A stretch of DNA of 64,000 nt from Hyphomicrobium sp. NDB2Meth4 (lineage in GTDB: Bacteria > Pseudomonadota > Alphaproteobacteria > Rhizobiales > Hyphomicrobiaceae). The notes beneath the pieces were generated by a model, which was not told the origin of the DNA, ran no database searches, and saw nothing but the letters and a program-made list of their open reading frames with translations. A program made the position numbers and the translations under genes. Location of the stretch: contig NZ_FPEJ01000013.1 of NCBI RefSeq assembly GCF_900117445.1, forward strand, positions 558,001 to 622,000, given 5' to 3'. Below are positions 1 through 64,000 of the stretch, piece by piece. Every line of letters begins with the position of its first letter. The stretch's first letter is position 1.

Positions 1-402
1 CGCCAGAAGGTCAAAGAGGCCGGCGGTAAGGTGAAGGTGGCCAAGAACCTGCTGGCAAAGCTCGCGCTGAAGGACACTTCGTACGAGCCGATTTCGGATC
101 TCTTCAAGGGGCAGACATGCGTTGCCTACTCGCAGGATCCGATCGCCGCTGCGAAGGCGTCGGTCACTTACGCCAAGGGGAATGACAAGCTCGTCATTCT
201 CGGCGGCGCGATGGGTTCGACGGTCCTTGACGCGAACGGCATCAAGGCACTTGCCGATCTGCCATCACTGGACGAGCTGAGAGCAAAGCTCATCGGTCTC
301 CTCAACGCGCCGGCGACGAAGATCGCCCGCACGGTCAAGGAGCCGGGTGCAAAGCTCGCACGCGTCATCCAGGCGAAGGCATCGCAAGGCGAGGCTGCCT
401 AA
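1..402 (+). CDS. rplJ: 50S ribosomal protein L10, 3' part
   Basis: The last 133 residues of L10; the frame is open from base 1, so the amino end lies upstream of the window. L10 forms the base of the ribosomal stalk and anchors L7/L12 dimers through its C-terminal helix, seen here near the [10 protein letters not shown] stretch before the stop at 400-402. The conserved [12 protein letters not shown] segment and the following rplL (94 nt downstream) support the call. In the usual rplKAJL-rpoBC cluster an L10-binding autoregulatory leader precedes rplJ; it would lie outside this window. Confidence 0.97.
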
Positions 403-496
403 GGCACGGGCGGCGCCGCAAGGCGCCACGACTTCAAAAGCGCGCAGTTCGAAAAACTGCATCAGTCATTAGGTTCAAACCGAAGGAACTTACACC

Positions 497-871
497 ATGG
501 CCGATCTGTCCAAGATCGTTGACGACCTTTCCAGCCTGACCGTCCTCGAGGCGGCTGAGCTTGCCAAGCTTCTCGAGGAGAAGTGGGGCGTGTCGGCGGC
601 TGCTGCCGTCGCCGTTGCCGCTGCTCCCGGCGCTGCTGCTGCAGCCCCGGCTGAGGAGCAGACCGAGTTCACCGTCATCCTGAAGGCCGGCGGCGACAAG
701 AAGATCAACGTCATTAAGGAAGTCCGCGCCATCACGGGTCTTGGCCTCAAGGAAGCCAAGGACCTCGTCGAGGCCGGCGGCAAGGCCGTCAAGGAAGGCG
801 TGTCCAAGGACGAGGCTGCCAAGCTGAAGAAGCAGCTGGAAGACCAGGGCGCCACGGTCGAAGTGAAGTAA
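497..871 (+). CDS. rplL: 50S ribosomal protein L7/L12
   Basis: A full-length 124-residue L7/L12, the mobile stalk protein that recruits translational GTPases. The N-terminal dimerisation domain (about residues 1-32, starting [20 protein letters not shown]) is followed by an Ala/Pro-rich hinge (about 33-52) and a globular C-terminal domain with the conserved [20 protein letters not shown] region that contacts EF-Tu and EF-G. An AAGGA Shine-Dalgarno sequence lies at 483-487. It sits between rplJ and rpoB, and the 221-nt gap to rpoB carries two hairpins annotated separately. Confidence 0.98.
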
Positions 872-879
872 TTGCGGTG

Positions 880-906
880 GGCGATCGGCATTCCGTGCCG
901 GTCGCC
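880..906 (+). promoter_or_regulatory. Hairpin in rplL-rpoB gap, attenuator candidate
   Basis: An 11-bp stem (880-890 with 896-906, one G-U pair) closes the loop TTCCG just 9 nt after the rplL stop. It has no U-tract. In E. coli the same gap holds a partial terminator and an RNase III site that lower rpoB output relative to rplL. A similar role here is inferred from position only. Confidence 0.5.
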
Positions 907-961
907 TTCCTCGCCCGCTCCCAAAAGGCGCGGGCATCAAAACGTCTCTCCGGAGGGTCTT

Positions 962-985
962 TTTAGGGGTTCTACAACCCCTAAA
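962..985 (+). promoter_or_regulatory. Perfect 10-bp hairpin in rpoB leader
   Basis: TTTAGGGGTT at 962-971 pairs perfectly with AACCCCTAAA at 976-985 around the loop CTAC. It ends 107 nt before the rpoB start and no T-run follows, so it is not a classical terminator. It could be an RNA processing or stability element. Confidence 0.5.
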
Positions 986-1092
986 CGGGCCTTCCGGTGA
1001 GCCGTTTCAAGGCTAAAGCGAGGGTTGGCGGCCCTCGCCACGAAGGCAGCAGTAGCGCGGGCCGTCACCTGCGCGGATGACAAGGAGCGAAA

Positions 1093-5253
<4,161 letters not shown>

Positions 5254-5267
5254 CAGAACGAGACTTC

Positions 5268-5293
5268 GTCCGGGGCCGGCAATGGCCCCGGAC
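5268..5293 (+). promoter_or_regulatory. Perfect 10-bp hairpin between rpoB and rpoC
   Basis: GTCCGGGGCC at 5268-5277 pairs perfectly with GGCCCCGGAC at 5284-5293 around the loop GGCAAT. It begins 14 nt after the rpoB stop. No T-run follows, and the two genes must be co-expressed, so an mRNA processing or stability role is more likely than termination (inference). Confidence 0.45.
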
Positions 5294-5426
5294 ATCGCGC
5301 GTGAAACCCGCGCGAACGAGACGAGGGCTCAAGACGCCATGGGCCCATTTTCCGTGAGGATCACCGCCACCTGATCCTTGCAGCTTGACACGGGGCGACG
5401 GCCGCCACGCCCTGAAGGAGAGACGG

Positions 5427-9644
<4,218 letters not shown>

Positions 9645-9666
9645 GGCCTTTTGCGGATCATTAACG

Positions 9667-9698
9667 AGCGCGGCTACCGCTAGGTGGCCGCGCTTTTT
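9667..9698 (+). terminator. Rho-independent terminator after rpoC
   Basis: A 12-bp stem (9667-9678 with 9683-9694, one G-U pair) with loop GCTA is followed directly by TTTTT. It lies 23 nt after the rpoC stop and separates the rplJL-rpoBC unit from the str operon, which has its own promoter at 9773. Confidence 0.85.
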
Positions 9699-9772
9699 CG
9701 TTACTCGTGTTTGATTGGCCAGCTGGTTGAGCTGCGATCGCCGCGCAGAAGTAAAAAAATCTCTGTGCGGTG

Positions 9773-9801
9773 TTGACCGGATTCAGCGGCGTGTATATAG
9801 G
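9773..9801 (+). promoter_or_regulatory. Sigma-70-type promoter of the str operon
   Basis: TTGACC at 9773-9778 and TATAGG at 9796-9801 are separated by 17 nt, a good housekeeping promoter. It directly follows the rpoC terminator. Transcription from about 9808 would give a leader of some 230 nt before rpsL. Confidence 0.7.
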
Positions 9802-10039
9802 TCACGCACTCTCACGGTAGGTGGTAGGACAATTCCGCGTCCCTTCGTACTGGGCGCCTTGACCTAAACGCTACCGTCGCAAAGCAGAGGACAAATTCGG
9901 ACCAAGATCTGCGGCGCTCGCCGAGCACGCACGATCCTCTGGTTTTTTCGTGCCGGGCACGCACCTTTGATAGGTGTGCGCTTGGCAGGTTCGGTTTGGC
10001 GCATTCGCCATTCCGAATGATCGTGGACGGAAGAGGCGC
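9802..10039 (+). promoter_or_regulatory. Long leader of rpsL mRNA
   Basis: No gene is found in the roughly 390-base stretch between rpoC and rpsL apart from the terminator and promoter listed. The leader contains a T-run (TTTTTT about 9943-9948) followed by GC-rich inverted repeats (for example CGTGCCGGGCACG, and GGCG-CATT-CGCC near 9999). It could fold into a regulatory structure, but no known riboswitch or ribosomal-protein binding motif was recognised. Confidence 0.35.
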
Positions 10040-10411
10040 ATGCCGACGATACAACAGTTGATCCGGAAGCCCCGGACTCAGAAGACGTACCGCGAGAAGT
10101 CGCGCCACATGGAGGCGTGCCCGCAGAAGCGTGGCGTCTGCACGCGCGTCTACACCACTACGCCGAAGAAGCCGAACTCGGCGCTTCGTAAGGTCGCCAA
10201 GATCCGTCTCACCAACGGCTTCGAGGTGATCGGCTACATTCCTGGCGAGGGCCATAACCTGCAGGAGCACTCTGTCGTGCTCATCCGCGGTGGCCGCGTC
10301 AAAGATCTTCCCGGCGTCCGCTATCACATCGTTCGCGGTGTGCTCGATACGCAGGGCGTTGCCGCTCGCCGTCAGCGTCGTTCCAAGTACGGCGCCAAGC
10401 GGCCGAAGTAA
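10040..10411 (+). CDS. rpsL: 30S ribosomal protein S12
   Basis: Full-length S12 of 123 residues, a decoding-centre protein. The ATG starting [12 protein letters not shown] is chosen because the family begins here; the longer frame reaching 9974 adds an unrelated tail. The [12 protein letters not shown] and [13 protein letters not shown] segments carry the lysines where streptomycin-resistance changes usually arise, both in the sensitive state. It is the first gene of the str operon rpsL-rpsG-fusA-tuf. Confidence 0.98.
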
Positions 10412-10500
10412 TCAATCAGGTCCGCCGTTGGCGGATATAGTGGGCCGAAGGGTCGGCCCGCTTGTCGTTCAAGAGAATTACAGCGAAGGGCTGAGAAGCT

Positions 10501-10971
10501 ATGTCCCGTCGTCACAGTGCCGAGAAGCGCGTCGTCAATCCGGACCCGAAGTTCGGAGACGTCGTCATCTCCAAGTTCATGAACGCCGTGATGGAGCAGG
10601 GCAAGAAGTCGGTTGCCGAGCGCATCGTCTATGGCGCGTTCGAGCGCATGGAGCAGAAGGCGAAGTCTGATCCGGTGCAGCTGTTCCGCACCGCCCTCGA
10701 CAACGTCATGCCGGCTGTCGAAGTCCGCTCGCGCCGCGTCGGTGGCGCCACCTACCAGGTTCCCGTCGAGGTTCGTCCTGAGCGCCGCCAAGCTCTTGCC
10801 ATCCGTTGGCTGATCACGGCTGCCCGCGCACGCAACGAGAACACGATGGTTGATCGTCTTTCTGGCGAGCTGCTGGATGCCGCAAACAACCGTGGCACAG
10901 CCGTCAAGAAGCGCGAAGACACGCACAAGATGGCAGAGGCGAACCGCGCCTTCTCGCATTATCGCTGGTGA
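10501..10971 (+). CDS. rpsG: 30S ribosomal protein S7
   Basis: A full-length S7 of 156 residues, the primary assembly protein of the 30S head, which contacts the 16S 3' domain and the E-site tRNA. It begins [10 protein letters not shown] and contains the conserved [13 protein letters not shown] and [16 protein letters not shown] segments. AAGGG at 10487-10490 serves as ribosome binding site. It lies 89 nt after rpsL and 23 nt before fusA. In E. coli S7 represses translation of its own operon; no specific S7 target was identified here. Confidence 0.98.
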
Positions 10972-10994
10972 TTGGATCGGAGCGCTGACAGACA

Positions 10995-13085
10995 ATGGCC
11001 CGCGACTACGAGATCAAGGACTATCGTAACTTCGGCATCATGGCCCACATTGATGCCGGCAAGACGACGACGACCGAGCGTATTCTTTATTACACCGGTA
11101 AGTCCTACAAGATCGGCGAAGTGCACGACGGCGCTGCGACCATGGATTTCATGGACCAGGAAGCCGAGCGTGGCATCACCATCACGTCCGCTGCGACGAC
11201 CTGCTTCTGGAAGGGTCGCGACGGCAACATGCGCCGTCTGAACATCATCGACACCCCAGGCCACGTCGACTTCACCATTGAAGTCGAGCGTTCGCTGCGC
11301 GTGCTCGACGGCGCTGTTTGCGTCCTCGACTCGAACCAGGGCGTCGAGCCGCAGACCGAGACCGTCTGGCGCCAGGGCGACAAGTACGGCGTGCCGCGCA
11401 TCATCTTCGCCAACAAGATGGATAAGACCGGCGCCGACTTCTACATGTGCGTCGACGACATCAAAGAGAAGCTCGGCGCCCGTCCTGTGCCGATCCAGCT
11501 TCCCATCGGCGCCGAAGGCGATTTCGCCGGCGTTGTCGACCTCATCACGATGAAGGCCTACGTCTGGGAAGGCGACGGCAAAGACGCCAAGATGGTCGTG
11601 AAGGAAATTCCTGACGACCTCAAGGATCGCGCCGCTGAGTTCCGCGCCGCCATGATCGAAGCTGCCGTCGAGATGGACGATGCTGCCATGGAAGGCTACC
11701 TCGAGGGCAAGGAGCCCGACGAGGAGACGCTGCGCAAGCTCATCCGCAAGGCGACGATCACCACCGCCTTCTATCCGATGATGTGCGGCTCGGCCTTCAA
11801 GAACAAGGGTGTGCAGCCGCTGCTCGACGCCGTCGTCGACTTCTTGCCCTCGCCTGCCGATCGTGAAGCCTTCAAGGGTACCGATCCGCGCACGGGCGAG
11901 CCCATGCTGCGCAAGCCGACGGACGAAGAGCCCCTGTCGCTCCTCGCTTTCAAGATCATGAGCTTCGAGCATGTCGGCTCGATCACCTTCTGCCGCATCT
12001 ACTCTGGCAAGATCCAGAGCGGCATGGCGCTGGCTAACACCACGCGCGACAAGAAGGAGCGCGTCGGCCGCATGTATCTCATGCACGCAGCTGACCGCGA
12101 GGAGATCAAAGAGGCCTACGCCGGCGACATCGTCGCTCTGTCGGGCCTCAAGGATACCCGCACCGGTGAGACGCTTTGCGATCCCAGCAAGCCGGTTCTT
12201 CTCGAGAAGATGGAGTTCCCGAACCCCGTCATCGAGATGAAGATCGAGCCGAAGACCAAGGCCGATCAAGAGAAGATGTCGATGGCGCTTTCCACCATGG
12301 CGCTTGAGGATCCCTCGTTCCGCGTCTCCGTCGATCAGGAGTCGGGCGAGACCATTCTCAAGGGCATGGGCGAGCTGCATCTCGACATCAAGGTCGACAT
12401 TCTTCGGCGCACCTACGGTGTCGACGCCAACGTCGGCGCGCCGCAGGTTGCCTACCGCGAGACGCTGGTTCGTCCGACCGAGGTCGACTACACGCACAAG
12501 AAGCAGACGGGCGGTACCGGTCAGTTCGCCCGCGTCAAGTTCCGCATCGAGCCGAACGAGACCGGCAAGGGCAACGAGTTTGCCTCCGAAATCGTGGGCG
12601 GCACGGTGCCGAAGGAGTACATCCCCGGTGTCGAGAAGGGCGTCCAGTCCGTTTGGGACTCGGGCGTGCTCATCGGCTTCCCTGTGGTCGACACCAAGGT
12701 CACGCTGTATGACGGCGCGTTCCACGAGGTCGACTCTTCGGCCATCGCCTTCGAAATCGCCGCTCGTTCGGCGCTGAAGGAAGGTTTCGATAAGGCCGGT
12801 GTGAAGCTTCTGGAACCGGTGATGGACGTCGAGGTGGTGACGCCGGGCGATTTCGTCGGCAGCGTCATCGGCGACATCAACAGCCGCCGCGGTCAGATCC
12901 GTAACCAGGAGATGCGTGGTAACGCCACCGTCATCCGGGCCTACGTGCCGCTCGCGAACATGTTTGGCTACGTCAGCCAGCTGCGGTCGATGAGCCAGGG
13001 TCGTGCCTCCTACACCATGCAGTTCGCGCACTACGCGGATGTCCCGCGTAACGTGGCGGACGAGGTGAAGGCCAAGTACGCCTGA
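10995..13085 (+). CDS. fusA: Elongation factor G
   Basis: EF-G of 696 residues, the GTPase that drives translocation and, with RRF, ribosome recycling. The P-loop [15 protein letters not shown], the switch segment [11 protein letters not shown], the DTPGHVDFT motif and the [10 protein letters not shown] guanine-recognition motif are all present. Domains II-V follow in the normal order, ending in the conserved [16 protein letters not shown] region. It sits in the str operon between rpsG and tuf. The fusA-tuf gap is 90 nt. Confidence 0.99.
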
Positions 13086-13175
13086 TAACGAGAACAGGAT
13101 AGGACCCGCCCCGGTGGGTTCAGTAAACCAAGACCCGGTCTCCCTGGAGGCCGATAACTGAAGTGGAGAGCCACT

Positions 13176-14366
<1,191 letters not shown>

Positions 14367-14380
14367 GGGCATGAAGCGAG

Positions 14381-14410
14381 GAAGCGCCCGCCCGGCGGGC
14401 GCTTCTTCCT
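14381..14410 (+). terminator. Terminator-like hairpin between tuf and rpsJ
   Basis: GAAGCGCCCGC at 14381-14391 pairs perfectly with GCGGGCGCTTC at 14395-14405 (loop CCG), followed by the T-rich TTCCTTTT. It ends only 18 nt before the rpsJ start codon, so it is either a leaky terminator or an attenuator at the str/S10 boundary. Confidence 0.7.
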
Positions 14411-14428
14411 TTTGAAAGAGTGCGGGAA

Positions 14429-14737
14429 ATGAACGGCCAGAACATTCGCATCCGGCTCAAGGCATTCGATCATCGAATCCTCGATGCCTCGACGCGGGAG
14501 ATCGTCAACACGGCGAAGCGCACCGGCGCTGAGGTGCGCGGACCTATTCCGTTGCCGACGCGGTTCGAGCGGTTCACCGTCAACCGCTCTCCCCACATCG
14601 ACAAGAAGAGCCGCGACCAGTTCGAAATGCGCACCCACAAGCGCCTTTTGGACATCGTCGATCCGACGCCGCAGACGGTCGATGCTCTTATGAAGCTCGA
14701 CCTCGCCGCAGGCGTTGACGTCGAGATCAAGCTCTAA
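14429..14737 (+). CDS. rpsJ: 30S ribosomal protein S10
   Basis: S10 (NusE) of 102 residues, a 30S head protein that also joins NusB in transcription antitermination. The ATG starting [19 protein letters not shown] is the family start; a GTG nine bases upstream is in frame but would add only three residues. The [19 protein letters not shown] segment is conserved. It heads the S10 operon. No promoter is visible in the 62 nt after tuf, so expression probably depends on read-through of the hairpin or on a promoter inside tuf. Confidence 0.97.
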
Positions 14738-14799
14738 GGTCAAATGGGGCAGGCGGCGGTCGCCAGGGCTCCGAGATTTAAGAAGGAAGGAATGCTCTC

Positions 14800-15510
14800 A
14801 TGCGTTCCGGGGTAATTGCACAGAAGGTGGGCATGACCCGCATCTTCACAGACGCCGGCGAGCACATCCCGGTGACTGTGTTGAAGCTGGAAAACGTGCA
14901 GGTCATCGCTCACCGCACCAACGACAAGAACGGCTACACCGCGCTCCAGCTCGGCGCCGGCAAGCGTAAGCCCTCGCGCCTCACGAAGGCCGATCGGCAG
15001 AACTTCGCCGTCGCTCAGGTAGAGCCCAAGCGCAAGCTGGTCGAGTTCCGGGTCACCCCCGAGAACCTGATCGAGGTGGGTGCGGAGATCACCGCTGACC
15101 ACTTCGTCCCCGGCCAGTTCGTCGACGTGACGGGCACCAACCAGGGCAAGGGCTTCCAGGGCGCTATGAAGCGCTGGAACTTCGGCGGTCTGCGCGCAAC
15201 GCACGGCGTGTCGCTCAGCCATCGTAGCCACGGTTCGACCGGTCAGCGCCAGGACCCCGGCAAGGTGTTCAAAGGCAAGAAGATGGCCGGCCACATGGGC
15301 TCCGAGCGCGTGACCACGCAGAACCTCGTCGTCGTAAAGACGGACGTGGATCGTGGTCTTGTCATGGTGCGCGGCGCCGTCCCCGGTTCCAAGGGTGGCT
15401 GGGTGCTGGTACGCGACGCTGTCCTGAAGCAGCCGCACAAGGACGCCCCGCGTCCTGGCGCCTTCAAGGCTCGCGGCGTTGCCGCTGAAGCCGCTGCGGC
15501 GAAGGAGTGA
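14800..15510 (+). CDS. rplC: 50S ribosomal protein L3
   Basis: A full-length L3 of 236 residues, an early 50S assembly protein that reaches toward the peptidyl transferase centre. It begins [20 protein letters not shown]. The central [13 protein letters not shown] and [20 protein letters not shown] loop contains the glutamine methylated by PrmB in E. coli. The Ala/Glu-rich C-terminal extension (AEAAAAKE) is typical of alphaproteobacteria. AAGGAAGG at 14782-14790 is the ribosome binding site. rplD follows after 5 nt. Confidence 0.98.
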
Positions 15511-15515
15511 GGGTG

Positions 15516-16172
15516 ATGAAAGCTGATGTCACCACGCTGGCGGCTTCGAAGGCCGGCACGGTCGAGCTCTCGGAGGCCATTTTCGGCCTCAAGCCGCGGC
15601 CCGACCTGATCCAGCGCATGGTGCGCTACCAGCTCGCCAAGCGGCGCGCCGGCACGCACCACGCCCAGGACCGTTCCGAAGTGAACGTCACGGGCAAGAA
15701 GATGTACAAGCAGAAGGGTACCGGCGGCGCCCGTCATGGCGACAAGTCGGTCCCGCAGTGGCGTGGTGGCGGCAAGGCCTTCGGTCCCAAGCCGCGCGAT
15801 CACGCCATTGAGCTGCCGAAGAAGGTGCGCGCGCTTGCGCTGCGTCACGCTCTCTCGGCGAAGCACCAGGCCGGTGAGGTCGTTGTGCTGGACAAGGCGG
15901 AATCGAACGACGGCAAGACGAGCGCACTTCGCGATCAGTTCGCCAAGCTCGACTGGACCAACGTTCTCATCATCGACGGCGCCGAGCTGCAGGCCGAATT
16001 CGTGCGTGCTGCCCGCAACCTGCCGAACATCGATGTGCTTCCGGTTCAGGGCATCAACGTTTACGACATCCTGCGCCGCCGCAAGCTGGTGTTGACCAAG
16101 GCCGCCATCGCCGCGCTCGAAGAGCGTTTCGCGGGCGCAACCAACGGCGCTGGCGCCGGGGAGAGCAACTGA
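15516..16172 (+). CDS. rplD: 50S ribosomal protein L4
   Basis: L4 of 218 residues. The start at [12 protein letters not shown] is preferred because AAGGAG at 15502-15507 lies 8 nt upstream; a GTG nine bases earlier is also in frame. The long loop with [10 protein letters not shown] and [20 protein letters not shown] is conserved and lines the exit tunnel. In E. coli L4 represses the S10 operon by binding its leader; here the leader before rpsJ is too short for the E. coli-type structure. The stop overlaps the rplW start (TGATG). Confidence 0.97.
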
Positions 16173-16465
16173 TGAAGAAGCGTACCGCTTACGACGTCAT
16201 CGTCTCTCCGGTCATCACCGAAAAGTCGACGCTCGTCTCGGAAGCCAATCAGGTGATCTTCAACGTCGCCCCCAAGGCGACCAAGAAGGAGATCAAAGAG
16301 GCCATCGAGACTCTGTTCAAGGTCAAGGTGAAGGCTGTCAACACGCTCGTCCGCAAGGGCAAGCTGAAGACTTTCAAGGGCCACCGCGCGCTGCAGAGCG
16401 ACGCGAAAAAGGCGATCGTGACCCTTGTCGAAGGCCAGCACATCGACATCGCAACGGGCCTCTAA
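16172..16465 (+). CDS. rplW: 50S ribosomal protein L23
   Basis: L23 of 97 residues, located at the polypeptide exit and the docking site for trigger factor and SRP. It begins [20 protein letters not shown]. The conserved [12 protein letters not shown] segment (Lys/Arg loop) is present. Its ATG overlaps the rplD stop by one base, which implies translational coupling. rplB follows 24 nt later. Confidence 0.98.
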
Positions 16466-16489
16466 GGATACGGACCCGAGGAAACGACC

Positions 16490-17317
16490 ATGGCACTGAA
16501 GACATTCCGTCCAACTTCTCCCGGCCTGCGCCATCTGGTGCTGGTCGACCGTTCGCAGCTCTGGAAGGGCGCGCCGGTAAAGATGTTGGTCGAAGGCAAA
16601 TCCAAGTCGGGTGGCCGCAACAACGACGGGCGCATCACCACGCGTCACATCGGCGGTGGACACAAGAAGTCCTATCGTCTCGTCGACTTCCGCCGCCGCC
16701 GCTTCGATACGCCGGCCAAGGTCGAGCGCATTGAGTACGATCCCAACCGCACGGCCTTCATCGCCCTGATCAAGTATCAGGACGGCACGCTGTCCTACAT
16801 CCTGGCCCCGCAGCGCCTCGCTGTCGGCGATCAGGTTGTTGCCGGCGAGAAGGTCGACGTGAAGCCCGGCAACGCTATGCCGCTGGCCTCCATGCCGATC
16901 GGCACCATCGTTCACAACGTCGAGCTGAAGCCCGGCCGCGGCGGCCAGATCGCCCGTTCCGCTGGTTCTTTCGTCCAGCTCGTCGGCCGCGACAGTGGCT
17001 GGGCCGTTCTGAAGCTCAACTCTGGCGAGACGCGTCGCGTCCGCGCTGAGTGCATGGCCACGATCGGCGCCGTGTCGAACCCCGACCACTCCAACGAGGT
17101 CACCGGCAAGGCTGGTCGCACGCGCTGGAAGGGTCGCCGTCCGACGGTCCGCTCGATCACCATGAACCCGATCGATCACCCGAACGGCGGTCGTACCAAT
17201 GGCGGTAAGCACTGGGCCACGCCCTGGGGCAAGCCGACCAAGGGTTACAAGACCCGCAAGAACAAGGCGACCGACAAGTACATCATCCGCGGCCGTCAGG
17301 CGAAGAAGAAGAAGTAA
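16490..17317 (+). CDS. rplB: 50S ribosomal protein L2
   Basis: L2 of 275 residues, needed for subunit joining and peptidyl transferase function. The N-terminal [19 protein letters not shown] stretch and the C-terminal [20 protein letters not shown] segment, which contains the conserved histidine near the peptidyl transferase centre, are intact. The Lys-rich end (RQAKKKK) is typical. AGGAAA precedes the ATG. It lies between rplW and rpsS in the usual S10 operon order. Confidence 0.98.
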
Positions 17318-17341
17318 CCGGCGGCGACGAGGAGACACGTT

Positions 17342-17623
17342 ATGTCACGTTCAATTTGGAAAGGCCCGTTCGTCGACGGCTATCTTCTCAAGAAGGCTGA
17401 GAAGGTGCGCTCGTCTGGACGCAACGAGATCATCAAGATCTGGAGCCGCCGTTCGACGATCCTGCCGCACTTTGTCGGCCTGACGTTCGGCGTTCACAAT
17501 GGACACAAGCACGTTCCGGTCGCTGTGACCGAGGACATGATCGGCCACAAGTTTGGCGAGTTCGCCCCGACGCGTTCGTTCCCCGGACACGGCGGCGACA
17601 AGAAAGCCACCAAGGGCAGATAA
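17342..17623 (+). CDS. rpsS: 30S ribosomal protein S19
   Basis: S19 of 93 residues, which forms a complex with S13 at the head of the 30S subunit near the A-site tRNA. It begins [20 protein letters not shown] and contains the conserved [20 protein letters not shown] region and the [16 protein letters not shown] tail. GAGGAGA provides the ribosome binding site. The gene lies 24 nt after rplB and 18 nt before rplV, in standard order. Confidence 0.98.
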
Positions 17624-17641
17624 GAGCTGAGGCGAACGTAA

Positions 17642-18100
17642 ATGGGCAAGCCGAAACACGAGCGCAGGCTCTCGGAAACCGAGGCACAGGCTGTAGCCAG
17701 GAATTTGCGCGTTTCTCCGCGCAAGCTGAACCTGGTTGCTGGTCTTATCCGCGGCAAGAAGGTCGACACTGCGCTGGCCGATCTCGAATTCTCGCGCAAG
17801 CGCATCGCGCAGGACGTCAAGAAGTGCGTCATGTCCGCGGTGGCCAACGCTGAGAACAATCACGGGCTGGACGTCAACGATCTGGTCGTCTCCGAGGCTT
17901 TCGTCGGCAAGAACTTGGTCATGAAGCGCTTCGCAGCGCGTGGCCGCGGTCGCGCCAGCTCGATCGAGAAGCCGTTCGCTCAGCTGACCGTCATCGTTCG
18001 CCAGAAGGCGGAAGAGGAAGCCGAGGCGGGCGCGAAGAAATCTAAGGGTAAGTCCGCCAAGGGCGGCAAGGCGACTTCGGCCGCCAAGGAGACTGCATAA
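17642..18100 (+). CDS. rplV: 50S ribosomal protein L22 with C-terminal extension
   Basis: L22 of 152 residues; the E. coli protein has 110. The core, with [17 protein letters not shown] and the tunnel-lining beta-hairpin [18 protein letters not shown], ends at about residue 118. The remainder is a Lys/Ala/Glu-rich tail ([20 protein letters not shown]) seen in many Rhizobiales. The short N-terminal lead [20 protein letters not shown] also exceeds the E. coli form. The stop TAATG overlaps the rpsC start. Confidence 0.97.
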
Positions 18101-18912
18101 TGGGTCAGAAGGTCAATCCGGTCGGCTTGCGCGTCGGCGTCAACCGCACCTGGGACAGCCGTTGGTTCGCTGGCCGTGGTGAGTACGGACGCCTGCTGCA
18201 CGAAGACATGCGCATGCGCGAGCACATCCTGAAGCAGCGCCGGCAGGCCGGCATTGCCAAGGTGGTGATCGAGCGTCCGCACAAGAAGTGCCGCGTGACC
18301 GTTCACACCGCACGCCCCGGCGTTCTCATCGGCAAGAAGGGCGCCGACATCGAGAAGCTGCGCAGCGAGCTTGCGCGCTTCACCGATAGCGAAGTGCACC
18401 TCAACATCGTCGAGATCCGCAAGCCGGAAATCGATGCCACGCTGGTCGCCGAAACGATCGCGCAGCAGCTCGAGCGCCGCGTCGCCTTCCGCCGCGCCAT
18501 GAAGCGCGCCGTTCAGTCGGCTCTGCGTCTTGGTGCACTCGGCATTCGTATCAACGTCGCCGGCCGTCTTGGTGGCGCTGAAATCGCCCGCACCGAGTGG
18601 TACCGCGAAGGCCGCGTACCACTGCATACGCTGCGCGCCGACATCGACTTCGGTTACGGCGTTGCTCGTACTGCGTACGGCATCATCGGTATCAAGGTTT
18701 GGATCTTCAAAGGCGAGATCATGGAGCACGACCCCATGGCCTCGGAAAAGAAGAACACCGAGCTGCAGGAGTCGGGCGGTGGTGGCCGTCCGCGCCGTGA
18801 AGATCGTGGCGACCGCGGAGATCGTGGTGACCGCCGCGACCGTCGCGGACCTCCTCCTTCCGCACCGGCCGCTGAGGCCGCGAGCGGTGGCGAAGGCGCA
18901 GAGAAGGCATGA
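18100..18912 (+). CDS. rpsC: 30S ribosomal protein S3 with Arg/Asp-rich tail
   Basis: S3 of 270 residues; the E. coli protein has 233. The N-terminal domain, the KH domain with the [11 protein letters not shown] segment and the C-terminal domain ([21 protein letters not shown]) are intact; S3 forms part of the mRNA entry tunnel and helicase. After about residue 220 comes a low-complexity tail with repeats of RGD/RRD and an Ala/Glu-rich end. The ATG overlaps the rplV stop. Confidence 0.97.
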
Positions 18913-18947
18913 GACAGCGTCTCGTACGCTGACAAGGACAGACAGTT

Positions 18948-19358
18948 ATGCTGCAGCCCAAAAAGACGAAATTCCGTAAGACCTTCAAGGGTCGCATCCA
19001 CGGTGAAGCCAAGGGTGGCACGGCGCTCAACTTCGGCTCGCATGGTCTCAAGGCCGTTGAGCCCGAGCGCGTCACCGCCCGGCAGATCGAAGCTGCCCGT
19101 CGCGCCATCACGCGTCACATGAAGCGTGCTGGCCGCGTCTGGATCCGCATCTTCCCGGATGTTCCGGTGACGAAGAAGCCGGCCGAAGTTCGCATGGGCT
19201 CCGGCAAGGGCTCGATCGAATACTGGTGCGCGCGCGTCAAGCCGGGCCGCATCATGTTCGAACTCGATGGCGTGCCGGACCAGATTGCACGTGAAGCTCT
19301 CGTGCTTGGCGCTGCCAAGCTGCCGATCAAGACGCGTATCGTGACGCGTATCGGCTAA
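18948..19358 (+). CDS. rplP: 50S ribosomal protein L16
   Basis: L16 of 136 residues, a late-assembly protein that helps organise the A-site of the 50S subunit. It begins [19 protein letters not shown] and contains [37 protein letters not shown] and the [16 protein letters not shown] region. It is 35 nt after rpsC and 24 nt before rpmC. The length matches the family exactly. Confidence 0.98.
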
Positions 19359-19382
19359 AGACAGGACGAAGGATTTAAGGCG

Positions 19383-19595
19383 ATGAGCGCGGAAGCGTTT
19401 CGGGATTTGACCCTCGATCAGCTCGACGATCAGCTGCAGAAGCTCAAGAAGGAGCAGTTCAACCTGCGCTTTCAGCGGGCGTCCGGCCAGCTTGAGAACA
19501 CCTCGCGCGTACGCACCGTGCGCCGTGACATCGCCCGCTTGCTGACCATCGCGCGCCAGAAGCGCGCCGGCGGCACCAAGAGCGCCAAGGAGTAA
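19383..19595 (+). CDS. rpmC: 50S ribosomal protein L29
   Basis: L29 of 70 residues, a helical hairpin near the exit tunnel beside L23. The helix motif [20 protein letters not shown] followed by [14 protein letters not shown] identifies it. The start ATG follows AAGGATTTAAGGCG. Only 5 nt separate its stop from the rpsQ start, whose ribosome binding site (AAGGAG) lies within the end of rpmC. Confidence 0.97.
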
Positions 19596-19600
19596 TTACG

Positions 19601-19837
19601 ATGCCGAAACGCGTGCTGCAGGGCGTGGTCGTCTCCGACAAGAACGACAAGACGGTGGTGGTCGAGGTCGAACGCCGCTACACCCACCCGCTGTTCAAGA
19701 AGACCGTGCGTCGCACAAAAAAGTATCACGCTCATGACGAAGCGAACGCCTTCAAGGTTGGCGACCGCGTCGAAATCGTTGAGAGCGCGCCGATCTCGAA
19801 GAACAAGCGTTGGGTCGTTCTGACCGAAGCTGGCTGA
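19601..19837 (+). CDS. rpsQ: 30S ribosomal protein S17
   Basis: S17 of 78 residues, a primary binder of the 16S 5' domain with an OB fold. The family signatures [20 protein letters not shown] and [19 protein letters not shown] are present. It is the last gene of the S10 unit; the rplN gene starts 70 nt later. No terminator is seen in between, so S10 and spc are probably transcribed together. Confidence 0.98.
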
Positions 19838-19907
19838 TGAATTTGGGCGAGAGCCCGCTTGATGATGAAGCGCCGCCCGCGGGCGGTAGTTGGAAAGGGA
19901 AGCCGCG

Positions 19908-20276
19908 ATGATCCAGATGGAGACCAATCTCGACGTCGCTGACAATTCGGGCGCGCGCCGCGTTCAGTGCATCAAAGTGCTGGGCGGCTCGAAGCGCAAG
20001 TACGCGACTGTTGGCGACATCATCGTCGTCTCGGTCAAGGAAGCCATTCCGAAGGGTCGCGTTAAGAAGGGCCAGGTGATGAAGGCCGTCGTCGTGCGCA
20101 CTGCCAAGGGCGTGCGTCGTCCGGACGGATCGCTGATCCGCTTCGACCGTAACGCCGCCGTGCTGATCAACGCACAGGGCGAGCCGGTCGGCACCCGCAT
20201 CTTCGGGCCGGTCACCCGCGAGCTGCGCTCCAAGAACCACATGAAGATCGTATCGCTCGCGCCGGAGGTGCTGTAA
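19908..20276 (+). CDS. rplN: 50S ribosomal protein L14
   Basis: L14 of 122 residues, located at the subunit interface and contacted by RsfS. The start [20 protein letters not shown] is the family start; an in-frame ATG-like codon 18 nt upstream is rejected because GGAAAGGGA at 19892-19900 is well spaced for 19908. The tail [20 protein letters not shown] is diagnostic. It begins the spc segment, and its stop overlaps the rplX start (TAATG). Confidence 0.98.
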
Positions 20277-20602
20277 TGGCCTCGTTGAAGATCAAAAAAG
20301 GCGATCACGTCATCGTCATCGCCGGCCGCGACAAGGGCAAGCACGGCGAAGTCGTTGAGATGCTCCCCAAGGAGCAGCGCGCGGTCGTCCGTGGCGTCAA
20401 CGTCGTTCGTCGTCACCAGCGCCAGACTGCCCAGCAGGAAGGCGGCATCATTTCCAAGGAAGCGCCGATCCACATTTCCAATCTGGCGCTCGAGGATCCC
20501 AAGGACGGCAAGCCGACCCGCGTCGGTTTCAAGCTCCTTGACGACGGCAAGAAGGTTCGCTTCGCCAAGCGTTCGGGCGAAGTCATTCCGGAGAGACACT
20601 AA
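20276..20602 (+). CDS. rplX: 50S ribosomal protein L24
   Basis: L24 of 108 residues, an assembly initiator at the exit tunnel with a KOW motif. The N-terminal [20 protein letters not shown] contains the KOW core, and the [20 protein letters not shown] region is conserved. The ATG overlaps the rplN stop by one base. rplE starts 4 nt after the stop, so the three genes are tightly coupled. Confidence 0.98.
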
Positions 20603-20605
20603 GTC

Positions 20606-21283
20606 ATGGCTGAGAAAGACAAACCGGCAAAGGCTCAAGGCGCCCCCAAGGGTGGCGCGCCGGCCAAGGCCGCAAAGGCAGACAAGAAGGCCGCAGCTTC
20701 CAAGGAGCCGCGCGCTCCTGCTGCGCCGCGTCCTGCTGACTACAAGCCGCGCATGAAGTCTCACTACGAGAAAGTCGTGCGCGACGCCCTGCAGGAGAAG
20801 TTCAAGTACGCGAACGTCATGCAGGTGCCGAAGATCGAGAAGATCGTTCTCAACATGGGCGTTGGCGAAGCTGTCAACGACCGCAAGAAAGTTGAGAGCG
20901 CAGCGGGCGACCTCGCCCTGATTTCCGGTCAGCGTCCCGTGCAGACCAAGTCGCGCAAGGCCATCGCAACCTACAAGTTGCGCGAAGGCATGCCGATCGG
21001 CGCCAAGGTGACGCTGCGCGGCGACCGCATGTACGAGTTCCTTGATCGCTTGGTCACCATCGCGCTGCCGCGCGTGAAGGACTTCCGCGGTCTGAACCCG
21101 AAGAGCTTCGATGGCCGTGGCAACTATGCCTGCGGTCTGAAAGAGCACATCGTGTTCCCCGAGATCGACTACGACAAGGTTGACCAGATCTGGGGTATGG
21201 ACATCATCGTTTGCACGTCGGCCACCACCGACGACGAGGCTCGCGAGCTCCTTCGCGGCTTCAACTTCCCGTTTCGCAGCTAG
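20606..21283 (+). CDS. rplE: 50S ribosomal protein L5 with N-terminal extension
   Basis: L5 of 225 residues; the E. coli protein has 179. The L5 core begins near residue 47 ([19 protein letters not shown]) and includes [19 protein letters not shown] and the 5S rRNA-binding region. The first 46 residues are a Lys/Ala/Pro-rich segment (such as [19 protein letters not shown]) absent from the E. coli protein. The ATG at 20606 lies 3 nt after the rplX stop. No ATG or GTG with good spacing is obvious at the core boundary, so the extension appears to be translated. Confidence 0.95.
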
Positions 21284-21323
21284 AGGACCTCGGGCTGACC
21301 CGAAAGGCCTTTGGAGGAATTAA

Positions 21324-21629
21324 ATGGCTAAGACGAGCTCGGTAGAAAAGAACAACAGGCGCCGCCGCCTGTCGGCCCAGAAGGCCGAGAAGCGCAAGCG
21401 CCTCAAGGCGATTGCGAACGACCTCAAGCGTCCCGCTGAGGAGCGCTTCGCTGCGCGCATCAAGCTCGCCGAGATGCCGCGCAACTCATCGCCCACGCGC
21501 ATCCGCAACCGGTGCGAGCTCACCGGCCGTGCGCGCGGCTACTACCGCAAGCTCAGGATGTGCCGCAACCAGCTGCGCGACCTGGCGAGCCAGGGTCTGA
21601 TCCCCGGCATGGTCAAGTCGAGCTGGTAA
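21324..21629 (+). CDS. rpsN: 30S ribosomal protein S14
   Basis: S14 of 101 residues, the long zinc-independent form: the CxxC pairs of the short zinc form are absent. The conserved [20 protein letters not shown] and [19 protein letters not shown] segments identify it. TTGGAGGAA at 21311-21319 is a strong ribosome binding site. It lies between rplE and rpsH in the normal spc order. Confidence 0.98.
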
Positions 21630-21645
21630 GCGGGAGGACTGCACA

Positions 21646-22044
21646 ATGTCGATCAACGATCCTCTGGGCGATATGCTCACACGCATCCGCAATGCGCAGA
21701 TGCGTCGCCGCCCGAAAGTCGTGACCCCGGCTTCCAACATCCGCGCGCGCGTCCTCGACGTGCTCGAAGAGGAAGGCTATATCCGCGGCTACTCGCGCGT
21801 TGAGCAGAAGGGTGCTCTGCCGGTCTTCGAGATCGAGCTGAAGTACTACAACGGCCAACCCGCAATCCGCGAAATCCAGCGCGTGTCGACGCCGGGTCGC
21901 CGCGTTTATTCGCCGGTGCGTGACATCCCGACTGTCGCCAACGGCCTCGGCGTTGCGATCCTCTCCACGCCCAAGGGCGTGATGTCGGACTCGAAAGCGC
22001 GCGAAGAGAACGTCGGTGGCGAGGTTCTCTGCAGCATCTTCTAA
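21646..22044 (+). CDS. rpsH: 30S ribosomal protein S8
   Basis: S8 of 132 residues, a primary 16S central-domain binder and in E. coli the translational repressor of the spc operon. It begins [20 protein letters not shown]. The C-terminal [20 protein letters not shown] motif is diagnostic. GGGAGGA at 21632-21638 serves as ribosome binding site. An S8-binding site in the rplX-rplE mRNA, known in E. coli, was not assessed here. Confidence 0.98.
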
Positions 22045-22091
22045 TCCGCGGCCCGCTGTGAGCGGGCGCGCTTCAAGGCTTTGGAACGACA

Positions 22092-22634
22092 ATGTCACGT
22101 ATCGGCAAAAAACCAGTCCCGGTCCCGTCCAATGTGACGGCGACTGTCAATGGTCGAGAGGTCAAGGTCAAAGGACCCAAGGGCGAGCTCGCCTTCACGG
22201 TTCCTGACCAGATCAAGGTCGAAAAGACGGACGCCGGCATCGAGGTAACCCCGACCGACGAGACGAAGCTCGCACGCTCCATGTGGGGCATGTCGCGCAC
22301 GATGATCTCCAATCTGATCGGTGGCGTCACCAACGGTTACTCGCGCACCCTGGAAATCCAGGGCGTCGGTTTCCGCGCCGCGATGAAGGGCAAGGATCAG
22401 CTGCAGCTCAACATCGGCTTCAGCCACGATGTCGTCCACCAGATCCCCTCAGGCGTGGAAGTGAAGGTTTCCGGCGCCAAGCAGGAAATCATCACGGTGA
22501 CCGGCATCGACCGCCAGCTCGTCGGCCAGGTGGCAGCCAACATCCGCGCTTCTCGCCCGCCCGAGCCCTACCAGGGCAAGGGTATTCGCTACCAGGGCGA
22601 ATATATCTTCCGCAAGGAAGGCAAGAAGAAATAA
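22092..22634 (+). CDS. rplF: 50S ribosomal protein L6
   Basis: L6 of 180 residues, with two related domains, near the factor-binding site. It begins [20 protein letters not shown]. The C-terminal signature [20 protein letters not shown] is intact and ends in a short Lys tail. The ATG follows TTGGAACGACA. rplR begins 13 nt after the stop. Confidence 0.98.
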
Positions 22635-22646
22635 GGACGCCAGGCT

Positions 22647-23009
22647 ATGAACGCGCTCACGAAACTCTTTGATCGGCGCAAGTCCCGCGTCCGTCGCACG
22701 CTCAAGGCGAACTCGACGGGACGCCCGCGCTTGTCGGTGCATCGTTCCTCGAAGAACATCTATGTCCAGGTCATCGACGATGCCCAGGGCAAGACGCTCG
22801 CCGCCGCATCGACGCTTGAGAAGGATCTCAAGTCGTCGCTGAAGACCGGCGCCGACAAGGCGGCTGCGGCTGCCGTTGGTAAGCTCATTGCCGAGCGCGC
22901 CATCAAGGCCGGCGTCAAGGACGTCGTCTTTGATCGCGGCGGCTTCATCTATCATGGCCGCGTGAAAGCGCTGGCCGACGCCGCACGTGAAGGCGGCCTG
23001 AACTTCTAA
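22647..23009 (+). CDS. rplR: 50S ribosomal protein L18
   Basis: L18 of 120 residues, a 5S rRNA-binding protein of the central protuberance. The N-terminal [20 protein letters not shown] and the C-terminal [20 protein letters not shown] are typical. AAGGA at 22632-22637 spans the rplF stop, so translation is probably coupled. It is followed 18 nt later by rpsE. Confidence 0.98.
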
Positions 23010-23026
23010 GCGAAGAGGATTGCATC

Positions 23027-23605
23027 GTGGCACGTGCCCCAGGAAGAGACCGCGGCGGTCGCGATCGCGAAGAGCGCGATAGCGAGTTCACCGAGAAGCT
23101 CGTTCACATCAACCGCGTCGCCAAGGTCGTGAAGGGCGGTAAGCGTTTCGGCTTCGCCGCGCTTGTGGTCGTGGGCGACCTCAAGGGTCGCGTCGGCTTC
23201 GGTCATGGCAAGGCCCGCGAGGTGCCGGAAGCCATCCGCAAGGCCACCGAGGCCGCCAAGCGTTCGCTGCTGCGCGTGCCGCTGCGCGATGCTCGCACGC
23301 TGCATCACGACAGCGAGGGCCGTCACGGCTCTGGTAAGGTCGTGGTTCGCTCGGCCCCGGCTGGTACCGGTATCATCGCCGGTGGCGCTATGCGCGCTGT
23401 GTTCGAGATGCTTGGCGTGCACGACGTCGTCGCCAAGTCGCTCGGCTCGACCAACCCCTACAACGTGGTGCGTGCAACTTTTGATGCCCTGAAGCATCAG
23501 GAGAACCCGCGTGCCGTTGCCGCCCGTCGCAACAAGAAGGTGAGCGAGATCGTCTCGCGCCGCCGTGACGGATCGGCTGCTGGCGAGGCCGCCGCCGAGG
23601 CGTAA
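23027..23605 (+). CDS. rpsE: 30S ribosomal protein S5
   Basis: S5 of 192 residues, at the mRNA entry site and important for fidelity. The start is GTG at 23027, preceded by GAAGAGGA at 23012-23019. The N-terminal double-stranded RNA-binding domain ([18 protein letters not shown]) and the [18 protein letters not shown] region are intact. Compared with E. coli there is an Arg/Asp/Glu-rich N-terminal lead and an Ala/Gly/Arg-rich C-terminal tail. Confidence 0.97.
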
Positions 23606-23640
23606 AGCTTCACGCGCGGCATACGCAAGGAACGAGAGCC

Positions 23641-23847
23641 ATGGCTAAGAAGACCATCACCGTCGAGCAGATCGCTAGCGCCAACCGTCGCCCGGAAATC
23701 CAGACGCAGACGCTGCGCGGCCTCGGCCTCGACAAGCTGCATCGTCGGCGCGAGCTGGAGGACACTCCGGCAATCCGCGGCATGATCAACAAGGTTCCGC
23801 ATCTCGTGCGCATCATCGAAGATGCGCCGGCGGGCAAGAAATCCTGA
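23641..23847 (+). CDS. rpmD: 50S ribosomal protein L30
   Basis: L30 of 68 residues, slightly longer than the roughly 60 usual. The family motif [20 protein letters not shown] followed by [16 protein letters not shown] is clear. AAGGAACGAGA precedes the ATG. It stands between rpsE and rplO as in other spc operons. The C-terminal extra residues (APAGKKS) are Lys-rich. Confidence 0.97.
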
Positions 23848-23862
23848 AGGAGCTAGGGTCCG

Positions 23863-24417
23863 ATGCGGCTCAATGAGATCAAGGACAAGCACGGCTCGCG
23901 CAAGGAACGCCTGCGCGTCGGCCGCGGCATTGGTTCCGGCGTCGGCAAGACGGGTGGCCGGGGTGGCAAGGGCCAGACGGCTCGCACCGGCGTTGCCATC
24001 GGAGGCTTCGAAGGCGGCCAGATGCCTTTGCATCGTCGCTTGCCGAAGCGTGGCTTCAACAAGTGGCGCCGCAAGGACTACAACGAGATCAACGTCGGCA
24101 CGCTGCAGCAGGCGATCGCTGACAAGCGTCTTGACGCAGGCAAGCCGGTGAACCTCGAGGCCCTGATCGAGGCTGGCATTCTTCGCCGCGCCAAGGATGG
24201 CCTGCGCCTGCTCGGCGACGGCGAGATCACGGCGAAGGTCGCTCTGACCGTCGATCATGTCTCGGCGACCGCCCGCGCGGCGATCGAGAAGGCCGGCGGC
24301 ACGATCACGCTGATCGAAAAGAAGGTGCTTCCCGCGGACGAGGCGAAGCGCAAAAAGACGGCGGCCAAGAAGAGCGCTTCGAGCGCCAAGAAGCCTGCCG
24401 GAGCCGGCGAGGAATAA
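23863..24417 (+). CDS. rplO: 50S ribosomal protein L15 with Lys/Ala tail
   Basis: L15 of 184 residues; the E. coli protein has 144. The glycine/arginine-rich N-terminal region ([20 protein letters not shown]) that threads into 23S rRNA and the core are intact. From about residue 150 the sequence becomes a Lys/Ala/Ser-rich tail ([20 protein letters not shown]). AAGGAG at 23846-23851 overlaps the end of rpmD. A 150-nt gap with a hairpin separates it from secY. Confidence 0.97.
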
Positions 24418-24433
24418 ACCTTGGCGCAGATAG

Positions 24434-24459
24434 GCGTCGGCAGCGCTCGCCGCCGACGC
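24434..24459 (+). promoter_or_regulatory. Hairpin between rplO and secY
   Basis: GCGTCGGC at 24434-24441 pairs perfectly with GCCGACGC at 24452-24459 around a 10-nt loop, 17 nt after rplO. No T-run follows. The 150-nt rplO-secY gap holds no gene. A role in lowering secY output relative to the ribosomal proteins is only a guess. Confidence 0.35.
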
Positions 24460-24567
24460 TAGTATATCAGGCGGCGTTGTCGCACCTGGGGCGTGCTCCC
24501 ATCTTAGGCGAGGGGAAAACCACAGGGCGGCCCACTGCCAGGGGCGCGAAGGTCGGGAGAACGAACA

Positions 24568-25923
24568 ATGGTATCCGCTGCCGAGCAGCTAGCCGCCAAT
24601 CTCAACTTTGGCGCTTTCGCCAAGGCCGAGGATCTTAAGCGCCGCATCTATTTCACGCTCGGCGCGCTCATCGTCTACCGCTTCGGAACATTCATTCCGC
24701 TGCCCGGCATCAATCCGACGGCATTCGCGCAGACCTTCCACGCGAACGCCGGCGGCATTCTCGGCATGTTCAACATGTTCGCGGGTGGCGCCGTCGAGCG
24801 TATGGCGATCTTCGCCCTCAACATCATGCCGTACATCTCGGCATCGATCATCATGCAGCTCATGAGCTCGATGTCGCCCAAGCTCGAAGCCTTGAAAAAG
24901 GAAGGCGAGCAGGGTCGCAAGCAGATCAACCAGTATACGCGCTATCTCACCGTGGTGCTGGCCGCCTTCCAGGCCTACGGCATCGCCATCGGTCTCGAGG
25001 GATCGAGCAGCGCCGCGGGCCCCGTCGTTATCGAGCCCGGCTGGTTCTTCCGCATCACCACCGTCATCACGCTGGTGGGCGGTACGTTGTTCCTGATGTG
25101 GCTCGGCGAGCAGATCACGCAGCGCGGCGTTGGCAACGGCATCTCGCTGATCATCTTCGCCGGCATCGTCGCCGGATTGCCGACGGCACTCGTCGGTCTC
25201 TTCGAGCTGGCCCGCACCGGGTCGCTGTCGGTCGGACTGCTGCTCGGTCTCCTTGCGCTGATGCTGGCCGTCGTCGCCGCCATCGTCTACATGGAGCGCG
25301 CTCAGCGCCGGCTTCTGATCCAGTATCCCAAGCGACAGGTCGGAAATCGCATGTTCCAAGGCGATTCCTCGCATCTTCCGCTGAAGCTGAACTCCGCTGG
25401 CGTCATTCCGCCGATCTTCGCTTCCTCGCTGCTGTTGTTGCCGATCACTGCGGCCCAGTTCACCGCGGGCCAGGGCCCGAGCTGGCTGAACGAGCTTACG
25501 GCCGCGCTCGGCACCGGTCAGCCGCTCCACATTCTTCTCTATGTGGCGCTGATCATCTTCTTCGCCTTCTTCTACACCGCCGTCGTCTTCAATCCTAAGG
25601 AGACCGCAGACAACCTGCGCAAGTACGGCGGCTTCCTGCCTGGCATCCGCCCTGGTGAGAAGACGGCCGAATACATCGACTACGTCTTGACGCGCATTAC
25701 CGTCGTTGGCGCCCTCTACCTCGCCGCGGTCTGCGTATTGCCCGAAATACTCATTTCCTATGCGGGTGTGCCGTTCTACTTTGGCGGTACCTCGCTGCTC
25801 ATCGCGGTGAGCGTGACGATGGATACCGTGGCACAGGTGCAGAGCCATCTGCTCGCGCACCAGTACGAAGGCCTTATCAAGAAGGCCAAGCTAAGAGGCG
25901 CGACGGGGCGAGGGCGGAGATGA
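24568..25923 (+). CDS. secY: Protein translocase channel subunit SecY
   Basis: SecY of 451 residues, the ten-helix inner-membrane channel for Sec-dependent export and membrane insertion. The plug/second-helix region ([20 protein letters not shown]), the cytoplasmic loop with [15 protein letters not shown], the [14 protein letters not shown] helix and the C-terminal [20 protein letters not shown] region are typical. GGGAGAACGAACA precedes the ATG. Its TGA overlaps the adk start (ATGA), the usual secY-adk coupling. Confidence 0.98.
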
Positions 25924-26513
25924 ACTTGATCCTGCTGGGTCCACCAGGAGCCGGCAAAGGAACGCAAGCCGAGAATCTAGCGAAGCGGCGGGGGCTGGTT
26001 CAGCTCTCAACGGGCGATATGCTCCGGGCGGCGGTCAAAGCCGGTACGCCCGTGGGCCTTGAAGCCAGCGCCATCATGGAGGCTGGCGGCCTTGTGCCCG
26101 ACGAAGTGGTGATCAAGATCATCGCCGAGCGGATCAAGGAGCCCGACTGCGTTAACGGCTTCATTCTCGACGGCTTCCCGCGCACACTGAAGCAGGCCGC
26201 CGCGCTCGACGAGCTGCTTGGCTTCCAAGGCAAGAAGCTCGATGCCGTCGTCGAGCTGAAGGTCGATGACAACGCACTCGCCGCCCGGATCGAGAATCGG
26301 GCGCGTGAGACGATTGCCGCCGGCGGCGTGCCGCGCAGCGATGATAACGCCGAAGCCCTGAAGAAGCGGCTGATGGCGTACTATCGCGAGACCGCGCCGC
26401 TGATTGGTTACTATTTCGCCAAGGGAAAACTGAGCTGTGTCGATGGCATGGCTCCGATCCCGGAAGTCGCAGCTCAACTGGACGACGTTCTGAACAGCGT
26501 CGTCGCACCCTAA
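25920..26513 (+). CDS. adk: Adenylate kinase, short-LID type
   Basis: Adenylate kinase of 197 residues, converting ATP + AMP to 2 ADP. The P-loop [14 protein letters not shown], the AMP-binding [10 protein letters not shown] region and the [13 protein letters not shown] motif are intact. The LID is the short form ([20 protein letters not shown]) without the zinc-binding cysteines of long-LID enzymes, as normal in alphaproteobacteria. It overlaps the secY stop by 4 nt and ends the spc segment. Confidence 0.98.
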
Positions 26514-26532
26514 AAAAACCATTATCGGCCAA

Positions 26533-26561
26533 TTGACGGAGACGTAGTGCTTCGGTACAAC
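26533..26561 (+). promoter_or_regulatory. Promoter upstream of rpsM-rpsK-rpoA-rplQ
   Basis: TTGACG at 26533-26538 and TACAAC at 26556-26561 are separated by 17 nt. It lies 20 nt after the adk stop and would start transcription near 26568, just before a long hairpin. It can serve the alpha segment independently of spc read-through. Confidence 0.6.
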
Positions 26562-26572
26562 ACCGCGTTCTT

Positions 26573-26629
26573 AACGCACGCTCGCAGCCGCCCGAACTGG
26601 AAACAGTCGGGCTGGAGAGGTGCGTTTTT
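26573..26629 (+). promoter_or_regulatory. Attenuator-like hairpin in the rpsM leader
   Basis: AACGCAC at 26573-26579 pairs with GTGCGTT at 26620-26626, and inside it GCCCGAACT pairs with AGTCGGGC (one bulge), with TTTTT ending at 26629. It may be a terminator for secY-adk or, because the preceding promoter would start within about 5 nt of it, an attenuator or r-protein-binding leader for rpsM. Confidence 0.5.
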
Positions 26630-26723
26630 GGCGCATGAACTCTAACCACTAAAAGCAGCGGGATTGCCGCGTCGGGGGCGGCGAGCCTCAAGCCGGCGGC
26701 AATCGATACCTCAGGAGAAACGT

Positions 26724-27095
26724 GTGGCCCGTATCGCAGGCGTCAACATTCCGACGCAGAAGCGCGTAGTGATCGCGCTGCAGTATATTCATGGCATTGG
26801 TCCGAAGTTCGCCACCGACATCTGCACCAAGGTCGGCATTCCTGCCGAGCGGCGTGTCAACGAACTGACGGACGCCGAAGTGCTGCAGATTCGCGAGACG
26901 ATCGATCGCGATTATCTCGTCGAAGGCGACCTGCGCCGCGAAGTCATCACCAATATCAAGCGCCTTATGGACCTCGGCTGCTACCGCGGCCTGCGTCATC
27001 GTAAGGGTCTGCCCGTTCACGGCCAGCGCACGCACACCAACGCGCGCACCCGCAAGGGTCCGGCCAAGCCGATCGCTGGCAAGAAGAAAGCCTAA
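26724..27095 (+). CDS. rpsM: 30S ribosomal protein S13
   Basis: S13 of 123 residues, in the 30S head at bridges B1a/B1b and contacting P-site tRNA. The GTG at 26724 is chosen because AGGAGA at 26713-26718 is correctly spaced and the family starts [14 protein letters not shown]; the longer in-frame ORF upstream has no family match. The C-terminal [20 protein letters not shown] signature is intact. It begins the alpha segment. Confidence 0.97.
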
Positions 27096-27189
27096 TCGGT
27101 TCATCAGGGGCGGCCTCCTCGGCTGTCCCTATTCGGTTTTGACGAAATTCGCATGACGGGCCGCGCGGCGGCCTCTGGAGAGACGACGG

Positions 27190-27597
27190 ATGGCCAAAGA
27201 TACAACCGCTGCTGGAGGACGCGCCAAGGTGCGTCGCCGCGAAAAGAAGAACATCACGTCGGGCGTCGCGCACGTCAACGCGTCGTTCAACAACACCATG
27301 ATCACCATCACCGACGCTCAGGGCAACACGATTGCCTGGTCTTCGTCGGGCACCAAGGGCTTCAAGGGCTCGCGCAAGTCGACGCCGTATGCTGCCCAGG
27401 TCGCCGCCGAAGATGCCGGCCGCAAGGCTCAGGAGCACGGCATGAAGATTCTCGAGGTCGAGGTTTGCGGTCCTGGCTCCGGCCGTGAGTCGGCGCTTCG
27501 CGCCCTCCAGTCGGTTGGCTTCCAGATCACCTCGATCCGCGACGTGACGCCGATTCCGCACAACGGTTGCCGCCCGCGCAAGCGTCGTCGCGTCTAA
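27190..27597 (+). CDS. rpsK: 30S ribosomal protein S11
   Basis: S11 of 135 residues, lining the mRNA exit on the 30S platform. The conserved [20 protein letters not shown] and [20 protein letters not shown] segments are intact, as is the C-terminal [18 protein letters not shown] short Lys/Arg/Ala N-terminal lead adds a few residues over the E. coli form. CTGGAGAGA precedes the ATG. The 94-nt gap after rpsM has no distinct element. Confidence 0.98.
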
Positions 27598-27719
27598 CAC
27601 TATTCCGGCGGGACGAGGATTCCGTCCCGCCGTGCGCCGCTCTGAAGCGTGCGCTGCCGCAAGCTGAATTCAATTTGCCTGCCACCCCCGGCGCAGGCAC
27701 CCAGGTAGCGAGGCACCCC

Positions 27720-28745
27720 GTGGTGAACGTTCTACAGAAGAACTGGCAGGACCTTATCAAGCCGAACAAGCTCGATGTTGCGTCGGGCCGTGATCGCAAT
27801 CGTGTCGCGACGGTCGTCGCCGAGCCGCTAGAACGTGGCTTCGGCATGACGCTCGGTAACGCGCTCCGCCGCGTGCTGCTGTCGTCGCTTCAGGGCGCCG
27901 CCATCAAGACCGTCCAGATCGACGGCGTGCTGCACGAGTTCTCCTCGATCCCATCCGTGCGTGAGGATGTCACCAACATCGTCCTCAACATCAAGGAAAT
28001 CGCGCTGCGCATTCACTCCGAAGGCGTGAAGCGCATGGTCCTCAAGAAGGAAGGCGGCGGTCCCGTCCGCGCCAAGGACATCGAGGCCGGCCCCGACGTC
28101 GAGATCCTCAACCCCGAGCACGTGATCTGCACCCTCGACCAGGGCGCCTCCATCCGCATGGAGTTCACGGCCGACATGGGCAAGGGCTACGTGCCTGCCG
28201 ATCGCAACCGCCCGGAAGACGCCCCCATCGGCCTCATCCCGGTCGACAGCCTCTACACGCCGGTCAAGAAGGTCTCTTACAAGGTCGAGAACACCCGCGA
28301 GGGCCAGATCCTCGACTATGACAAGCTGACCATGACCGTTGAGACGGATGGCTCGGTGAAGCCGGAGGACGCGATCGCGCTTGCCGCCCGCATCCTGCAG
28401 GACCAGCTCGCCGTCTTCATCAACTTCGAAGAGCCGAAGAAGGCCGTCGAGGAGACGCGTCATCCCGAGCTGGCGTTCAACGCCGCGCTGCTCAAGAAGG
28501 TCGACGAGCTCGAGCTTTCCGTCCGCTCAGCCAACTGCTTGAAGAACGACAACATCGTCTACATCGGCGACCTCATTCAGAAGACCGAGGCCGAGATGCT
28601 GCGCACGCCGAACTTCGGCCGCAAGTCGCTCAACGAGATCAAGGAGGTTCTCGCCTCCATGGGGCTGCACCTCGGCATGGAAGTGCCGAACTGGCCGCCG
28701 GACAACATCGAAGAGCTGGCCAAGCGCTTCGAGGATCAGTACTAA
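27720..28745 (+). CDS. rpoA: RNA polymerase alpha subunit
   Basis: Alpha of 341 residues. Two adjacent GTG codons at 27720 and 27723 can start the protein (reading [18 protein letters not shown]); the AGG at 27711-27713 suits either, and 27720 is used. The dimerisation/assembly domain (with [20 protein letters not shown]) spans about residues 1-235 and the C-terminal DNA- and activator-contact domain ([20 protein letters not shown]) about 260-325. It follows rpsK by 122 nt and precedes rplQ. rpsD, which adjoins rpoA in E. coli, is absent, as is normal in alphaproteobacteria. Confidence 0.97.
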
Positions 28746-28866
28746 GCCGGGCGTAGGCGGCAGAATCTCGGACGAGATCAACTGCCGCCACGCTCATTAT
28801 TGACGACCAAGGCAATCAAGGAGGGGCCGAAGAACCCCCCATTGCACAACGTAAGGGAAAGACACG

Positions 28867-29295
28867 ATGCGCCACAAAAAGCTCGGGCGGCGTTTCAGCC
28901 GCGACGTTGGCCACCGCCAGGCCATGTTCTCCAACATGGCGGCCGCTCTCATCAAGCACGAGCAGATCGTCACCACGCTGCCGAAGGCGAAAGACCTGAA
29001 GCGCGTCGTTGAGAAGTACATCACGCTTGCCAAGCGCGGCGACCTCAACTCGCGCCGTCTGGCCGCTTCGCGCATGCGCGACGAGGAGATGGTCAAGAAG
29101 CTCTTCGACGTGCTGGCCCCGCGTTACAAGAATCGCGCCGGCGGCTACACGCGCGTTCTGAAGGCTGGCTTCCGCTACGGTGACAGCGCCCCGCGCGCCG
29201 TCATTGAGCTGGTTGACCGCGACACCACGATCAAGGGCAAGGAAGACAAGGAGCGCCACGAGGCTGCTCTGGCCGCTGCCCAGTCTGAAGGCTGA
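28867..29295 (+). CDS. rplQ: 50S ribosomal protein L17
   Basis: L17 of 142 residues, at the polypeptide exit. It begins [20 protein letters not shown] and has the family [20 protein letters not shown] segment and [21 protein letters not shown] Lys/Glu/Ala-rich tail follows ([17 protein letters not shown]). It is the last gene of the 29-kb cluster and is followed by a strong terminator at 29349. Confidence 0.98.
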
Positions 29296-29348
29296 TCTCG
29301 CAACGCCGCATCCTGCTGGGATGCGAGAACTGCGATCATCACACGATC

Positions 29349-29380
29349 AAAGCCGGCGCCAATCGCGCCGGCTTTTTCTT
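29349..29380 (+). terminator. Rho-independent terminator after rplQ
   Basis: AAAGCCGGCGC at 29349-29359 pairs perfectly with GCGCCGGCTTT at 29365-29375 (loop CAATC) and runs into a T-rich tail (TTTTTCTTT). It ends the ribosomal protein cluster and may also serve the convergent cupin gene. Confidence 0.88.
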
Positions 29381-29415
29381 TGCTTGGGCGACGCTGCTCC
29401 TGGCCGGCGCAGGTC

Positions 29416-29868
29416 TCACGCGGCCGAAGCCTGTGCATCCTGCGCTTCGAGCAATGCCTTGAACTCGGCCATGCCCAGTGTGGCGATGACATTGAGATTG
29501 TCGTCGAGGATCTCGTAGACGAGGTTGTCGACGTTCCGGTTGCTGAAGAACGCGATGACGTCTTGATCGCCGCCCCCTTCGGTATGCGGCTCGCCGTCGC
29601 CCGGCGTCGAAACATAGCTCCCCACCGGCCGCACCTCTTTCAATTCGCCGTTCGCACGATAGATGCGCAGCTCGCCTTGCAGGATGACCGTGACGTAGTC
29701 GCATTTGTGCCGGTGCGTCGTGATCTTCGCGTGCGCGTCGAACTTGAACAGGATGTCGACGATGCGTTTCGTCTCGTCCACGGCGCAAATGTGATAGGCG
29801 ATGTGCGGGAACCCTTCGAGGGTATGCCATCTCACATTGCGCGTATCGAAGGGAAGGGTGATCGTCAT
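29416..29868 (-). CDS. Cupin-domain protein
   Basis: A 150-residue small cupin protein. The start MTITLPFDTRNVRW is chosen because AAAGGCACCGAA precedes it and the longer frame upstream is low-complexity. The conserved barrel has the metal-binding-type motif KITTHRHKCDYVTVILQGEL, where His-x-His plus a later His (GDGEPHTEGGG) could hold a metal. This suggests either a small dioxygenase/isomerase-like enzyme or a ligand-sensing cupin; the substrate cannot be read from sequence. It is divergent from the AraC-type regulator at 30028. Confidence 0.75.
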   Translation of the reverse strand: MTITLPFDTRNVRWHTLEGFPHIAYHICAVDETKRIVDILFKFDAHAKITTHRHKCDYVTVILQGELRIYRANGELKEVRPVGSYVSTPGDGEPHTEGGGDQDVIAFFSNRNVDNLVYEILDDNLNVIATLGMAEFKALLEAQDAQASAA

Positions 29869-30027
29869 TTCGGTGCCTTTCTGCGTTGGCTTGCCGGCGC
29901 ATCCGCCCCACGGGGCCTCCCAAGTGGCCTCAGGGCTGCTCTCCCGCTGACGCCAACGTGAATTGTTGCCGGACCTTCCGCTTGCCATTTTGTGCCACGT
30001 TCATCGCGGCCGCTGTGGGTCTATCGC

Positions 30028-31029
30028 ATGGCACCCCGTATATCCGGCGTTACCCGCGCCAGCGCACTGGGACCGATCGCCGAGTTCATGGATAGGCAGG
30101 GCGGCTCGATCACGCGCGTCCTCAATGACGTTGATCTGCCTTTTGCGCTACTTGAGCACCGCGATCTGGTCGTTCCGCTGCGAGAGCAGTTCCGCCTGCT
30201 TGAGCGCGCCGCCCGCGAAACCGGCGACGACTTCTTCGGCGCCCGCCTGGGTCAGGTCGTGCGCTCGCGCGAGTTGAGCCGCTTCGGCGCCTGGGCGTGT
30301 GCCGGCCCGACCTTGCGTGAGGCCATCAGGCGCGCTCACGCCGGCATCGGCGTCATGCTTCAGACCGCAACTGTGCTGCGCTTCACGCAAACGGATGAAT
30401 CAGCCCTGTGGTCCATCGAGTTCGTCGAGCCCGAATGTGAGGGCCGGCATCACAACGAGCTCTTGGGCATCAGCTACATGATTGATGTCATCCGGTCTTA
30501 CGCCGGTGCCAGCTGGCATCCGAACACCGTTTTCACAGCTCTGGCGAAAGCCGAAAGACGCGCCCCGCTGGAAGATGTTTTCCGTTGCAATGTCTCGCAC
30601 GGCCACGCAGTCACCGCCGTGAGCTTTAGCGCCGGTTTGTTGGATTGCCCGCGCAGTCCTGCCGGCCATATTGAAGGCGAGGGCGCACCCGAGGCAGAGC
30701 TACCTCGCGAGCGAGATGCGCTCGCCACCATCGGCGCTGTCGTCGATCTCGCCCTGCACGAGGATTACCCGCGCGTCGACTGGGTCTCCGCCAAGATGGG
30801 TCTGAGCCGCCGGTCGCTGCAAAGGCTGCTCGAGCGCAACGGCACCTCGTTCGGGCAAATCGTCGAGCAGTCGCTGTGCCGTAGGGCGATTGTGCGCCTT
30901 GGCGATCATGGCGCCGCCATCACTGAGATTGCCCTGGAACTCGGCTACTCCGACGCAGCGCACTTCACCCGCGCGTTCCGCCGATGGACCGGCATGCCAC
31001 CGAGTGCCTACCGGCAGTCGCTCACCTGA
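30028..31029 (+). CDS. AraC-family transcriptional regulator
   Basis: A 333-residue regulator of the type with an N-terminal arabinose-binding-like domain (about residues 15-200, PF12625-like) and a C-terminal AraC double helix-turn-helix (about 235-330, with MGLSRRSLQRLLERNGTSFG and ELGYSDAAHFTRAFRRWTGM). A GTG 36 nt upstream (29992) is an alternative start without a better ribosome binding site. Divergence from the cupin gene suggests it controls that gene and perhaps the reductase at 31181; the inducer is unknown. Confidence 0.88.
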   Translation: MAPRISGVTRASALGPIAEFMDRQGGSITRVLNDVDLPFALLEHRDLVVPLREQFRLLERAARETGDDFFGARLGQVVRSRELSRFGAWACAGPTLREAIRRAHAGIGVMLQTATVLRFTQTDESALWSIEFVEPECEGRHHNELLGISYMIDVIRSYAGASWHPNTVFTALAKAERRAPLEDVFRCNVSHGHAVTAVSFSAGLLDCPRSPAGHIEGEGAPEAELPRERDALATIGAVVDLALHEDYPRVDWVSAKMGLSRRSLQRLLERNGTSFGQIVEQSLCRRAIVRLGDHGAAITEIALELGYSDAAHFTRAFRRWTGMPPSAYRQSLT

Positions 31030-31180
31030 TCCATGTCGCCATAATGGCAACCCATCCCGTACGGATTAGCGCTGTTCCCACAATTACAGTTCCGGCGGCC
31101 TTAAGGGGCCATTATTGGTGGCGGGCGCCAGCCGGATAAGGGGCGGCGCGGACGACGTTGGCTTCAGCTAGGAATTGCAC

Positions 31181-32209
31181 ATGGCTTCGCAGAAGGTTCT
31201 GGTCACCGGCGCCTCCGGCTTCATTGCCAAGCACGTCATCGCCGAACTCGCCCGCCAGGGATACGAAGTGCGCGGCACGATACGCAATTTCGCGCGCGAG
31301 CAAGAGGTGTTGCGCGGCATCGCCAGCGCCGGTGCCCCCGTCGAAAACGTCAAGCTCGTCCCCGCTGATCTTATCAGCGACGACAATTGGGACGATGCCA
31401 TCGACGGCTGCACCTTCGTCGTGCACGTCGCCTCGCCCTTTCCGATCCGCCCCGTGAAGCACGTCGACGAGCTTGTGCAGCCCGCGCGTGAGGGAACGCT
31501 GCGGGTGCTGAAGGCCGCGACCAAGGCCGGCGTCAAGCGCGTCGTGCAGACGTCCTCCATCGTTGCCATAACCACGCCCTGGCCGGAAGCCGAGCGCGGG
31601 CATGTGTTCGACGAAACCGATTGGACCAATCCAGAGCGCCCGGATATCTCGCCCTATACCATTTCGAAGACGCTCGCCGAGCGTGCCGCATGGGACTACG
31701 TGGCATCGACGCCAGGGGCGCCCGAGCTGGTGACGATCAATCCAGCCTTTGTCCTAGGCCCCGCTCCCGACACCGACCTTTCGACCTCGGTCGAAGTGAT
31801 CCGCCTCATCGGCACCGGGGCCTATCCATTGGCACCCAAGATTGCCTTCCCCGTCAGCGACGTGCGCGACGTGGCGGCAACCCACGCCCTCGCCATGATC
31901 ACGCCGGGCGCGGCCGGCCAGCGCTTCATCACCGCAAACGGTTTTGTCCGCCTGATCGACGTGGCCGCGATGGTTGCGAAGGCGCTGCCCGATATATCGA
32001 AAAAGGTCCCGCGCGGGGAAATGCCGGATTTCCTGGTGCGGCTTCTGGCGGTATTCGATAATCGCCTGAGGGCTGTGCTGCCGGACCTGGGCTTCCCCCG
32101 GCCGGTTTCCAACGCCAAGGCACGCGAAATCCTGGGCCAGACGTTCCGCTCCCCCCAGGAGGCGGTTACCGCCGCCGCCACCAGCCTTCGGGCCCTGAAG
32201 GTTATCTGA
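31181..32209 (+). CDS. NAD(P)-dependent epimerase/reductase-like protein
   Basis: A 342-residue extended short-chain dehydrogenase of the dihydroflavonol-4-reductase-like group. The N-terminal nucleotide-binding motif VLVTGASGFIAKHVIAELAR and the catalytic pattern with a Ser-rich strand (VVQTSSIVAI) and YTISKTLAE (YxxxK) are present. The ATG at 31181 has AGGAA at 31170-31174. Physiological substrate (aldehyde, ketone or sugar) is unknown. It lies 151 nt downstream of the AraC regulator and has no clear operon partner. Confidence 0.85.
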   Translation: MASQKVLVTGASGFIAKHVIAELARQGYEVRGTIRNFAREQEVLRGIASAGAPVENVKLVPADLISDDNWDDAIDGCTFVVHVASPFPIRPVKHVDELVQPAREGTLRVLKAATKAGVKRVVQTSSIVAITTPWPEAERGHVFDETDWTNPERPDISPYTISKTLAERAAWDYVASTPGAPELVTINPAFVLGPAPDTDLSTSVEVIRLIGTGAYPLAPKIAFPVSDVRDVAATHALAMITPGAAGQRFITANGFVRLIDVAAMVAKALPDISKKVPRGEMPDFLVRLLAVFDNRLRAVLPDLGFPRPVSNAKAREILGQTFRSPQEAVTAAATSLRALKVI

Positions 32210-32304
32210 CCGATTTTCGGGTCTATGGACTTTCGCGGGCAGCGTCGTCACGTCAGCGCCACGAAGCGCCGCGCTATGCTATGTCATCCGCGGCCTCAGC
32301 TTCT

Positions 32305-32329
32305 GGAACAAAAGAGGACCCGCACCGTC
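32305..32329 (+). promoter_or_regulatory. Possible ECF-type promoter before degP-like gene
   Basis: GGAAC at 32305-32309 and CGTC at 32326-32329 are 16 nt apart, one base away from the EcfG consensus GGAAC-N16-CGTT. It lies 27-33 nt before the likely start codon of the protease. A single imperfect match could be chance. Confidence 0.3.
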
Positions 32330-32356
32330 AAACCGTGCAAAGGACCAAGACCAGGG

Positions 32357-33796
32357 ATGACTATGCCGAAACGCTTCCAATTTTCCGCTCTCGCCATCCT
32401 CCTCGGTCTCGGCGCCGTTGTCGGCCCGTTCGCGGCCCCGGCAGTCGAGGCGCAAGATCGCCAAGTCCCGCCCTCGCGTGAGGCGCTGCAGTTCTCTTAC
32501 GCGCCGATCGTCAAACGGGCGACCCCGGCAGTGGTGAACGTCTATGTGCGCTCTCGCGTGCGCACCTCGCTCTCGCCCTTCGCTAACGATCCCTTCTTCC
32601 AGCGCTTCTTCGGTGGTCGTGGCGGCTTCGGCCTCCCGCAAGAGCGCATCCAGCAGTCGCTCGGCTCGGGCGTGATCATCAGCCCCGATGGCGTCATCGT
32701 CACCAATACCCACGTCATCAAAGGCGGCTCCGATACGCAGATCCGCGTGGCGCTGTTCGACAAGCGTGAGTACGACGCACGCATCATCGCCCAGGACGAA
32801 CGCACCGACCTCGCCGTGCTCAAGATCGAGAAGGGCGGCAACGACTTCCCCTATCTCCAGTTCGCCAACAGCGACAAGCTCGAGGTCGGTGATGTCGTGC
32901 TCGCCATCGGCAACCCGTTCGGCGTCGGCCAGACGGTGACCAGCGGCATCATCTCCGCGCTCGCACGCACCGAGATGGCGCAGTCGGATACGCAGGTGTT
33001 CCTGCAGACCGACGCGGCCATCAACCCCGGCAACTCCGGCGGCGCTCTCATTGACATGAACGGAAAACTCGTCGGCATCAACACGATGATCTTTTCCCAG
33101 TCGGGCGGCTCGGTCGGCATCGGCTTCGCCATTCCCTCGAACCTCGTGCGCCTCGTCGCCGACAACGCCATAGCCGGACGCAAGATCGAGCGGCCCTGGC
33201 TCGGCGCCCAGCTCGAAACCGTCGATCGCGAGAAAGCGCAGTTGCTGAAGCTCGACCGCGTTTCGGGCGCGGTCGTGATGCGCCTCACCAACAACAGTCC
33301 CGCCGCGCGCGCTGGGCTCCTGCTCGGCGACGTCATCATCACCGTCGACAGCTTCGACGTCGCCGACGCGCACTCCGTGCACTACCGCCTGACGACGCGC
33401 GGCATCGGCAACACCAGCCGTCTCGAAGTCATCCGCAACGGCCGCGTCGTCAAGGTCGACCTGCCCCTGCTGCCGGCCCCCAAGCCCGGTAAGGATGATG
33501 TGCGCAATTTGTCGGGCAACCATCCCTTCGACGGAGCGCGCGTGTCGAATATCCTTCCGAGCGTCGCCGACGAGTTCAGTCTCGACGAGACCGACGGCGT
33601 CGTCATCGTGGCTGTGCGCTCAGGCGGTGTCGCCTCGCGCCTCGACTTCCAGCCCGGCGACGTGATCCTTCAGGTCGGTCCCGACAAGATCACCGATGTG
33701 ATCATGCTCGACGAGATCACCCGCAAACCACAGCGTCTGTGGAGCGTCACCATCAAGCGCGGTGGACGCACCATGAAGCTGCAGATTTCAGGCTAA
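32357..33796 (+). CDS. Periplasmic DegP/DegQ-type serine protease
   Basis: An HtrA-family protease of 479 residues from ATG 32357 (ATG 32363 is an equal alternative). A signal peptide (hydrophobic ALAILLGLGAVVGPFAAPAV, about residues 11-30) directs it to the periplasm. The trypsin-like triad is His119 (IVTNTHV), Asp151 (ERTDLAVLKI) and Ser227 (NPGNSGGAL). Two PDZ domains follow (about 270-360 and 390-475). It degrades or refolds misfolded envelope proteins. rarA begins 6 nt after the stop. Confidence 0.92.
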   Translation: MTMPKRFQFSALAILLGLGAVVGPFAAPAVEAQDRQVPPSREALQFSYAPIVKRATPAVVNVYVRSRVRTSLSPFANDPFFQRFFGGRGGFGLPQERIQQSLGSGVIISPDGVIVTNTHVIKGGSDTQIRVALFDKREYDARIIAQDERTDLAVLKIEKGGNDFPYLQFANSDKLEVGDVVLAIGNPFGVGQTVTSGIISALARTEMAQSDTQVFLQTDAAINPGNSGGALIDMNGKLVGINTMIFSQSGGSVGIGFAIPSNLVRLVADNAIAGRKIERPWLGAQLETVDREKAQLLKLDRVSGAVVMRLTNNSPAARAGLLLGDVIITVDSFDVADAHSVHYRLTTRGIGNTSRLEVIRNGRVVKVDLPLLPAPKPGKDDVRNLSGNHPFDGARVSNILPSVADEFSLDETDGVVIVAVRSGGVASRLDFQPGDVILQVGPDKITDVIMLDEITRKPQRLWSVTIKRGGRTMKLQISG

Positions 33797-33801
33797 AACG
33801 C

Positions 33802-35124
33802 GTGGCAACGCTGTTCGAAGCTGCCGGATTGGAGAAGGGAGCGCCTCGGCCGCTCCCCGATCGTCTGCGCCCGACCAAACTATCCGAGGTCGTCGGCCAG
33901 GATCACCTCGTCGGCCCGACCGGCACACTGACGCGCATGCTGAAAAGCGGGCGCCTGCCCAGCCTCATCCTGTGGGGACCGCCAGGCTCCGGCAAGACGA
34001 CCGTCGCCCGTCTGCTTGCGCACGAAACGCAGCTGGAGTTCGAACAGCTCTCGGCAATTTTCTCGGGCGTGCAGGATCTGCGCAAAGCCTTCGACCGTGC
34101 GAAGTCGCGTCGCGAACTTGGCAAGGGCACGCTGCTCTTCATCGACGAGATTCACCGCTTCAACCGCGCCCAGCAGGACAGCTTCCTCCCATACATGGAG
34201 GACGGCACTATCACGCTCGTCGGCGCCACCACCGAGAACCCGTCGTTCGAGCTCAACAGCGCCGTGCTCAGCCGTGCCGCCGTGCTGGTGTTCAACCGCC
34301 TAGGACCGGAAGCCATCGAGGACTTGCTGCAGCGCGCCGAGAGGGAAGAAAAGCGCAAGCTGCCGCTCGACGATGATGCGCGCGAGGCGCTCATCGCGAT
34401 GTCCGATGGCGACGGCCGCGCTTCTATCAATCTCGCGGACGAGGTGTTCGCTGCCGTAGCGCCGGGCCAGGCGCCGCTCGACCGCAACGCCCTCAGCGAG
34501 TTGGTGCAGCGGCGCGCGCCGCTCTACGATAAATCGCGCGAGGGGCACTACAACCTGATCAGCGCGCTGCATAAGTCCGTGCGCGGCTCCGATCCCGACG
34601 CAGCGCTCTACTATCTCGCCCGCATGCTTGATGGCGGAGAGGACAGACTATTCCTCGCCCGCCGCCTCGTGCGTATGGCCGTCGAGGACATCGGCCTCGC
34701 CGATCCGCAGGCCGTCGTGCAGGCGCTCGCCGCCAAGGACACGTTCGACTTCCTCGGTAGCCCGGAAGGCGAACTGGCCCTGGCGCAGGCCACCATCTAT
34801 CTCGCCACCGCACCCAAATCGAATGCCGTCTACGTCGCCTATAAGGCGGCCATGCGTGCCGCTAAGGAGCACGGCTCTCTCGCTCCGCCCAAGCACATCC
34901 TCAACGCTCCCACCAAGCTGATGGAGGAGGAGGGCTACGGCGGCGGCTACGAATACGACCACGACACCGAGAATGCCTTCTCGGGTCAGAACTATTTCCC
35001 CGACGAGTTCGGCACGCGCCCGCAGTACTACGATCCACCAGAGCGTGGCTTCGAACGGGACATCAAAAAGCGCCTCACCTATTGGGCCGACCTCCGCGCC
35101 AAGCGCAAACCTGGCAAGGCATAA
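33802..35124 (+). CDS. rarA: Replication-associated recombination protein A
   Basis: RarA/MgsA of 440 residues, an AAA+ ATPase related to clamp loaders that acts at stalled forks. GTG 33802 is used because the family begins near here; the longer upstream frame overlaps degP. Walker A is GPPGSGKT (residues 59-66), Walker B LLFIDEIHRFN, and sensor 1 lies in VGATTENPSFEL. The C-terminal tetramerisation part with YLARMLDGGEDRLFLARRLV and IYLATAPKSNAVY is conserved. It immediately follows the protease gene, so co-transcription is likely. Confidence 0.95.
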   Translation: MATLFEAAGLEKGAPRPLPDRLRPTKLSEVVGQDHLVGPTGTLTRMLKSGRLPSLILWGPPGSGKTTVARLLAHETQLEFEQLSAIFSGVQDLRKAFDRAKSRRELGKGTLLFIDEIHRFNRAQQDSFLPYMEDGTITLVGATTENPSFELNSAVLSRAAVLVFNRLGPEAIEDLLQRAEREEKRKLPLDDDAREALIAMSDGDGRASINLADEVFAAVAPGQAPLDRNALSELVQRRAPLYDKSREGHYNLISALHKSVRGSDPDAALYYLARMLDGGEDRLFLARRLVRMAVEDIGLADPQAVVQALAAKDTFDFLGSPEGELALAQATIYLATAPKSNAVYVAYKAAMRAAKEHGSLAPPKHILNAPTKLMEEEGYGGGYEYDHDTENAFSGQNYFPDEFGTRPQYYDPPERGFERDIKKRLTYWADLRAKRKPGKA

Positions 35125-35238
35125 GGCGGCGAGAGCGTGGCATCGCCCAGTCTAAGCTTCGGCGCTGCCACGCGAATTCCTGAGTTCACCCCGTCACGGT
35201 TCATACCTATACTGATCGAAGAGTAGACGGGGGATGCA

Positions 35239-35787
35239 ATGACGGTCCGGTTCATCGATCTCTGGCGCGGACACCCGATCAACGAGTCCGTGACGACGCC
35301 GTGTATCGCGCCGCACGACCTCACCAATATGGAAGGCCAGCACGTCGCAATGGGCTTTCCCGTATTCCATAATCAATGCGCGATCCGCCTGGGCGTCGCG
35401 CTGCGCCGCGCCGGCGTGACCGACAGCCAGATCGGCGGCTGCGCCTCATGCGCCGTGCATCCGCGCTCCGACATGCACTTCATCAATGCCAACCAGCTCG
35501 CCAACGCGCTGGCGCACGCCAACATTCCCGGCATCGGCCGCGTCGAGAAGATTACCGGCACCGAAACCGCGCACTATTATCCAAAGCTCTTCGGCCGCAC
35601 CGGCATCATCTACTTCCAGGACTACTGGAAGCGCAGCAGCGACAGCGGACGCCCCACTGGCGATCACATCGACGTATGGAACGGCTACCGCTCGTCGGCG
35701 AAGTGGCTGCTCGAGTGGTTCTCCTGGCTCGGCTACTACTCCAACTACGCCAACGCCGGCGAGATCTGGTTCTGGGAAGTGAAGTGA
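35239..35787 (+). CDS. Tae4-like peptidoglycan amidase (T6SS effector family)
   Basis: A 182-residue protein matching the type VI amidase effector 4 pattern: N-terminal F-x-x-LW, a central catalytic-type NQCAIRLGVALRRAG with Cys47, then GRTGIIYFQDYW and a GDHIDVWNG motif with the predicted catalytic His143. Such enzymes cut the D-Glu-mDAP bond of peptidoglycan stems. There is no signal peptide. It is 114 nt after rarA and 26 nt before a small two-helix membrane protein; no T6SS structural gene is in the window. The family assignment is from motif recognition only. Confidence 0.7.
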   Translation: MTVRFIDLWRGHPINESVTTPCIAPHDLTNMEGQHVAMGFPVFHNQCAIRLGVALRRAGVTDSQIGGCASCAVHPRSDMHFINANQLANALAHANIPGIGRVEKITGTETAHYYPKLFGRTGIIYFQDYWKRSSDSGRPTGDHIDVWNGYRSSAKWLLEWFSWLGYYSNYANAGEIWFWEVK

Positions 35788-35813
35788 GCGCGCCGCGCTG
35801 AGGGGGCACAAGC

Positions 35814-36050
35814 ATGCGCTACATCGTTGCCATTTTATTTGCGATCGTCGGCGCCGGATTGGCCGCCGTGTTCCTCGGCTCGTCCGTGGCCGATTGGGTC
35901 GTTGCGCATCGCTCGTTCGACAGCTCCGACGATGCCGAGAACCTGCACATGCTCTCGTTCATCGGGACCATCGTCACGGGCCTTTTTGTCGGCTGGCTTC
36001 TCGGTTGGATCGTTGGCGGTGCCGGCCGGTCCAGTAAGCCGGCGGCTTAG
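35814..36050 (+). CDS. Small two-helix membrane protein, possible immunity partner
   Basis: A 78-residue hydrophobic protein with two predicted transmembrane helices (about residues 3-28 and 47-70, e.g. MLSFIGTIVTGLFVGWLLGW). GAGGGGG at 35800-35806 is a good ribosome binding site. It lies 26 nt after the Tae4-like gene, so an immunity function is possible by position. Known Tai4 immunity proteins are larger, periplasmic and unrelated, so it may equally be an ordinary inner-membrane protein. Confidence 0.65.
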   Translation: MRYIVAILFAIVGAGLAAVFLGSSVADWVVAHRSFDSSDDAENLHMLSFIGTIVTGLFVGWLLGWIVGGAGRSSKPAA

Positions 36051-36074
36051 CGGCCGCACGTTACCAGCGGCGAG

Positions 36075-36103
36075 AACCCGTTACCGGCTCAGCGGCGGGT
36101 TTT
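36075..36103 (+). terminator. Possible terminator after small membrane gene
   Basis: AACCCG at 36075-36080 pairs with CGGGTT at 36096-36101 around a small inner stem (CCG/CGG), running into TTTT. The stem is interrupted, so strength is doubtful. The remaining stretch to 36308 shows no gene or recognised RNA. Confidence 0.45.
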
Positions 36104-36308
36104 CACCGGCGCAACAGCGCCGCATCGGGCCTTGGTCAAATCCTGTCAACCATCGCTGGGGCATGCTCGCCGCGCGGCGCGGACGGTCTCCAGACTGGTC
36201 CACTGGGCCGAGCGCGGGTTAGGTTCGGCCTGGGTGAGGCTGGACATCAGAGCCCGGTACGCCTAGGCCATCGCACAAAAGCGGCTGGCAGCCCGGACAG
36301 GATCATTG

Positions 36309-37310
36309 ATGAGCGATCGCGTTGAAACCATCGAAGTAAAGGCGAGCGAGGCCGACATGCGCCTCGATCGATGGTTCCGTGTGCACTTCCCCGAGGTGGG
36401 TTACTCCTACTTGCAGAAGTTGCTGCGTACCGGCCAGGTGCGCGTGAACAGCCGCCGCGCCGAAGCGAACGCGCGCCTGGAAGCCGGCGCCCAGATCCGT
36501 GTTCCGGCCGTAGTGCGCGCCGCGCCCAAGGCTGCAACTGCCACCGGCGTGAAGCCGGCAATGGGCGTTTCAAAGGCCGACCGCGACCGCATCGAGAAGA
36601 TGATCCTGTTCGAGGACGACCACGTGCTTGTGCTCAACAAGCCGTTCGGCCTCGCAGTGCAGGGCGGCACCGGCACCAAGAAGCACATCGACGGCATGTT
36701 GGAAGGCATGGCCGACCGCTTCGGCGGCGAACGCCCCCGCCTCGTCCATCGCCTCGATCGCGACACGACCGGCGTGCTACTCGTCGCCAAGCACCGCGAC
36801 GCCGCGGCCAAGCTCGGCCGCGTGTTCCAGACCCGCTCTGCCGCTAAGACCTATTGGGCCTTGGTGAAGGGTGTTCCGAAGCCTCCGCAGGGCAAGGTCG
36901 AAGCCGCGTTGGTGAAGGCCGCCGGCCCCGATGGCGACCGCGTGCGCAAAGCGCTCCCCGGCGAACAGAAGGAAGCGATGCACGCGACCACGCACTACTC
37001 CGTCATCGATCGCCTCGCGCACAAGGCCGCCTGGGTATCGCTGAAGCCGGTGACAGGCCGCCAGCATCAGTTGCGCGCCCACATGGCACTCATCGGCCAC
37101 CCGATCTGCGGCGACAACAAATACGGCGGCGATGAAAACCTGCCCGCCGAGCAGATGGACAACAAGCTGCACCTGCATGCGCGCCGTCTGGTGCTGCCGC
37201 ACCCCTTCACTGGCGGCAAGATCGATGTAACCGCGCCGCTGCCCGAGCACATGCTGAAAACGTGGGAGATACTTGGCCTCGACGCCGATCGCTACGACGA
37301 GGACAAGTGA
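36309..37310 (+). CDS. RluC/RluD-family rRNA pseudouridine synthase
   Basis: A 333-residue pseudouridine synthase. The S4 RNA-binding domain (about residues 13-70, with RLDRWFRVHFPEVGYSYLQK) is followed by the RluA-type catalytic domain with VHRLDRDTTGVLLVAKH, where Asp150 is the catalytic residue, and with KTYWALVKG and GRQHQLRAHMALIGHPI. ATG 36309 is used; a TTG one codon earlier is not needed. Most likely it modifies 23S rRNA at the RluC-type sites, but RluC versus RluD cannot be separated here. Its TGA overlaps the next gene's start. Confidence 0.9.
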   Translation: MSDRVETIEVKASEADMRLDRWFRVHFPEVGYSYLQKLLRTGQVRVNSRRAEANARLEAGAQIRVPAVVRAAPKAATATGVKPAMGVSKADRDRIEKMILFEDDHVLVLNKPFGLAVQGGTGTKKHIDGMLEGMADRFGGERPRLVHRLDRDTTGVLLVAKHRDAAAKLGRVFQTRSAAKTYWALVKGVPKPPQGKVEAALVKAAGPDGDRVRKALPGEQKEAMHATTHYSVIDRLAHKAAWVSLKPVTGRQHQLRAHMALIGHPICGDNKYGGDENLPAEQMDNKLHLHARRLVLPHPFTGGKIDVTAPLPEHMLKTWEILGLDADRYDEDK

Positions 37311-37990
37311 TGAAGCTGATCGTCCTCGATTGCGATGGAACGCTGGTGGATAGCCAGAATGGCATCTGCGAGGCGATGAACTACGCCTTCACCGGCTTCG
37401 GTCTGACGCCGCCCGCACGCGCAGCGACGCTTTCCATTGTCGGGCTTTCTTTGCCCGAAGCAATCCTGGCCCTGGCCCCCGACGCCGACGAGGAACTGCG
37501 CGCCAAAATGGTCGCGCGCTACAAATCGGCATTCTTTGAAATCCGCCGCGAGCCCGAACTGCATGAGCCGCTGTTCGAAGGCATCGCTGCCGCCATCGAA
37601 GCCTTCGGCCGCCGTGACGACATCATGCTCGGCATCGCCACCGGCAAGTCGCGCAAGGGCGTTGACCGCCTCTTTGAACGCGAGGGCTGGGGAGGGCGCT
37701 TCGTTACGGTGCAGACATCCGACGATCACCCGTCCAAGCCGCATCCATCGATGCTGCACGCCGCCATGGCCGAAACGGGCGTCGATCCGGAACGCACCGT
37801 GATGGTGGGTGACACAACTTTTGACATGGCCATGGCGCGCGCCGCCGGCACTGGAGCACTGGGCGTCGGCTGGGGCTATCATTCAATTCCCGACCTGCAC
37901 CGCGCAGGCGCCCATTCCGTGATCGAACTCAGCCACTCCCTGGCTGACGAAATCGATGCATTCTTCGCACAGCGGGAGAACGCAGCATGA
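37310..37990 (+). CDS. HAD-superfamily phosphatase, phosphoglycolate-phosphatase-like
   Basis: A 226-residue haloacid dehalogenase-like hydrolase. Motif I VLDCDGTLVDSQ contains the nucleophile Asp7 and acid/base Asp9; motif II/III and motif IV MVGDTTFDMAMARAAG are present. The helical cap inserted after motif I makes it subfamily IA, like Gph or PpaX. The ATG overlaps the pseudouridine synthase stop and its TGA overlaps the ATP12 start, so the three form a coupled unit. Substrate unknown. Confidence 0.88.
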   Translation: MKLIVLDCDGTLVDSQNGICEAMNYAFTGFGLTPPARAATLSIVGLSLPEAILALAPDADEELRAKMVARYKSAFFEIRREPELHEPLFEGIAAAIEAFGRRDDIMLGIATGKSRKGVDRLFEREGWGGRFVTVQTSDDHPSKPHPSMLHAAMAETGVDPERTVMVGDTTFDMAMARAAGTGALGVGWGYHSIPDLHRAGAHSVIELSHSLADEIDAFFAQRENAA

Positions 37991-38751
37991 GCGAGGAAAA
38001 AAAGCGCGACGTACCCAACATTCCCAAGGACCAACTGACGCCGCCACTGCCCAAGCGCTTCTATACCGACGTGACCGTGGGCGACGCACCGGGCGGCGGC
38101 TTCCAGATCCTGCTTGATGGCAGGGCCGTGCGCACACCGAAGAAGCAGCTTCTCATCGTCCCGACCCGCGCCCTGGCCGAGGCGATCGCTGCCGAATGGG
38201 CAGCCCAGGACGCGCACATCGACCCATCCAGGATGCCGTTGTCCAAGCTCGCCATCACTTCCATCGATGGCGTCAGCGGCAGCTTGCGCGAAGTCGCCTC
38301 CGACATCGTCCGCTATGCCGGCAGCGATCTACTGTGCTACCGCGCCGAGGCGCCCGCCACCCTCGCCGAACAGCAGGCCCGCATATGGGATCCACTGTTG
38401 AGCTGGATCGAGGGTGAATCGGGGGCTCGCTTCCTCCTGGCTGAAGGCGTCATGCCGGTGACGCAGAACCGCTTCGCGCTTGAGCGTATCGAGGACCTTG
38501 TCGCCCCCTACGACGCCATGCAGCTCGCGGCCCTTCATGTCATGACCACGCTCACAGGCTCGGCATTCCTTGCGCTCGCCGTCGCCAAGGATCGCCTGTC
38601 CGCCGAGGAAGCTTGGGACGCCGCCCACATCGATGAGGACTGGCAGATCGCGCGCTGGGGCGTCGACGTCGAGGCCACCGAGCGCCGCGAGCGCCGTCGC
38701 CGCGAGATGCTGGCCGCCAGCCAATTCCTCGATCTTCTCGCAGCCGATTGA
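37987..38751 (+). CDS. ATP12-family F1-ATPase assembly chaperone
   Basis: A 254-residue protein of the ATP12 family (PF07542). In mitochondria Atp12 chaperones the alpha subunit of F1 during assembly; alphaproteobacteria carry homologues. The conserved KRFYTDVTVG opening, GGFQILLDGRAVRTPKK, the EWAAQDAHIDPSRMPLSKLA region and LLCYRAEAPATLAEQQARIW are typical. It overlaps the HAD stop by 4 nt (ATGA). The bacterial function rests on homology. Confidence 0.92.
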   Translation: MSEEKKRDVPNIPKDQLTPPLPKRFYTDVTVGDAPGGGFQILLDGRAVRTPKKQLLIVPTRALAEAIAAEWAAQDAHIDPSRMPLSKLAITSIDGVSGSLREVASDIVRYAGSDLLCYRAEAPATLAEQQARIWDPLLSWIEGESGARFLLAEGVMPVTQNRFALERIEDLVAPYDAMQLAALHVMTTLTGSAFLALAVAKDRLSAEEAWDAAHIDEDWQIARWGVDVEATERRERRRREMLAASQFLDLLAAD

Positions 38752-38853
38752 AGTCTTAAAGAGATTTGCCGGGCTGTTCCGTGCGGAACATCCCCGCCCC
38801 CCGATGCCGCCTAGGGTTATGGCCAAACAGAGCCAGAACCGATGGAGCGGCCT

Positions 38854-38937
38854 ATGCTCAGCCTTTTCGACCTCATCATCCTAGCGATCGTCATCGCCGC
38901 AGTGCCCTTCCTGCTTTGGGCCGGCCGACGACCGTAA
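38854..38937 (+). CDS. 27-residue single-helix membrane micro-protein, candidate
   Basis: A very short ORF (MLSLFDLIILAIVIAAVPFL then LWAGRRP), a single predicted transmembrane helix with a positively charged end. GGAG at 38844-38847 is spaced well for ATG 38854; an in-frame ATG at 38842 would add four residues. It occupies the gap between the ATP12 gene and the 114-residue membrane protein. Support is the ribosome binding site and composition only. Confidence 0.4.
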   Translation: MLSLFDLIILAIVIAAVPFLLWAGRRP

Positions 38938-38989
38938 CGCCTTTGCCTCTTGCCATAGCAATACCGCCAGACCCCGGAAGGATAAGCCT

Positions 38990-39334
38990 ATGCAACCCCT
39001 CGGAACCTATGATCTCTACCTCAACTTTTTCGTTGCCATCGGGATGCCTCTGATCATCCTCGCCAACCTGCGCCCCTCAGTGCGCAATAGCCCGCTCAAC
39101 GCATTTCTCTGGCGCGACCACACCAATTTCATGCGCACCTCGATGGTTATCATCGCGATGCTCAGCCTCTGGTCGATGGTCCAGCTCGCCGGTCACTATG
39201 GCCTCGCTTCTGCGGCCTTCGTCGATTGGGCCGTCCTGGCCATCGGCATCCCGTTCCTGGTAGCCGCCGTGGCCGAGATTTGGTTTGGCGCCCAATTCCT
39301 GCGCCAGTGCCTGCGGGCTCGCTTCTCGGGCTGA
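38990..39334 (+). CDS. Small multi-helix membrane protein
   Basis: A 114-residue membrane protein of unknown function. Three hydrophobic segments are visible (about residues 9-26, 50-70 and 78-102, e.g. FVDWAVLAIGIPFLVAAVAE). AAGGAT at 38979-38984 is the ribosome binding site. It may share a transcript with the micro-protein 52 nt upstream. A GC-rich hairpin follows at 39351-39379 without a T-tract. Confidence 0.75.
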   Translation: MQPLGTYDLYLNFFVAIGMPLIILANLRPSVRNSPLNAFLWRDHTNFMRTSMVIIAMLSLWSMVQLAGHYGLASAAFVDWAVLAIGIPFLVAAVAEIWFGAQFLRQCLRARFSG

Positions 39335-39350
39335 CCCCGCCGCTCCCTTC

Positions 39351-39379
39351 GCGGCCGGACCCCCATGGAGGTCGGCCGC
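39351..39379 (+). promoter_or_regulatory. GC-rich hairpin before pccB
   Basis: GCGGCCGGACC at 39351-39361 pairs with GGTCGGCCGC at 39370-39379 (one bulge). It lies 17 nt after the membrane protein stop. No T-tract follows, so termination would need Rho or be weak. Confidence 0.35.
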
Positions 39380-39418
39380 TGCCCGAAACGTCGCATCTAG
39401 GGTCCCTCGCGCCCGCGT

Positions 39419-39446
39419 TTGCACCGCCGAAACAGCATGCTATGAG
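39419..39446 (+). promoter_or_regulatory. Possible sigma-70 promoter of pccB
   Basis: TTGCAC at 39419-39424 and TATGAG at 39441-39446 are separated by 16 nt and would start transcription about 40 nt before the pccB ATG. The match is moderate. Confidence 0.4.
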
Positions 39447-39493
39447 CGCTGTTGGCGTGTCCGAAGGCGACGCGTGTGCACGAGGGACCATTC

Positions 39494-41026
<1,533 letters not shown>

Positions 41027-41046
41027 TCAGGGGGCTGACACGATCT

Positions 41047-41072
41047 GCGAGAAGCATGGTTTTGCTTCTCGC
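41047..41072 (+). promoter_or_regulatory. Hairpin after pccB
   Basis: GCGAGAAGCA at 41047-41056 pairs perfectly with TGCTTCTCGC at 41063-41072 (loop TGGTTT), 20 nt after the pccB stop. No T-run follows. It may be a 3' stability or processing hairpin or a weak terminator. Confidence 0.5.
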
Positions 41073-41247
41073 GTTCCGCCCGCGGTGATCGGTGCTCGCG
41101 CCGGGTGCCCTTGGCGCCTTGCCACCTTCGTGGCCATGACGGAGGTGGGGTTGGTGGCGCAGGCGCACGATCGCAGGGTGGGGCGTTGACATCGGGAGGG
41201 TGGGTGCCAACCTGAACGCAGCATCCCAATCCCCTGGTGGCTCCCCC

Positions 41248-42042
41248 ATGAACATCGACCTTTCAGGCAAGACGGCACTCGTCACAGGCTCGACCGAAGG
41301 TATCGGTCGCGCCATCGCCAAGGGCCTCGCCGCATCAGGTGCCGAGGTGATCATCAATGGCCGCAAGCAGGAGAAGGTCGACGGCGCGGTCATCAAGCTC
41401 GCCGCAGAACTGCCCGCCGCCAAGATCAGCGGCATCGCTGCCGATGTCGGCACCGCTGCCGGCTGCGACGCCCTCGTCACGGCGGTCGGCACCGTCGACA
41501 TCCTCATCAACAACGCGGGCATCTTTGAACCGAAGCCCTTTTTCGATATCCCCGATGCCGAATGGACCCGCTTCTTCGAGGTCAACGTCATGTCGGGCAT
41601 CCGCCTTTCGCGCGCGCTGATGCCGGCCATGATCGACCGCGGCTGGGGCCGCGTTGTTTTCATCTCATCGGAATCGGCCGTGCAGATCCCGCCCGAGATG
41701 GTGCACTACGGAACCACGAAGACCGCCCAGCTAGCCGTCTCGCGCGGTCTTGCCGAACTCGCCGCCGGAACCGGCGTCACCGTCAACGCCGTGCTGCCCG
41801 GCCCGACGCGCTCCGAAGGCGTTGAGGACTTCCTTGCATCCATGGCCAAGCAGGACGGACGCACCGTCGATGAGATGGCAGCAGAGTTCGTCAAACAGCA
41901 CCGGCCGTCCTCAATCATCGGCCGCTTCGCCACCGTCGATGAGGTCGCCAACATGGTCGTCTATGTCGCCTCCAAGGAAGCATCGGCCACCAGCGGCGCA
42001 GCACTCCGTGTCGATGGCGGTGTCGTCAGGTCCATCCTCTGA
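41248..42042 (+). CDS. Short-chain dehydrogenase/reductase
   Basis: A classical SDR of 264 residues starting MNIDLSGKTALVTGSTEGIG, which holds the TGxxxGIG cofactor motif. The NNAG motif (LINNAGIFEPKPF), the catalytic Ser (FISSESAVQ) and the YGTTK tetrad (YxxxK) are present, as is the PG motif (NAVLPGPTRSEG). It is close to 3-oxoacyl reductase-like proteins of unassigned substrate. It follows pccB by 221 nt, with a hairpin in between, and precedes the exported EF-hand protein. Confidence 0.88.
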   Translation: MNIDLSGKTALVTGSTEGIGRAIAKGLAASGAEVIINGRKQEKVDGAVIKLAAELPAAKISGIAADVGTAAGCDALVTAVGTVDILINNAGIFEPKPFFDIPDAEWTRFFEVNVMSGIRLSRALMPAMIDRGWGRVVFISSESAVQIPPEMVHYGTTKTAQLAVSRGLAELAAGTGVTVNAVLPGPTRSEGVEDFLASMAKQDGRTVDEMAAEFVKQHRPSSIIGRFATVDEVANMVVYVASKEASATSGAALRVDGGVVRSIL

Positions 42043-42167
42043 CCGTCTCTGTGGCCCACGGGTGACGGACAGGACGGCGCCCGGCGATCCGAGTGAAAAG
42101 CTACAGTTATGCGCCTTGGAGGAGGGAGCTACAGCTTCGGCATTGCTCTCTCTCAGAGGACCACACC

Positions 42168-42467
42168 ATGCCGAAATTCCCCCTCGCCGTCGTCGCCCTT
42201 CTCACCGCCTTCAGTGCCGGCGCCCATGCTGAGCTGGCACCCGCCGCGCTGCAGCAGGCCGAGCAGAACTTCAAGACCGCCAACACCAGCGGCAACGGCT
42301 CCCTCAGCGCCGCCGAGTTCAAGACGTTCATTGATCTGAACGCTGCCGCGCAGATTGGCCGTGCGGCCAAGATCAAGGCCAACGACGCCTACAGCCGCGC
42401 CTTCTCAAAAGTCGACAGCAATGGCGATGGCCTGATCACCTGGCAGGAATATCTCGCGGCGCAATAG
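42168..42467 (+). CDS. Exported EF-hand calcium-binding protein
   Basis: A 99-residue protein with a signal peptide (MPKFPLAVVALLTAFSAGAHA). Two EF-hand loops follow: a divergent first loop (NTSGNGSLSAAEF) and a canonical second loop (DSNGDGLITWQEY). The ATG at 42168 follows AGAGGACCACACC; upstream in-frame sequence is non-homologous. It is probably a periplasmic calcium-responsive protein; no partner is evident. Confidence 0.8.
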   Translation: MPKFPLAVVALLTAFSAGAHAELAPAALQQAEQNFKTANTSGNGSLSAAEFKTFIDLNAAAQIGRAAKIKANDAYSRAFSKVDSNGDGLITWQEYLAAQ

Positions 42468-42627
42468 TCTGGCAGCTTCCTCGAATAAAAATGTTTGAGC
42501 CGGGGAACTCGGGCGCGGGGAGCGCGCTACGTCGCCAGCTGCAAGTCTTGTAGTTGTGTTGCGTAGCAGCTCGATCAAAGTCGCCGATTGAGTTTTGCGT
42601 AATAGGCGCCTCCCATCCCCCGCAAGC

Positions 42628-42669
42628 AAACCCTCGGCCGTCTCCGGACGCCGGGGGTTTGAACTTTTT
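42628..42669 (+). terminator. Terminator-like hairpin between EF-hand and YARHG genes
   Basis: AAACCCTCGGC at 42628-42638 pairs with GCCGGGGGTTT at 42650-42660 (one G-U wobble, 11-nt loop), followed by GAACTTTTT. It lies 160 nt after the EF-hand stop and 68 nt before the YARHG start. Confidence 0.55.
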
Positions 42670-42736
42670 GGGCTTAGTGGAAGCCCGGCAGCTGGTTAGA
42701 CTGCCTGCGGCTTTGCAGTCGTATTGGAGGCTGTCG

Positions 42737-43060
42737 ATGAAACGCCTTTTCGTGCTCGCTGCCGTCTCACTCGTTTCGAGCCCAGCCTTGGCTGGGGACC
42801 TTTGCTACGAGGTCGTTGGCTGCGTCCAGGACCGCAACATCAGTGCGCTCGACGCAGAAAAGCTTGGCTGCGATCAGCTCTGGACGGTCCGCAACGGCAT
42901 CTTTGCCTCGCGCGGCTATTGCTTCTCTACCAAGCGCGGCATCGAGGAGTTCGGCAACGAGAACTGCCGCTACGGGGATCAAAACGAGGTCCCGCTCAAT
43001 GACTACGAGCGCGCCAATATCCGCATCATCCAATCGATCGAAAAACGCCGCGGCTGCTGA
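42737..43060 (+). CDS. Exported YARHG-domain protein
   Basis: A 107-residue protein with a signal peptide (MKRLFVLAAVSLVSSPALAG). The mature part has the YARHG-type pattern of a cysteine-rich region with CDQLWTVRNGIFASRGYCFS and GNENCRYGDQN. TTGGAGG at 42724-42730 is an excellent ribosome binding site. YARHG domains occur in extracellular or envelope proteins and their role is unknown. It converges on the DUF1236 gene. Confidence 0.75.
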   Translation: MKRLFVLAAVSLVSSPALAGDLCYEVVGCVQDRNISALDAEKLGCDQLWTVRNGIFASRGYCFSTKRGIEEFGNENCRYGDQNEVPLNDYERANIRIIQSIEKRRGC

Positions 43061-43071
43061 CCGGGAGAAAT

Positions 43072-43097
43072 GATCGGCGGGGAAGCCCCCGCCGATC
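43072..43097. terminator. Hairpin between convergent YARHG and DUF1236 genes
   Basis: GATCGGCGGGG at 43072-43082 pairs perfectly with CCCCGCCGATC at 43087-43097 around loop AAGC. It sits in the 43-nt gap of a convergent gene pair and could limit read-through on both strands. No T-tract is present on either side. Confidence 0.5.
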
Positions 43098-43103
43098 CAC
43101 TGG

Positions 43104-44207
43104 TCAACCCTTATCGATGACCAGGATCACCTTCTCCTCGACTGGATCGACGATGGCCAGCTGGTCCCTGGCAACGAAGTAGCGGCAGGCGCTCAGTTCG
43201 TCGGAATGCACGGTGACTTCATCCGAAAACCGCTTCAGCTCGACATTCGAGGGTACGCTCCAACCTACCTTCAGGTCACGCACGTCGACCTCGTCATTCA
43301 TGCGCACCTCGTCGAGGATCATCTCCCGTTCGTCCCGGCTGAGACTGAGGCGCGCGGAGCAACGATCCGACCCGCCAGACCGATTGTTCGCATATCGGGC
43401 CCCGCCTGCCGGGACCACCGCAACGACCTCGTAGGTTTCGGGATCACAGATGACATACTCGTCGTCGGCATAGACGAAAACGTAATCGCGGTACTCCGGC
43501 ACGATCTCGATCACAGCGATCGGAACGGGCCGATAGTGCCAATCGCGAGGCAACCGACGCCCCACCGAGATATTGACGTCGACATGAGCACGCGGCTTGA
43601 GGTTCTTTTCTTTGCTGAACGCGCTGCGCAACCCGTCGCGCTTTGCCTCAGTAAGGTTGATGCGTTTGGCTGGCCTATCGCCGGACGCTTTGCTCTCAGC
43701 GCGCTCATCCGCGCTATCTTGGCCTTTCGCTTCGGACTGCTTGCTACCAGCTGCGCTGTCTTCCGTCTTGGCGTTTTGCCTGTCCTCTTTGCCCTCGGCT
43801 TTATCAGCGGCAGCCGCCTTTTCTTGCGACTTTGACTTGTCGCCGTTGTCGTCGGAAGGGCGAGCTTTGTCTGTCTTGCTTACGCTGCGCTCCTTGTCGG
43901 CGTTGCGTCCTTCGTGTTTTGAAGTTCGCTTTTCGGAGGGCTCATCGCTCTTGGCTTGCGACCGCTCACGCTGCCGCGGACTGTCTGCGCTCTGCTCGTT
44001 GGAACGCTCCATGGCGCGCCCCGCACCGCCGCCGTCACCTTTGGCGCCGCGCTCAACGTTCATGTCGGGACCGCCGCCGCGCTCAGCGGCTGGACCGCCT
44101 CCTGGGCCTCCCGCATCGTTGCCACGGGCCTTCGGTCCATCCTGCGCGATGGCCATACTCGCTGTGCCGAGCAAAAGCACTGCGAGCAAACTCGCGATCG
44201 TTCTCAT
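43104..44207 (-). CDS. Exported low-complexity protein with two DUF1236-like repeats
   Basis: A 367-residue protein starting MRTIASLLAVLLLGTASMAI, a signal peptide; GGAGAG precedes the ATG. Residues about 25-190 are highly charged low-complexity sequence (Gly, Lys, Asp, Glu, Ser). The C-terminal part has two repeats of the DUF1236 type: one around YVFVYADDEYVICDPETYEV and one around YFVARDQLAIVDPVEEKVIL. DUF1236 proteins are common in Rhizobiales and of unknown function. An EcfG-type promoter lies upstream at 44262-44286. Confidence 0.78.
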   Translation of the reverse strand: MRTIASLLAVLLLGTASMAIAQDGPKARGNDAGGPGGGPAAERGGGPDMNVERGAKGDGGGAGRAMERSNEQSADSPRQRERSQAKSDEPSEKRTSKHEGRNADKERSVSKTDKARPSDDNGDKSKSQEKAAAADKAEGKEDRQNAKTEDSAAGSKQSEAKGQDSADERAESKASGDRPAKRINLTEAKRDGLRSAFSKEKNLKPRAHVDVNISVGRRLPRDWHYRPVPIAVIEIVPEYRDYVFVYADDEYVICDPETYEVVAVVPAGGARYANNRSGGSDRCSARLSLSRDEREMILDEVRMNDEVDVRDLKVGWSVPSNVELKRFSDEVTVHSDELSACRYFVARDQLAIVDPVEEKVILVIDKG

Positions 44208-44575
44208 GTAAGCTCTCCAATTGACGTTCGAATTGCGCTCGTTGCGCGTTGGTGCAGCGGCAACGGGAGAGCCGGGAATGTGTTCCCGTTCGACGGGGCT
44301 GCGGGGCAATTCGAATAAGAATCATGTTCGGCGTGAACGCGAACGCTGTGGGCAGCGTTATGAGCGCCCGTTCTCCCCGCGCGCTCCCGTTCCGTCGTGT
44401 GTCACGGCCGTGCCCGCCCGTTCCGCGCTTCGTCGAGCGCCAGATCGGCCGCTGGCAACATGAACGGCACCTGTAATCGCCATTCAGAACGAGTTCAAAG
44501 CGAAGAATCCATTCTCCACCCCATCGAACACGCCGCACCGAAAGGGGGGCGGCTCTAACCGAAGAGGTGGACACC
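44208..44575. other. Divergent intergenic region
   Basis: A 368-base stretch between the divergent DUF1236 and 110-residue protein genes. It contains the EcfG-type promoter for the minus gene. No convincing promoter for the plus gene and no small gene was recognised; the several open frames seen here lack ribosome binding sites or family features. Confidence 0.5.
44262..44286 (-). promoter_or_regulatory. EcfG-type general stress promoter
   Basis: On the minus strand GGAAC (44286-44282) and CGTT (44265-44262) are exactly 16 nt apart, the consensus of alphaproteobacterial EcfG promoters (GGAAC-N16/17-CGTT). It lies about 55 nt upstream of the DUF1236 start, giving a leader of about 50 nt. Confidence 0.6.
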
Positions 44576-44908
44576 ATGAAGAAGATCATTCTCGCCGCTG
44601 CTACGGCTCTCGTTGCCACGACCGCCGTGGCTTCCGCTGACACCATCGCCCGCCGCCAGGCCCAGCAGGCCGACCGCATCGAGCAGGGCCGTCAGACCGG
44701 CTCCATCACTTGGACCGAAGGCCTGAAGTTGCGCGCCGAGCAAAAGCGTATCGCACGCACCGAAGATGCCTACCGCGACAAGGGCTACCTGACGAAGTCC
44801 GAGCGCCGCGAACTCCGCAGCATGCAGAACGAGGCCTCCGCCAGCATCGCCGAGAAGAAGTACAACAGCCGCGAGCGCGCTTGGTTTCTGCCACGCGTGG
44901 GCAAGTAA
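44576..44908 (+). CDS. Small exported protein of unknown function
   Basis: A 110-residue protein with a signal peptide (MKKIILAAATALVATTAVAS). The mature part is helical and charged (EGLKLRAEQKRIARTEDAYR, KGYLTKSERRELRSMQNEAS), reminiscent of small periplasmic proteins with a helical hairpin. GAAGAGGTGG precedes the ATG. A bidirectional-looking terminator follows at 44954. Function unknown. Confidence 0.75.
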   Translation: MKKIILAAATALVATTAVASADTIARRQAQQADRIEQGRQTGSITWTEGLKLRAEQKRIARTEDAYRDKGYLTKSERRELRSMQNEASASIAEKKYNSRERAWFLPRVGK

Positions 44909-44953
44909 GGCGGCGGATCAACGCGCAAGGCACTACCCCTCCGTCTTCACCTC

Positions 44954-44984
44954 GGGGCCGCACACCACAGCGGCCCCCTTTTTT
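44954..44984 (+). terminator. Rho-independent terminator
   Basis: GGGGCCGC at 44954-44961 pairs perfectly with GCGGCCCC at 44970-44977 (8-nt loop) and is followed by CTTTTTT. It lies 46 nt after the stop of the small exported protein gene. Confidence 0.85.
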
Positions 44985-45095
44985 GCCCGGCCGAGGGACA
45001 AATGAATGCGCCGTAGCGAAGCAGCCGTTAGCCAATTGGTAAGTCCGCTTACCTACTCTGCCGCCATCGAGTTCATGTTGGCGGGGCGGAGAGAG

Positions 45096-46106
45096 ATGAG
45101 CGCGTTGCAGTCGCTATCGATTACCGAAATGTTGCAGCGGGGAGCGATCGAGGACGTCGATGTGCTGCGCCTTAAGAGCGCTTTGCACGCCGACTACGTG
45201 ATCTGCGCCGACGAAGCAGAATCGCTGATCACTCTCAATGAGACCTGTCAGCAGCAGCACCGCAGCTGGCCGAGCTTCTACGTCGATACGCTCGCCGACT
45301 ATTTCGTCGCGCAGTTGGAGCCCGAAGGCTACCTCACTGTCGAGAAAGCCAAGCGCCTGACCGACCGCATCGCCCCCCAGGGCATCATTGCGCGCCGGAC
45401 CGACTTCGATCTCCTGGTGCGCGTCATCGACAAGGCGCGCTGGTCACCGGTCAGTCTCACGCGCCTCGCCCTGCAGCAGGTCAAGCTCGCGATCACCGAA
45501 GGCAAGGGGCCGCTTCGTGTTGGTGCAACCCAAGAGCCCGGTACCATCCGCGAAAGCGATGTCGAGCAGATCCGCCGCATTCTTTACGCCCATGGCGGTG
45601 ACCGCCCGATCGCCATCACGCGCGCCGAAGCCGACGAGCTTTTCGATATTAACGAGGCGATTGCCGATCCCGAGGCCAATGCCGCCTGGACCGATCTCTA
45701 CGTTAAAGCCGTGACCAACGTCGTTATGGCGGTCTCAGGCCACGCCGCCCCAACGCGCGAGGAAGCCCTCCGCCGCGACGCTTGGCTTATGGAAGCAAAG
45801 GGTGAGCTGTCTCCGCTGGCGCTGCTCTCCGCCATGGTATCTTCGAGCCTGGAAGCAGTCCGGCCCACCTACCGCGAGCAGTCCTCCGAAGAACGGGCTC
45901 TGGCGCGCCTCGAGCAGCAGCGCGTGGAGATCATCACCAACGAGGAAATCGAACCCCTCGAGGCTGGCTGGCTCTCCGAGCGAATCGGCCGCGACGGGCG
46001 TCTCAGCCCCAACGAAGCCGCGCTGGTGGCTTATCTGGAGCGGGAAACCCCGCACATTCACCCGGCCCTGCAGGCGACCGTTGCCCGCCTCGCACACGCC
46101 GCCTGA
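45096..46106 (+). CDS. Unknown protein with internally duplicated domain
   Basis: A 336-residue, acidic, probably cytosolic protein. ATG 45096 is preferred because GGGGCGG at 45083-45089 is well placed; ATGs at 45006 and 45075 are alternatives. Two segments share a pattern: CADEAESLITLNETC...SWPSFYVDTLADYFV and TRAEADELFDINEAI...AAWTDLYVKAVTNVV. A third, weaker unit is near the end (ESERIGRDGRLSPNEAALVA). No known enzyme motif is visible. It precedes pccA by 178 nt. Confidence 0.65.
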   Translation: MSALQSLSITEMLQRGAIEDVDVLRLKSALHADYVICADEAESLITLNETCQQQHRSWPSFYVDTLADYFVAQLEPEGYLTVEKAKRLTDRIAPQGIIARRTDFDLLVRVIDKARWSPVSLTRLALQQVKLAITEGKGPLRVGATQEPGTIRESDVEQIRRILYAHGGDRPIAITRAEADELFDINEAIADPEANAAWTDLYVKAVTNVVMAVSGHAAPTREEALRRDAWLMEAKGELSPLALLSAMVSSSLEAVRPTYREQSSEERALARLEQQRVEIITNEEIEPLEAGWLSERIGRDGRLSPNEAALVAYLERETPHIHPALQATVARLAHAA

Positions 46107-46284
46107 GCCCAATTGACGGGGCAATCGGTGGTTGCGGATCGTAAACGCGGTTTGCGACCACTCAGTGCGCGCTTTTGCCGGGGCTGGCCAGTTTACGACA
46201 CTAAAATGGCCGTCTAGAACGAGAGCTGCAATCGGCTGCGGCCCCGTCTTGCGGGCAGGCCCACTCAGTGGACCAATAGGGGTT

Positions 46285-48288
46285 ATGTTCAAGAAAATTC
46301 TGATCGCCAACCGTGGCGAGATCGCCTGCCGCGTCATCAAGACGGCGCGCAGGATGGGCATCAAGACCGTCGCCGTCTATTCCGATGCCGACCGTGATGC
46401 GCTCCATGTGGAAATGGCCGACGAGGCCGTCCATCTCGGACCGCCCCCCGCAGCCCAATCCTACCTGCTGATCGACAAGATCGTCGAAGCCTGCAAGCAG
46501 ACAGGCGCCGAAGCTGTGCATCCCGGTTACGGCTTCCTGTCCGAGCGCGAGGCATTCCCCATCGCGCTTGAGAAGGCGGGCATCGTCTTCATCGGCCCCA
46601 ATCCCCATGCCATCGCCGCAATGGGCGACAAGATCGAGAGCAAGAAGGCCGCCGCAGCGGCCAAGGTCTCGACCGTCCCCGGCTACATGGGCGAGATCTC
46701 CGACGAGAAGCACGCGGTAAAGATCGCCGAGGAGATCGGCTATCCCGTGATGATGAAGGCCTCTGCCGGTGGCGGTGGCAAAGGCATGCGTATCGCCTAC
46801 AACAGCAAGGAGGTCGAAGAAGGCTTCCCGCTGGCGAAGTCCGAGGCTAAGGCCTCCTTCGGCGATGATCGCATGTTCATCGAGAAGTTCATCGTCGACC
46901 CGCGCCACATCGAAATTCAGCTCATCGGCGATAAGCACGGCAACGTGATCTACCTCGCCGAGCGTGAGTGCTCGATCCAGCGCCGCAACCAGAAGGTCAT
47001 CGAGGAAGCCCCGTCACCACTCCTTGACGAGAAGACCCGCCGCGCCATGGGCGAACAAGCCGTCGCCCTCGCCAAGGCCGTCGGCTACGACAGCGCCGGC
47101 ACCGTCGAGTTCGTCGCCGGTCAGGACAAGAGCTTCTACTTCCTGGAGATGAACACCCGCCTCCAGGTTGAGCACCCGGTCACCGAGCTCATCACCGGCG
47201 TCGATCTCGTCGAGCTGATGATCCGCTCCGCCGCCGGCGAGAAGCTGCCCTTCAAGCAGTCGGATGTGAAGCTGAACGGATGGGCGGTCGAGAGCCGTGT
47301 CTACGCCGAAGATCCATTCCGCAACTTCCTGCCCTCCATCGGTCGTCTGGTGAAGTACCGTCCGCCCGAGGAAGGCACCAAGGACGGCGTCACGGTCCGC
47401 AACGACACCGGTGTGTTCGAGGGCGGCGAAATTTCGATGTTCTACGACCCGATGATCGCCAAGCTGGTGACGCACGCCCCGACGCGCCTCGAGGCCATCG
47501 ATTCCCAGGCTGAGGCACTCGACAGCTTCTATATCGACGGCATCCAGCACAACATTCCGTTCCTGACCGCCCTCATGCAGCATCCGCGCTGGCGCAAGGG
47601 CGCGCTGTCGACGGGCTTTATCAAGGAAGAGTTCCCCGACGGCTTCATCCCGCGTGAAGCCGCCGGCGATGAGCTTCGCGTCGTCGCCGCCGTGGCGGCT
47701 GTAATCGACTATCAGAACAACGTCCGACGCCGCGAAATCACTCAGCAGATGACCGGCCGCCCGGTGCAGTTCGCGCGCCGTCGCATCGCAAACGTCGGCA
47801 AGACCAACATCGCCGTTGAGGTCGATGAGGCCGAGGGCAGCTACAGCGTCGACTTCCCGGAATCCGGCGGCAAGCTGGTGCTCAAGTCCGACTGGCGTCC
47901 CGGAGACCCGGTCTGGAAAGGCATGGTCGGTGACGACGAGGTCGCCGTTCAGGTGCGCGCCATCCTCAACGGTGTGAAGCTCTCCTACCGCGGCATTCAG
48001 GTGCCGGTGTACGTCTACACCGAGCGAGAGGCCGCTCTCGTCGCCGAGATGCCCGAAAAGGTGCCGGCCGACACCTCGAAGTTCTTGCTCTGCCCCATGC
48101 CGGGCCTCGTCAAGGCGATCCATGTTGCCGAAGGCCAGGAAGTCCAGGCCGGCGACGCACTGGCCGTCGTCGAAGCCATGAAGATGGAGAACATCCTTCG
48201 CGCCGAGCGCGACGGGAAGGTTACCAAGATCAACGCCAAGGCCGGTGACAGCCTCGCTGTCGACGCCGTTATTCTCGAGTTCGCCTGA
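46285..48288 (+). CDS. pccA: Propionyl-CoA carboxylase alpha subunit (biotin carboxylase + BCCP)
   Basis: A 667-residue acyl-CoA carboxylase alpha subunit. The biotin carboxylase part (about 1-450) starts MFKKILIANRGEIACRVIKT and has the ATP-grasp glycine loop KASAGGGGKGMRIAY and the EMNTRLQVEHPVTE catalytic segment. A BT-like linker follows, and the C-terminal biotinyl domain ends with EAMKMENILRAE, where Lys633 carries biotin. AGGGG precedes the ATG. It pairs with pccB at 39494; propionyl-CoA specificity is inferred from subunit architecture. Confidence 0.93.
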   Translation: MFKKILIANRGEIACRVIKTARRMGIKTVAVYSDADRDALHVEMADEAVHLGPPPAAQSYLLIDKIVEACKQTGAEAVHPGYGFLSEREAFPIALEKAGIVFIGPNPHAIAAMGDKIESKKAAAAAKVSTVPGYMGEISDEKHAVKIAEEIGYPVMMKASAGGGGKGMRIAYNSKEVEEGFPLAKSEAKASFGDDRMFIEKFIVDPRHIEIQLIGDKHGNVIYLAERECSIQRRNQKVIEEAPSPLLDEKTRRAMGEQAVALAKAVGYDSAGTVEFVAGQDKSFYFLEMNTRLQVEHPVTELITGVDLVELMIRSAAGEKLPFKQSDVKLNGWAVESRVYAEDPFRNFLPSIGRLVKYRPPEEGTKDGVTVRNDTGVFEGGEISMFYDPMIAKLVTHAPTRLEAIDSQAEALDSFYIDGIQHNIPFLTALMQHPRWRKGALSTGFIKEEFPDGFIPREAAGDELRVVAAVAAVIDYQNNVRRREITQQMTGRPVQFARRRIANVGKTNIAVEVDEAEGSYSVDFPESGGKLVLKSDWRPGDPVWKGMVGDDEVAVQVRAILNGVKLSYRGIQVPVYVYTEREAALVAEMPEKVPADTSKFLLCPMPGLVKAIHVAEGQEVQAGDALAVVEAMKMENILRAERDGKVTKINAKAGDSLAVDAVILEFA

Positions 48289-48674
48289 TGTCCAAACGCC
48301 ACCTCATTTCCTCGGGCTCCGAGTTCGAGAAGAAGATCGGCTACTCGCGCGCCGTCGTCGACGGCAAGTGGGTGTTCGTTTCCGGGACCACCGGCTTCGA
48401 TTACGCGACGATGACCATCTCCGATGACATCGTTGCCCAGACCGACCAGTGCTTCAAAAACATCGCCGCCGCCCTCGAAAAGGCTGGGTCGTCGCTCTCC
48501 GACGTCGTGCGGGTGCACTACCTGCTGACGCGGCGCGAGGATTTCGAGCCCATCTGGCCGGTGCTGCAGAAGTACTTCGGCGACGTCCGCCCGGCCTGCA
48601 CCGTCATGGTGACCGGCCTTGTCGACGAGAAGATGCTGATCGAGATCGAGGTCACCGCCCGCAAGGCGGACTGA
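48288..48674 (+). CDS. RidA/YjgF-family protein
   Basis: A 128-residue RidA-superfamily member; the family's RidA deaminates reactive enamine/imine intermediates. The [20 protein letters not shown] opening, [15 protein letters not shown] and [20 protein letters not shown] segment match, including an Arg at the usual active-site position (RPACT). Its ATG overlaps the pccA stop by one base, so it is probably translationally coupled to propionyl-CoA carboxylase. Its own substrate is unknown. Confidence 0.88.
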
Positions 48675-48699
48675 TCCTCGCCTCGCGGAGGCGCCTCAA

Positions 48700-48990
48700 A
48701 TGCCAGACCCGGCCACGCGCACCGTCCACGTCCGCGTCGAAGGCCGGGTGCAGGGCGTCGGCTACCGCGCCTTCGTCGAGCGGACCGCGGTGAGCCTCGC
48801 TCTTCGTGGATGGGTGCGCAACCGGCTCGATGGCTCCGTCGAGGCGGTGCTCCAAGGACCAGATGCGGCGGTCGAGGAGATACTCGCACTTTGCCGAAGC
48901 GGACCGCCCGCCGCGCGTGTCGATCGCGTCGAGATCCTGGGCGAGGGCGTTGGCGCCTTTGCGGGCTTCGAGGTCCGGCCCACCGTCTAG
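48700..48990 (+). CDS. acyP: Acylphosphatase
   Basis: A 96-residue acylphosphatase, hydrolysing acyl phosphates. The signature [16 protein letters not shown] contains the phosphate-binding Arg, and [15 protein letters not shown] the catalytic Asn. It lies 26 nt after the RidA-family gene on the same strand, consistent with an extension of the pccA transcript. The physiological role of bacterial acylphosphatases is not settled. Confidence 0.93.
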
Positions 48991-49002
48991 GACTTCACCG
49001 CC

Positions 49003-49860
49003 TCAGGCAGGGCGAGCGTACTTGGTCGCGTGCTGCCGCAGTCCCTTGAGAATTGGCTCGTAGGCCTCTTCGTTGCGCGCCTCCGGATAGACCACGTACA
49101 CAGGATAGACGAACTTGCGCGCCCGTTTCGGCTGCCGCAGGCGTCCGCGCGCGATGTGCGATCGGACGAGTCGCGAGGGAAAATAGCCGGAGCACTCGTT
49201 GGCCAACAGGAAGTCGAGCGCCACCGGCCCGAGGTCGAGGCTGAGCCCCGGATTGGTAAACTCAGGGTAGGCCGCAGCATGATCTTGCTGAAAATCCGGG
49301 CCCCAATCGACGAATACATAGTCCGCCGACGTCCGCCGTTGCGTGGCCGGAGCGCTCGTTACCAGGATGAACTCCTCATCGAACAGGTGCTCGATGATCA
49401 GTCCAGGCGGCTGCATGGGCCGGTACATCACCGCCAGATCGAGAGAGCCCTCAATCAGCCGCTGCGTCAGCAGAACCGATAGGCCGCTGGTTGCTGAGAC
49501 GGCGATCCCGGGAATGCTTGACCGCAGCCACGACACCCATCGCAGCAAGAATCCATCCCAGAAAACACCGGGTGCACCGACGGCGAGATGGTCGCTGTGT
49601 TGATCGGAGGTGCCGACTTCGAGTTGGGCACGCTGCCACACGCGCACCAGGGCCAGGGCATGCTTCTGGAACTGCTCCCCCGCGGTCGTAAGCTCGGCGC
49701 CAGACTTGGAGCGCGCAAACAGCGGCCTGCCGAGCATCTCCTCGAGGCCCTTGATGCGAGCCGAGACGGTGGACTGCGTGATGTTCATCTTGCGGGCAGC
49801 ATCGATGAAGCTGCCCATCTCGGCGACCATCAGGAATGTGCGCGCTAGCGTGACGTCCAT
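49003..49860 (-). CDS. LysR-family transcriptional regulator
   Basis: A 285-residue LysR-type regulator. The N-terminal winged helix-turn-helix (MGSFIDAARKMNITQSTVSA, about residues 14-33) and a C-terminal substrate-binding-like domain (about 90-285) are present. Its 3' end nearly meets acyP on the opposite strand, so it probably does not control that operon by divergence. A perfect palindrome with a T-N11-A core lies 37 nt upstream at 49897-49915. Inducer unknown. Confidence 0.9.
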   Translation of the reverse strand: MDVTLARTFLMVAEMGSFIDAARKMNITQSTVSARIKGLEEMLGRPLFARSKSGAELTTAGEQFQKHALALVRVWQRAQLEVGTSDQHSDHLAVGAPGVFWDGFLLRWVSWLRSSIPGIAVSATSGLSVLLTQRLIEGSLDLAVMYRPMQPPGLIIEHLFDEEFILVTSAPATQRRTSADYVFVDWGPDFQQDHAAAYPEFTNPGLSLDLGPVALDFLLANECSGYFPSRLVRSHIARGRLRQPKRARKFVYPVYVVYPEARNEEAYEPILKGLRQHATKYARPA

Positions 49861-49896
49861 TGGCTCATCGAAGCACTGAACACTGACAAAAGCTAT

Positions 49897-49915
49897 CTAT
49901 CGAAATTTTCGATAG
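49897..49915. promoter_or_regulatory. Palindromic LysR operator candidate
   Basis: CTATCGAAA-T-TTTCGATAG is a perfect 9+1+9 inverted repeat. It contains ATC-N9-GAT, the T-N11-A pattern typical of LysR-type binding sites. It lies between the LysR gene (minus) and the divergently oriented Lys/Ala peptide gene (plus), so it could control both. Confidence 0.65.
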
Positions 49916-50036
49916 TGATCACCGGAAAATTCCGTTTGTGAAAGGGGTTGATTCTCACCAAATTGATCTTCGTCCCGGCCGGATCGAATCCGATTCGACT
50001 CCGCGCATCCGGGTTCACAGAGGAAGGACCACTACC

Positions 50037-50123
50037 ATGGCTGCTGCTAAAGCGAAGAAACCCGCTGCGAAGAAGGCCGCTCCTGCAAAGAAGCCGGCCG
50101 CCGCCAAGAAGAAGAAGAAGTAA
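50037..50123 (+). CDS. 28-residue Lys/Ala-rich basic micro-protein
   Basis: A tiny protein (MAAAKAKKPAAKKAAPAKKP then AAAKKKKK), made of Lys, Ala and Pro only apart from Met. AGGAAGG at 50021-50027 is a strong ribosome binding site. Its composition resembles the tails of histone H1-like (HU/AlgP-type) proteins. It lies 31 nt before the next gene and faces the LysR gene. Being composed of simple codons it could also be a chance ORF, but the ribosome binding site argues for translation. Confidence 0.6.
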   Translation: MAAAKAKKPAAKKAAPAKKPAAAKKKKK

Positions 50124-50154
50124 CGATCTCCCCCAGGAGATCACGGGGGCTGCC

Positions 50155-50502
50155 GTGACGACCCTAAAGGCACTTGCGGCATCTCTTTGCGTAGCCCTCC
50201 TGACTGCTCCAAACGCGTTCGCCTCTGCCATTACGAACCGAGATGACACTGACCAGAAGGTCACCATTATCGAGGGAAATGCGGCAACGGACCATATTTT
50301 ACGGCCGTCGGCGACGCTCAAGGAGGTCTGCAACAAGGGCTGCGTGATCCGCCTCAACGGCAATCAAAAAGACGAGTACGAGCTCAAGGGCTCGGAAGTC
50401 GTGTCGATTGAAGGCGGCTACCTCTACTACGCTGGGCCACCCGCATCCGCGGTGCCGCAGGCTGGTGATGCGGACCAGCCTCGAGAGCCCAGCCCGAAGT
50501 AG
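50155..50502 (+). CDS. Small exported protein of unknown function
   Basis: A 115-residue protein with a signal peptide (VTTLKALAASLCVALLTAPN, cleavage near AFASA). The GTG at 50155 is preceded by GGGGG; a longer frame starting at 49948 overlaps the Lys/Ala gene and is rejected. The mature part includes NRDDTDQKVTIIEGNAATDH and VCNKGCVIRLNGNQKDEYEL, with two cysteines that may pair. No known domain was recognised. A bidirectional terminator follows. Confidence 0.72.
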   Translation: MTTLKALAASLCVALLTAPNAFASAITNRDDTDQKVTIIEGNAATDHILRPSATLKEVCNKGCVIRLNGNQKDEYELKGSEVVSIEGGYLYYAGPPASAVPQAGDADQPREPSPK

Positions 50503-50529
50503 AGGCGGACAACCGACGCCACGCTGTGG

Positions 50530-50560
50530 AAGCCCGGCCCAACTTAAGGGCCGGGCTTTC
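50530..50560. terminator. Bidirectional terminator between secreted protein gene and lipB
   Basis: AAGCCCGGCCC at 50530-50540 pairs perfectly with GGGCCGGGCTT at 50548-50558 around AACTTAA. It lies between the ends of two convergent genes. The short T tail on the plus side (CTTTC) is modest. Confidence 0.7.
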
Positions 50561-50565
50561 GCGTT

Positions 50566-51300
50566 TCAGCCCATCGAGCCAGCATCGCAAGAGGCGGTCA
50601 AAGGTGCCGCGCCGTCCTGCGTGACCCCGAAGCGACGTTCGAACTGTGCCCGCAGCACGTTATCCACAACTTCGATATTATCCGTCAGCCCGAGATCGGC
50701 GAGGCTCGTGACGCCATGTTGCGTGATCCCGCACGGCACGATGCCGGCATAGTGCGAAAGGTCGGGCGCCACGTTCAGGCTCAGCCCGTGCAGGCTCACC
50801 CATTTGGAGACCCGCAATCCGATGGCGGCAATCTTGTCCTCCACGCCATCGCCTTTGTCGGGGCGCTGCACCCAGACGCCCACGCGGCCCGGCCGGACCT
50901 CGCCAATCGCACCAAGCTCTGCCAGCGCGCCGATCAGCCACTCTTCGAGACTGGAGACGAACGCGCGCACATCCCCGCCGCGCCGCTTCAAGTCGAGCAT
51001 GACGTACACGATCCGCTGCCCCGGCCCGTGATAGGTGTACCGTCCGCCACGCCCCGTCGCGATCACGGGGAATCGCTCCGGCTCGAGCAGCTCGTCCGCA
51101 CTGGCGCTGGTACCGGCCGTGTAGATGGGCGGATGCTGCAGCAGCCATACCAACTCAGGCGCATTCCCGGCCGCAATCGCGCGCGCCCGTTCCTGCATCG
51201 CCTGGACGGCCTCGGAATAGTCGACCAGCGTCCCGCTTTTGGCCCACTCGACGGGGCTTGCAGCGTGGAGCGGCCCAGCTTTTAAAGCGCCAGAATCCAT
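50566..51300 (-). CDS. lipB: Octanoyltransferase LipB
   Basis: A 244-residue lipoate biosynthesis octanoyl-ACP:protein octanoyltransferase. The conserved [20 protein letters not shown] region (residues 83-102), Lys156 (VEDKIAAIG) and the catalytic Cys190 ([11 protein letters not shown]) are in place. It moves octanoate from ACP to lipoyl domains before LipA adds sulfur. lipA is not in the window. The 3' end abuts a bidirectional terminator. Confidence 0.95.
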
Positions 51301-51416
51301 AGCGATCAGTCTAAGACGCCCGGCTGCTTGCGCCTATGGGGCAGCCCGTGCCGGCTGCGGGGCGATATGCCGCCACGCCTATCCGCAGGACCCGAATTTT
51401 AAGGGCCGCGGCCCGC

Positions 51417-51445
51417 TTGTTCCCGCGGCACAACTTGGCTATATG
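51417..51445 (+). promoter_or_regulatory. Promoter of tRNA-Leu
   Basis: TTGTTC at 51417-51422 and TATATG at 51440-51445 are 17 nt apart. Transcription would begin near 51452, about 16 nt before the mature tRNA 5' end. Confidence 0.6.
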
Positions 51446-51467
51446 AGCGTCCTCGTTCTCCCGGCAT

Positions 51468-51552
51468 GCGGTCGTGGCGGAATTGGTAGACGCACTACCT
51501 TGAGGTGGTAGCGGGGCAACCCGTGGAAGTTCGAGTCTTCTCGACCGCACCA
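51468..51552 (+). tRNA. tRNA-Leu (GAG)
   Basis: An 85-nt tRNA with acceptor stem GCGGTCG (51468-51474) paired to CGACCGC (51542-51548), discriminator A and an encoded CCA end. The anticodon arm CTACC-TTGAGGT-GGTAG gives anticodon GAG, reading CUC/CUU leucine codons. A long variable arm (CGGGGCAACCCG) is typical of class II tRNA-Leu, and the T arm has GTTCGAGTC. Confidence 0.95.
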
Positions 51553-51561
51553 GGACGAACG

Positions 51562-51598
51562 AAACAGCCGGCCCCCATCTGGGGGCCGTTTGCTTTTC
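51562..51598 (+). terminator. Rho-independent terminator after tRNA-Leu
   Basis: CGGCCCCC at 51569-51576 pairs perfectly with GGGGGCCG at 51581-51588 (loop ATCT), followed by the T-rich TTTGCTTTT. It lies 17 nt after the CCA end. Confidence 0.85.
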
Positions 51599-51667
51599 CG
51601 GGCGCCTCTCGCCTGCTCGCACCCCGTTTCACCATCGGCATTTACGATGCGACGGAGCGCCAGCTCG

Positions 51668-53080
51668 CTAGCCGGCTGCCGCTGAAACGGCCACGGCCGC
51701 GCGCTTTCGTTCGTACAGACCGATGATCACATAGGCGGCGCCCGAGCCTGCAAGCGCAACGATGTAGGGTGCCTCCCATTCGAGGCCGAATCGGCCGACG
51801 GCCCAGATCGCCGTTCCAAGCAGGATCGAAACGGTCGCGCTGAGCGGACCGCCGAACCGTGTGAACAGCCCGAACGCCGCCGAGATGAAAACGCCGGCAC
51901 TCCCGAATGCCGATGCGATCTCGACCAGTTCCTTGATGCGGTCCGAGGTGAGAGCCAGAAGAAACGCCGCCCCGGTCAGCGCCACGACGCTGAGACGCGC
52001 CGCGAGCAGCTTGCCGCGTGTACCGAGGCCGGGAATGACGTGCACCACGATGTTGTGCGAGACCTGCGCGCCGGACGCATGCAGGGCCGAATGCACCACC
52101 GACAGGATCGCTGAGATCAGCGCGCCGCCGAAAACGACGTAGTGCCACCGAGGCAGGTAATGCTCGGACAAAACCGCGACCACCTGCTCGGAATCGACGA
52201 GCTTGGCCTTCAGCGCGGGATCCGATTGCACCAGGCCCGCAGCGGCGAGGCCGAGAAAGATCGGCAGGATGCCGATGGCGATGTACATGATGCCGCCGGC
52301 CATCGTGCCCCCGCGGGCCACCACCGCCGACCGTGCACCGAGAAAGCGCGAGATCAGCTCGATCGCCACGAACGACCCGAAGAAAGCGACCGCAACTGCC
52401 TCGAATGCCTCGAGCGGCGTACCGTGCACCTCTGTGGAGAAGGCGAGGTGCTCTGCCGGGACCCCATCGACAGCCGCGCCGACGCCGCCGGCCGCGACCG
52501 AAACGACGATCGTCAGCACGACGAGGCCGATGATGACCGCCGCGCCTTGGAAGAAGTCGGTGACGGCATCAGCCAGCAATCCGCCAATCACCGAATAGGA
52601 AGCAACCAGCACGGCCGCCAGCGTGATCGCATCGCTCAGCGACATGTGGGAAGTGGAACTCAGCACCTGCCCAAAGGCACGGATCTGCGCCGCCGCCCAG
52701 AACACTGACCCCGGCAGCAGCACGACGACGACGAGCTTTTCGACGAACGGGGAGAAGCGGGCGCGAAATACGTCGGCAAAGGTCGTCACCCCTTGGCGCC
52801 ACAGCATCGCTGCATAGAGAAAGCCCGCGGCAATCACAGCCAGGCCATAAGCGAGGGGGTCGACCAAGGCGCCGGAGATGCCCTTGTCGAACACCTCGGC
52901 AGATGTCGCGACGATGGCCTCGGCACCGAACCAGGTTGCGAACACTGAGAAGGCGACCAGCACGGGCCCGAGCCTTCGTCCGGCCAGAATGTAATCGGAC
53001 TCGCTCTTGACCCTTCGCGAAACCCAGATGCCGACCGCGAATTGGGCCAGCACGTAGCCGATCATTCCCAGCAGTATCAT
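51668..53080 (-). CDS. Sodium:solute symporter family transporter
   Basis: A 470-residue membrane transporter of the SSS family with about 12-13 hydrophobic segments. The N-terminal RVKSESDYILAGRRLGPVLV loop and FSVFATWFGAEAIVATSAEV helix are typical, as is GSVFWAAAQIRAFGQVLSST. Substrate (amino acid, sugar, carboxylate or similar) cannot be read from the sequence. The small DUF1622 gene is 97 nt upstream on the same strand, so the two may be co-transcribed. Confidence 0.88.
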   Translation of the reverse strand: MILLGMIGYVLAQFAVGIWVSRRVKSESDYILAGRRLGPVLVAFSVFATWFGAEAIVATSAEVFDKGISGALVDPLAYGLAVIAAGFLYAAMLWRQGVTTFADVFRARFSPFVEKLVVVVLLPGSVFWAAAQIRAFGQVLSSTSHMSLSDAITLAAVLVASYSVIGGLLADAVTDFFQGAAVIIGLVVLTIVVSVAAGGVGAAVDGVPAEHLAFSTEVHGTPLEAFEAVAVAFFGSFVAIELISRFLGARSAVVARGGTMAGGIMYIAIGILPIFLGLAAAGLVQSDPALKAKLVDSEQVVAVLSEHYLPRWHYVVFGGALISAILSVVHSALHASGAQVSHNIVVHVIPGLGTRGKLLAARLSVVALTGAAFLLALTSDRIKELVEIASAFGSAGVFISAAFGLFTRFGGPLSATVSILLGTAIWAVGRFGLEWEAPYIVALAGSGAAYVIIGLYERKRAAVAVSAAAG

Positions 53081-53176
53081 GGCAGCCCCCCGGCAGCGCG
53101 ATCACGCGCCAATCATGTCCGAGGTGCCTTCCAGCCGGCAAGGCCGTTCAGCGAGGCTCGTCGTGGGCGGGGTGTG

Positions 53177-53581
53177 TCACGCGGGCCCAGCCTCTTGTTC
53201 GGCCGCAGCCTCCCGGGCGAGCCGCGTCGTCTCCCATGGCCAGTGGCCGTTGATCTCGACGTCGAGCGAAATCGACAGGAACGTGCGGATGATGACGATG
53301 CCGCCGAGCACAGCGATGCCATCGATGGTCGGATCGACAACTACCGACTTCAGGATGTCCGCCGCGATGAGGATTTCCAGACCCAGCAAGATGCCTCGCC
53401 CAAGGTTCGCGCGATAATCGCGGTAATTGGCGAGAAACCCAGATTGAGATACCCGCACCAGGAACACGGCGGTCGAAACGGCGACGGCAATAAGGATCAC
53501 GGCAAAGGCGGTGATATCCAGCACTTCGCTGGTCCACATCGCCATATCGCGCATCGCCTGCCCGTTGGTCCCCGAAAACAC
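53177..53581 (-). CDS. DUF1622 membrane protein
   Basis: A 134-residue inner-membrane protein of the DUF1622 type. A GTG at 53581 with GGGAG 7 nt upstream is the preferred start; an ATG 27 nt downstream is possible. Three hydrophobic segments and the conserved NLGRGILLGLEILIAADILK and GIVIIRTFLSISLDVEINGHW motifs support the call. It lies upstream of the SSS transporter on the same strand. Function unknown. Confidence 0.85.
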   Translation of the reverse strand: MFSGTNGQAMRDMAMWTSEVLDITAFAVILIAVAVSTAVFLVRVSQSGFLANYRDYRANLGRGILLGLEILIAADILKSVVVDPTIDGIAVLGGIVIIRTFLSISLDVEINGHWPWETTRLAREAAAEQEAGPA

Positions 53582-53677
53582 GGCCTATCTCCCGCAACGC
53601 TCCATTACCGCCAGAGTGGGAGGTTAGGGTTTCGGAAGCGCAAATGTGGGTGATGCAACGAGGAGGGGCGACAGGCT

Positions 53678-54469
53678 TTGTTCTACATCTCAAAACTGGG
53701 CTGGCTGCTGGCCCAGCCATCCATGCTCGTCATCGTTCTGCTGTTGGGCGGCGTCATCCTGCTGGCGACTCGCTTTCAGCGCCTGGCGCGAGCTGCCCTC
53801 ATCGGGGCTGCCTCGCTGGTGGTGGTCGGCGGCATTCTTCCCCTCAGTACCTGGCTGATCCTGCCGCTGGAGGATCGATTTCCGCGTGCTGACCTATCGG
53901 GGGGGCCGATTGACGGCATCGTCGTGCTCGGCGGGGCGGAGGAGGCGCGCGTCGCCAACGGGCGCCACGTCCATGCCCTCAACATGGCCGCCGAGCGCAT
54001 GACGGAGACGATGGCTCTGGCGCGGCGCTTCCCCAACGCGAAGGTCATCTTCACTGGAGGCTCGACGAACATCGTGCTCGGCCCGGCCGTGGAGGCTGAC
54101 GCCGCCGCTAGCCTCTTGCACGATCTTGGCCTTGAGCCGGACCGCCTGCAGGTCGACCGGCAGGCCCGCAATACCTACGAGAATGCGCTCTACGCCAAAC
54201 AGCTGGCCAACCCCAAACCCGGCGAACGCTGGCTGCTGGTGACCTCCGCCTGGCATATGCCGCGCGCGATCGGGCTCTTCCGCAAGGCTGGCTTTCCCGT
54301 AGAAGCCTGGCCCGTCGATTATCGCACGGCCGGTAGCGGCGACATCTTCGTGCCCTTCTACTCACCGTCCGAAGGACTGCGCCGCCTCGACACCGCGGTG
54401 CGCGAATGGGCAGGCCTCTTCGTCAGCTGGCTCACGGGCCAATCGAAATCGATCCTGCCCAAGCCATGA
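53678..54469 (+). CDS. YdcF-like membrane-anchored DUF218 protein
   Basis: A 263-residue protein with two N-terminal membrane segments (about residues 5-30 and 38-60) and a C-terminal DUF218 domain (GIVVLGGAEEARVANGRHVH, VIFTGGSTNIVLG, ARNTYENALYAKQL, SAWHMPRAIGLFRKAG). This is the ElyC/YdcF arrangement linked in E. coli to envelope (peptidoglycan/ECA) biogenesis. The start is TTG at 53678, with AGGAGG 11 nt upstream, a slightly long spacing. It converges on the hydrolase gene. Confidence 0.85.
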   Translation: MFYISKLGWLLAQPSMLVIVLLLGGVILLATRFQRLARAALIGAASLVVVGGILPLSTWLILPLEDRFPRADLSGGPIDGIVVLGGAEEARVANGRHVHALNMAAERMTETMALARRFPNAKVIFTGGSTNIVLGPAVEADAAASLLHDLGLEPDRLQVDRQARNTYENALYAKQLANPKPGERWLLVTSAWHMPRAIGLFRKAGFPVEAWPVDYRTAGSGDIFVPFYSPSEGLRRLDTAVREWAGLFVSWLTGQSKSILPKP

Positions 54470-54490
54470 GGTTGATTGGAGAGGGCCGGC

Positions 54491-55408
54491 TTAACCAGCA
54501 GCGGAGGCGGCTGCCGTACGTTGGCGTCCCGCGTCCGCGGCCGTGAGGAAGTGGCGGATCGCCTCGATCGTCGCTGCATCCTTCAGCAGCGGCGCATGCC
54601 CTTGAGCTGACACGGTCACAGCCACCGAGGCAGGATGGCGCCGTCGCATCTCGTTCACAGTCGCCGCAGTGAGGATATCGGAGTTCTCGCCGCGCAGGAT
54701 GAGCAACGGCACCCGCTTCAGCGCTTCGAACTGCGGCCACAGCGCGGGCAGGGGACCATCAAGCACCGAAAGCGCCTTGCCGAGGTTTGAGTCATAGCCG
54801 GGCGCGGGCTTGTCATTCTTGTCGTTGTACCACTGGCGGGCAACCTCCTCCCACACGCGGTCAGAGATCTCCGGAAACTGCCGCCGGTTGAGCTCGCGCG
54901 TCATGCGCGCCGCGTCGGGCCAGGAGTAGGGCAGCGGTACGCGCCCGACGTATCCGCTGATACGCGCTAGTCCGTCGTGCTCGATGACCGGGCCAATATC
55001 GTTGAGCACCGCCGCGCCGATGGCGGTGGGCCGCGCCGCTGCGAGCAGCATTGTGATCAGTCCGCCCCGCGAGGTGCCGATCAGCGCCGCATCGTGCAGC
55101 CCCGTAAGGGTGATGAAATCGAGCACATCGAGCATCTCGACGCTGAGCGAATAGTTCTGCCAGTTGGGATCGAAGTCGGACAGGCCGCGCCCGCGATAGT
55201 CCAGCGTATAGACGGTCCGCGAACCGCTTGGCCGCTGACTGAGCGCCACCGCCAGATCGTGAAAGTCGCGCCCGTTGCGGGTCAGACCGGCAAGGCACAG
55301 GACGGGGCGCGCCCCGGAGGCACTTTTCGAGTGATAGCAGCGGCCATGCAGCCGCAAGCCGTCTCGCGCTGTGAAGTAGATGTCTTCGAAGGGTTCGCCC
55401 GCCGTCAT
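54491..55408 (-). CDS. Alpha/beta hydrolase
   Basis: A 305-residue alpha/beta-hydrolase-fold protein starting MTAGEPFEDIYFTARDGLRL. The nucleophile elbow GTSRGGLITM (Ser113), LDYRGRGLSDFDPN and the C-terminal catalytic His in SAQGHAPLLKD are in place; the acid is probably the Asp in ENSDILTAAT. The substrate, probably an ester or amide, is unknown. The 3' end lies 22 nt from the YdcF-like gene, in convergence. Confidence 0.88.
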   Translation of the reverse strand: MTAGEPFEDIYFTARDGLRLHGRCYHSKSASGARPVLCLAGLTRNGRDFHDLAVALSQRPSGSRTVYTLDYRGRGLSDFDPNWQNYSLSVEMLDVLDFITLTGLHDAALIGTSRGGLITMLLAAARPTAIGAAVLNDIGPVIEHDGLARISGYVGRVPLPYSWPDAARMTRELNRRQFPEISDRVWEEVARQWYNDKNDKPAPGYDSNLGKALSVLDGPLPALWPQFEALKRVPLLILRGENSDILTAATVNEMRRRHPASVAVTVSAQGHAPLLKDAATIEAIRHFLTAADAGRQRTAAASAAG

Positions 55409-55466
55409 CGCTTCAACTGGCCCATCGTCCAGCCCAATACCGCCGCCACGACTACATGGCCGGCTA

Positions 55467-57659
55467 TCAATCGCGTGAGTCTGCTGTGTTTGTCTTGACC
55501 GCGCCGCTCGATGCCCCGCCGGCCGCCGTGCTCGCCCGGTTGAGATCCTTATCGAGCCGCAACGGCGATTTTTCCCCAAGCCGTGCCCGATAGACCTGAA
55601 TGTTGGACAGCACCTTCGCGACGTAGCTGCGCGTTTCCTCGAACGGAATGCGCTCGATCCAATCGATCGGATCGACGTTGGCTTCTCGCGGATCGCCGAA
55701 CTCTTTGACCCACTGCCGGGTGCGGCCGGGACCAGCATTGTAGCTGGGCAAGCCTAGAACATAGGAGCCCGACCACTCGTCGAGGCGGTCCGCAACATAG
55801 GCAGACGCGATCATCGTATTGTACGAAGCATCGCTCAGCAGTCGGCTGTGCGAGCATTTGATCTTGTAATCGCGGCACACGTGATTGGCCGTGATCTTCA
55901 TCACCTGAAGGATGCCGCGGGCGCCCGCACCCGATACCGTGTCACTGTTGAATTCGGTCTCCTGCCGCGCCAGTCCGAGGAGATAGGCCGTCTCCGGCGG
56001 CTTGCGCAGCGGCGAATACTTCGGCAACGCGTGCACGGGATAGCTGTAGTAGTAGAGCGCATGGCCCGCTGCGATGGCCGATTTGCCGATGCGCACGCTC
56101 GTCTGAGTATCGCCGCTCGCTCGCGCCAGATGCGCGGCCATGGCCGCCCAGGCCTCGTCATTCTCGATCTTGGCGCCATTCAGCAGAAAAACGCGCGTGA
56201 TGTGCCGGCCGAGATCTACTTGCTGCGCCAGCGCAAAAGCCTTGATCGCATCGTTGTCCTGAAACCGCTTCGCTTGCGCAGGAGTAGGCGTAGCAGGCGC
56301 TTCGAAACTCAAATCCCGCGTCCCCGGGGAGAGCTTCTGGATCGCCAGCAAGCCGTGGAAGGTGTCTTTGAATTGCGCTGCCTGCTCGTAGCTCAGGCGC
56401 GCGTGAATCTGGTCGCCGAGCGCCTCTGCGGCGCGACCCATCCAGTAGTTCGCCCGCGCCCGGGTCAGCGGTCCGTCAGCGTTGGAAACCAGCGTAGAGA
56501 AGTGCTTTTCCGCCTTCTTGGCGTCCTTCAGGTAGCGCAGCGCGATCCAGCCCGCCATGAAGCTCTGTTCGTTGAGCTCGTTGACGGTAATGGGACCTGC
56601 ATCCTCGACCAGCTCATAAGCGAGCTTCGCCTTGTTCGACTTGAGCGCGATATAGGCGAGCCCGCGCCGCTCTTTCCACCATGCATCGAGATTGGCGACG
56701 ACGGCGGGATCGCGCGGCGCTGTGCGCAGCAGTTTGGCCGCCTCTTCCAGTCGCTCGGCGCGGCGGTGCTTCTGGATCTTATGGAAGACAGTGCCCCAAT
56801 TCGTCCCGCCCTTCGACGATGCGGTCAGGGTGTTGTCTTCACCCTTGCGCAGGAAGACGGCTAGACGTGCTTGCGCCGTTTTGCGCTCGGCGGGCGACAG
56901 AAGTGCGATCACACGCTTCGCCTGGGCGGCTCTCTCGGCGCGGTTGGCTTTGTAACGCACATCGTCGACCAGTAGGCGGTCGAGCCGCCACTTGTGATCA
57001 GCTTCGCTCAGCATCGGGCCAAAGCGCAGGAGAAAGCCCTTCTCCAGAGTTTCCGGCAGATCCTCGTCGCGCCAGATTTGGACGGCGAGTTGTTTCGCTT
57101 TGTCCTTCTCGTCGTGCGCCAGATGCACCGAGGCGAGAACGGCCATGCCCGCTGGGCTGCGCGCAGCGCCGTCCTTGAAATAGGTGGCGATGAGATCAGT
57201 GTCGCCGCCTTCCTCGAAGAGTGTCTCTTCCATCCGCCGCTGCAGGATTTCGCGGCTCGGCCACTGCGGGTTCTCCGCAAGGAATTTCAGGTAGTCGGCG
57301 GCCTGACCTTGTCCGCGACGAAGGCGGAGCCATTCGACGAGCTTGCGGGCCAGCGGATCGCTGATCGTAACCTCGATCGCTTTGACGCTGGCCGTGTCGC
57401 TCTTCGGCAACGCCTTGATGACGTCCTTGAACTTCGCGGCATCGGCATCGGACAGCTGATACTTCAGCAGCGGCGCGACGACCTTGTCCATCCGCGCCAT
57501 GTACGCAGCCTCGCTCTCGCGGGTCGCGGGCTTCTTGATGGCTGTGCCGGCCTGCGCGAGCTGTGCTTGAGCGAGTTTGATCCCCGCGTCGTCTCGGCCG
57601 CCCTCTGCCCAAGCCGCGCTGGAGCAGGCGGCGGCAGCCGCGAGCAGCGCTACTTTCAT
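55467..57659 (-). CDS. Soluble lytic murein transglycosylase
   Basis: A 730-residue Slt70-like enzyme that cleaves peptidoglycan between MurNAc and GlcNAc with 1,6-anhydro formation. A signal peptide (MKVALLAAAAACSSAAWA) precedes a long all-helical superhelical domain, and the C-terminal SLT domain has the catalytic Glu in LGLARQETEFNSDT, the GAGARGILQVM motif and GLPSYNAGPGRTRQW. The ATG at 57659 has no clear ribosome binding site, so the true start could be upstream in frame. Confidence 0.9.
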   Translation of the reverse strand: MKVALLAAAAACSSAAWAEGGRDDAGIKLAQAQLAQAGTAIKKPATRESEAAYMARMDKVVAPLLKYQLSDADAAKFKDVIKALPKSDTASVKAIEVTISDPLARKLVEWLRLRRGQGQAADYLKFLAENPQWPSREILQRRMEETLFEEGGDTDLIATYFKDGAARSPAGMAVLASVHLAHDEKDKAKQLAVQIWRDEDLPETLEKGFLLRFGPMLSEADHKWRLDRLLVDDVRYKANRAERAAQAKRVIALLSPAERKTAQARLAVFLRKGEDNTLTASSKGGTNWGTVFHKIQKHRRAERLEEAAKLLRTAPRDPAVVANLDAWWKERRGLAYIALKSNKAKLAYELVEDAGPITVNELNEQSFMAGWIALRYLKDAKKAEKHFSTLVSNADGPLTRARANYWMGRAAEALGDQIHARLSYEQAAQFKDTFHGLLAIQKLSPGTRDLSFEAPATPTPAQAKRFQDNDAIKAFALAQQVDLGRHITRVFLLNGAKIENDEAWAAMAAHLARASGDTQTSVRIGKSAIAAGHALYYYSYPVHALPKYSPLRKPPETAYLLGLARQETEFNSDTVSGAGARGILQVMKITANHVCRDYKIKCSHSRLLSDASYNTMIASAYVADRLDEWSGSYVLGLPSYNAGPGRTRQWVKEFGDPREANVDPIDWIERIPFEETRSYVAKVLSNIQVYRARLGEKSPLRLDKDLNRASTAAGGASSGAVKTNTADSRD

Positions 57660-58024
57660 AGAGTACAGGGGTACGCGGGCGGCAGTGCGAGCCGGCTTCC
57701 TTGCGCCAAGGGCGAGAAGCGGCCCGTTGGAGAGTGACCGGGCTAGCCTGCGCTGCGTCTCGGGCAAAGATCCGTCCTTCCACGGGCGCCACGGACCCGG
57801 GCGGGTTGCGGGGCGCAAAGCAAGGTCCTAATGTCCCGCTCGACAGGGCGCCGCGACTCCACCATCACAGCGCGGAATATACCTATCAAGCAGCCCCGTA
57901 AGGGACAAGGCGCTGAAGCATGCCGCCCGATGCGGCGACAGCAAGGCGCCAGGGTACTTTTCCCGTTCAAACCCCTCGCACGGGCAAAGTTAGGAAGAGC
58001 TGAACGCTCAAGGGTAATGGGCAC
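57660..58024. other. Divergent intergenic region before dapA
   Basis: A 365-base stretch between the lytic transglycosylase and dapA starts. Only in-frame extensions of the transglycosylase and short open frames without ribosome binding sites are present. No distinct promoter or structured RNA was recognised. Confidence 0.4.
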
Positions 58025-58915
58025 ATGTTCAAGGGATCGCTCACCGCACTGATCACTCCGTTCAAGAACGGAAAGCTGGACGAGGAAGCATTCCGTCGCT
58101 TCATCGAGTGGCAAATCAGTGAGGGCACGCACGGATTGGTTCCAGCCGGAACGACGGGCGAAAGCCCGACGCTGGACTATGACGAGCACAAGCGTGTCAT
58201 CGAGCTGACGGTAGAGGCCGCAAAGGGCCGCGTCCCGGTTATGGCCGGCACCGGCTCCAACTCCACCGCCGAGGCCATCGAGTTGACCGAGTACGCCGCC
58301 AACGTCGGCGCCGACGCTGTGCTGGTCGTGACCCCCTATTACAATAAGCCGACCCAGGAAGGGCTTTATCAGCACTACAAGGCGATCAATGACGCCGTTG
58401 ATATTCCCATCATTATCTACAACATTCCGGGCCGCTCCGTGGTCGACATGAATGTCGACACCATGGCGCGCTGCTACGAGTTGAAGAATGTCATCGGCGT
58501 CAAGGACGCGACCGCCAACCTCGCGCGCGCCTCCCAGCAGCGTCTCGCCATGGGGCCCGAGTTCAAGCTTCTCTCGGGTGAGGACGCGACCGCGCTGGGC
58601 TTCATGGCTCACGGCGGCCATGGCTGCATCTCGGTGGTTTCCAACATCGCCCCGCGCCTGTGCGCGGATTTTCAGAATGCCTGCCTCGCCGGCGACTATA
58701 AGACGGCACTCGCGCTGCAGGATCGCCTGATGCCGTTGCACGATGCCATGTTCTGCGAAGCGAACCCTGGCCCCGTGAAATACGCAGCTTCCCTCCTGGG
58801 GCTGTGCGAAGCCGAGATGCGCTTGCCGTTGGTTCCGATCAGCCAGGCTTCTCAACGTATCGTCGACGCCGCCATGGCGCGCGTCGGCCTCACCCAAGCG
58901 CGCGCTGCCGAGTAG
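58025..58915 (+). CDS. dapA: 4-hydroxy-tetrahydrodipicolinate synthase
   Basis: A 296-residue DapA, first committed step of lysine and meso-diaminopimelate synthesis from pyruvate and aspartate semialdehyde. The pyruvate-binding GTTGESPTL, Tyr132 ([11 protein letters not shown]) and Schiff-base Lys160 ([10 protein letters not shown]) are in place. It begins [20 protein letters not shown]. It is followed by smpB 28 nt later, a common alphaproteobacterial pair. Confidence 0.97.
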
Positions 58916-58943
58916 TTGCGCGCTGATCCGGAGTTGAAAGGCC

Positions 58944-59420
58944 ATGGCGGCCAAAAATGAGGGCGGCCGCCGCATCGTCGCTGAAAATCGGCAGGCCCGT
59001 CACGAATTCTTCCTCACCGAAACCTACGAAGCCGGCCTCCAGTTGACGGGCACGGAGGTGAAGTCGCTGCGCCGTGGCCAGTCGAACATCGGTGAGAGCT
59101 ATGCCTCCGTCGAGGAAGGCGGCCTTTGGCTGATCAACGCTTACATCCCCGAATACCAGGGCGCCGGGCGCTTCTTTCAGCATGAGCCGCGCCGCAAGCG
59201 CCGCCTGTTGCTGCACGCCAAGGAGATCCACAAGCTCGCCATCGCCATCGATCGCCAGGGCATGACCATCGTGCCGATCGAACTCTATTTCAACGAGCGC
59301 GGGATCGCCAAGCTGAAGCTCGCTTTGGCCCAGGGCAAGAAACTGCACGACAAGCGCGAGACCGCCAAGAAGCGCGACTGGAACCGCGAAAAAGCGCGTC
59401 TGATGCGCGAGAAGGGCTGA
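58944..59420 (+). CDS. smpB: SsrA-binding protein
   Basis: SmpB of 158 residues, which carries tmRNA into stalled ribosomes for trans-translation. The oligonucleotide-binding barrel with [20 protein letters not shown] and [20 protein letters not shown] and the C-terminal basic tail ([16 protein letters not shown]) are intact. GGAGTTGAAAGGCC precedes the ATG. The stop overlaps the next gene's start by one base. Confidence 0.98.
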
Positions 59421-60013
59421 TGGCAAGCGGGCAGAGGACGCTGACCGACGTTGACTGGTCGAGCCTGCCGGTACCCGAGGACGACGGCGCGGCCAGCCAC
59501 CTTTCAGGTTGCCCACTTCCCGATATCCCGTTGCCGGCCACCGACGGTACAGAGGTCTCGCTGGCCCGTCTCTCGCGAGTTGAGCCCTCGCGCCCCGTCG
59601 TGGTTTTCGCTTATCCGATGACCGGCCGCCCGGACGTCCCGCTTCCTGCGGGTTGGGACGAGATCCCTGGCGCACGCGGCTGCACGCCCCAAAGTTGTGC
59701 TTTCCGCGACCTCCATGCCGACCTCTTGGCCGCCGGATCCTCCGCCGTCTTCGGACTCTCGGTCCAGGACACCGCCTACCAGCAGGAGGCGGCGTCCCGG
59801 CTTCACCTGCCGTTCCCGCTTCTTTCAGATGCGGCGCTGCGCCTCACGACCGCGTTACGTCTTCCTGTCATGCTGATTGAAGGCAGGACACTGCTGAAAC
59901 GCATGACGCTGATCGTCGAGGCCGGCATAATTGCGCGTGTGTTCTATCCGGTGTTTCCGCCCGACCGGAACGCGGCAGACGTTTTGAGCTGGTTGAGAGC
60001 GCAGAGGGGATGA
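59420..60013 (+). CDS. BCP/PrxQ-type peroxiredoxin-like protein
   Basis: A 197-residue thioredoxin-fold protein. The segment VVVFAYPMTGRPDVPLPAGW followed by GARGCTPQSCAFRDLH resembles BCP/PrxQ, with Cys88 (peroxidatic position) and Cys93 (resolving position) five residues apart; there is a longer loop before the cysteine motif than in BCP. Cys31 is a third cysteine. Activity on peroxides is likely but not proven. Its ATG overlaps the smpB stop and its end overlaps the next paralogue. Confidence 0.82.
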   Translation: MASGQRTLTDVDWSSLPVPEDDGAASHLSGCPLPDIPLPATDGTEVSLARLSRVEPSRPVVVFAYPMTGRPDVPLPAGWDEIPGARGCTPQSCAFRDLHADLLAAGSSAVFGLSVQDTAYQQEAASRLHLPFPLLSDAALRLTTALRLPVMLIEGRTLLKRMTLIVEAGIIARVFYPVFPPDRNAADVLSWLRAQRG

Positions 60014-60582
60014 CGACCATCGACACCAAGGAGGCAGCGCTGCCAGACGATGGCGCCGCGGGCCATCTGGTACCCGGCGCTGTGCTGCCCGACATCTCGC
60101 TCCCGTCGAACCGGGGTGGCACCGTCAATCTCAGCGCCAGGCGCGGCGTGGCGGTTGTCTACGTCTATCCATGGACAGGGCGCCCCGGATTCAATGACCC
60201 GGTCGGCTGGGATAACATCCCCGGCGCCCATGGCTCTACGCCAGAGACGGAAGGCTTCCGCGACCATTACCTGAAGTTCCGCGCTCAGCGGATCGAGGTG
60301 TTCGGTATCTCCACGCAGTCCTCCGACCATCACCGCGAGCTGGCGACGCGCCTCGCTGTGCCGTTCCCTTTGCTCAGCGATGAAAAATTCGAGCTGAAAG
60401 AAGCGCTCAATCTGCCCGCGTTCGAAGCTGGTGGGGCGCTCTATCTCAAGCGGCTCACTATGTTGATCCGCGACGGCCGCATCAGCCACACGTTCTACCC
60501 GGTCTCGACGCCAGCGGCGCATGCGCGCGAGGTTCTCAATTGGCTCGACGACAAGCGCCGCGCCGCTGCCTCATCGCCCTAA
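60010..60582 (+). CDS. Cysteine-less peroxiredoxin-like paralogue
   Basis: A 190-residue paralogue of the preceding gene (VYVYPWTGRPGF, IPGAHGSTPETEGFRDHY). Both BCP-type cysteines are replaced (Ser76 and Glu81) and the protein has no cysteine at all, so it cannot be a classical thiol peroxidase. Its ATG overlaps the previous TGA (ATGA), which implies coupled translation. It may act as a regulatory or structural partner of the active-looking paralogue, or use a different chemistry. Confidence 0.8.
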   Translation: MTTIDTKEAALPDDGAAGHLVPGAVLPDISLPSNRGGTVNLSARRGVAVVYVYPWTGRPGFNDPVGWDNIPGAHGSTPETEGFRDHYLKFRAQRIEVFGISTQSSDHHRELATRLAVPFPLLSDEKFELKEALNLPAFEAGGALYLKRLTMLIRDGRISHTFYPVSTPAAHAREVLNWLDDKRRAAASSP

Positions 60583-60610
60583 GCGGGCGCAGCCATCGCC
60601 ACACCAAGCC

Positions 60611-60628
60611 TGCTTCAGCTCGCGTCAC
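60611..60628 (+). repeat. 18-bp direct repeat, copy 1
   Basis: TGCTTCAGCTCGCGTCAC at 60611-60628 recurs exactly at 60724-60741. Both copies lie in the short noncoding stretch between the peroxiredoxin pair and the DUF3775 gene, 113 bp apart. Confidence 0.75.
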
Positions 60629-60723
60629 AACAGAAAGATCGCCGCCGCAGCCGGCAAGGACCCAAAGGGTCCCGCGCCCAAGGCGCGGCTATCGGCTGGT
60701 GAAACCTATCCGCAGACAACGCT

Positions 60724-60741
60724 TGCTTCAGCTCGCGTCAC
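60724..60741 (+). repeat. 18-bp direct repeat, copy 2
   Basis: Exact second copy of the 60611-60628 sequence, ending 8 nt before the DUF3775 stop codon. The spacer between the copies contains small hairpins (GGACCC/GGGTCC and GCGCCC...GGCGC). Confidence 0.75.
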
Positions 60742-60748
60742 CAACAAA

Positions 60749-61156
60749 TCAGAGAACATCGCTTTCGACGTCGTCGACTGAGTATCCCAGCTTCTCCAGG
60801 CCCTCTTCGAGGTAGTCTGCCAGAAGCGGAATCCCGAGAAGGTAGTTCGCGGTTGCGTTGATGCGCTCTGACCGAGCCGTGTCGACCGCTTCGTCGAACT
60901 CTTCCTTCTCGTATGTCCCGCGCCCGACCCACATCAGCGCCACGAGGTTCGCCTGCTCGTCGTAGTTCAGACGCTCGATGAACCCGGCAAGCTCCGCACG
61001 CGTCGGATCGTTGGCATAGTCTTCCAGGATCGCGCTGGGATCTTCCTCGGCGTCGCCATCCTCAGGAGAATCGTCCCACGCACCGACCTTCGCGTCGTAT
61101 TCGCGGGCTTTGATAATGACGTGCGCCACCTTTTCGGGAGCGATGTCGAGCGCCAT
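60749..61156 (-). CDS. DUF3775 protein
   Basis: A 135-residue acidic protein of the DUF3775 type, starting MALDIAPEKVAHVIIKAREY, with AGGAGA shortly upstream. The conserved parts include AELAGFIERLNYDEQANLVA and LMWVGRGTYEKEEFDEAVDT, followed by NATANYLLGIPLLADYLEEG. No membrane segment or enzyme motif is evident. Function unknown. Confidence 0.85.
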   Translation of the reverse strand: MALDIAPEKVAHVIIKAREYDAKVGAWDDSPEDGDAEEDPSAILEDYANDPTRAELAGFIERLNYDEQANLVALMWVGRGTYEKEEFDEAVDTARSERINATANYLLGIPLLADYLEEGLEKLGYSVDDVESDVL

Positions 61157-61249
61157 TTCTATTCTCCTGCTGCGGGCGGCCAATAACCAGCGACAGCTCA
61201 GATAACATCGCCGCCGATACGGCGGAAGCCCGTCCGCGCGTGCCGTGAT

Positions 61250-61906
61250 TTATTGCTCTAACGCCGCCCGGGCCTTCGCGAATACCGCATGAAACATTTC
61301 TGGCGTGAGGCGGCGTGTATTGGTGTTGTAGCGTGAGCAGTGGAAGCTGTCGAAGAGGCTGAGGTCGTTGCTCAGCATATGATGAGCCCCGTGGGCAAAC
61401 GGGAACTTCGACTTACGCTCTCCTAGCGCCGTGAGCGCCGCATCGTGCGCGATCCGGCCCAACGCGATCATCACCGAGACGTTTGGCAGAGCTTCCACGC
61501 GTGCGCGCAGGTAGCCGCCGCACGTCGCGATTTCGCCCGGTGTCGGCTTGTTCTGCGGCGGCACGCACCGCACCGAATTGGAGATGATGCAATCGATGAG
61601 CTGCAGCCCGTCGTCTGGACGCGCATCGTAGTGCCCCTTGGCGAAGCCAAACTTCAGCAGCGTCGCGTAGAGCAGGTCGCCGGCATAGTCGCCGGTGAAA
61701 GGGCGCCCGGTGCGGTTGGCGCCATTCAGTCCGGGCGCCAACCCGACGATCAGCAGGCGCCCGCGCTCATCTCCGAAAGAAGGCACCGCGCCGTTGAACC
61801 AGTCAGGCGCCTTTTGCTGGTTCAGTTCGCGGAACCCCACCAGCCGTGGGCACAGCCCACACAGCTTCGGCGCCTCCGGCCGGTACTTTGCCCCCGTAAC
61901 GGCCAT
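61250..61906 (-). CDS. Family-5 uracil-DNA glycosylase (UdgB-like)
   Basis: A 218-residue uracil-DNA glycosylase. Cysteines Cys16, Cys19, Cys114 and Cys129 fit the [4Fe-4S] ligands of family 4/5 enzymes. The water-activating motif region LIVGLAPGLNGANRTGRPFT, with Gly-Leu-Ala-Pro-Gly and no Asp, fits the family-5 type. The C-terminal motif HCSRYNTNTRR matches the DNA-minor-groove loop position. It removes uracil and related lesions from DNA. Starts MAVTGAKYRPEAP. Confidence 0.87.
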   Translation of the reverse strand: MAVTGAKYRPEAPKLCGLCPRLVGFRELNQQKAPDWFNGAVPSFGDERGRLLIVGLAPGLNGANRTGRPFTGDYAGDLLYATLLKFGFAKGHYDARPDDGLQLIDCIISNSVRCVPPQNKPTPGEIATCGGYLRARVEALPNVSVMIALGRIAHDAALTALGERKSKFPFAHGAHHMLSNDLSLFDSFHCSRYNTNTRRLTPEMFHAVFAKARAALEQ

Positions 61907-61920
61907 CGGCCGGATACCCG

Positions 61921-62574
61921 TCAGACCTCTTCGGAGAGGTCGTCGTTATCCTGGAAGGGCGCCGCCTCCCGCGGGGAGTATCCCGCGCCGCCTCGGGCGC
62001 CGCTGCTGCCGAACGAACGGCCGCCTTCGCGCCCGGTGCGCGTGGCAGGGTCACGGCAGATCAGCTGCTCGAGATCGGCAAGGTCGATGAACTGGTCTGC
62101 TTGGCGACGCAACTCATCGGCGACCATGGGCGGTTGGGTCTGTAGCGTCGAGACGACCGAGACGCGCTTTCCTGTCTGCTGAAGTGCAGCGACTAGGCTG
62201 CGGAAATCGCCGTCGCCAGAGAACAGCACGATGTGATCGAGGTTTGCGGCAAGACGCATGGCATCGACCGTAAGCTCGATATCCATGTTGCCTTTGATCT
62301 TCCGGCGACCCGAAGCGTCCGTGAACTCCTTCGTCGGCTTCGTGACCATAGTGAAGCCGTTGTAGTCGAGCCAGTCGATGAGCGGACGGATCGAGGAATA
62401 CTCCTGATCCTCGGCAAGAGCCGTGTAGTAGAGCGCCCGGACAAGCTGTCCCTTTTGCCGGAACAGGGCCAGTAGCCGCTTGTAATCGATGTCGAAGCCT
62501 AGTGATTTCGCCGTGGCGTAGAGATTAGCGCCATCGATGAAAAGGGCTATACGTTCGTTCTGATAGAAATGCAT
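61921..62574 (-). CDS. NYN-domain (LabA-like) protein
   Basis: A 217-residue PIN-like NYN domain protein (LabA/DUF88 type). Acidic residues of the predicted nuclease core occur in IALFIDGANLYATA, KGNMDIELTVDAMRLA and LFSGDGDFRSLVAAL. The C-terminal tail is Gly/Ser/Arg-rich (GREGGRSFGSSGARGGAG). It lies 14 nt upstream of the glycosylase gene on the same strand, so both are probably co-transcribed. A ribonuclease role is inferred from the fold. Confidence 0.87.
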   Translation of the reverse strand: MHFYQNERIALFIDGANLYATAKSLGFDIDYKRLLALFRQKGQLVRALYYTALAEDQEYSSIRPLIDWLDYNGFTMVTKPTKEFTDASGRRKIKGNMDIELTVDAMRLAANLDHIVLFSGDGDFRSLVAALQQTGKRVSVVSTLQTQPPMVADELRRQADQFIDLADLEQLICRDPATRTGREGGRSFGSSGARGGAGYSPREAAPFQDNDDLSEEV

Positions 62575-63027
62575 TCGTTCACCCTAGGGCCACGCGTGTC
62601 GGCAAAAATAGGCCGCCACAGTATTCAAGATTGGAGGGGCACGCCGCGCGATAGCGTCCGGCTGTTCGATGTGACTCTATCCAATTTCACTGCCATGCAA
62701 ACCATTAGATCTGCTCAATTTTTAGCGACAATGTGAAGCACACCAAAGTATAGCCGCGGTCCCGTTACCCTCAATTAACACAACGCAGCAACTTGCGCTC
62801 AAGTTCGGATGGCAGCAGATGGGCCGCCTGGAGCGCAAGCATTGTCGGCTATCAGCAGGCTGATTAAGGCACATCCGAGGGCGATTGGCACGCGAACAAT
62901 TGAGTGCTCCGCTTGCTTCCCGCGGGTTTTCATGTAACTAGAGACAGCCGGTGCCGTCGGCCGCATTGTCACGGCCCTAGCCTGATTCCCGAATTGATCC
63001 GTCCTTTCCCAAAGGGGTGTCGCTCTC
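62575..63027. other. 453-base divergent intergenic region before rpoZ
   Basis: No gene was recognised between the NYN gene (minus) and rpoZ (plus). An A/T-rich patch lies around 62690-62780. A weak promoter-like pair (TTGCTT 62913-62918, TAACTA 62935-62940, spacing 16) could serve rpoZ. A minus-strand open frame at 62799-63239 is only the shadow of rpoZ. Confidence 0.4.
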
Positions 63028-63471
63028 ATGGCACGCGTGACTGTCGAAGATTGCGTAGACAAGGTCCCGAACCGCTTCGAGCTGGTTCTCCTTGCGGCGC
63101 ACCGCGCCCGCTCCATCGCCGATGGCAGCTCTGTCACTGTGCCGGTGAATGCCGATAAGAATCCGGTCATTGCCCTGCGCGAGATCGCCGAGCGGACCAT
63201 TCCGCCGGAGGACATGCGCGAGTCGCTGATCCACTCCATTCAGAAGAACGTCGAGGTCGACGAGCCGGAAGCTGTCGCAGCTCCGCTCCTTCCGCCCGAG
63301 CGCCGCGCCCCTGTTCTTGGCCGCGACGACCAGTCGAGCGACAGCGTGGTCGACGTGATGACCGAGGAGCAGCTTCTGCGCGGCCTCGAGAGCATGACGC
63401 CGACCGAGCCGTCCGCCAACGGCGGTCCCAATGGTGGTCCCCGCGAGCGTGACCGCGACCGCGGCCGTTGA
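63028..63471 (+). CDS. rpoZ: RNA polymerase omega subunit, long form
   Basis: Omega of 147 residues (E. coli 91). The core [20 protein letters not shown] and [13 protein letters not shown], which contacts beta', is conserved over about the first 75 residues. The rest is an acidic then Gly/Pro/Arg-rich tail ending [16 protein letters not shown] precedes the ATG. It is followed 73 nt later by a RelA/SpoT gene, the usual rpoZ-spoT arrangement, linking ppGpp synthesis with its polymerase target. Confidence 0.95.
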
Positions 63472-63544
63472 GCTCGAGGCGCCGCCGGACGGCGGCGTCT
63501 TCGGCAGACTTCCCAGGAAGCGGCCGGCCTAGGAGCGGCGGGCC

Positions 63545-64000
63545 ATGATGCGGCAATACGAGCTCGTTGAACGGGTTCTACGCTACGATCCCAAAGCGGA
63601 CGAGGCGCTGCTCAACCGCGCCTACGTCTACGCCATGAAGGCGCACGGCAACCAGAAGCGCGCCTCGGGTGATCCTTACTTTTCCCACCCGCTCGAAGTC
63701 GCTGCCATCCTCACCGACCTCAAGCTCGATGACGCCACGATCGTCACGGCGTTGCTGCACGATGTGATCGAGGACACCCCCGTCACGCGCGCCGAGATCG
63801 ACCAGCTCTTCGGCCCCGAGATCGGCAAGCTCGTCGACGGCCTCACCAAGATCCGCCGCCTCGACCTCGTGTCGAAGAAGGCCGAGCAGGCCGAGAATTT
63901 CCGCAAGCTGCTGGTCGCTATCTCTAGTGACATCCGCGTTCTTCTGGTGAAGCTCGCGGACCGGCTGCACAACATGCGCACGCTCGAGCATATGAAGCCC
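63545..64000 (+). CDS. RelA/SpoT (Rsh) ppGpp synthetase/hydrolase, 5' part
   Basis: The first 152 codons of a bifunctional Rsh enzyme; the frame is open to the window end. The start ATG at 63545 follows AGGAG at 63531-63535 (a second ATG follows directly). The hydrolase domain has the HD motif LLHDVIEDTPVT and KLADRLHNMRTL. The synthetase, TGS and ACT domains should lie downstream. In alphaproteobacteria a single Rsh usually controls the stringent response. Confidence 0.94.
   Translation, partial: MMRQYELVERVLRYDPKADEALLNRAYVYAMKAHGNQKRASGDPYFSHPLEVAAILTDLKLDDATIVTALLHDVIEDTPVTRAEIDQLFGPEIGKLVDGLTKIRRLDLVSKKAEQAENFRKLLVAISSDIRVLLVKLADRLHNMRTLEHMKP

Follow-up and report, generated by a model that had tools for sequence, protein, structure and literature searches.

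The general stress response pathway is governed by a partner switch made up of PhyR, NepR and EcfG, and transcription from EcfG promoters begins about 5–9 nt after the −10 box. In the accessible text of the source papers, the consensus of these promoters is given as GGAAC-N16-CGTT for Rhizobium etli (PMC3892343) and as GAAC-N16,17-C/GGTT for Methylobacterium extorquens (PMC4814048). For DUF1236, a domain of unassigned function, the accessible parts of the literature report over-representation in plant-associated Proteobacteria (PMC554113), a listing next to nitrogen fixation in a table of domains linked to phenotypes (PMC12746109) and, for the Rhizobium phaseoli DUF1236 gene AMC88_RS16850, a fold change of ∼8 under aluminium (PMC8909678). 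Neither “EcfG” nor “general stress” occurs in the accessible text of PMC8909678. DUF1236 was not found paired with the general stress response in the literature searched; supplementary regulon tables may already list DUF1236 genes by locus tag.

The DNA analyzed here is a 64-kb stretch from Hyphomicrobium, referred to as the window. A pattern scan of the whole window re-found an exact GGAAC-N16-CGTT match on the minus strand (44286–44262), at the position given in the original prediction. That prediction had also put the motif 55 nt before the start of a DUF1236 gene; the upstream placement stands, and the distance from the −10 box to the ATG (44207) was counted as 54 nt. Note that the open reading frame has an alternative in-frame TTG start at 44309, which would give a longer protein and place the motif within the gene. 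The ATG was chosen because it yields a signal-peptide-like N terminus, as in five aligned relatives. Coordinates of all features are collected in the table.

Table. Features of the candidate EcfG-type promoter and of the DUF1236 gene downstream (window coordinates).
Feature	Position	Strand	Basis
−35 box GGAAC of the candidate EcfG-type promoter	44282..44286	−	exact match; kept upstream of orthologues
16-base spacer, sequence not conserved	44266..44281	−	3–7 of 16 bases common in six pairs of four same-genus orthologues
−10 box CGTT	44262..44265	−	exact match; conserved
Expected transcription start, ∼5–9 nt past the −10 box	44253..44257	−	expected from general EcfG promoter geometry
GGAGAG, ribosome-binding-site-like	44213..44218	−	read from sequence
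Gene encoding an exported-looking protein of 367 aa with DUF1236 twice	43104..44207	−	open reading frame; Pfam PF06823, two stretches
Signal-peptide-like N terminus, residues 1–21, A-x-A before Q22	44145..44207	−	sequence
Charged low-complexity stretch, residues 23–190, unstructured in the model as far as about residue 180	43638..44141	−	composition; block-mean pLDDT 40–56 up to residue 180
DUF1236 domain 1, residues 205–265	43413..43595	−	Pfam profile
DUF1236 domain 2	43113..43283	−	28.7 bits alone, below the 32.4 cut-off

On the plus strand, an imperfect GAAC-N17-CGTT (44334–44359) points at the divergent gene. It was not found in BWSM_147, a relative with the same neighbourhood, and was therefore set aside as a promoter of that gene. 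The divergent gene itself (44576–44908, plus strand) encodes an exported-looking protein of 110 aa with no Pfam family at E up to 1; it was matched in all eight same-genus genomes, the own genome included, and in 14/30 genomes overall, with 93% identity in genome G004.

The exact match is the only one in the window, where 1.01 are expected per 64 kb. With about one site per 64 kb arising by chance, a lone motif proves little and conservation must decide. The whole genome holds 70 GGAAC-N16-CGTT matches versus 81 for the reversed pattern, and since the motif is thus not in excess across the genome, its use cannot be shown from counts alone. First-order Markov resamples contained the motif in 0.13% of cases for the 150 nt upstream of the gene and in 1.3% when the whole 368-nt intergenic region was taken on both strands. 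The motif is not above chance by number and is less likely by placement. For placement in the own genome, 18 of the 70 matches fall inside called genes; 19 intergenic ones have a start on their own strand no more than 150 nt away, and 7 point in the wrong direction; the corresponding values for the 30 of 81 reversed-pattern matches examined are 21, 3 and 2. This comparison counts as supportive, since the gene caller behind it was crude and placed none of the DUF1236 gene, phyR and nepR among the 19.

Upstream of the DUF1236 genes of three same-genus relatives, GGAAC-N16/17-CGTT stands at distances of 49, 52 and 54 nt from the ATG; in two more relatives labelled Hyphomicrobium the distances are 59 nt (a TGTT variant) and 41 nt. 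A MAFFT alignment of the upstream regions did not bring the boxes into register, and a motif-anchored comparison was used in its place. By this comparison the four closest sequences agree at 3–7 of 16 spacer bases and at 13–27 of 60 flanking bases, so the boxes have persisted in diverging surroundings. Across 12 close-relative loci, the own locus included, the strict motif was present upstream in six (L031–L034, L036 and L039) and absent in six (L035, L037, L038, L040, L041 and L043).

For a family-wide survey, related loci were collected by a protein-only scan, which returned 73 loci labelled Hyphomicrobium and relatives, Bradyrhizobium, Mesorhizobium, Methylobacterium, Methylopila-type genera, Rhizobium and others. 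Excluded from these were one lacking a start (L094) and four lying at contig edges or lacking a credible start (L068, L077, L096 and L126), leaving 68 usable loci. In the 150 nt ahead of the start, the strict form GGAAC-N16/17-CGTT was present in 51/68 loci, the published form GAAC-N16/17-C/GGTT in 58/68 and GGAAC-N16/17-NGTT in 64/68. Thus 17 loci lack the strict form, and four (L058, L066, L085 and L100) lack even the NGTT form, among them L058, a Hyphomicrobiaceae-labelled relative with two domains. Broken down by group, the published form was found in 6/9 loci from Hyphomicrobium/Hyphomicrobiaceae, 16/17 from Bradyrhizobium, 18/19 from Methylobacterium, 2/3 from Rhizobium, 6/7 from Mesorhizobium (none of these with CGTT), 5/5 from Hansschlegelia/Methylopila/Chenggangzhangella/Chelatococcus, 2/2 from Beijerinckiaceae, 0/1 from Xanthobacteraceae, 1/1 labelled Hyphomonadaceae and 2/4 unclassified. 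All three Rhizobium loci have GGAAC-N16/17-C/TGTT. Locus L085, from a Mesorhizobium MAG, holds a tandem pair of DUF1236-like genes (∼2303–3534) with one strict EcfG motif ahead of the first.

Several controls were run on the same loci. On the opposite strand the strict form was found in 4/68, and strict boxes at each of 20 alternative spacings in at most 1/68. Resampled regions gave the strict form in a mean of 0.135 and a maximum of 2 of 68, and all 359 other letter orders of both boxes gave a mean of 0.28, the highest count (20) belonging to a pattern almost identical to the motif. Genes neighbouring those for DUF1236 in these loci, searched over a wider 240-nt window, carried the strict form in 7/292 cases and the NGTT form in 16/292. 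Note that the locus counts are not independent, as they include many close relatives and a few loci from one genome, and are confounded by shared ancestry.

A Pfam search detected DUF1236 in 68 of 199 genomes of the order. When the best DUF1236 gene was taken from each of 29 of these, the strict form was present in 12 and missing in 17; the published and NGTT forms were each found in 19/29, and none of the three in 8/29. A class-wide sample of 29 loci was searched over a 250-nt window, two of them (L147 and L154) having no usable start. Among the loci above the Pfam cut-off, the strict form was present in 7/18 and missing in 11/18, and the NGTT form was present in 11/18; below the cut-off, the strict form was present in 2/9. 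The link between motif and DUF1236 is strong in the closest relatives of the window, in Bradyrhizobium and in Methylobacterium, and it loosens as DUF1236 genes become more distant. Conservation of the motif upstream of orthologues, which had been proposed as a check, is therefore clearly positive without being universal.

Profile searches located a single NepR in the genome, adjoining an ECF sigma gene (NF009199, 241.8 bits, cut-off 219), with a gene for an HWE kinase and one for PhyR (NF006623, 358.6 bits, cut-off 240) nearby. The matching profiles name the sigma factor as ECF only; its designation as EcfG rests on position and family. The motif precedes both phyR (L046 5209–5233, ATG at 5278) and nepR (L046 7348–7373, ATG at 7258). 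The phyR and nepR-ecfG units, most often divergent according to the accessible text of PMC4814048, are convergent here (L046 5278–7258), both still with an EcfG motif. Other motif-bearing candidates for general stress genes in the own genome (L194, L019, L203, L021, L216 and L192) comprise a trehalose-phosphate synthase-type glycosyltransferase, an Fe/Mn superoxide dismutase, two CsbD proteins, an exported-looking protein without a Pfam family and a receiver-domain regulator, and a PRC-barrel gene is also among the called genes with the motif in front. Trehalose-phosphate synthase, superoxide dismutase, CsbD and PRC-barrel kinds of gene are usual in the general stress regulon.

NepR and DUF1236 tend to occur together. 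NepR was detected in 65/68 genomes of the order with DUF1236 (and not in the other three) versus 50/131 without it, and in the class sample in 14/16 genomes with DUF1236 above the cut-off versus 52/369 others. Shared ancestry accounts for part of this association. One genus member (G001) has NepR and no match to the DUF1236 protein, which makes the gene an optional output, not a component of the switch. Gene order was compared across 16 stretches, some covered twice. The flanking genes of the window were found in BWSM_147 only (L047 and L055), the remaining stretches giving a weak short-chain-dehydrogenase match and nothing else of the neighbourhood. Since the neighbourhood is kept in that one relative among the loci compared, the promoter travels with the gene.

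The 367-aa protein belongs to PF06823 (62.6 bits, gathering cut-off 32.4), and the searches returned no other Pfam family in it at E up to 1 and no second DUF1236 gene in the genome. Two DUF1236 stretches were found in 10/10 relatives scanned. In residues 23–190, D/E/K/R make up 42% and A/G/Q/S/E/K/P/D/R/N 93%. Export is predicted from the N-terminal sequence pattern and a home-made score; A21 and Q22 are invariant in 31 aligned sequences. The description of a charged, low-complexity, double-DUF1236 exported protein with which the analysis began is thus confirmed for the two stretches and the composition, with the second domain below the cut-off when scored alone and export as a prediction. 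Cysteines occur at 254, 283 and 341; Cys 283 and Cys 341 are present in all of six aligned sequences but L036, and Cys 254 in the four closest.

The structure model averages a pLDDT of 67.9; its first half is unstructured, and two domains, mostly above 80, follow beyond about residue 180. For model residues 184–268, the best fold match is the CigR C-terminal domain 4ew5 (Z 6.5, 84 residues, rmsd 3.2), followed by 2l1s (Z 4.7, 69 residues, rmsd 3.5), which we take to be RcnB-like; the next listed row is at 2.9, and the best Foldseek E was 0.0099. By sequence the protein falls outside the CigR family (NF040487, 17.6 bits versus a cut-off of 78). A profile search of solved structures returned mostly nanobodies, which were taken for chance, with CigR at E 0.31. 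No pairing of CigR with RcnB was found in the literature searched.

We consider it highly likely that EcfG, the general stress sigma factor, drives expression of the exported-looking DUF1236 protein from a functional promoter at 44262–44286. The site is very probably a true EcfG-type promoter, which would add a gene to the known regulon. Membership of the PhyR-EcfG regulon, as put forward in the original prediction, gains support from conservation of the motif and from the presence in the genome of PhyR and NepR and of an ECF sigma gene next to nepR. That a nine-base pattern simply happens to precede the DUF1236 gene would agree with the one match expected and found per 64 kb and with the lack of a genome-wide excess; it is nevertheless highly improbable, given that position and spacing are kept before many relatives whose spacers have diverged and that the strict form precedes most surveyed DUF1236 genes and few of their neighbours.

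The site could also serve a different ECF sigma factor that recognizes GGAAC at −35, for instance an envelope stress sigma of the RpoE type, since GGAAC is the −35 box for other ECF factors, E. coli RpoE among them (accessible text of PMC8103513), and the DUF1236 product resembles an envelope protein. This is improbable, because CGTT at 16–17 nt is the EcfG consensus in the accessible text of PMC3892343 and PMC4814048, the identical motif stands ahead of phyR and nepR in this genome, and DUF1236 co-occurs with NepR. Unlikely, though compatible with EcfG control, is an arrangement in which the site works alongside other promoters and most expression is of the housekeeping kind; some general stress targets, 2126p and 3874p, have basal EcfG-independent expression (accessible text of PMC4814048).

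With EcfG as the preferred sigma factor, stress would activate PhyR, which would take up the anti-sigma factor NepR and so release EcfG. RNA polymerase bearing EcfG would then act on GGAAC and CGTT, and transcription would start ∼50 nt ahead of the ATG. The product, a long charged disordered stretch with two small folded DUF1236 domains, would be exported and would probably help to protect the envelope when the cell meets salt, drying, starvation or metal stress. This protective role is our best guess for the protein, and regulon membership is a clue to function, not a function.

As a family, DUF1236 proteins look like general-stress outputs: with the same promoter motif ahead of many related genes in other bacteria, the family probably belongs to what this response regularly produces. 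It is a tentative proposal, to which we give slightly less than even weight, that the entire family is a dedicated alphaproteobacterial general stress output, consisting of CigR-like-domain envelope proteins, some with long hydrophilic disordered stretches, that shield the periplasm from drying, salt or metal stress. If so, the presence of DUF1236 would predict EcfG regulation, and this family-wide link is the part most worth following. Across many soil-dwelling, plant-associated and methylotrophic bacteria, the domain would acquire a probable regulatory context, and the link tells which conditions and mutants suit a search for its role. The case also illustrates how checking orthologues can decide on a solitary motif match that carries no statistical weight.

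Among known proteins, the CigR C-terminal domain (4ew5) and 2l1s give the best fold matches to model residues 184–268, which makes a CigR-like fold a candidate. Unlike these, the Hyphomicrobium protein has two domains and a long disordered stretch, and lacks CigR sequence membership; a common fold would say nothing on function. AMC88_RS16850 is a comparable gene, its product having a signal peptide, DUF1236 and a predicted location in the inner membrane and periplasm (accessible text of PMC8909678). As for the promoter, those of Rhizobium etli and Methylobacterium extorquens are tied to mutant transcriptomes in the accessible text of their sources, whereas the Hyphomicrobium site is tied to EcfG by sequence conservation only; the boxes and their spacing are alike in all three.
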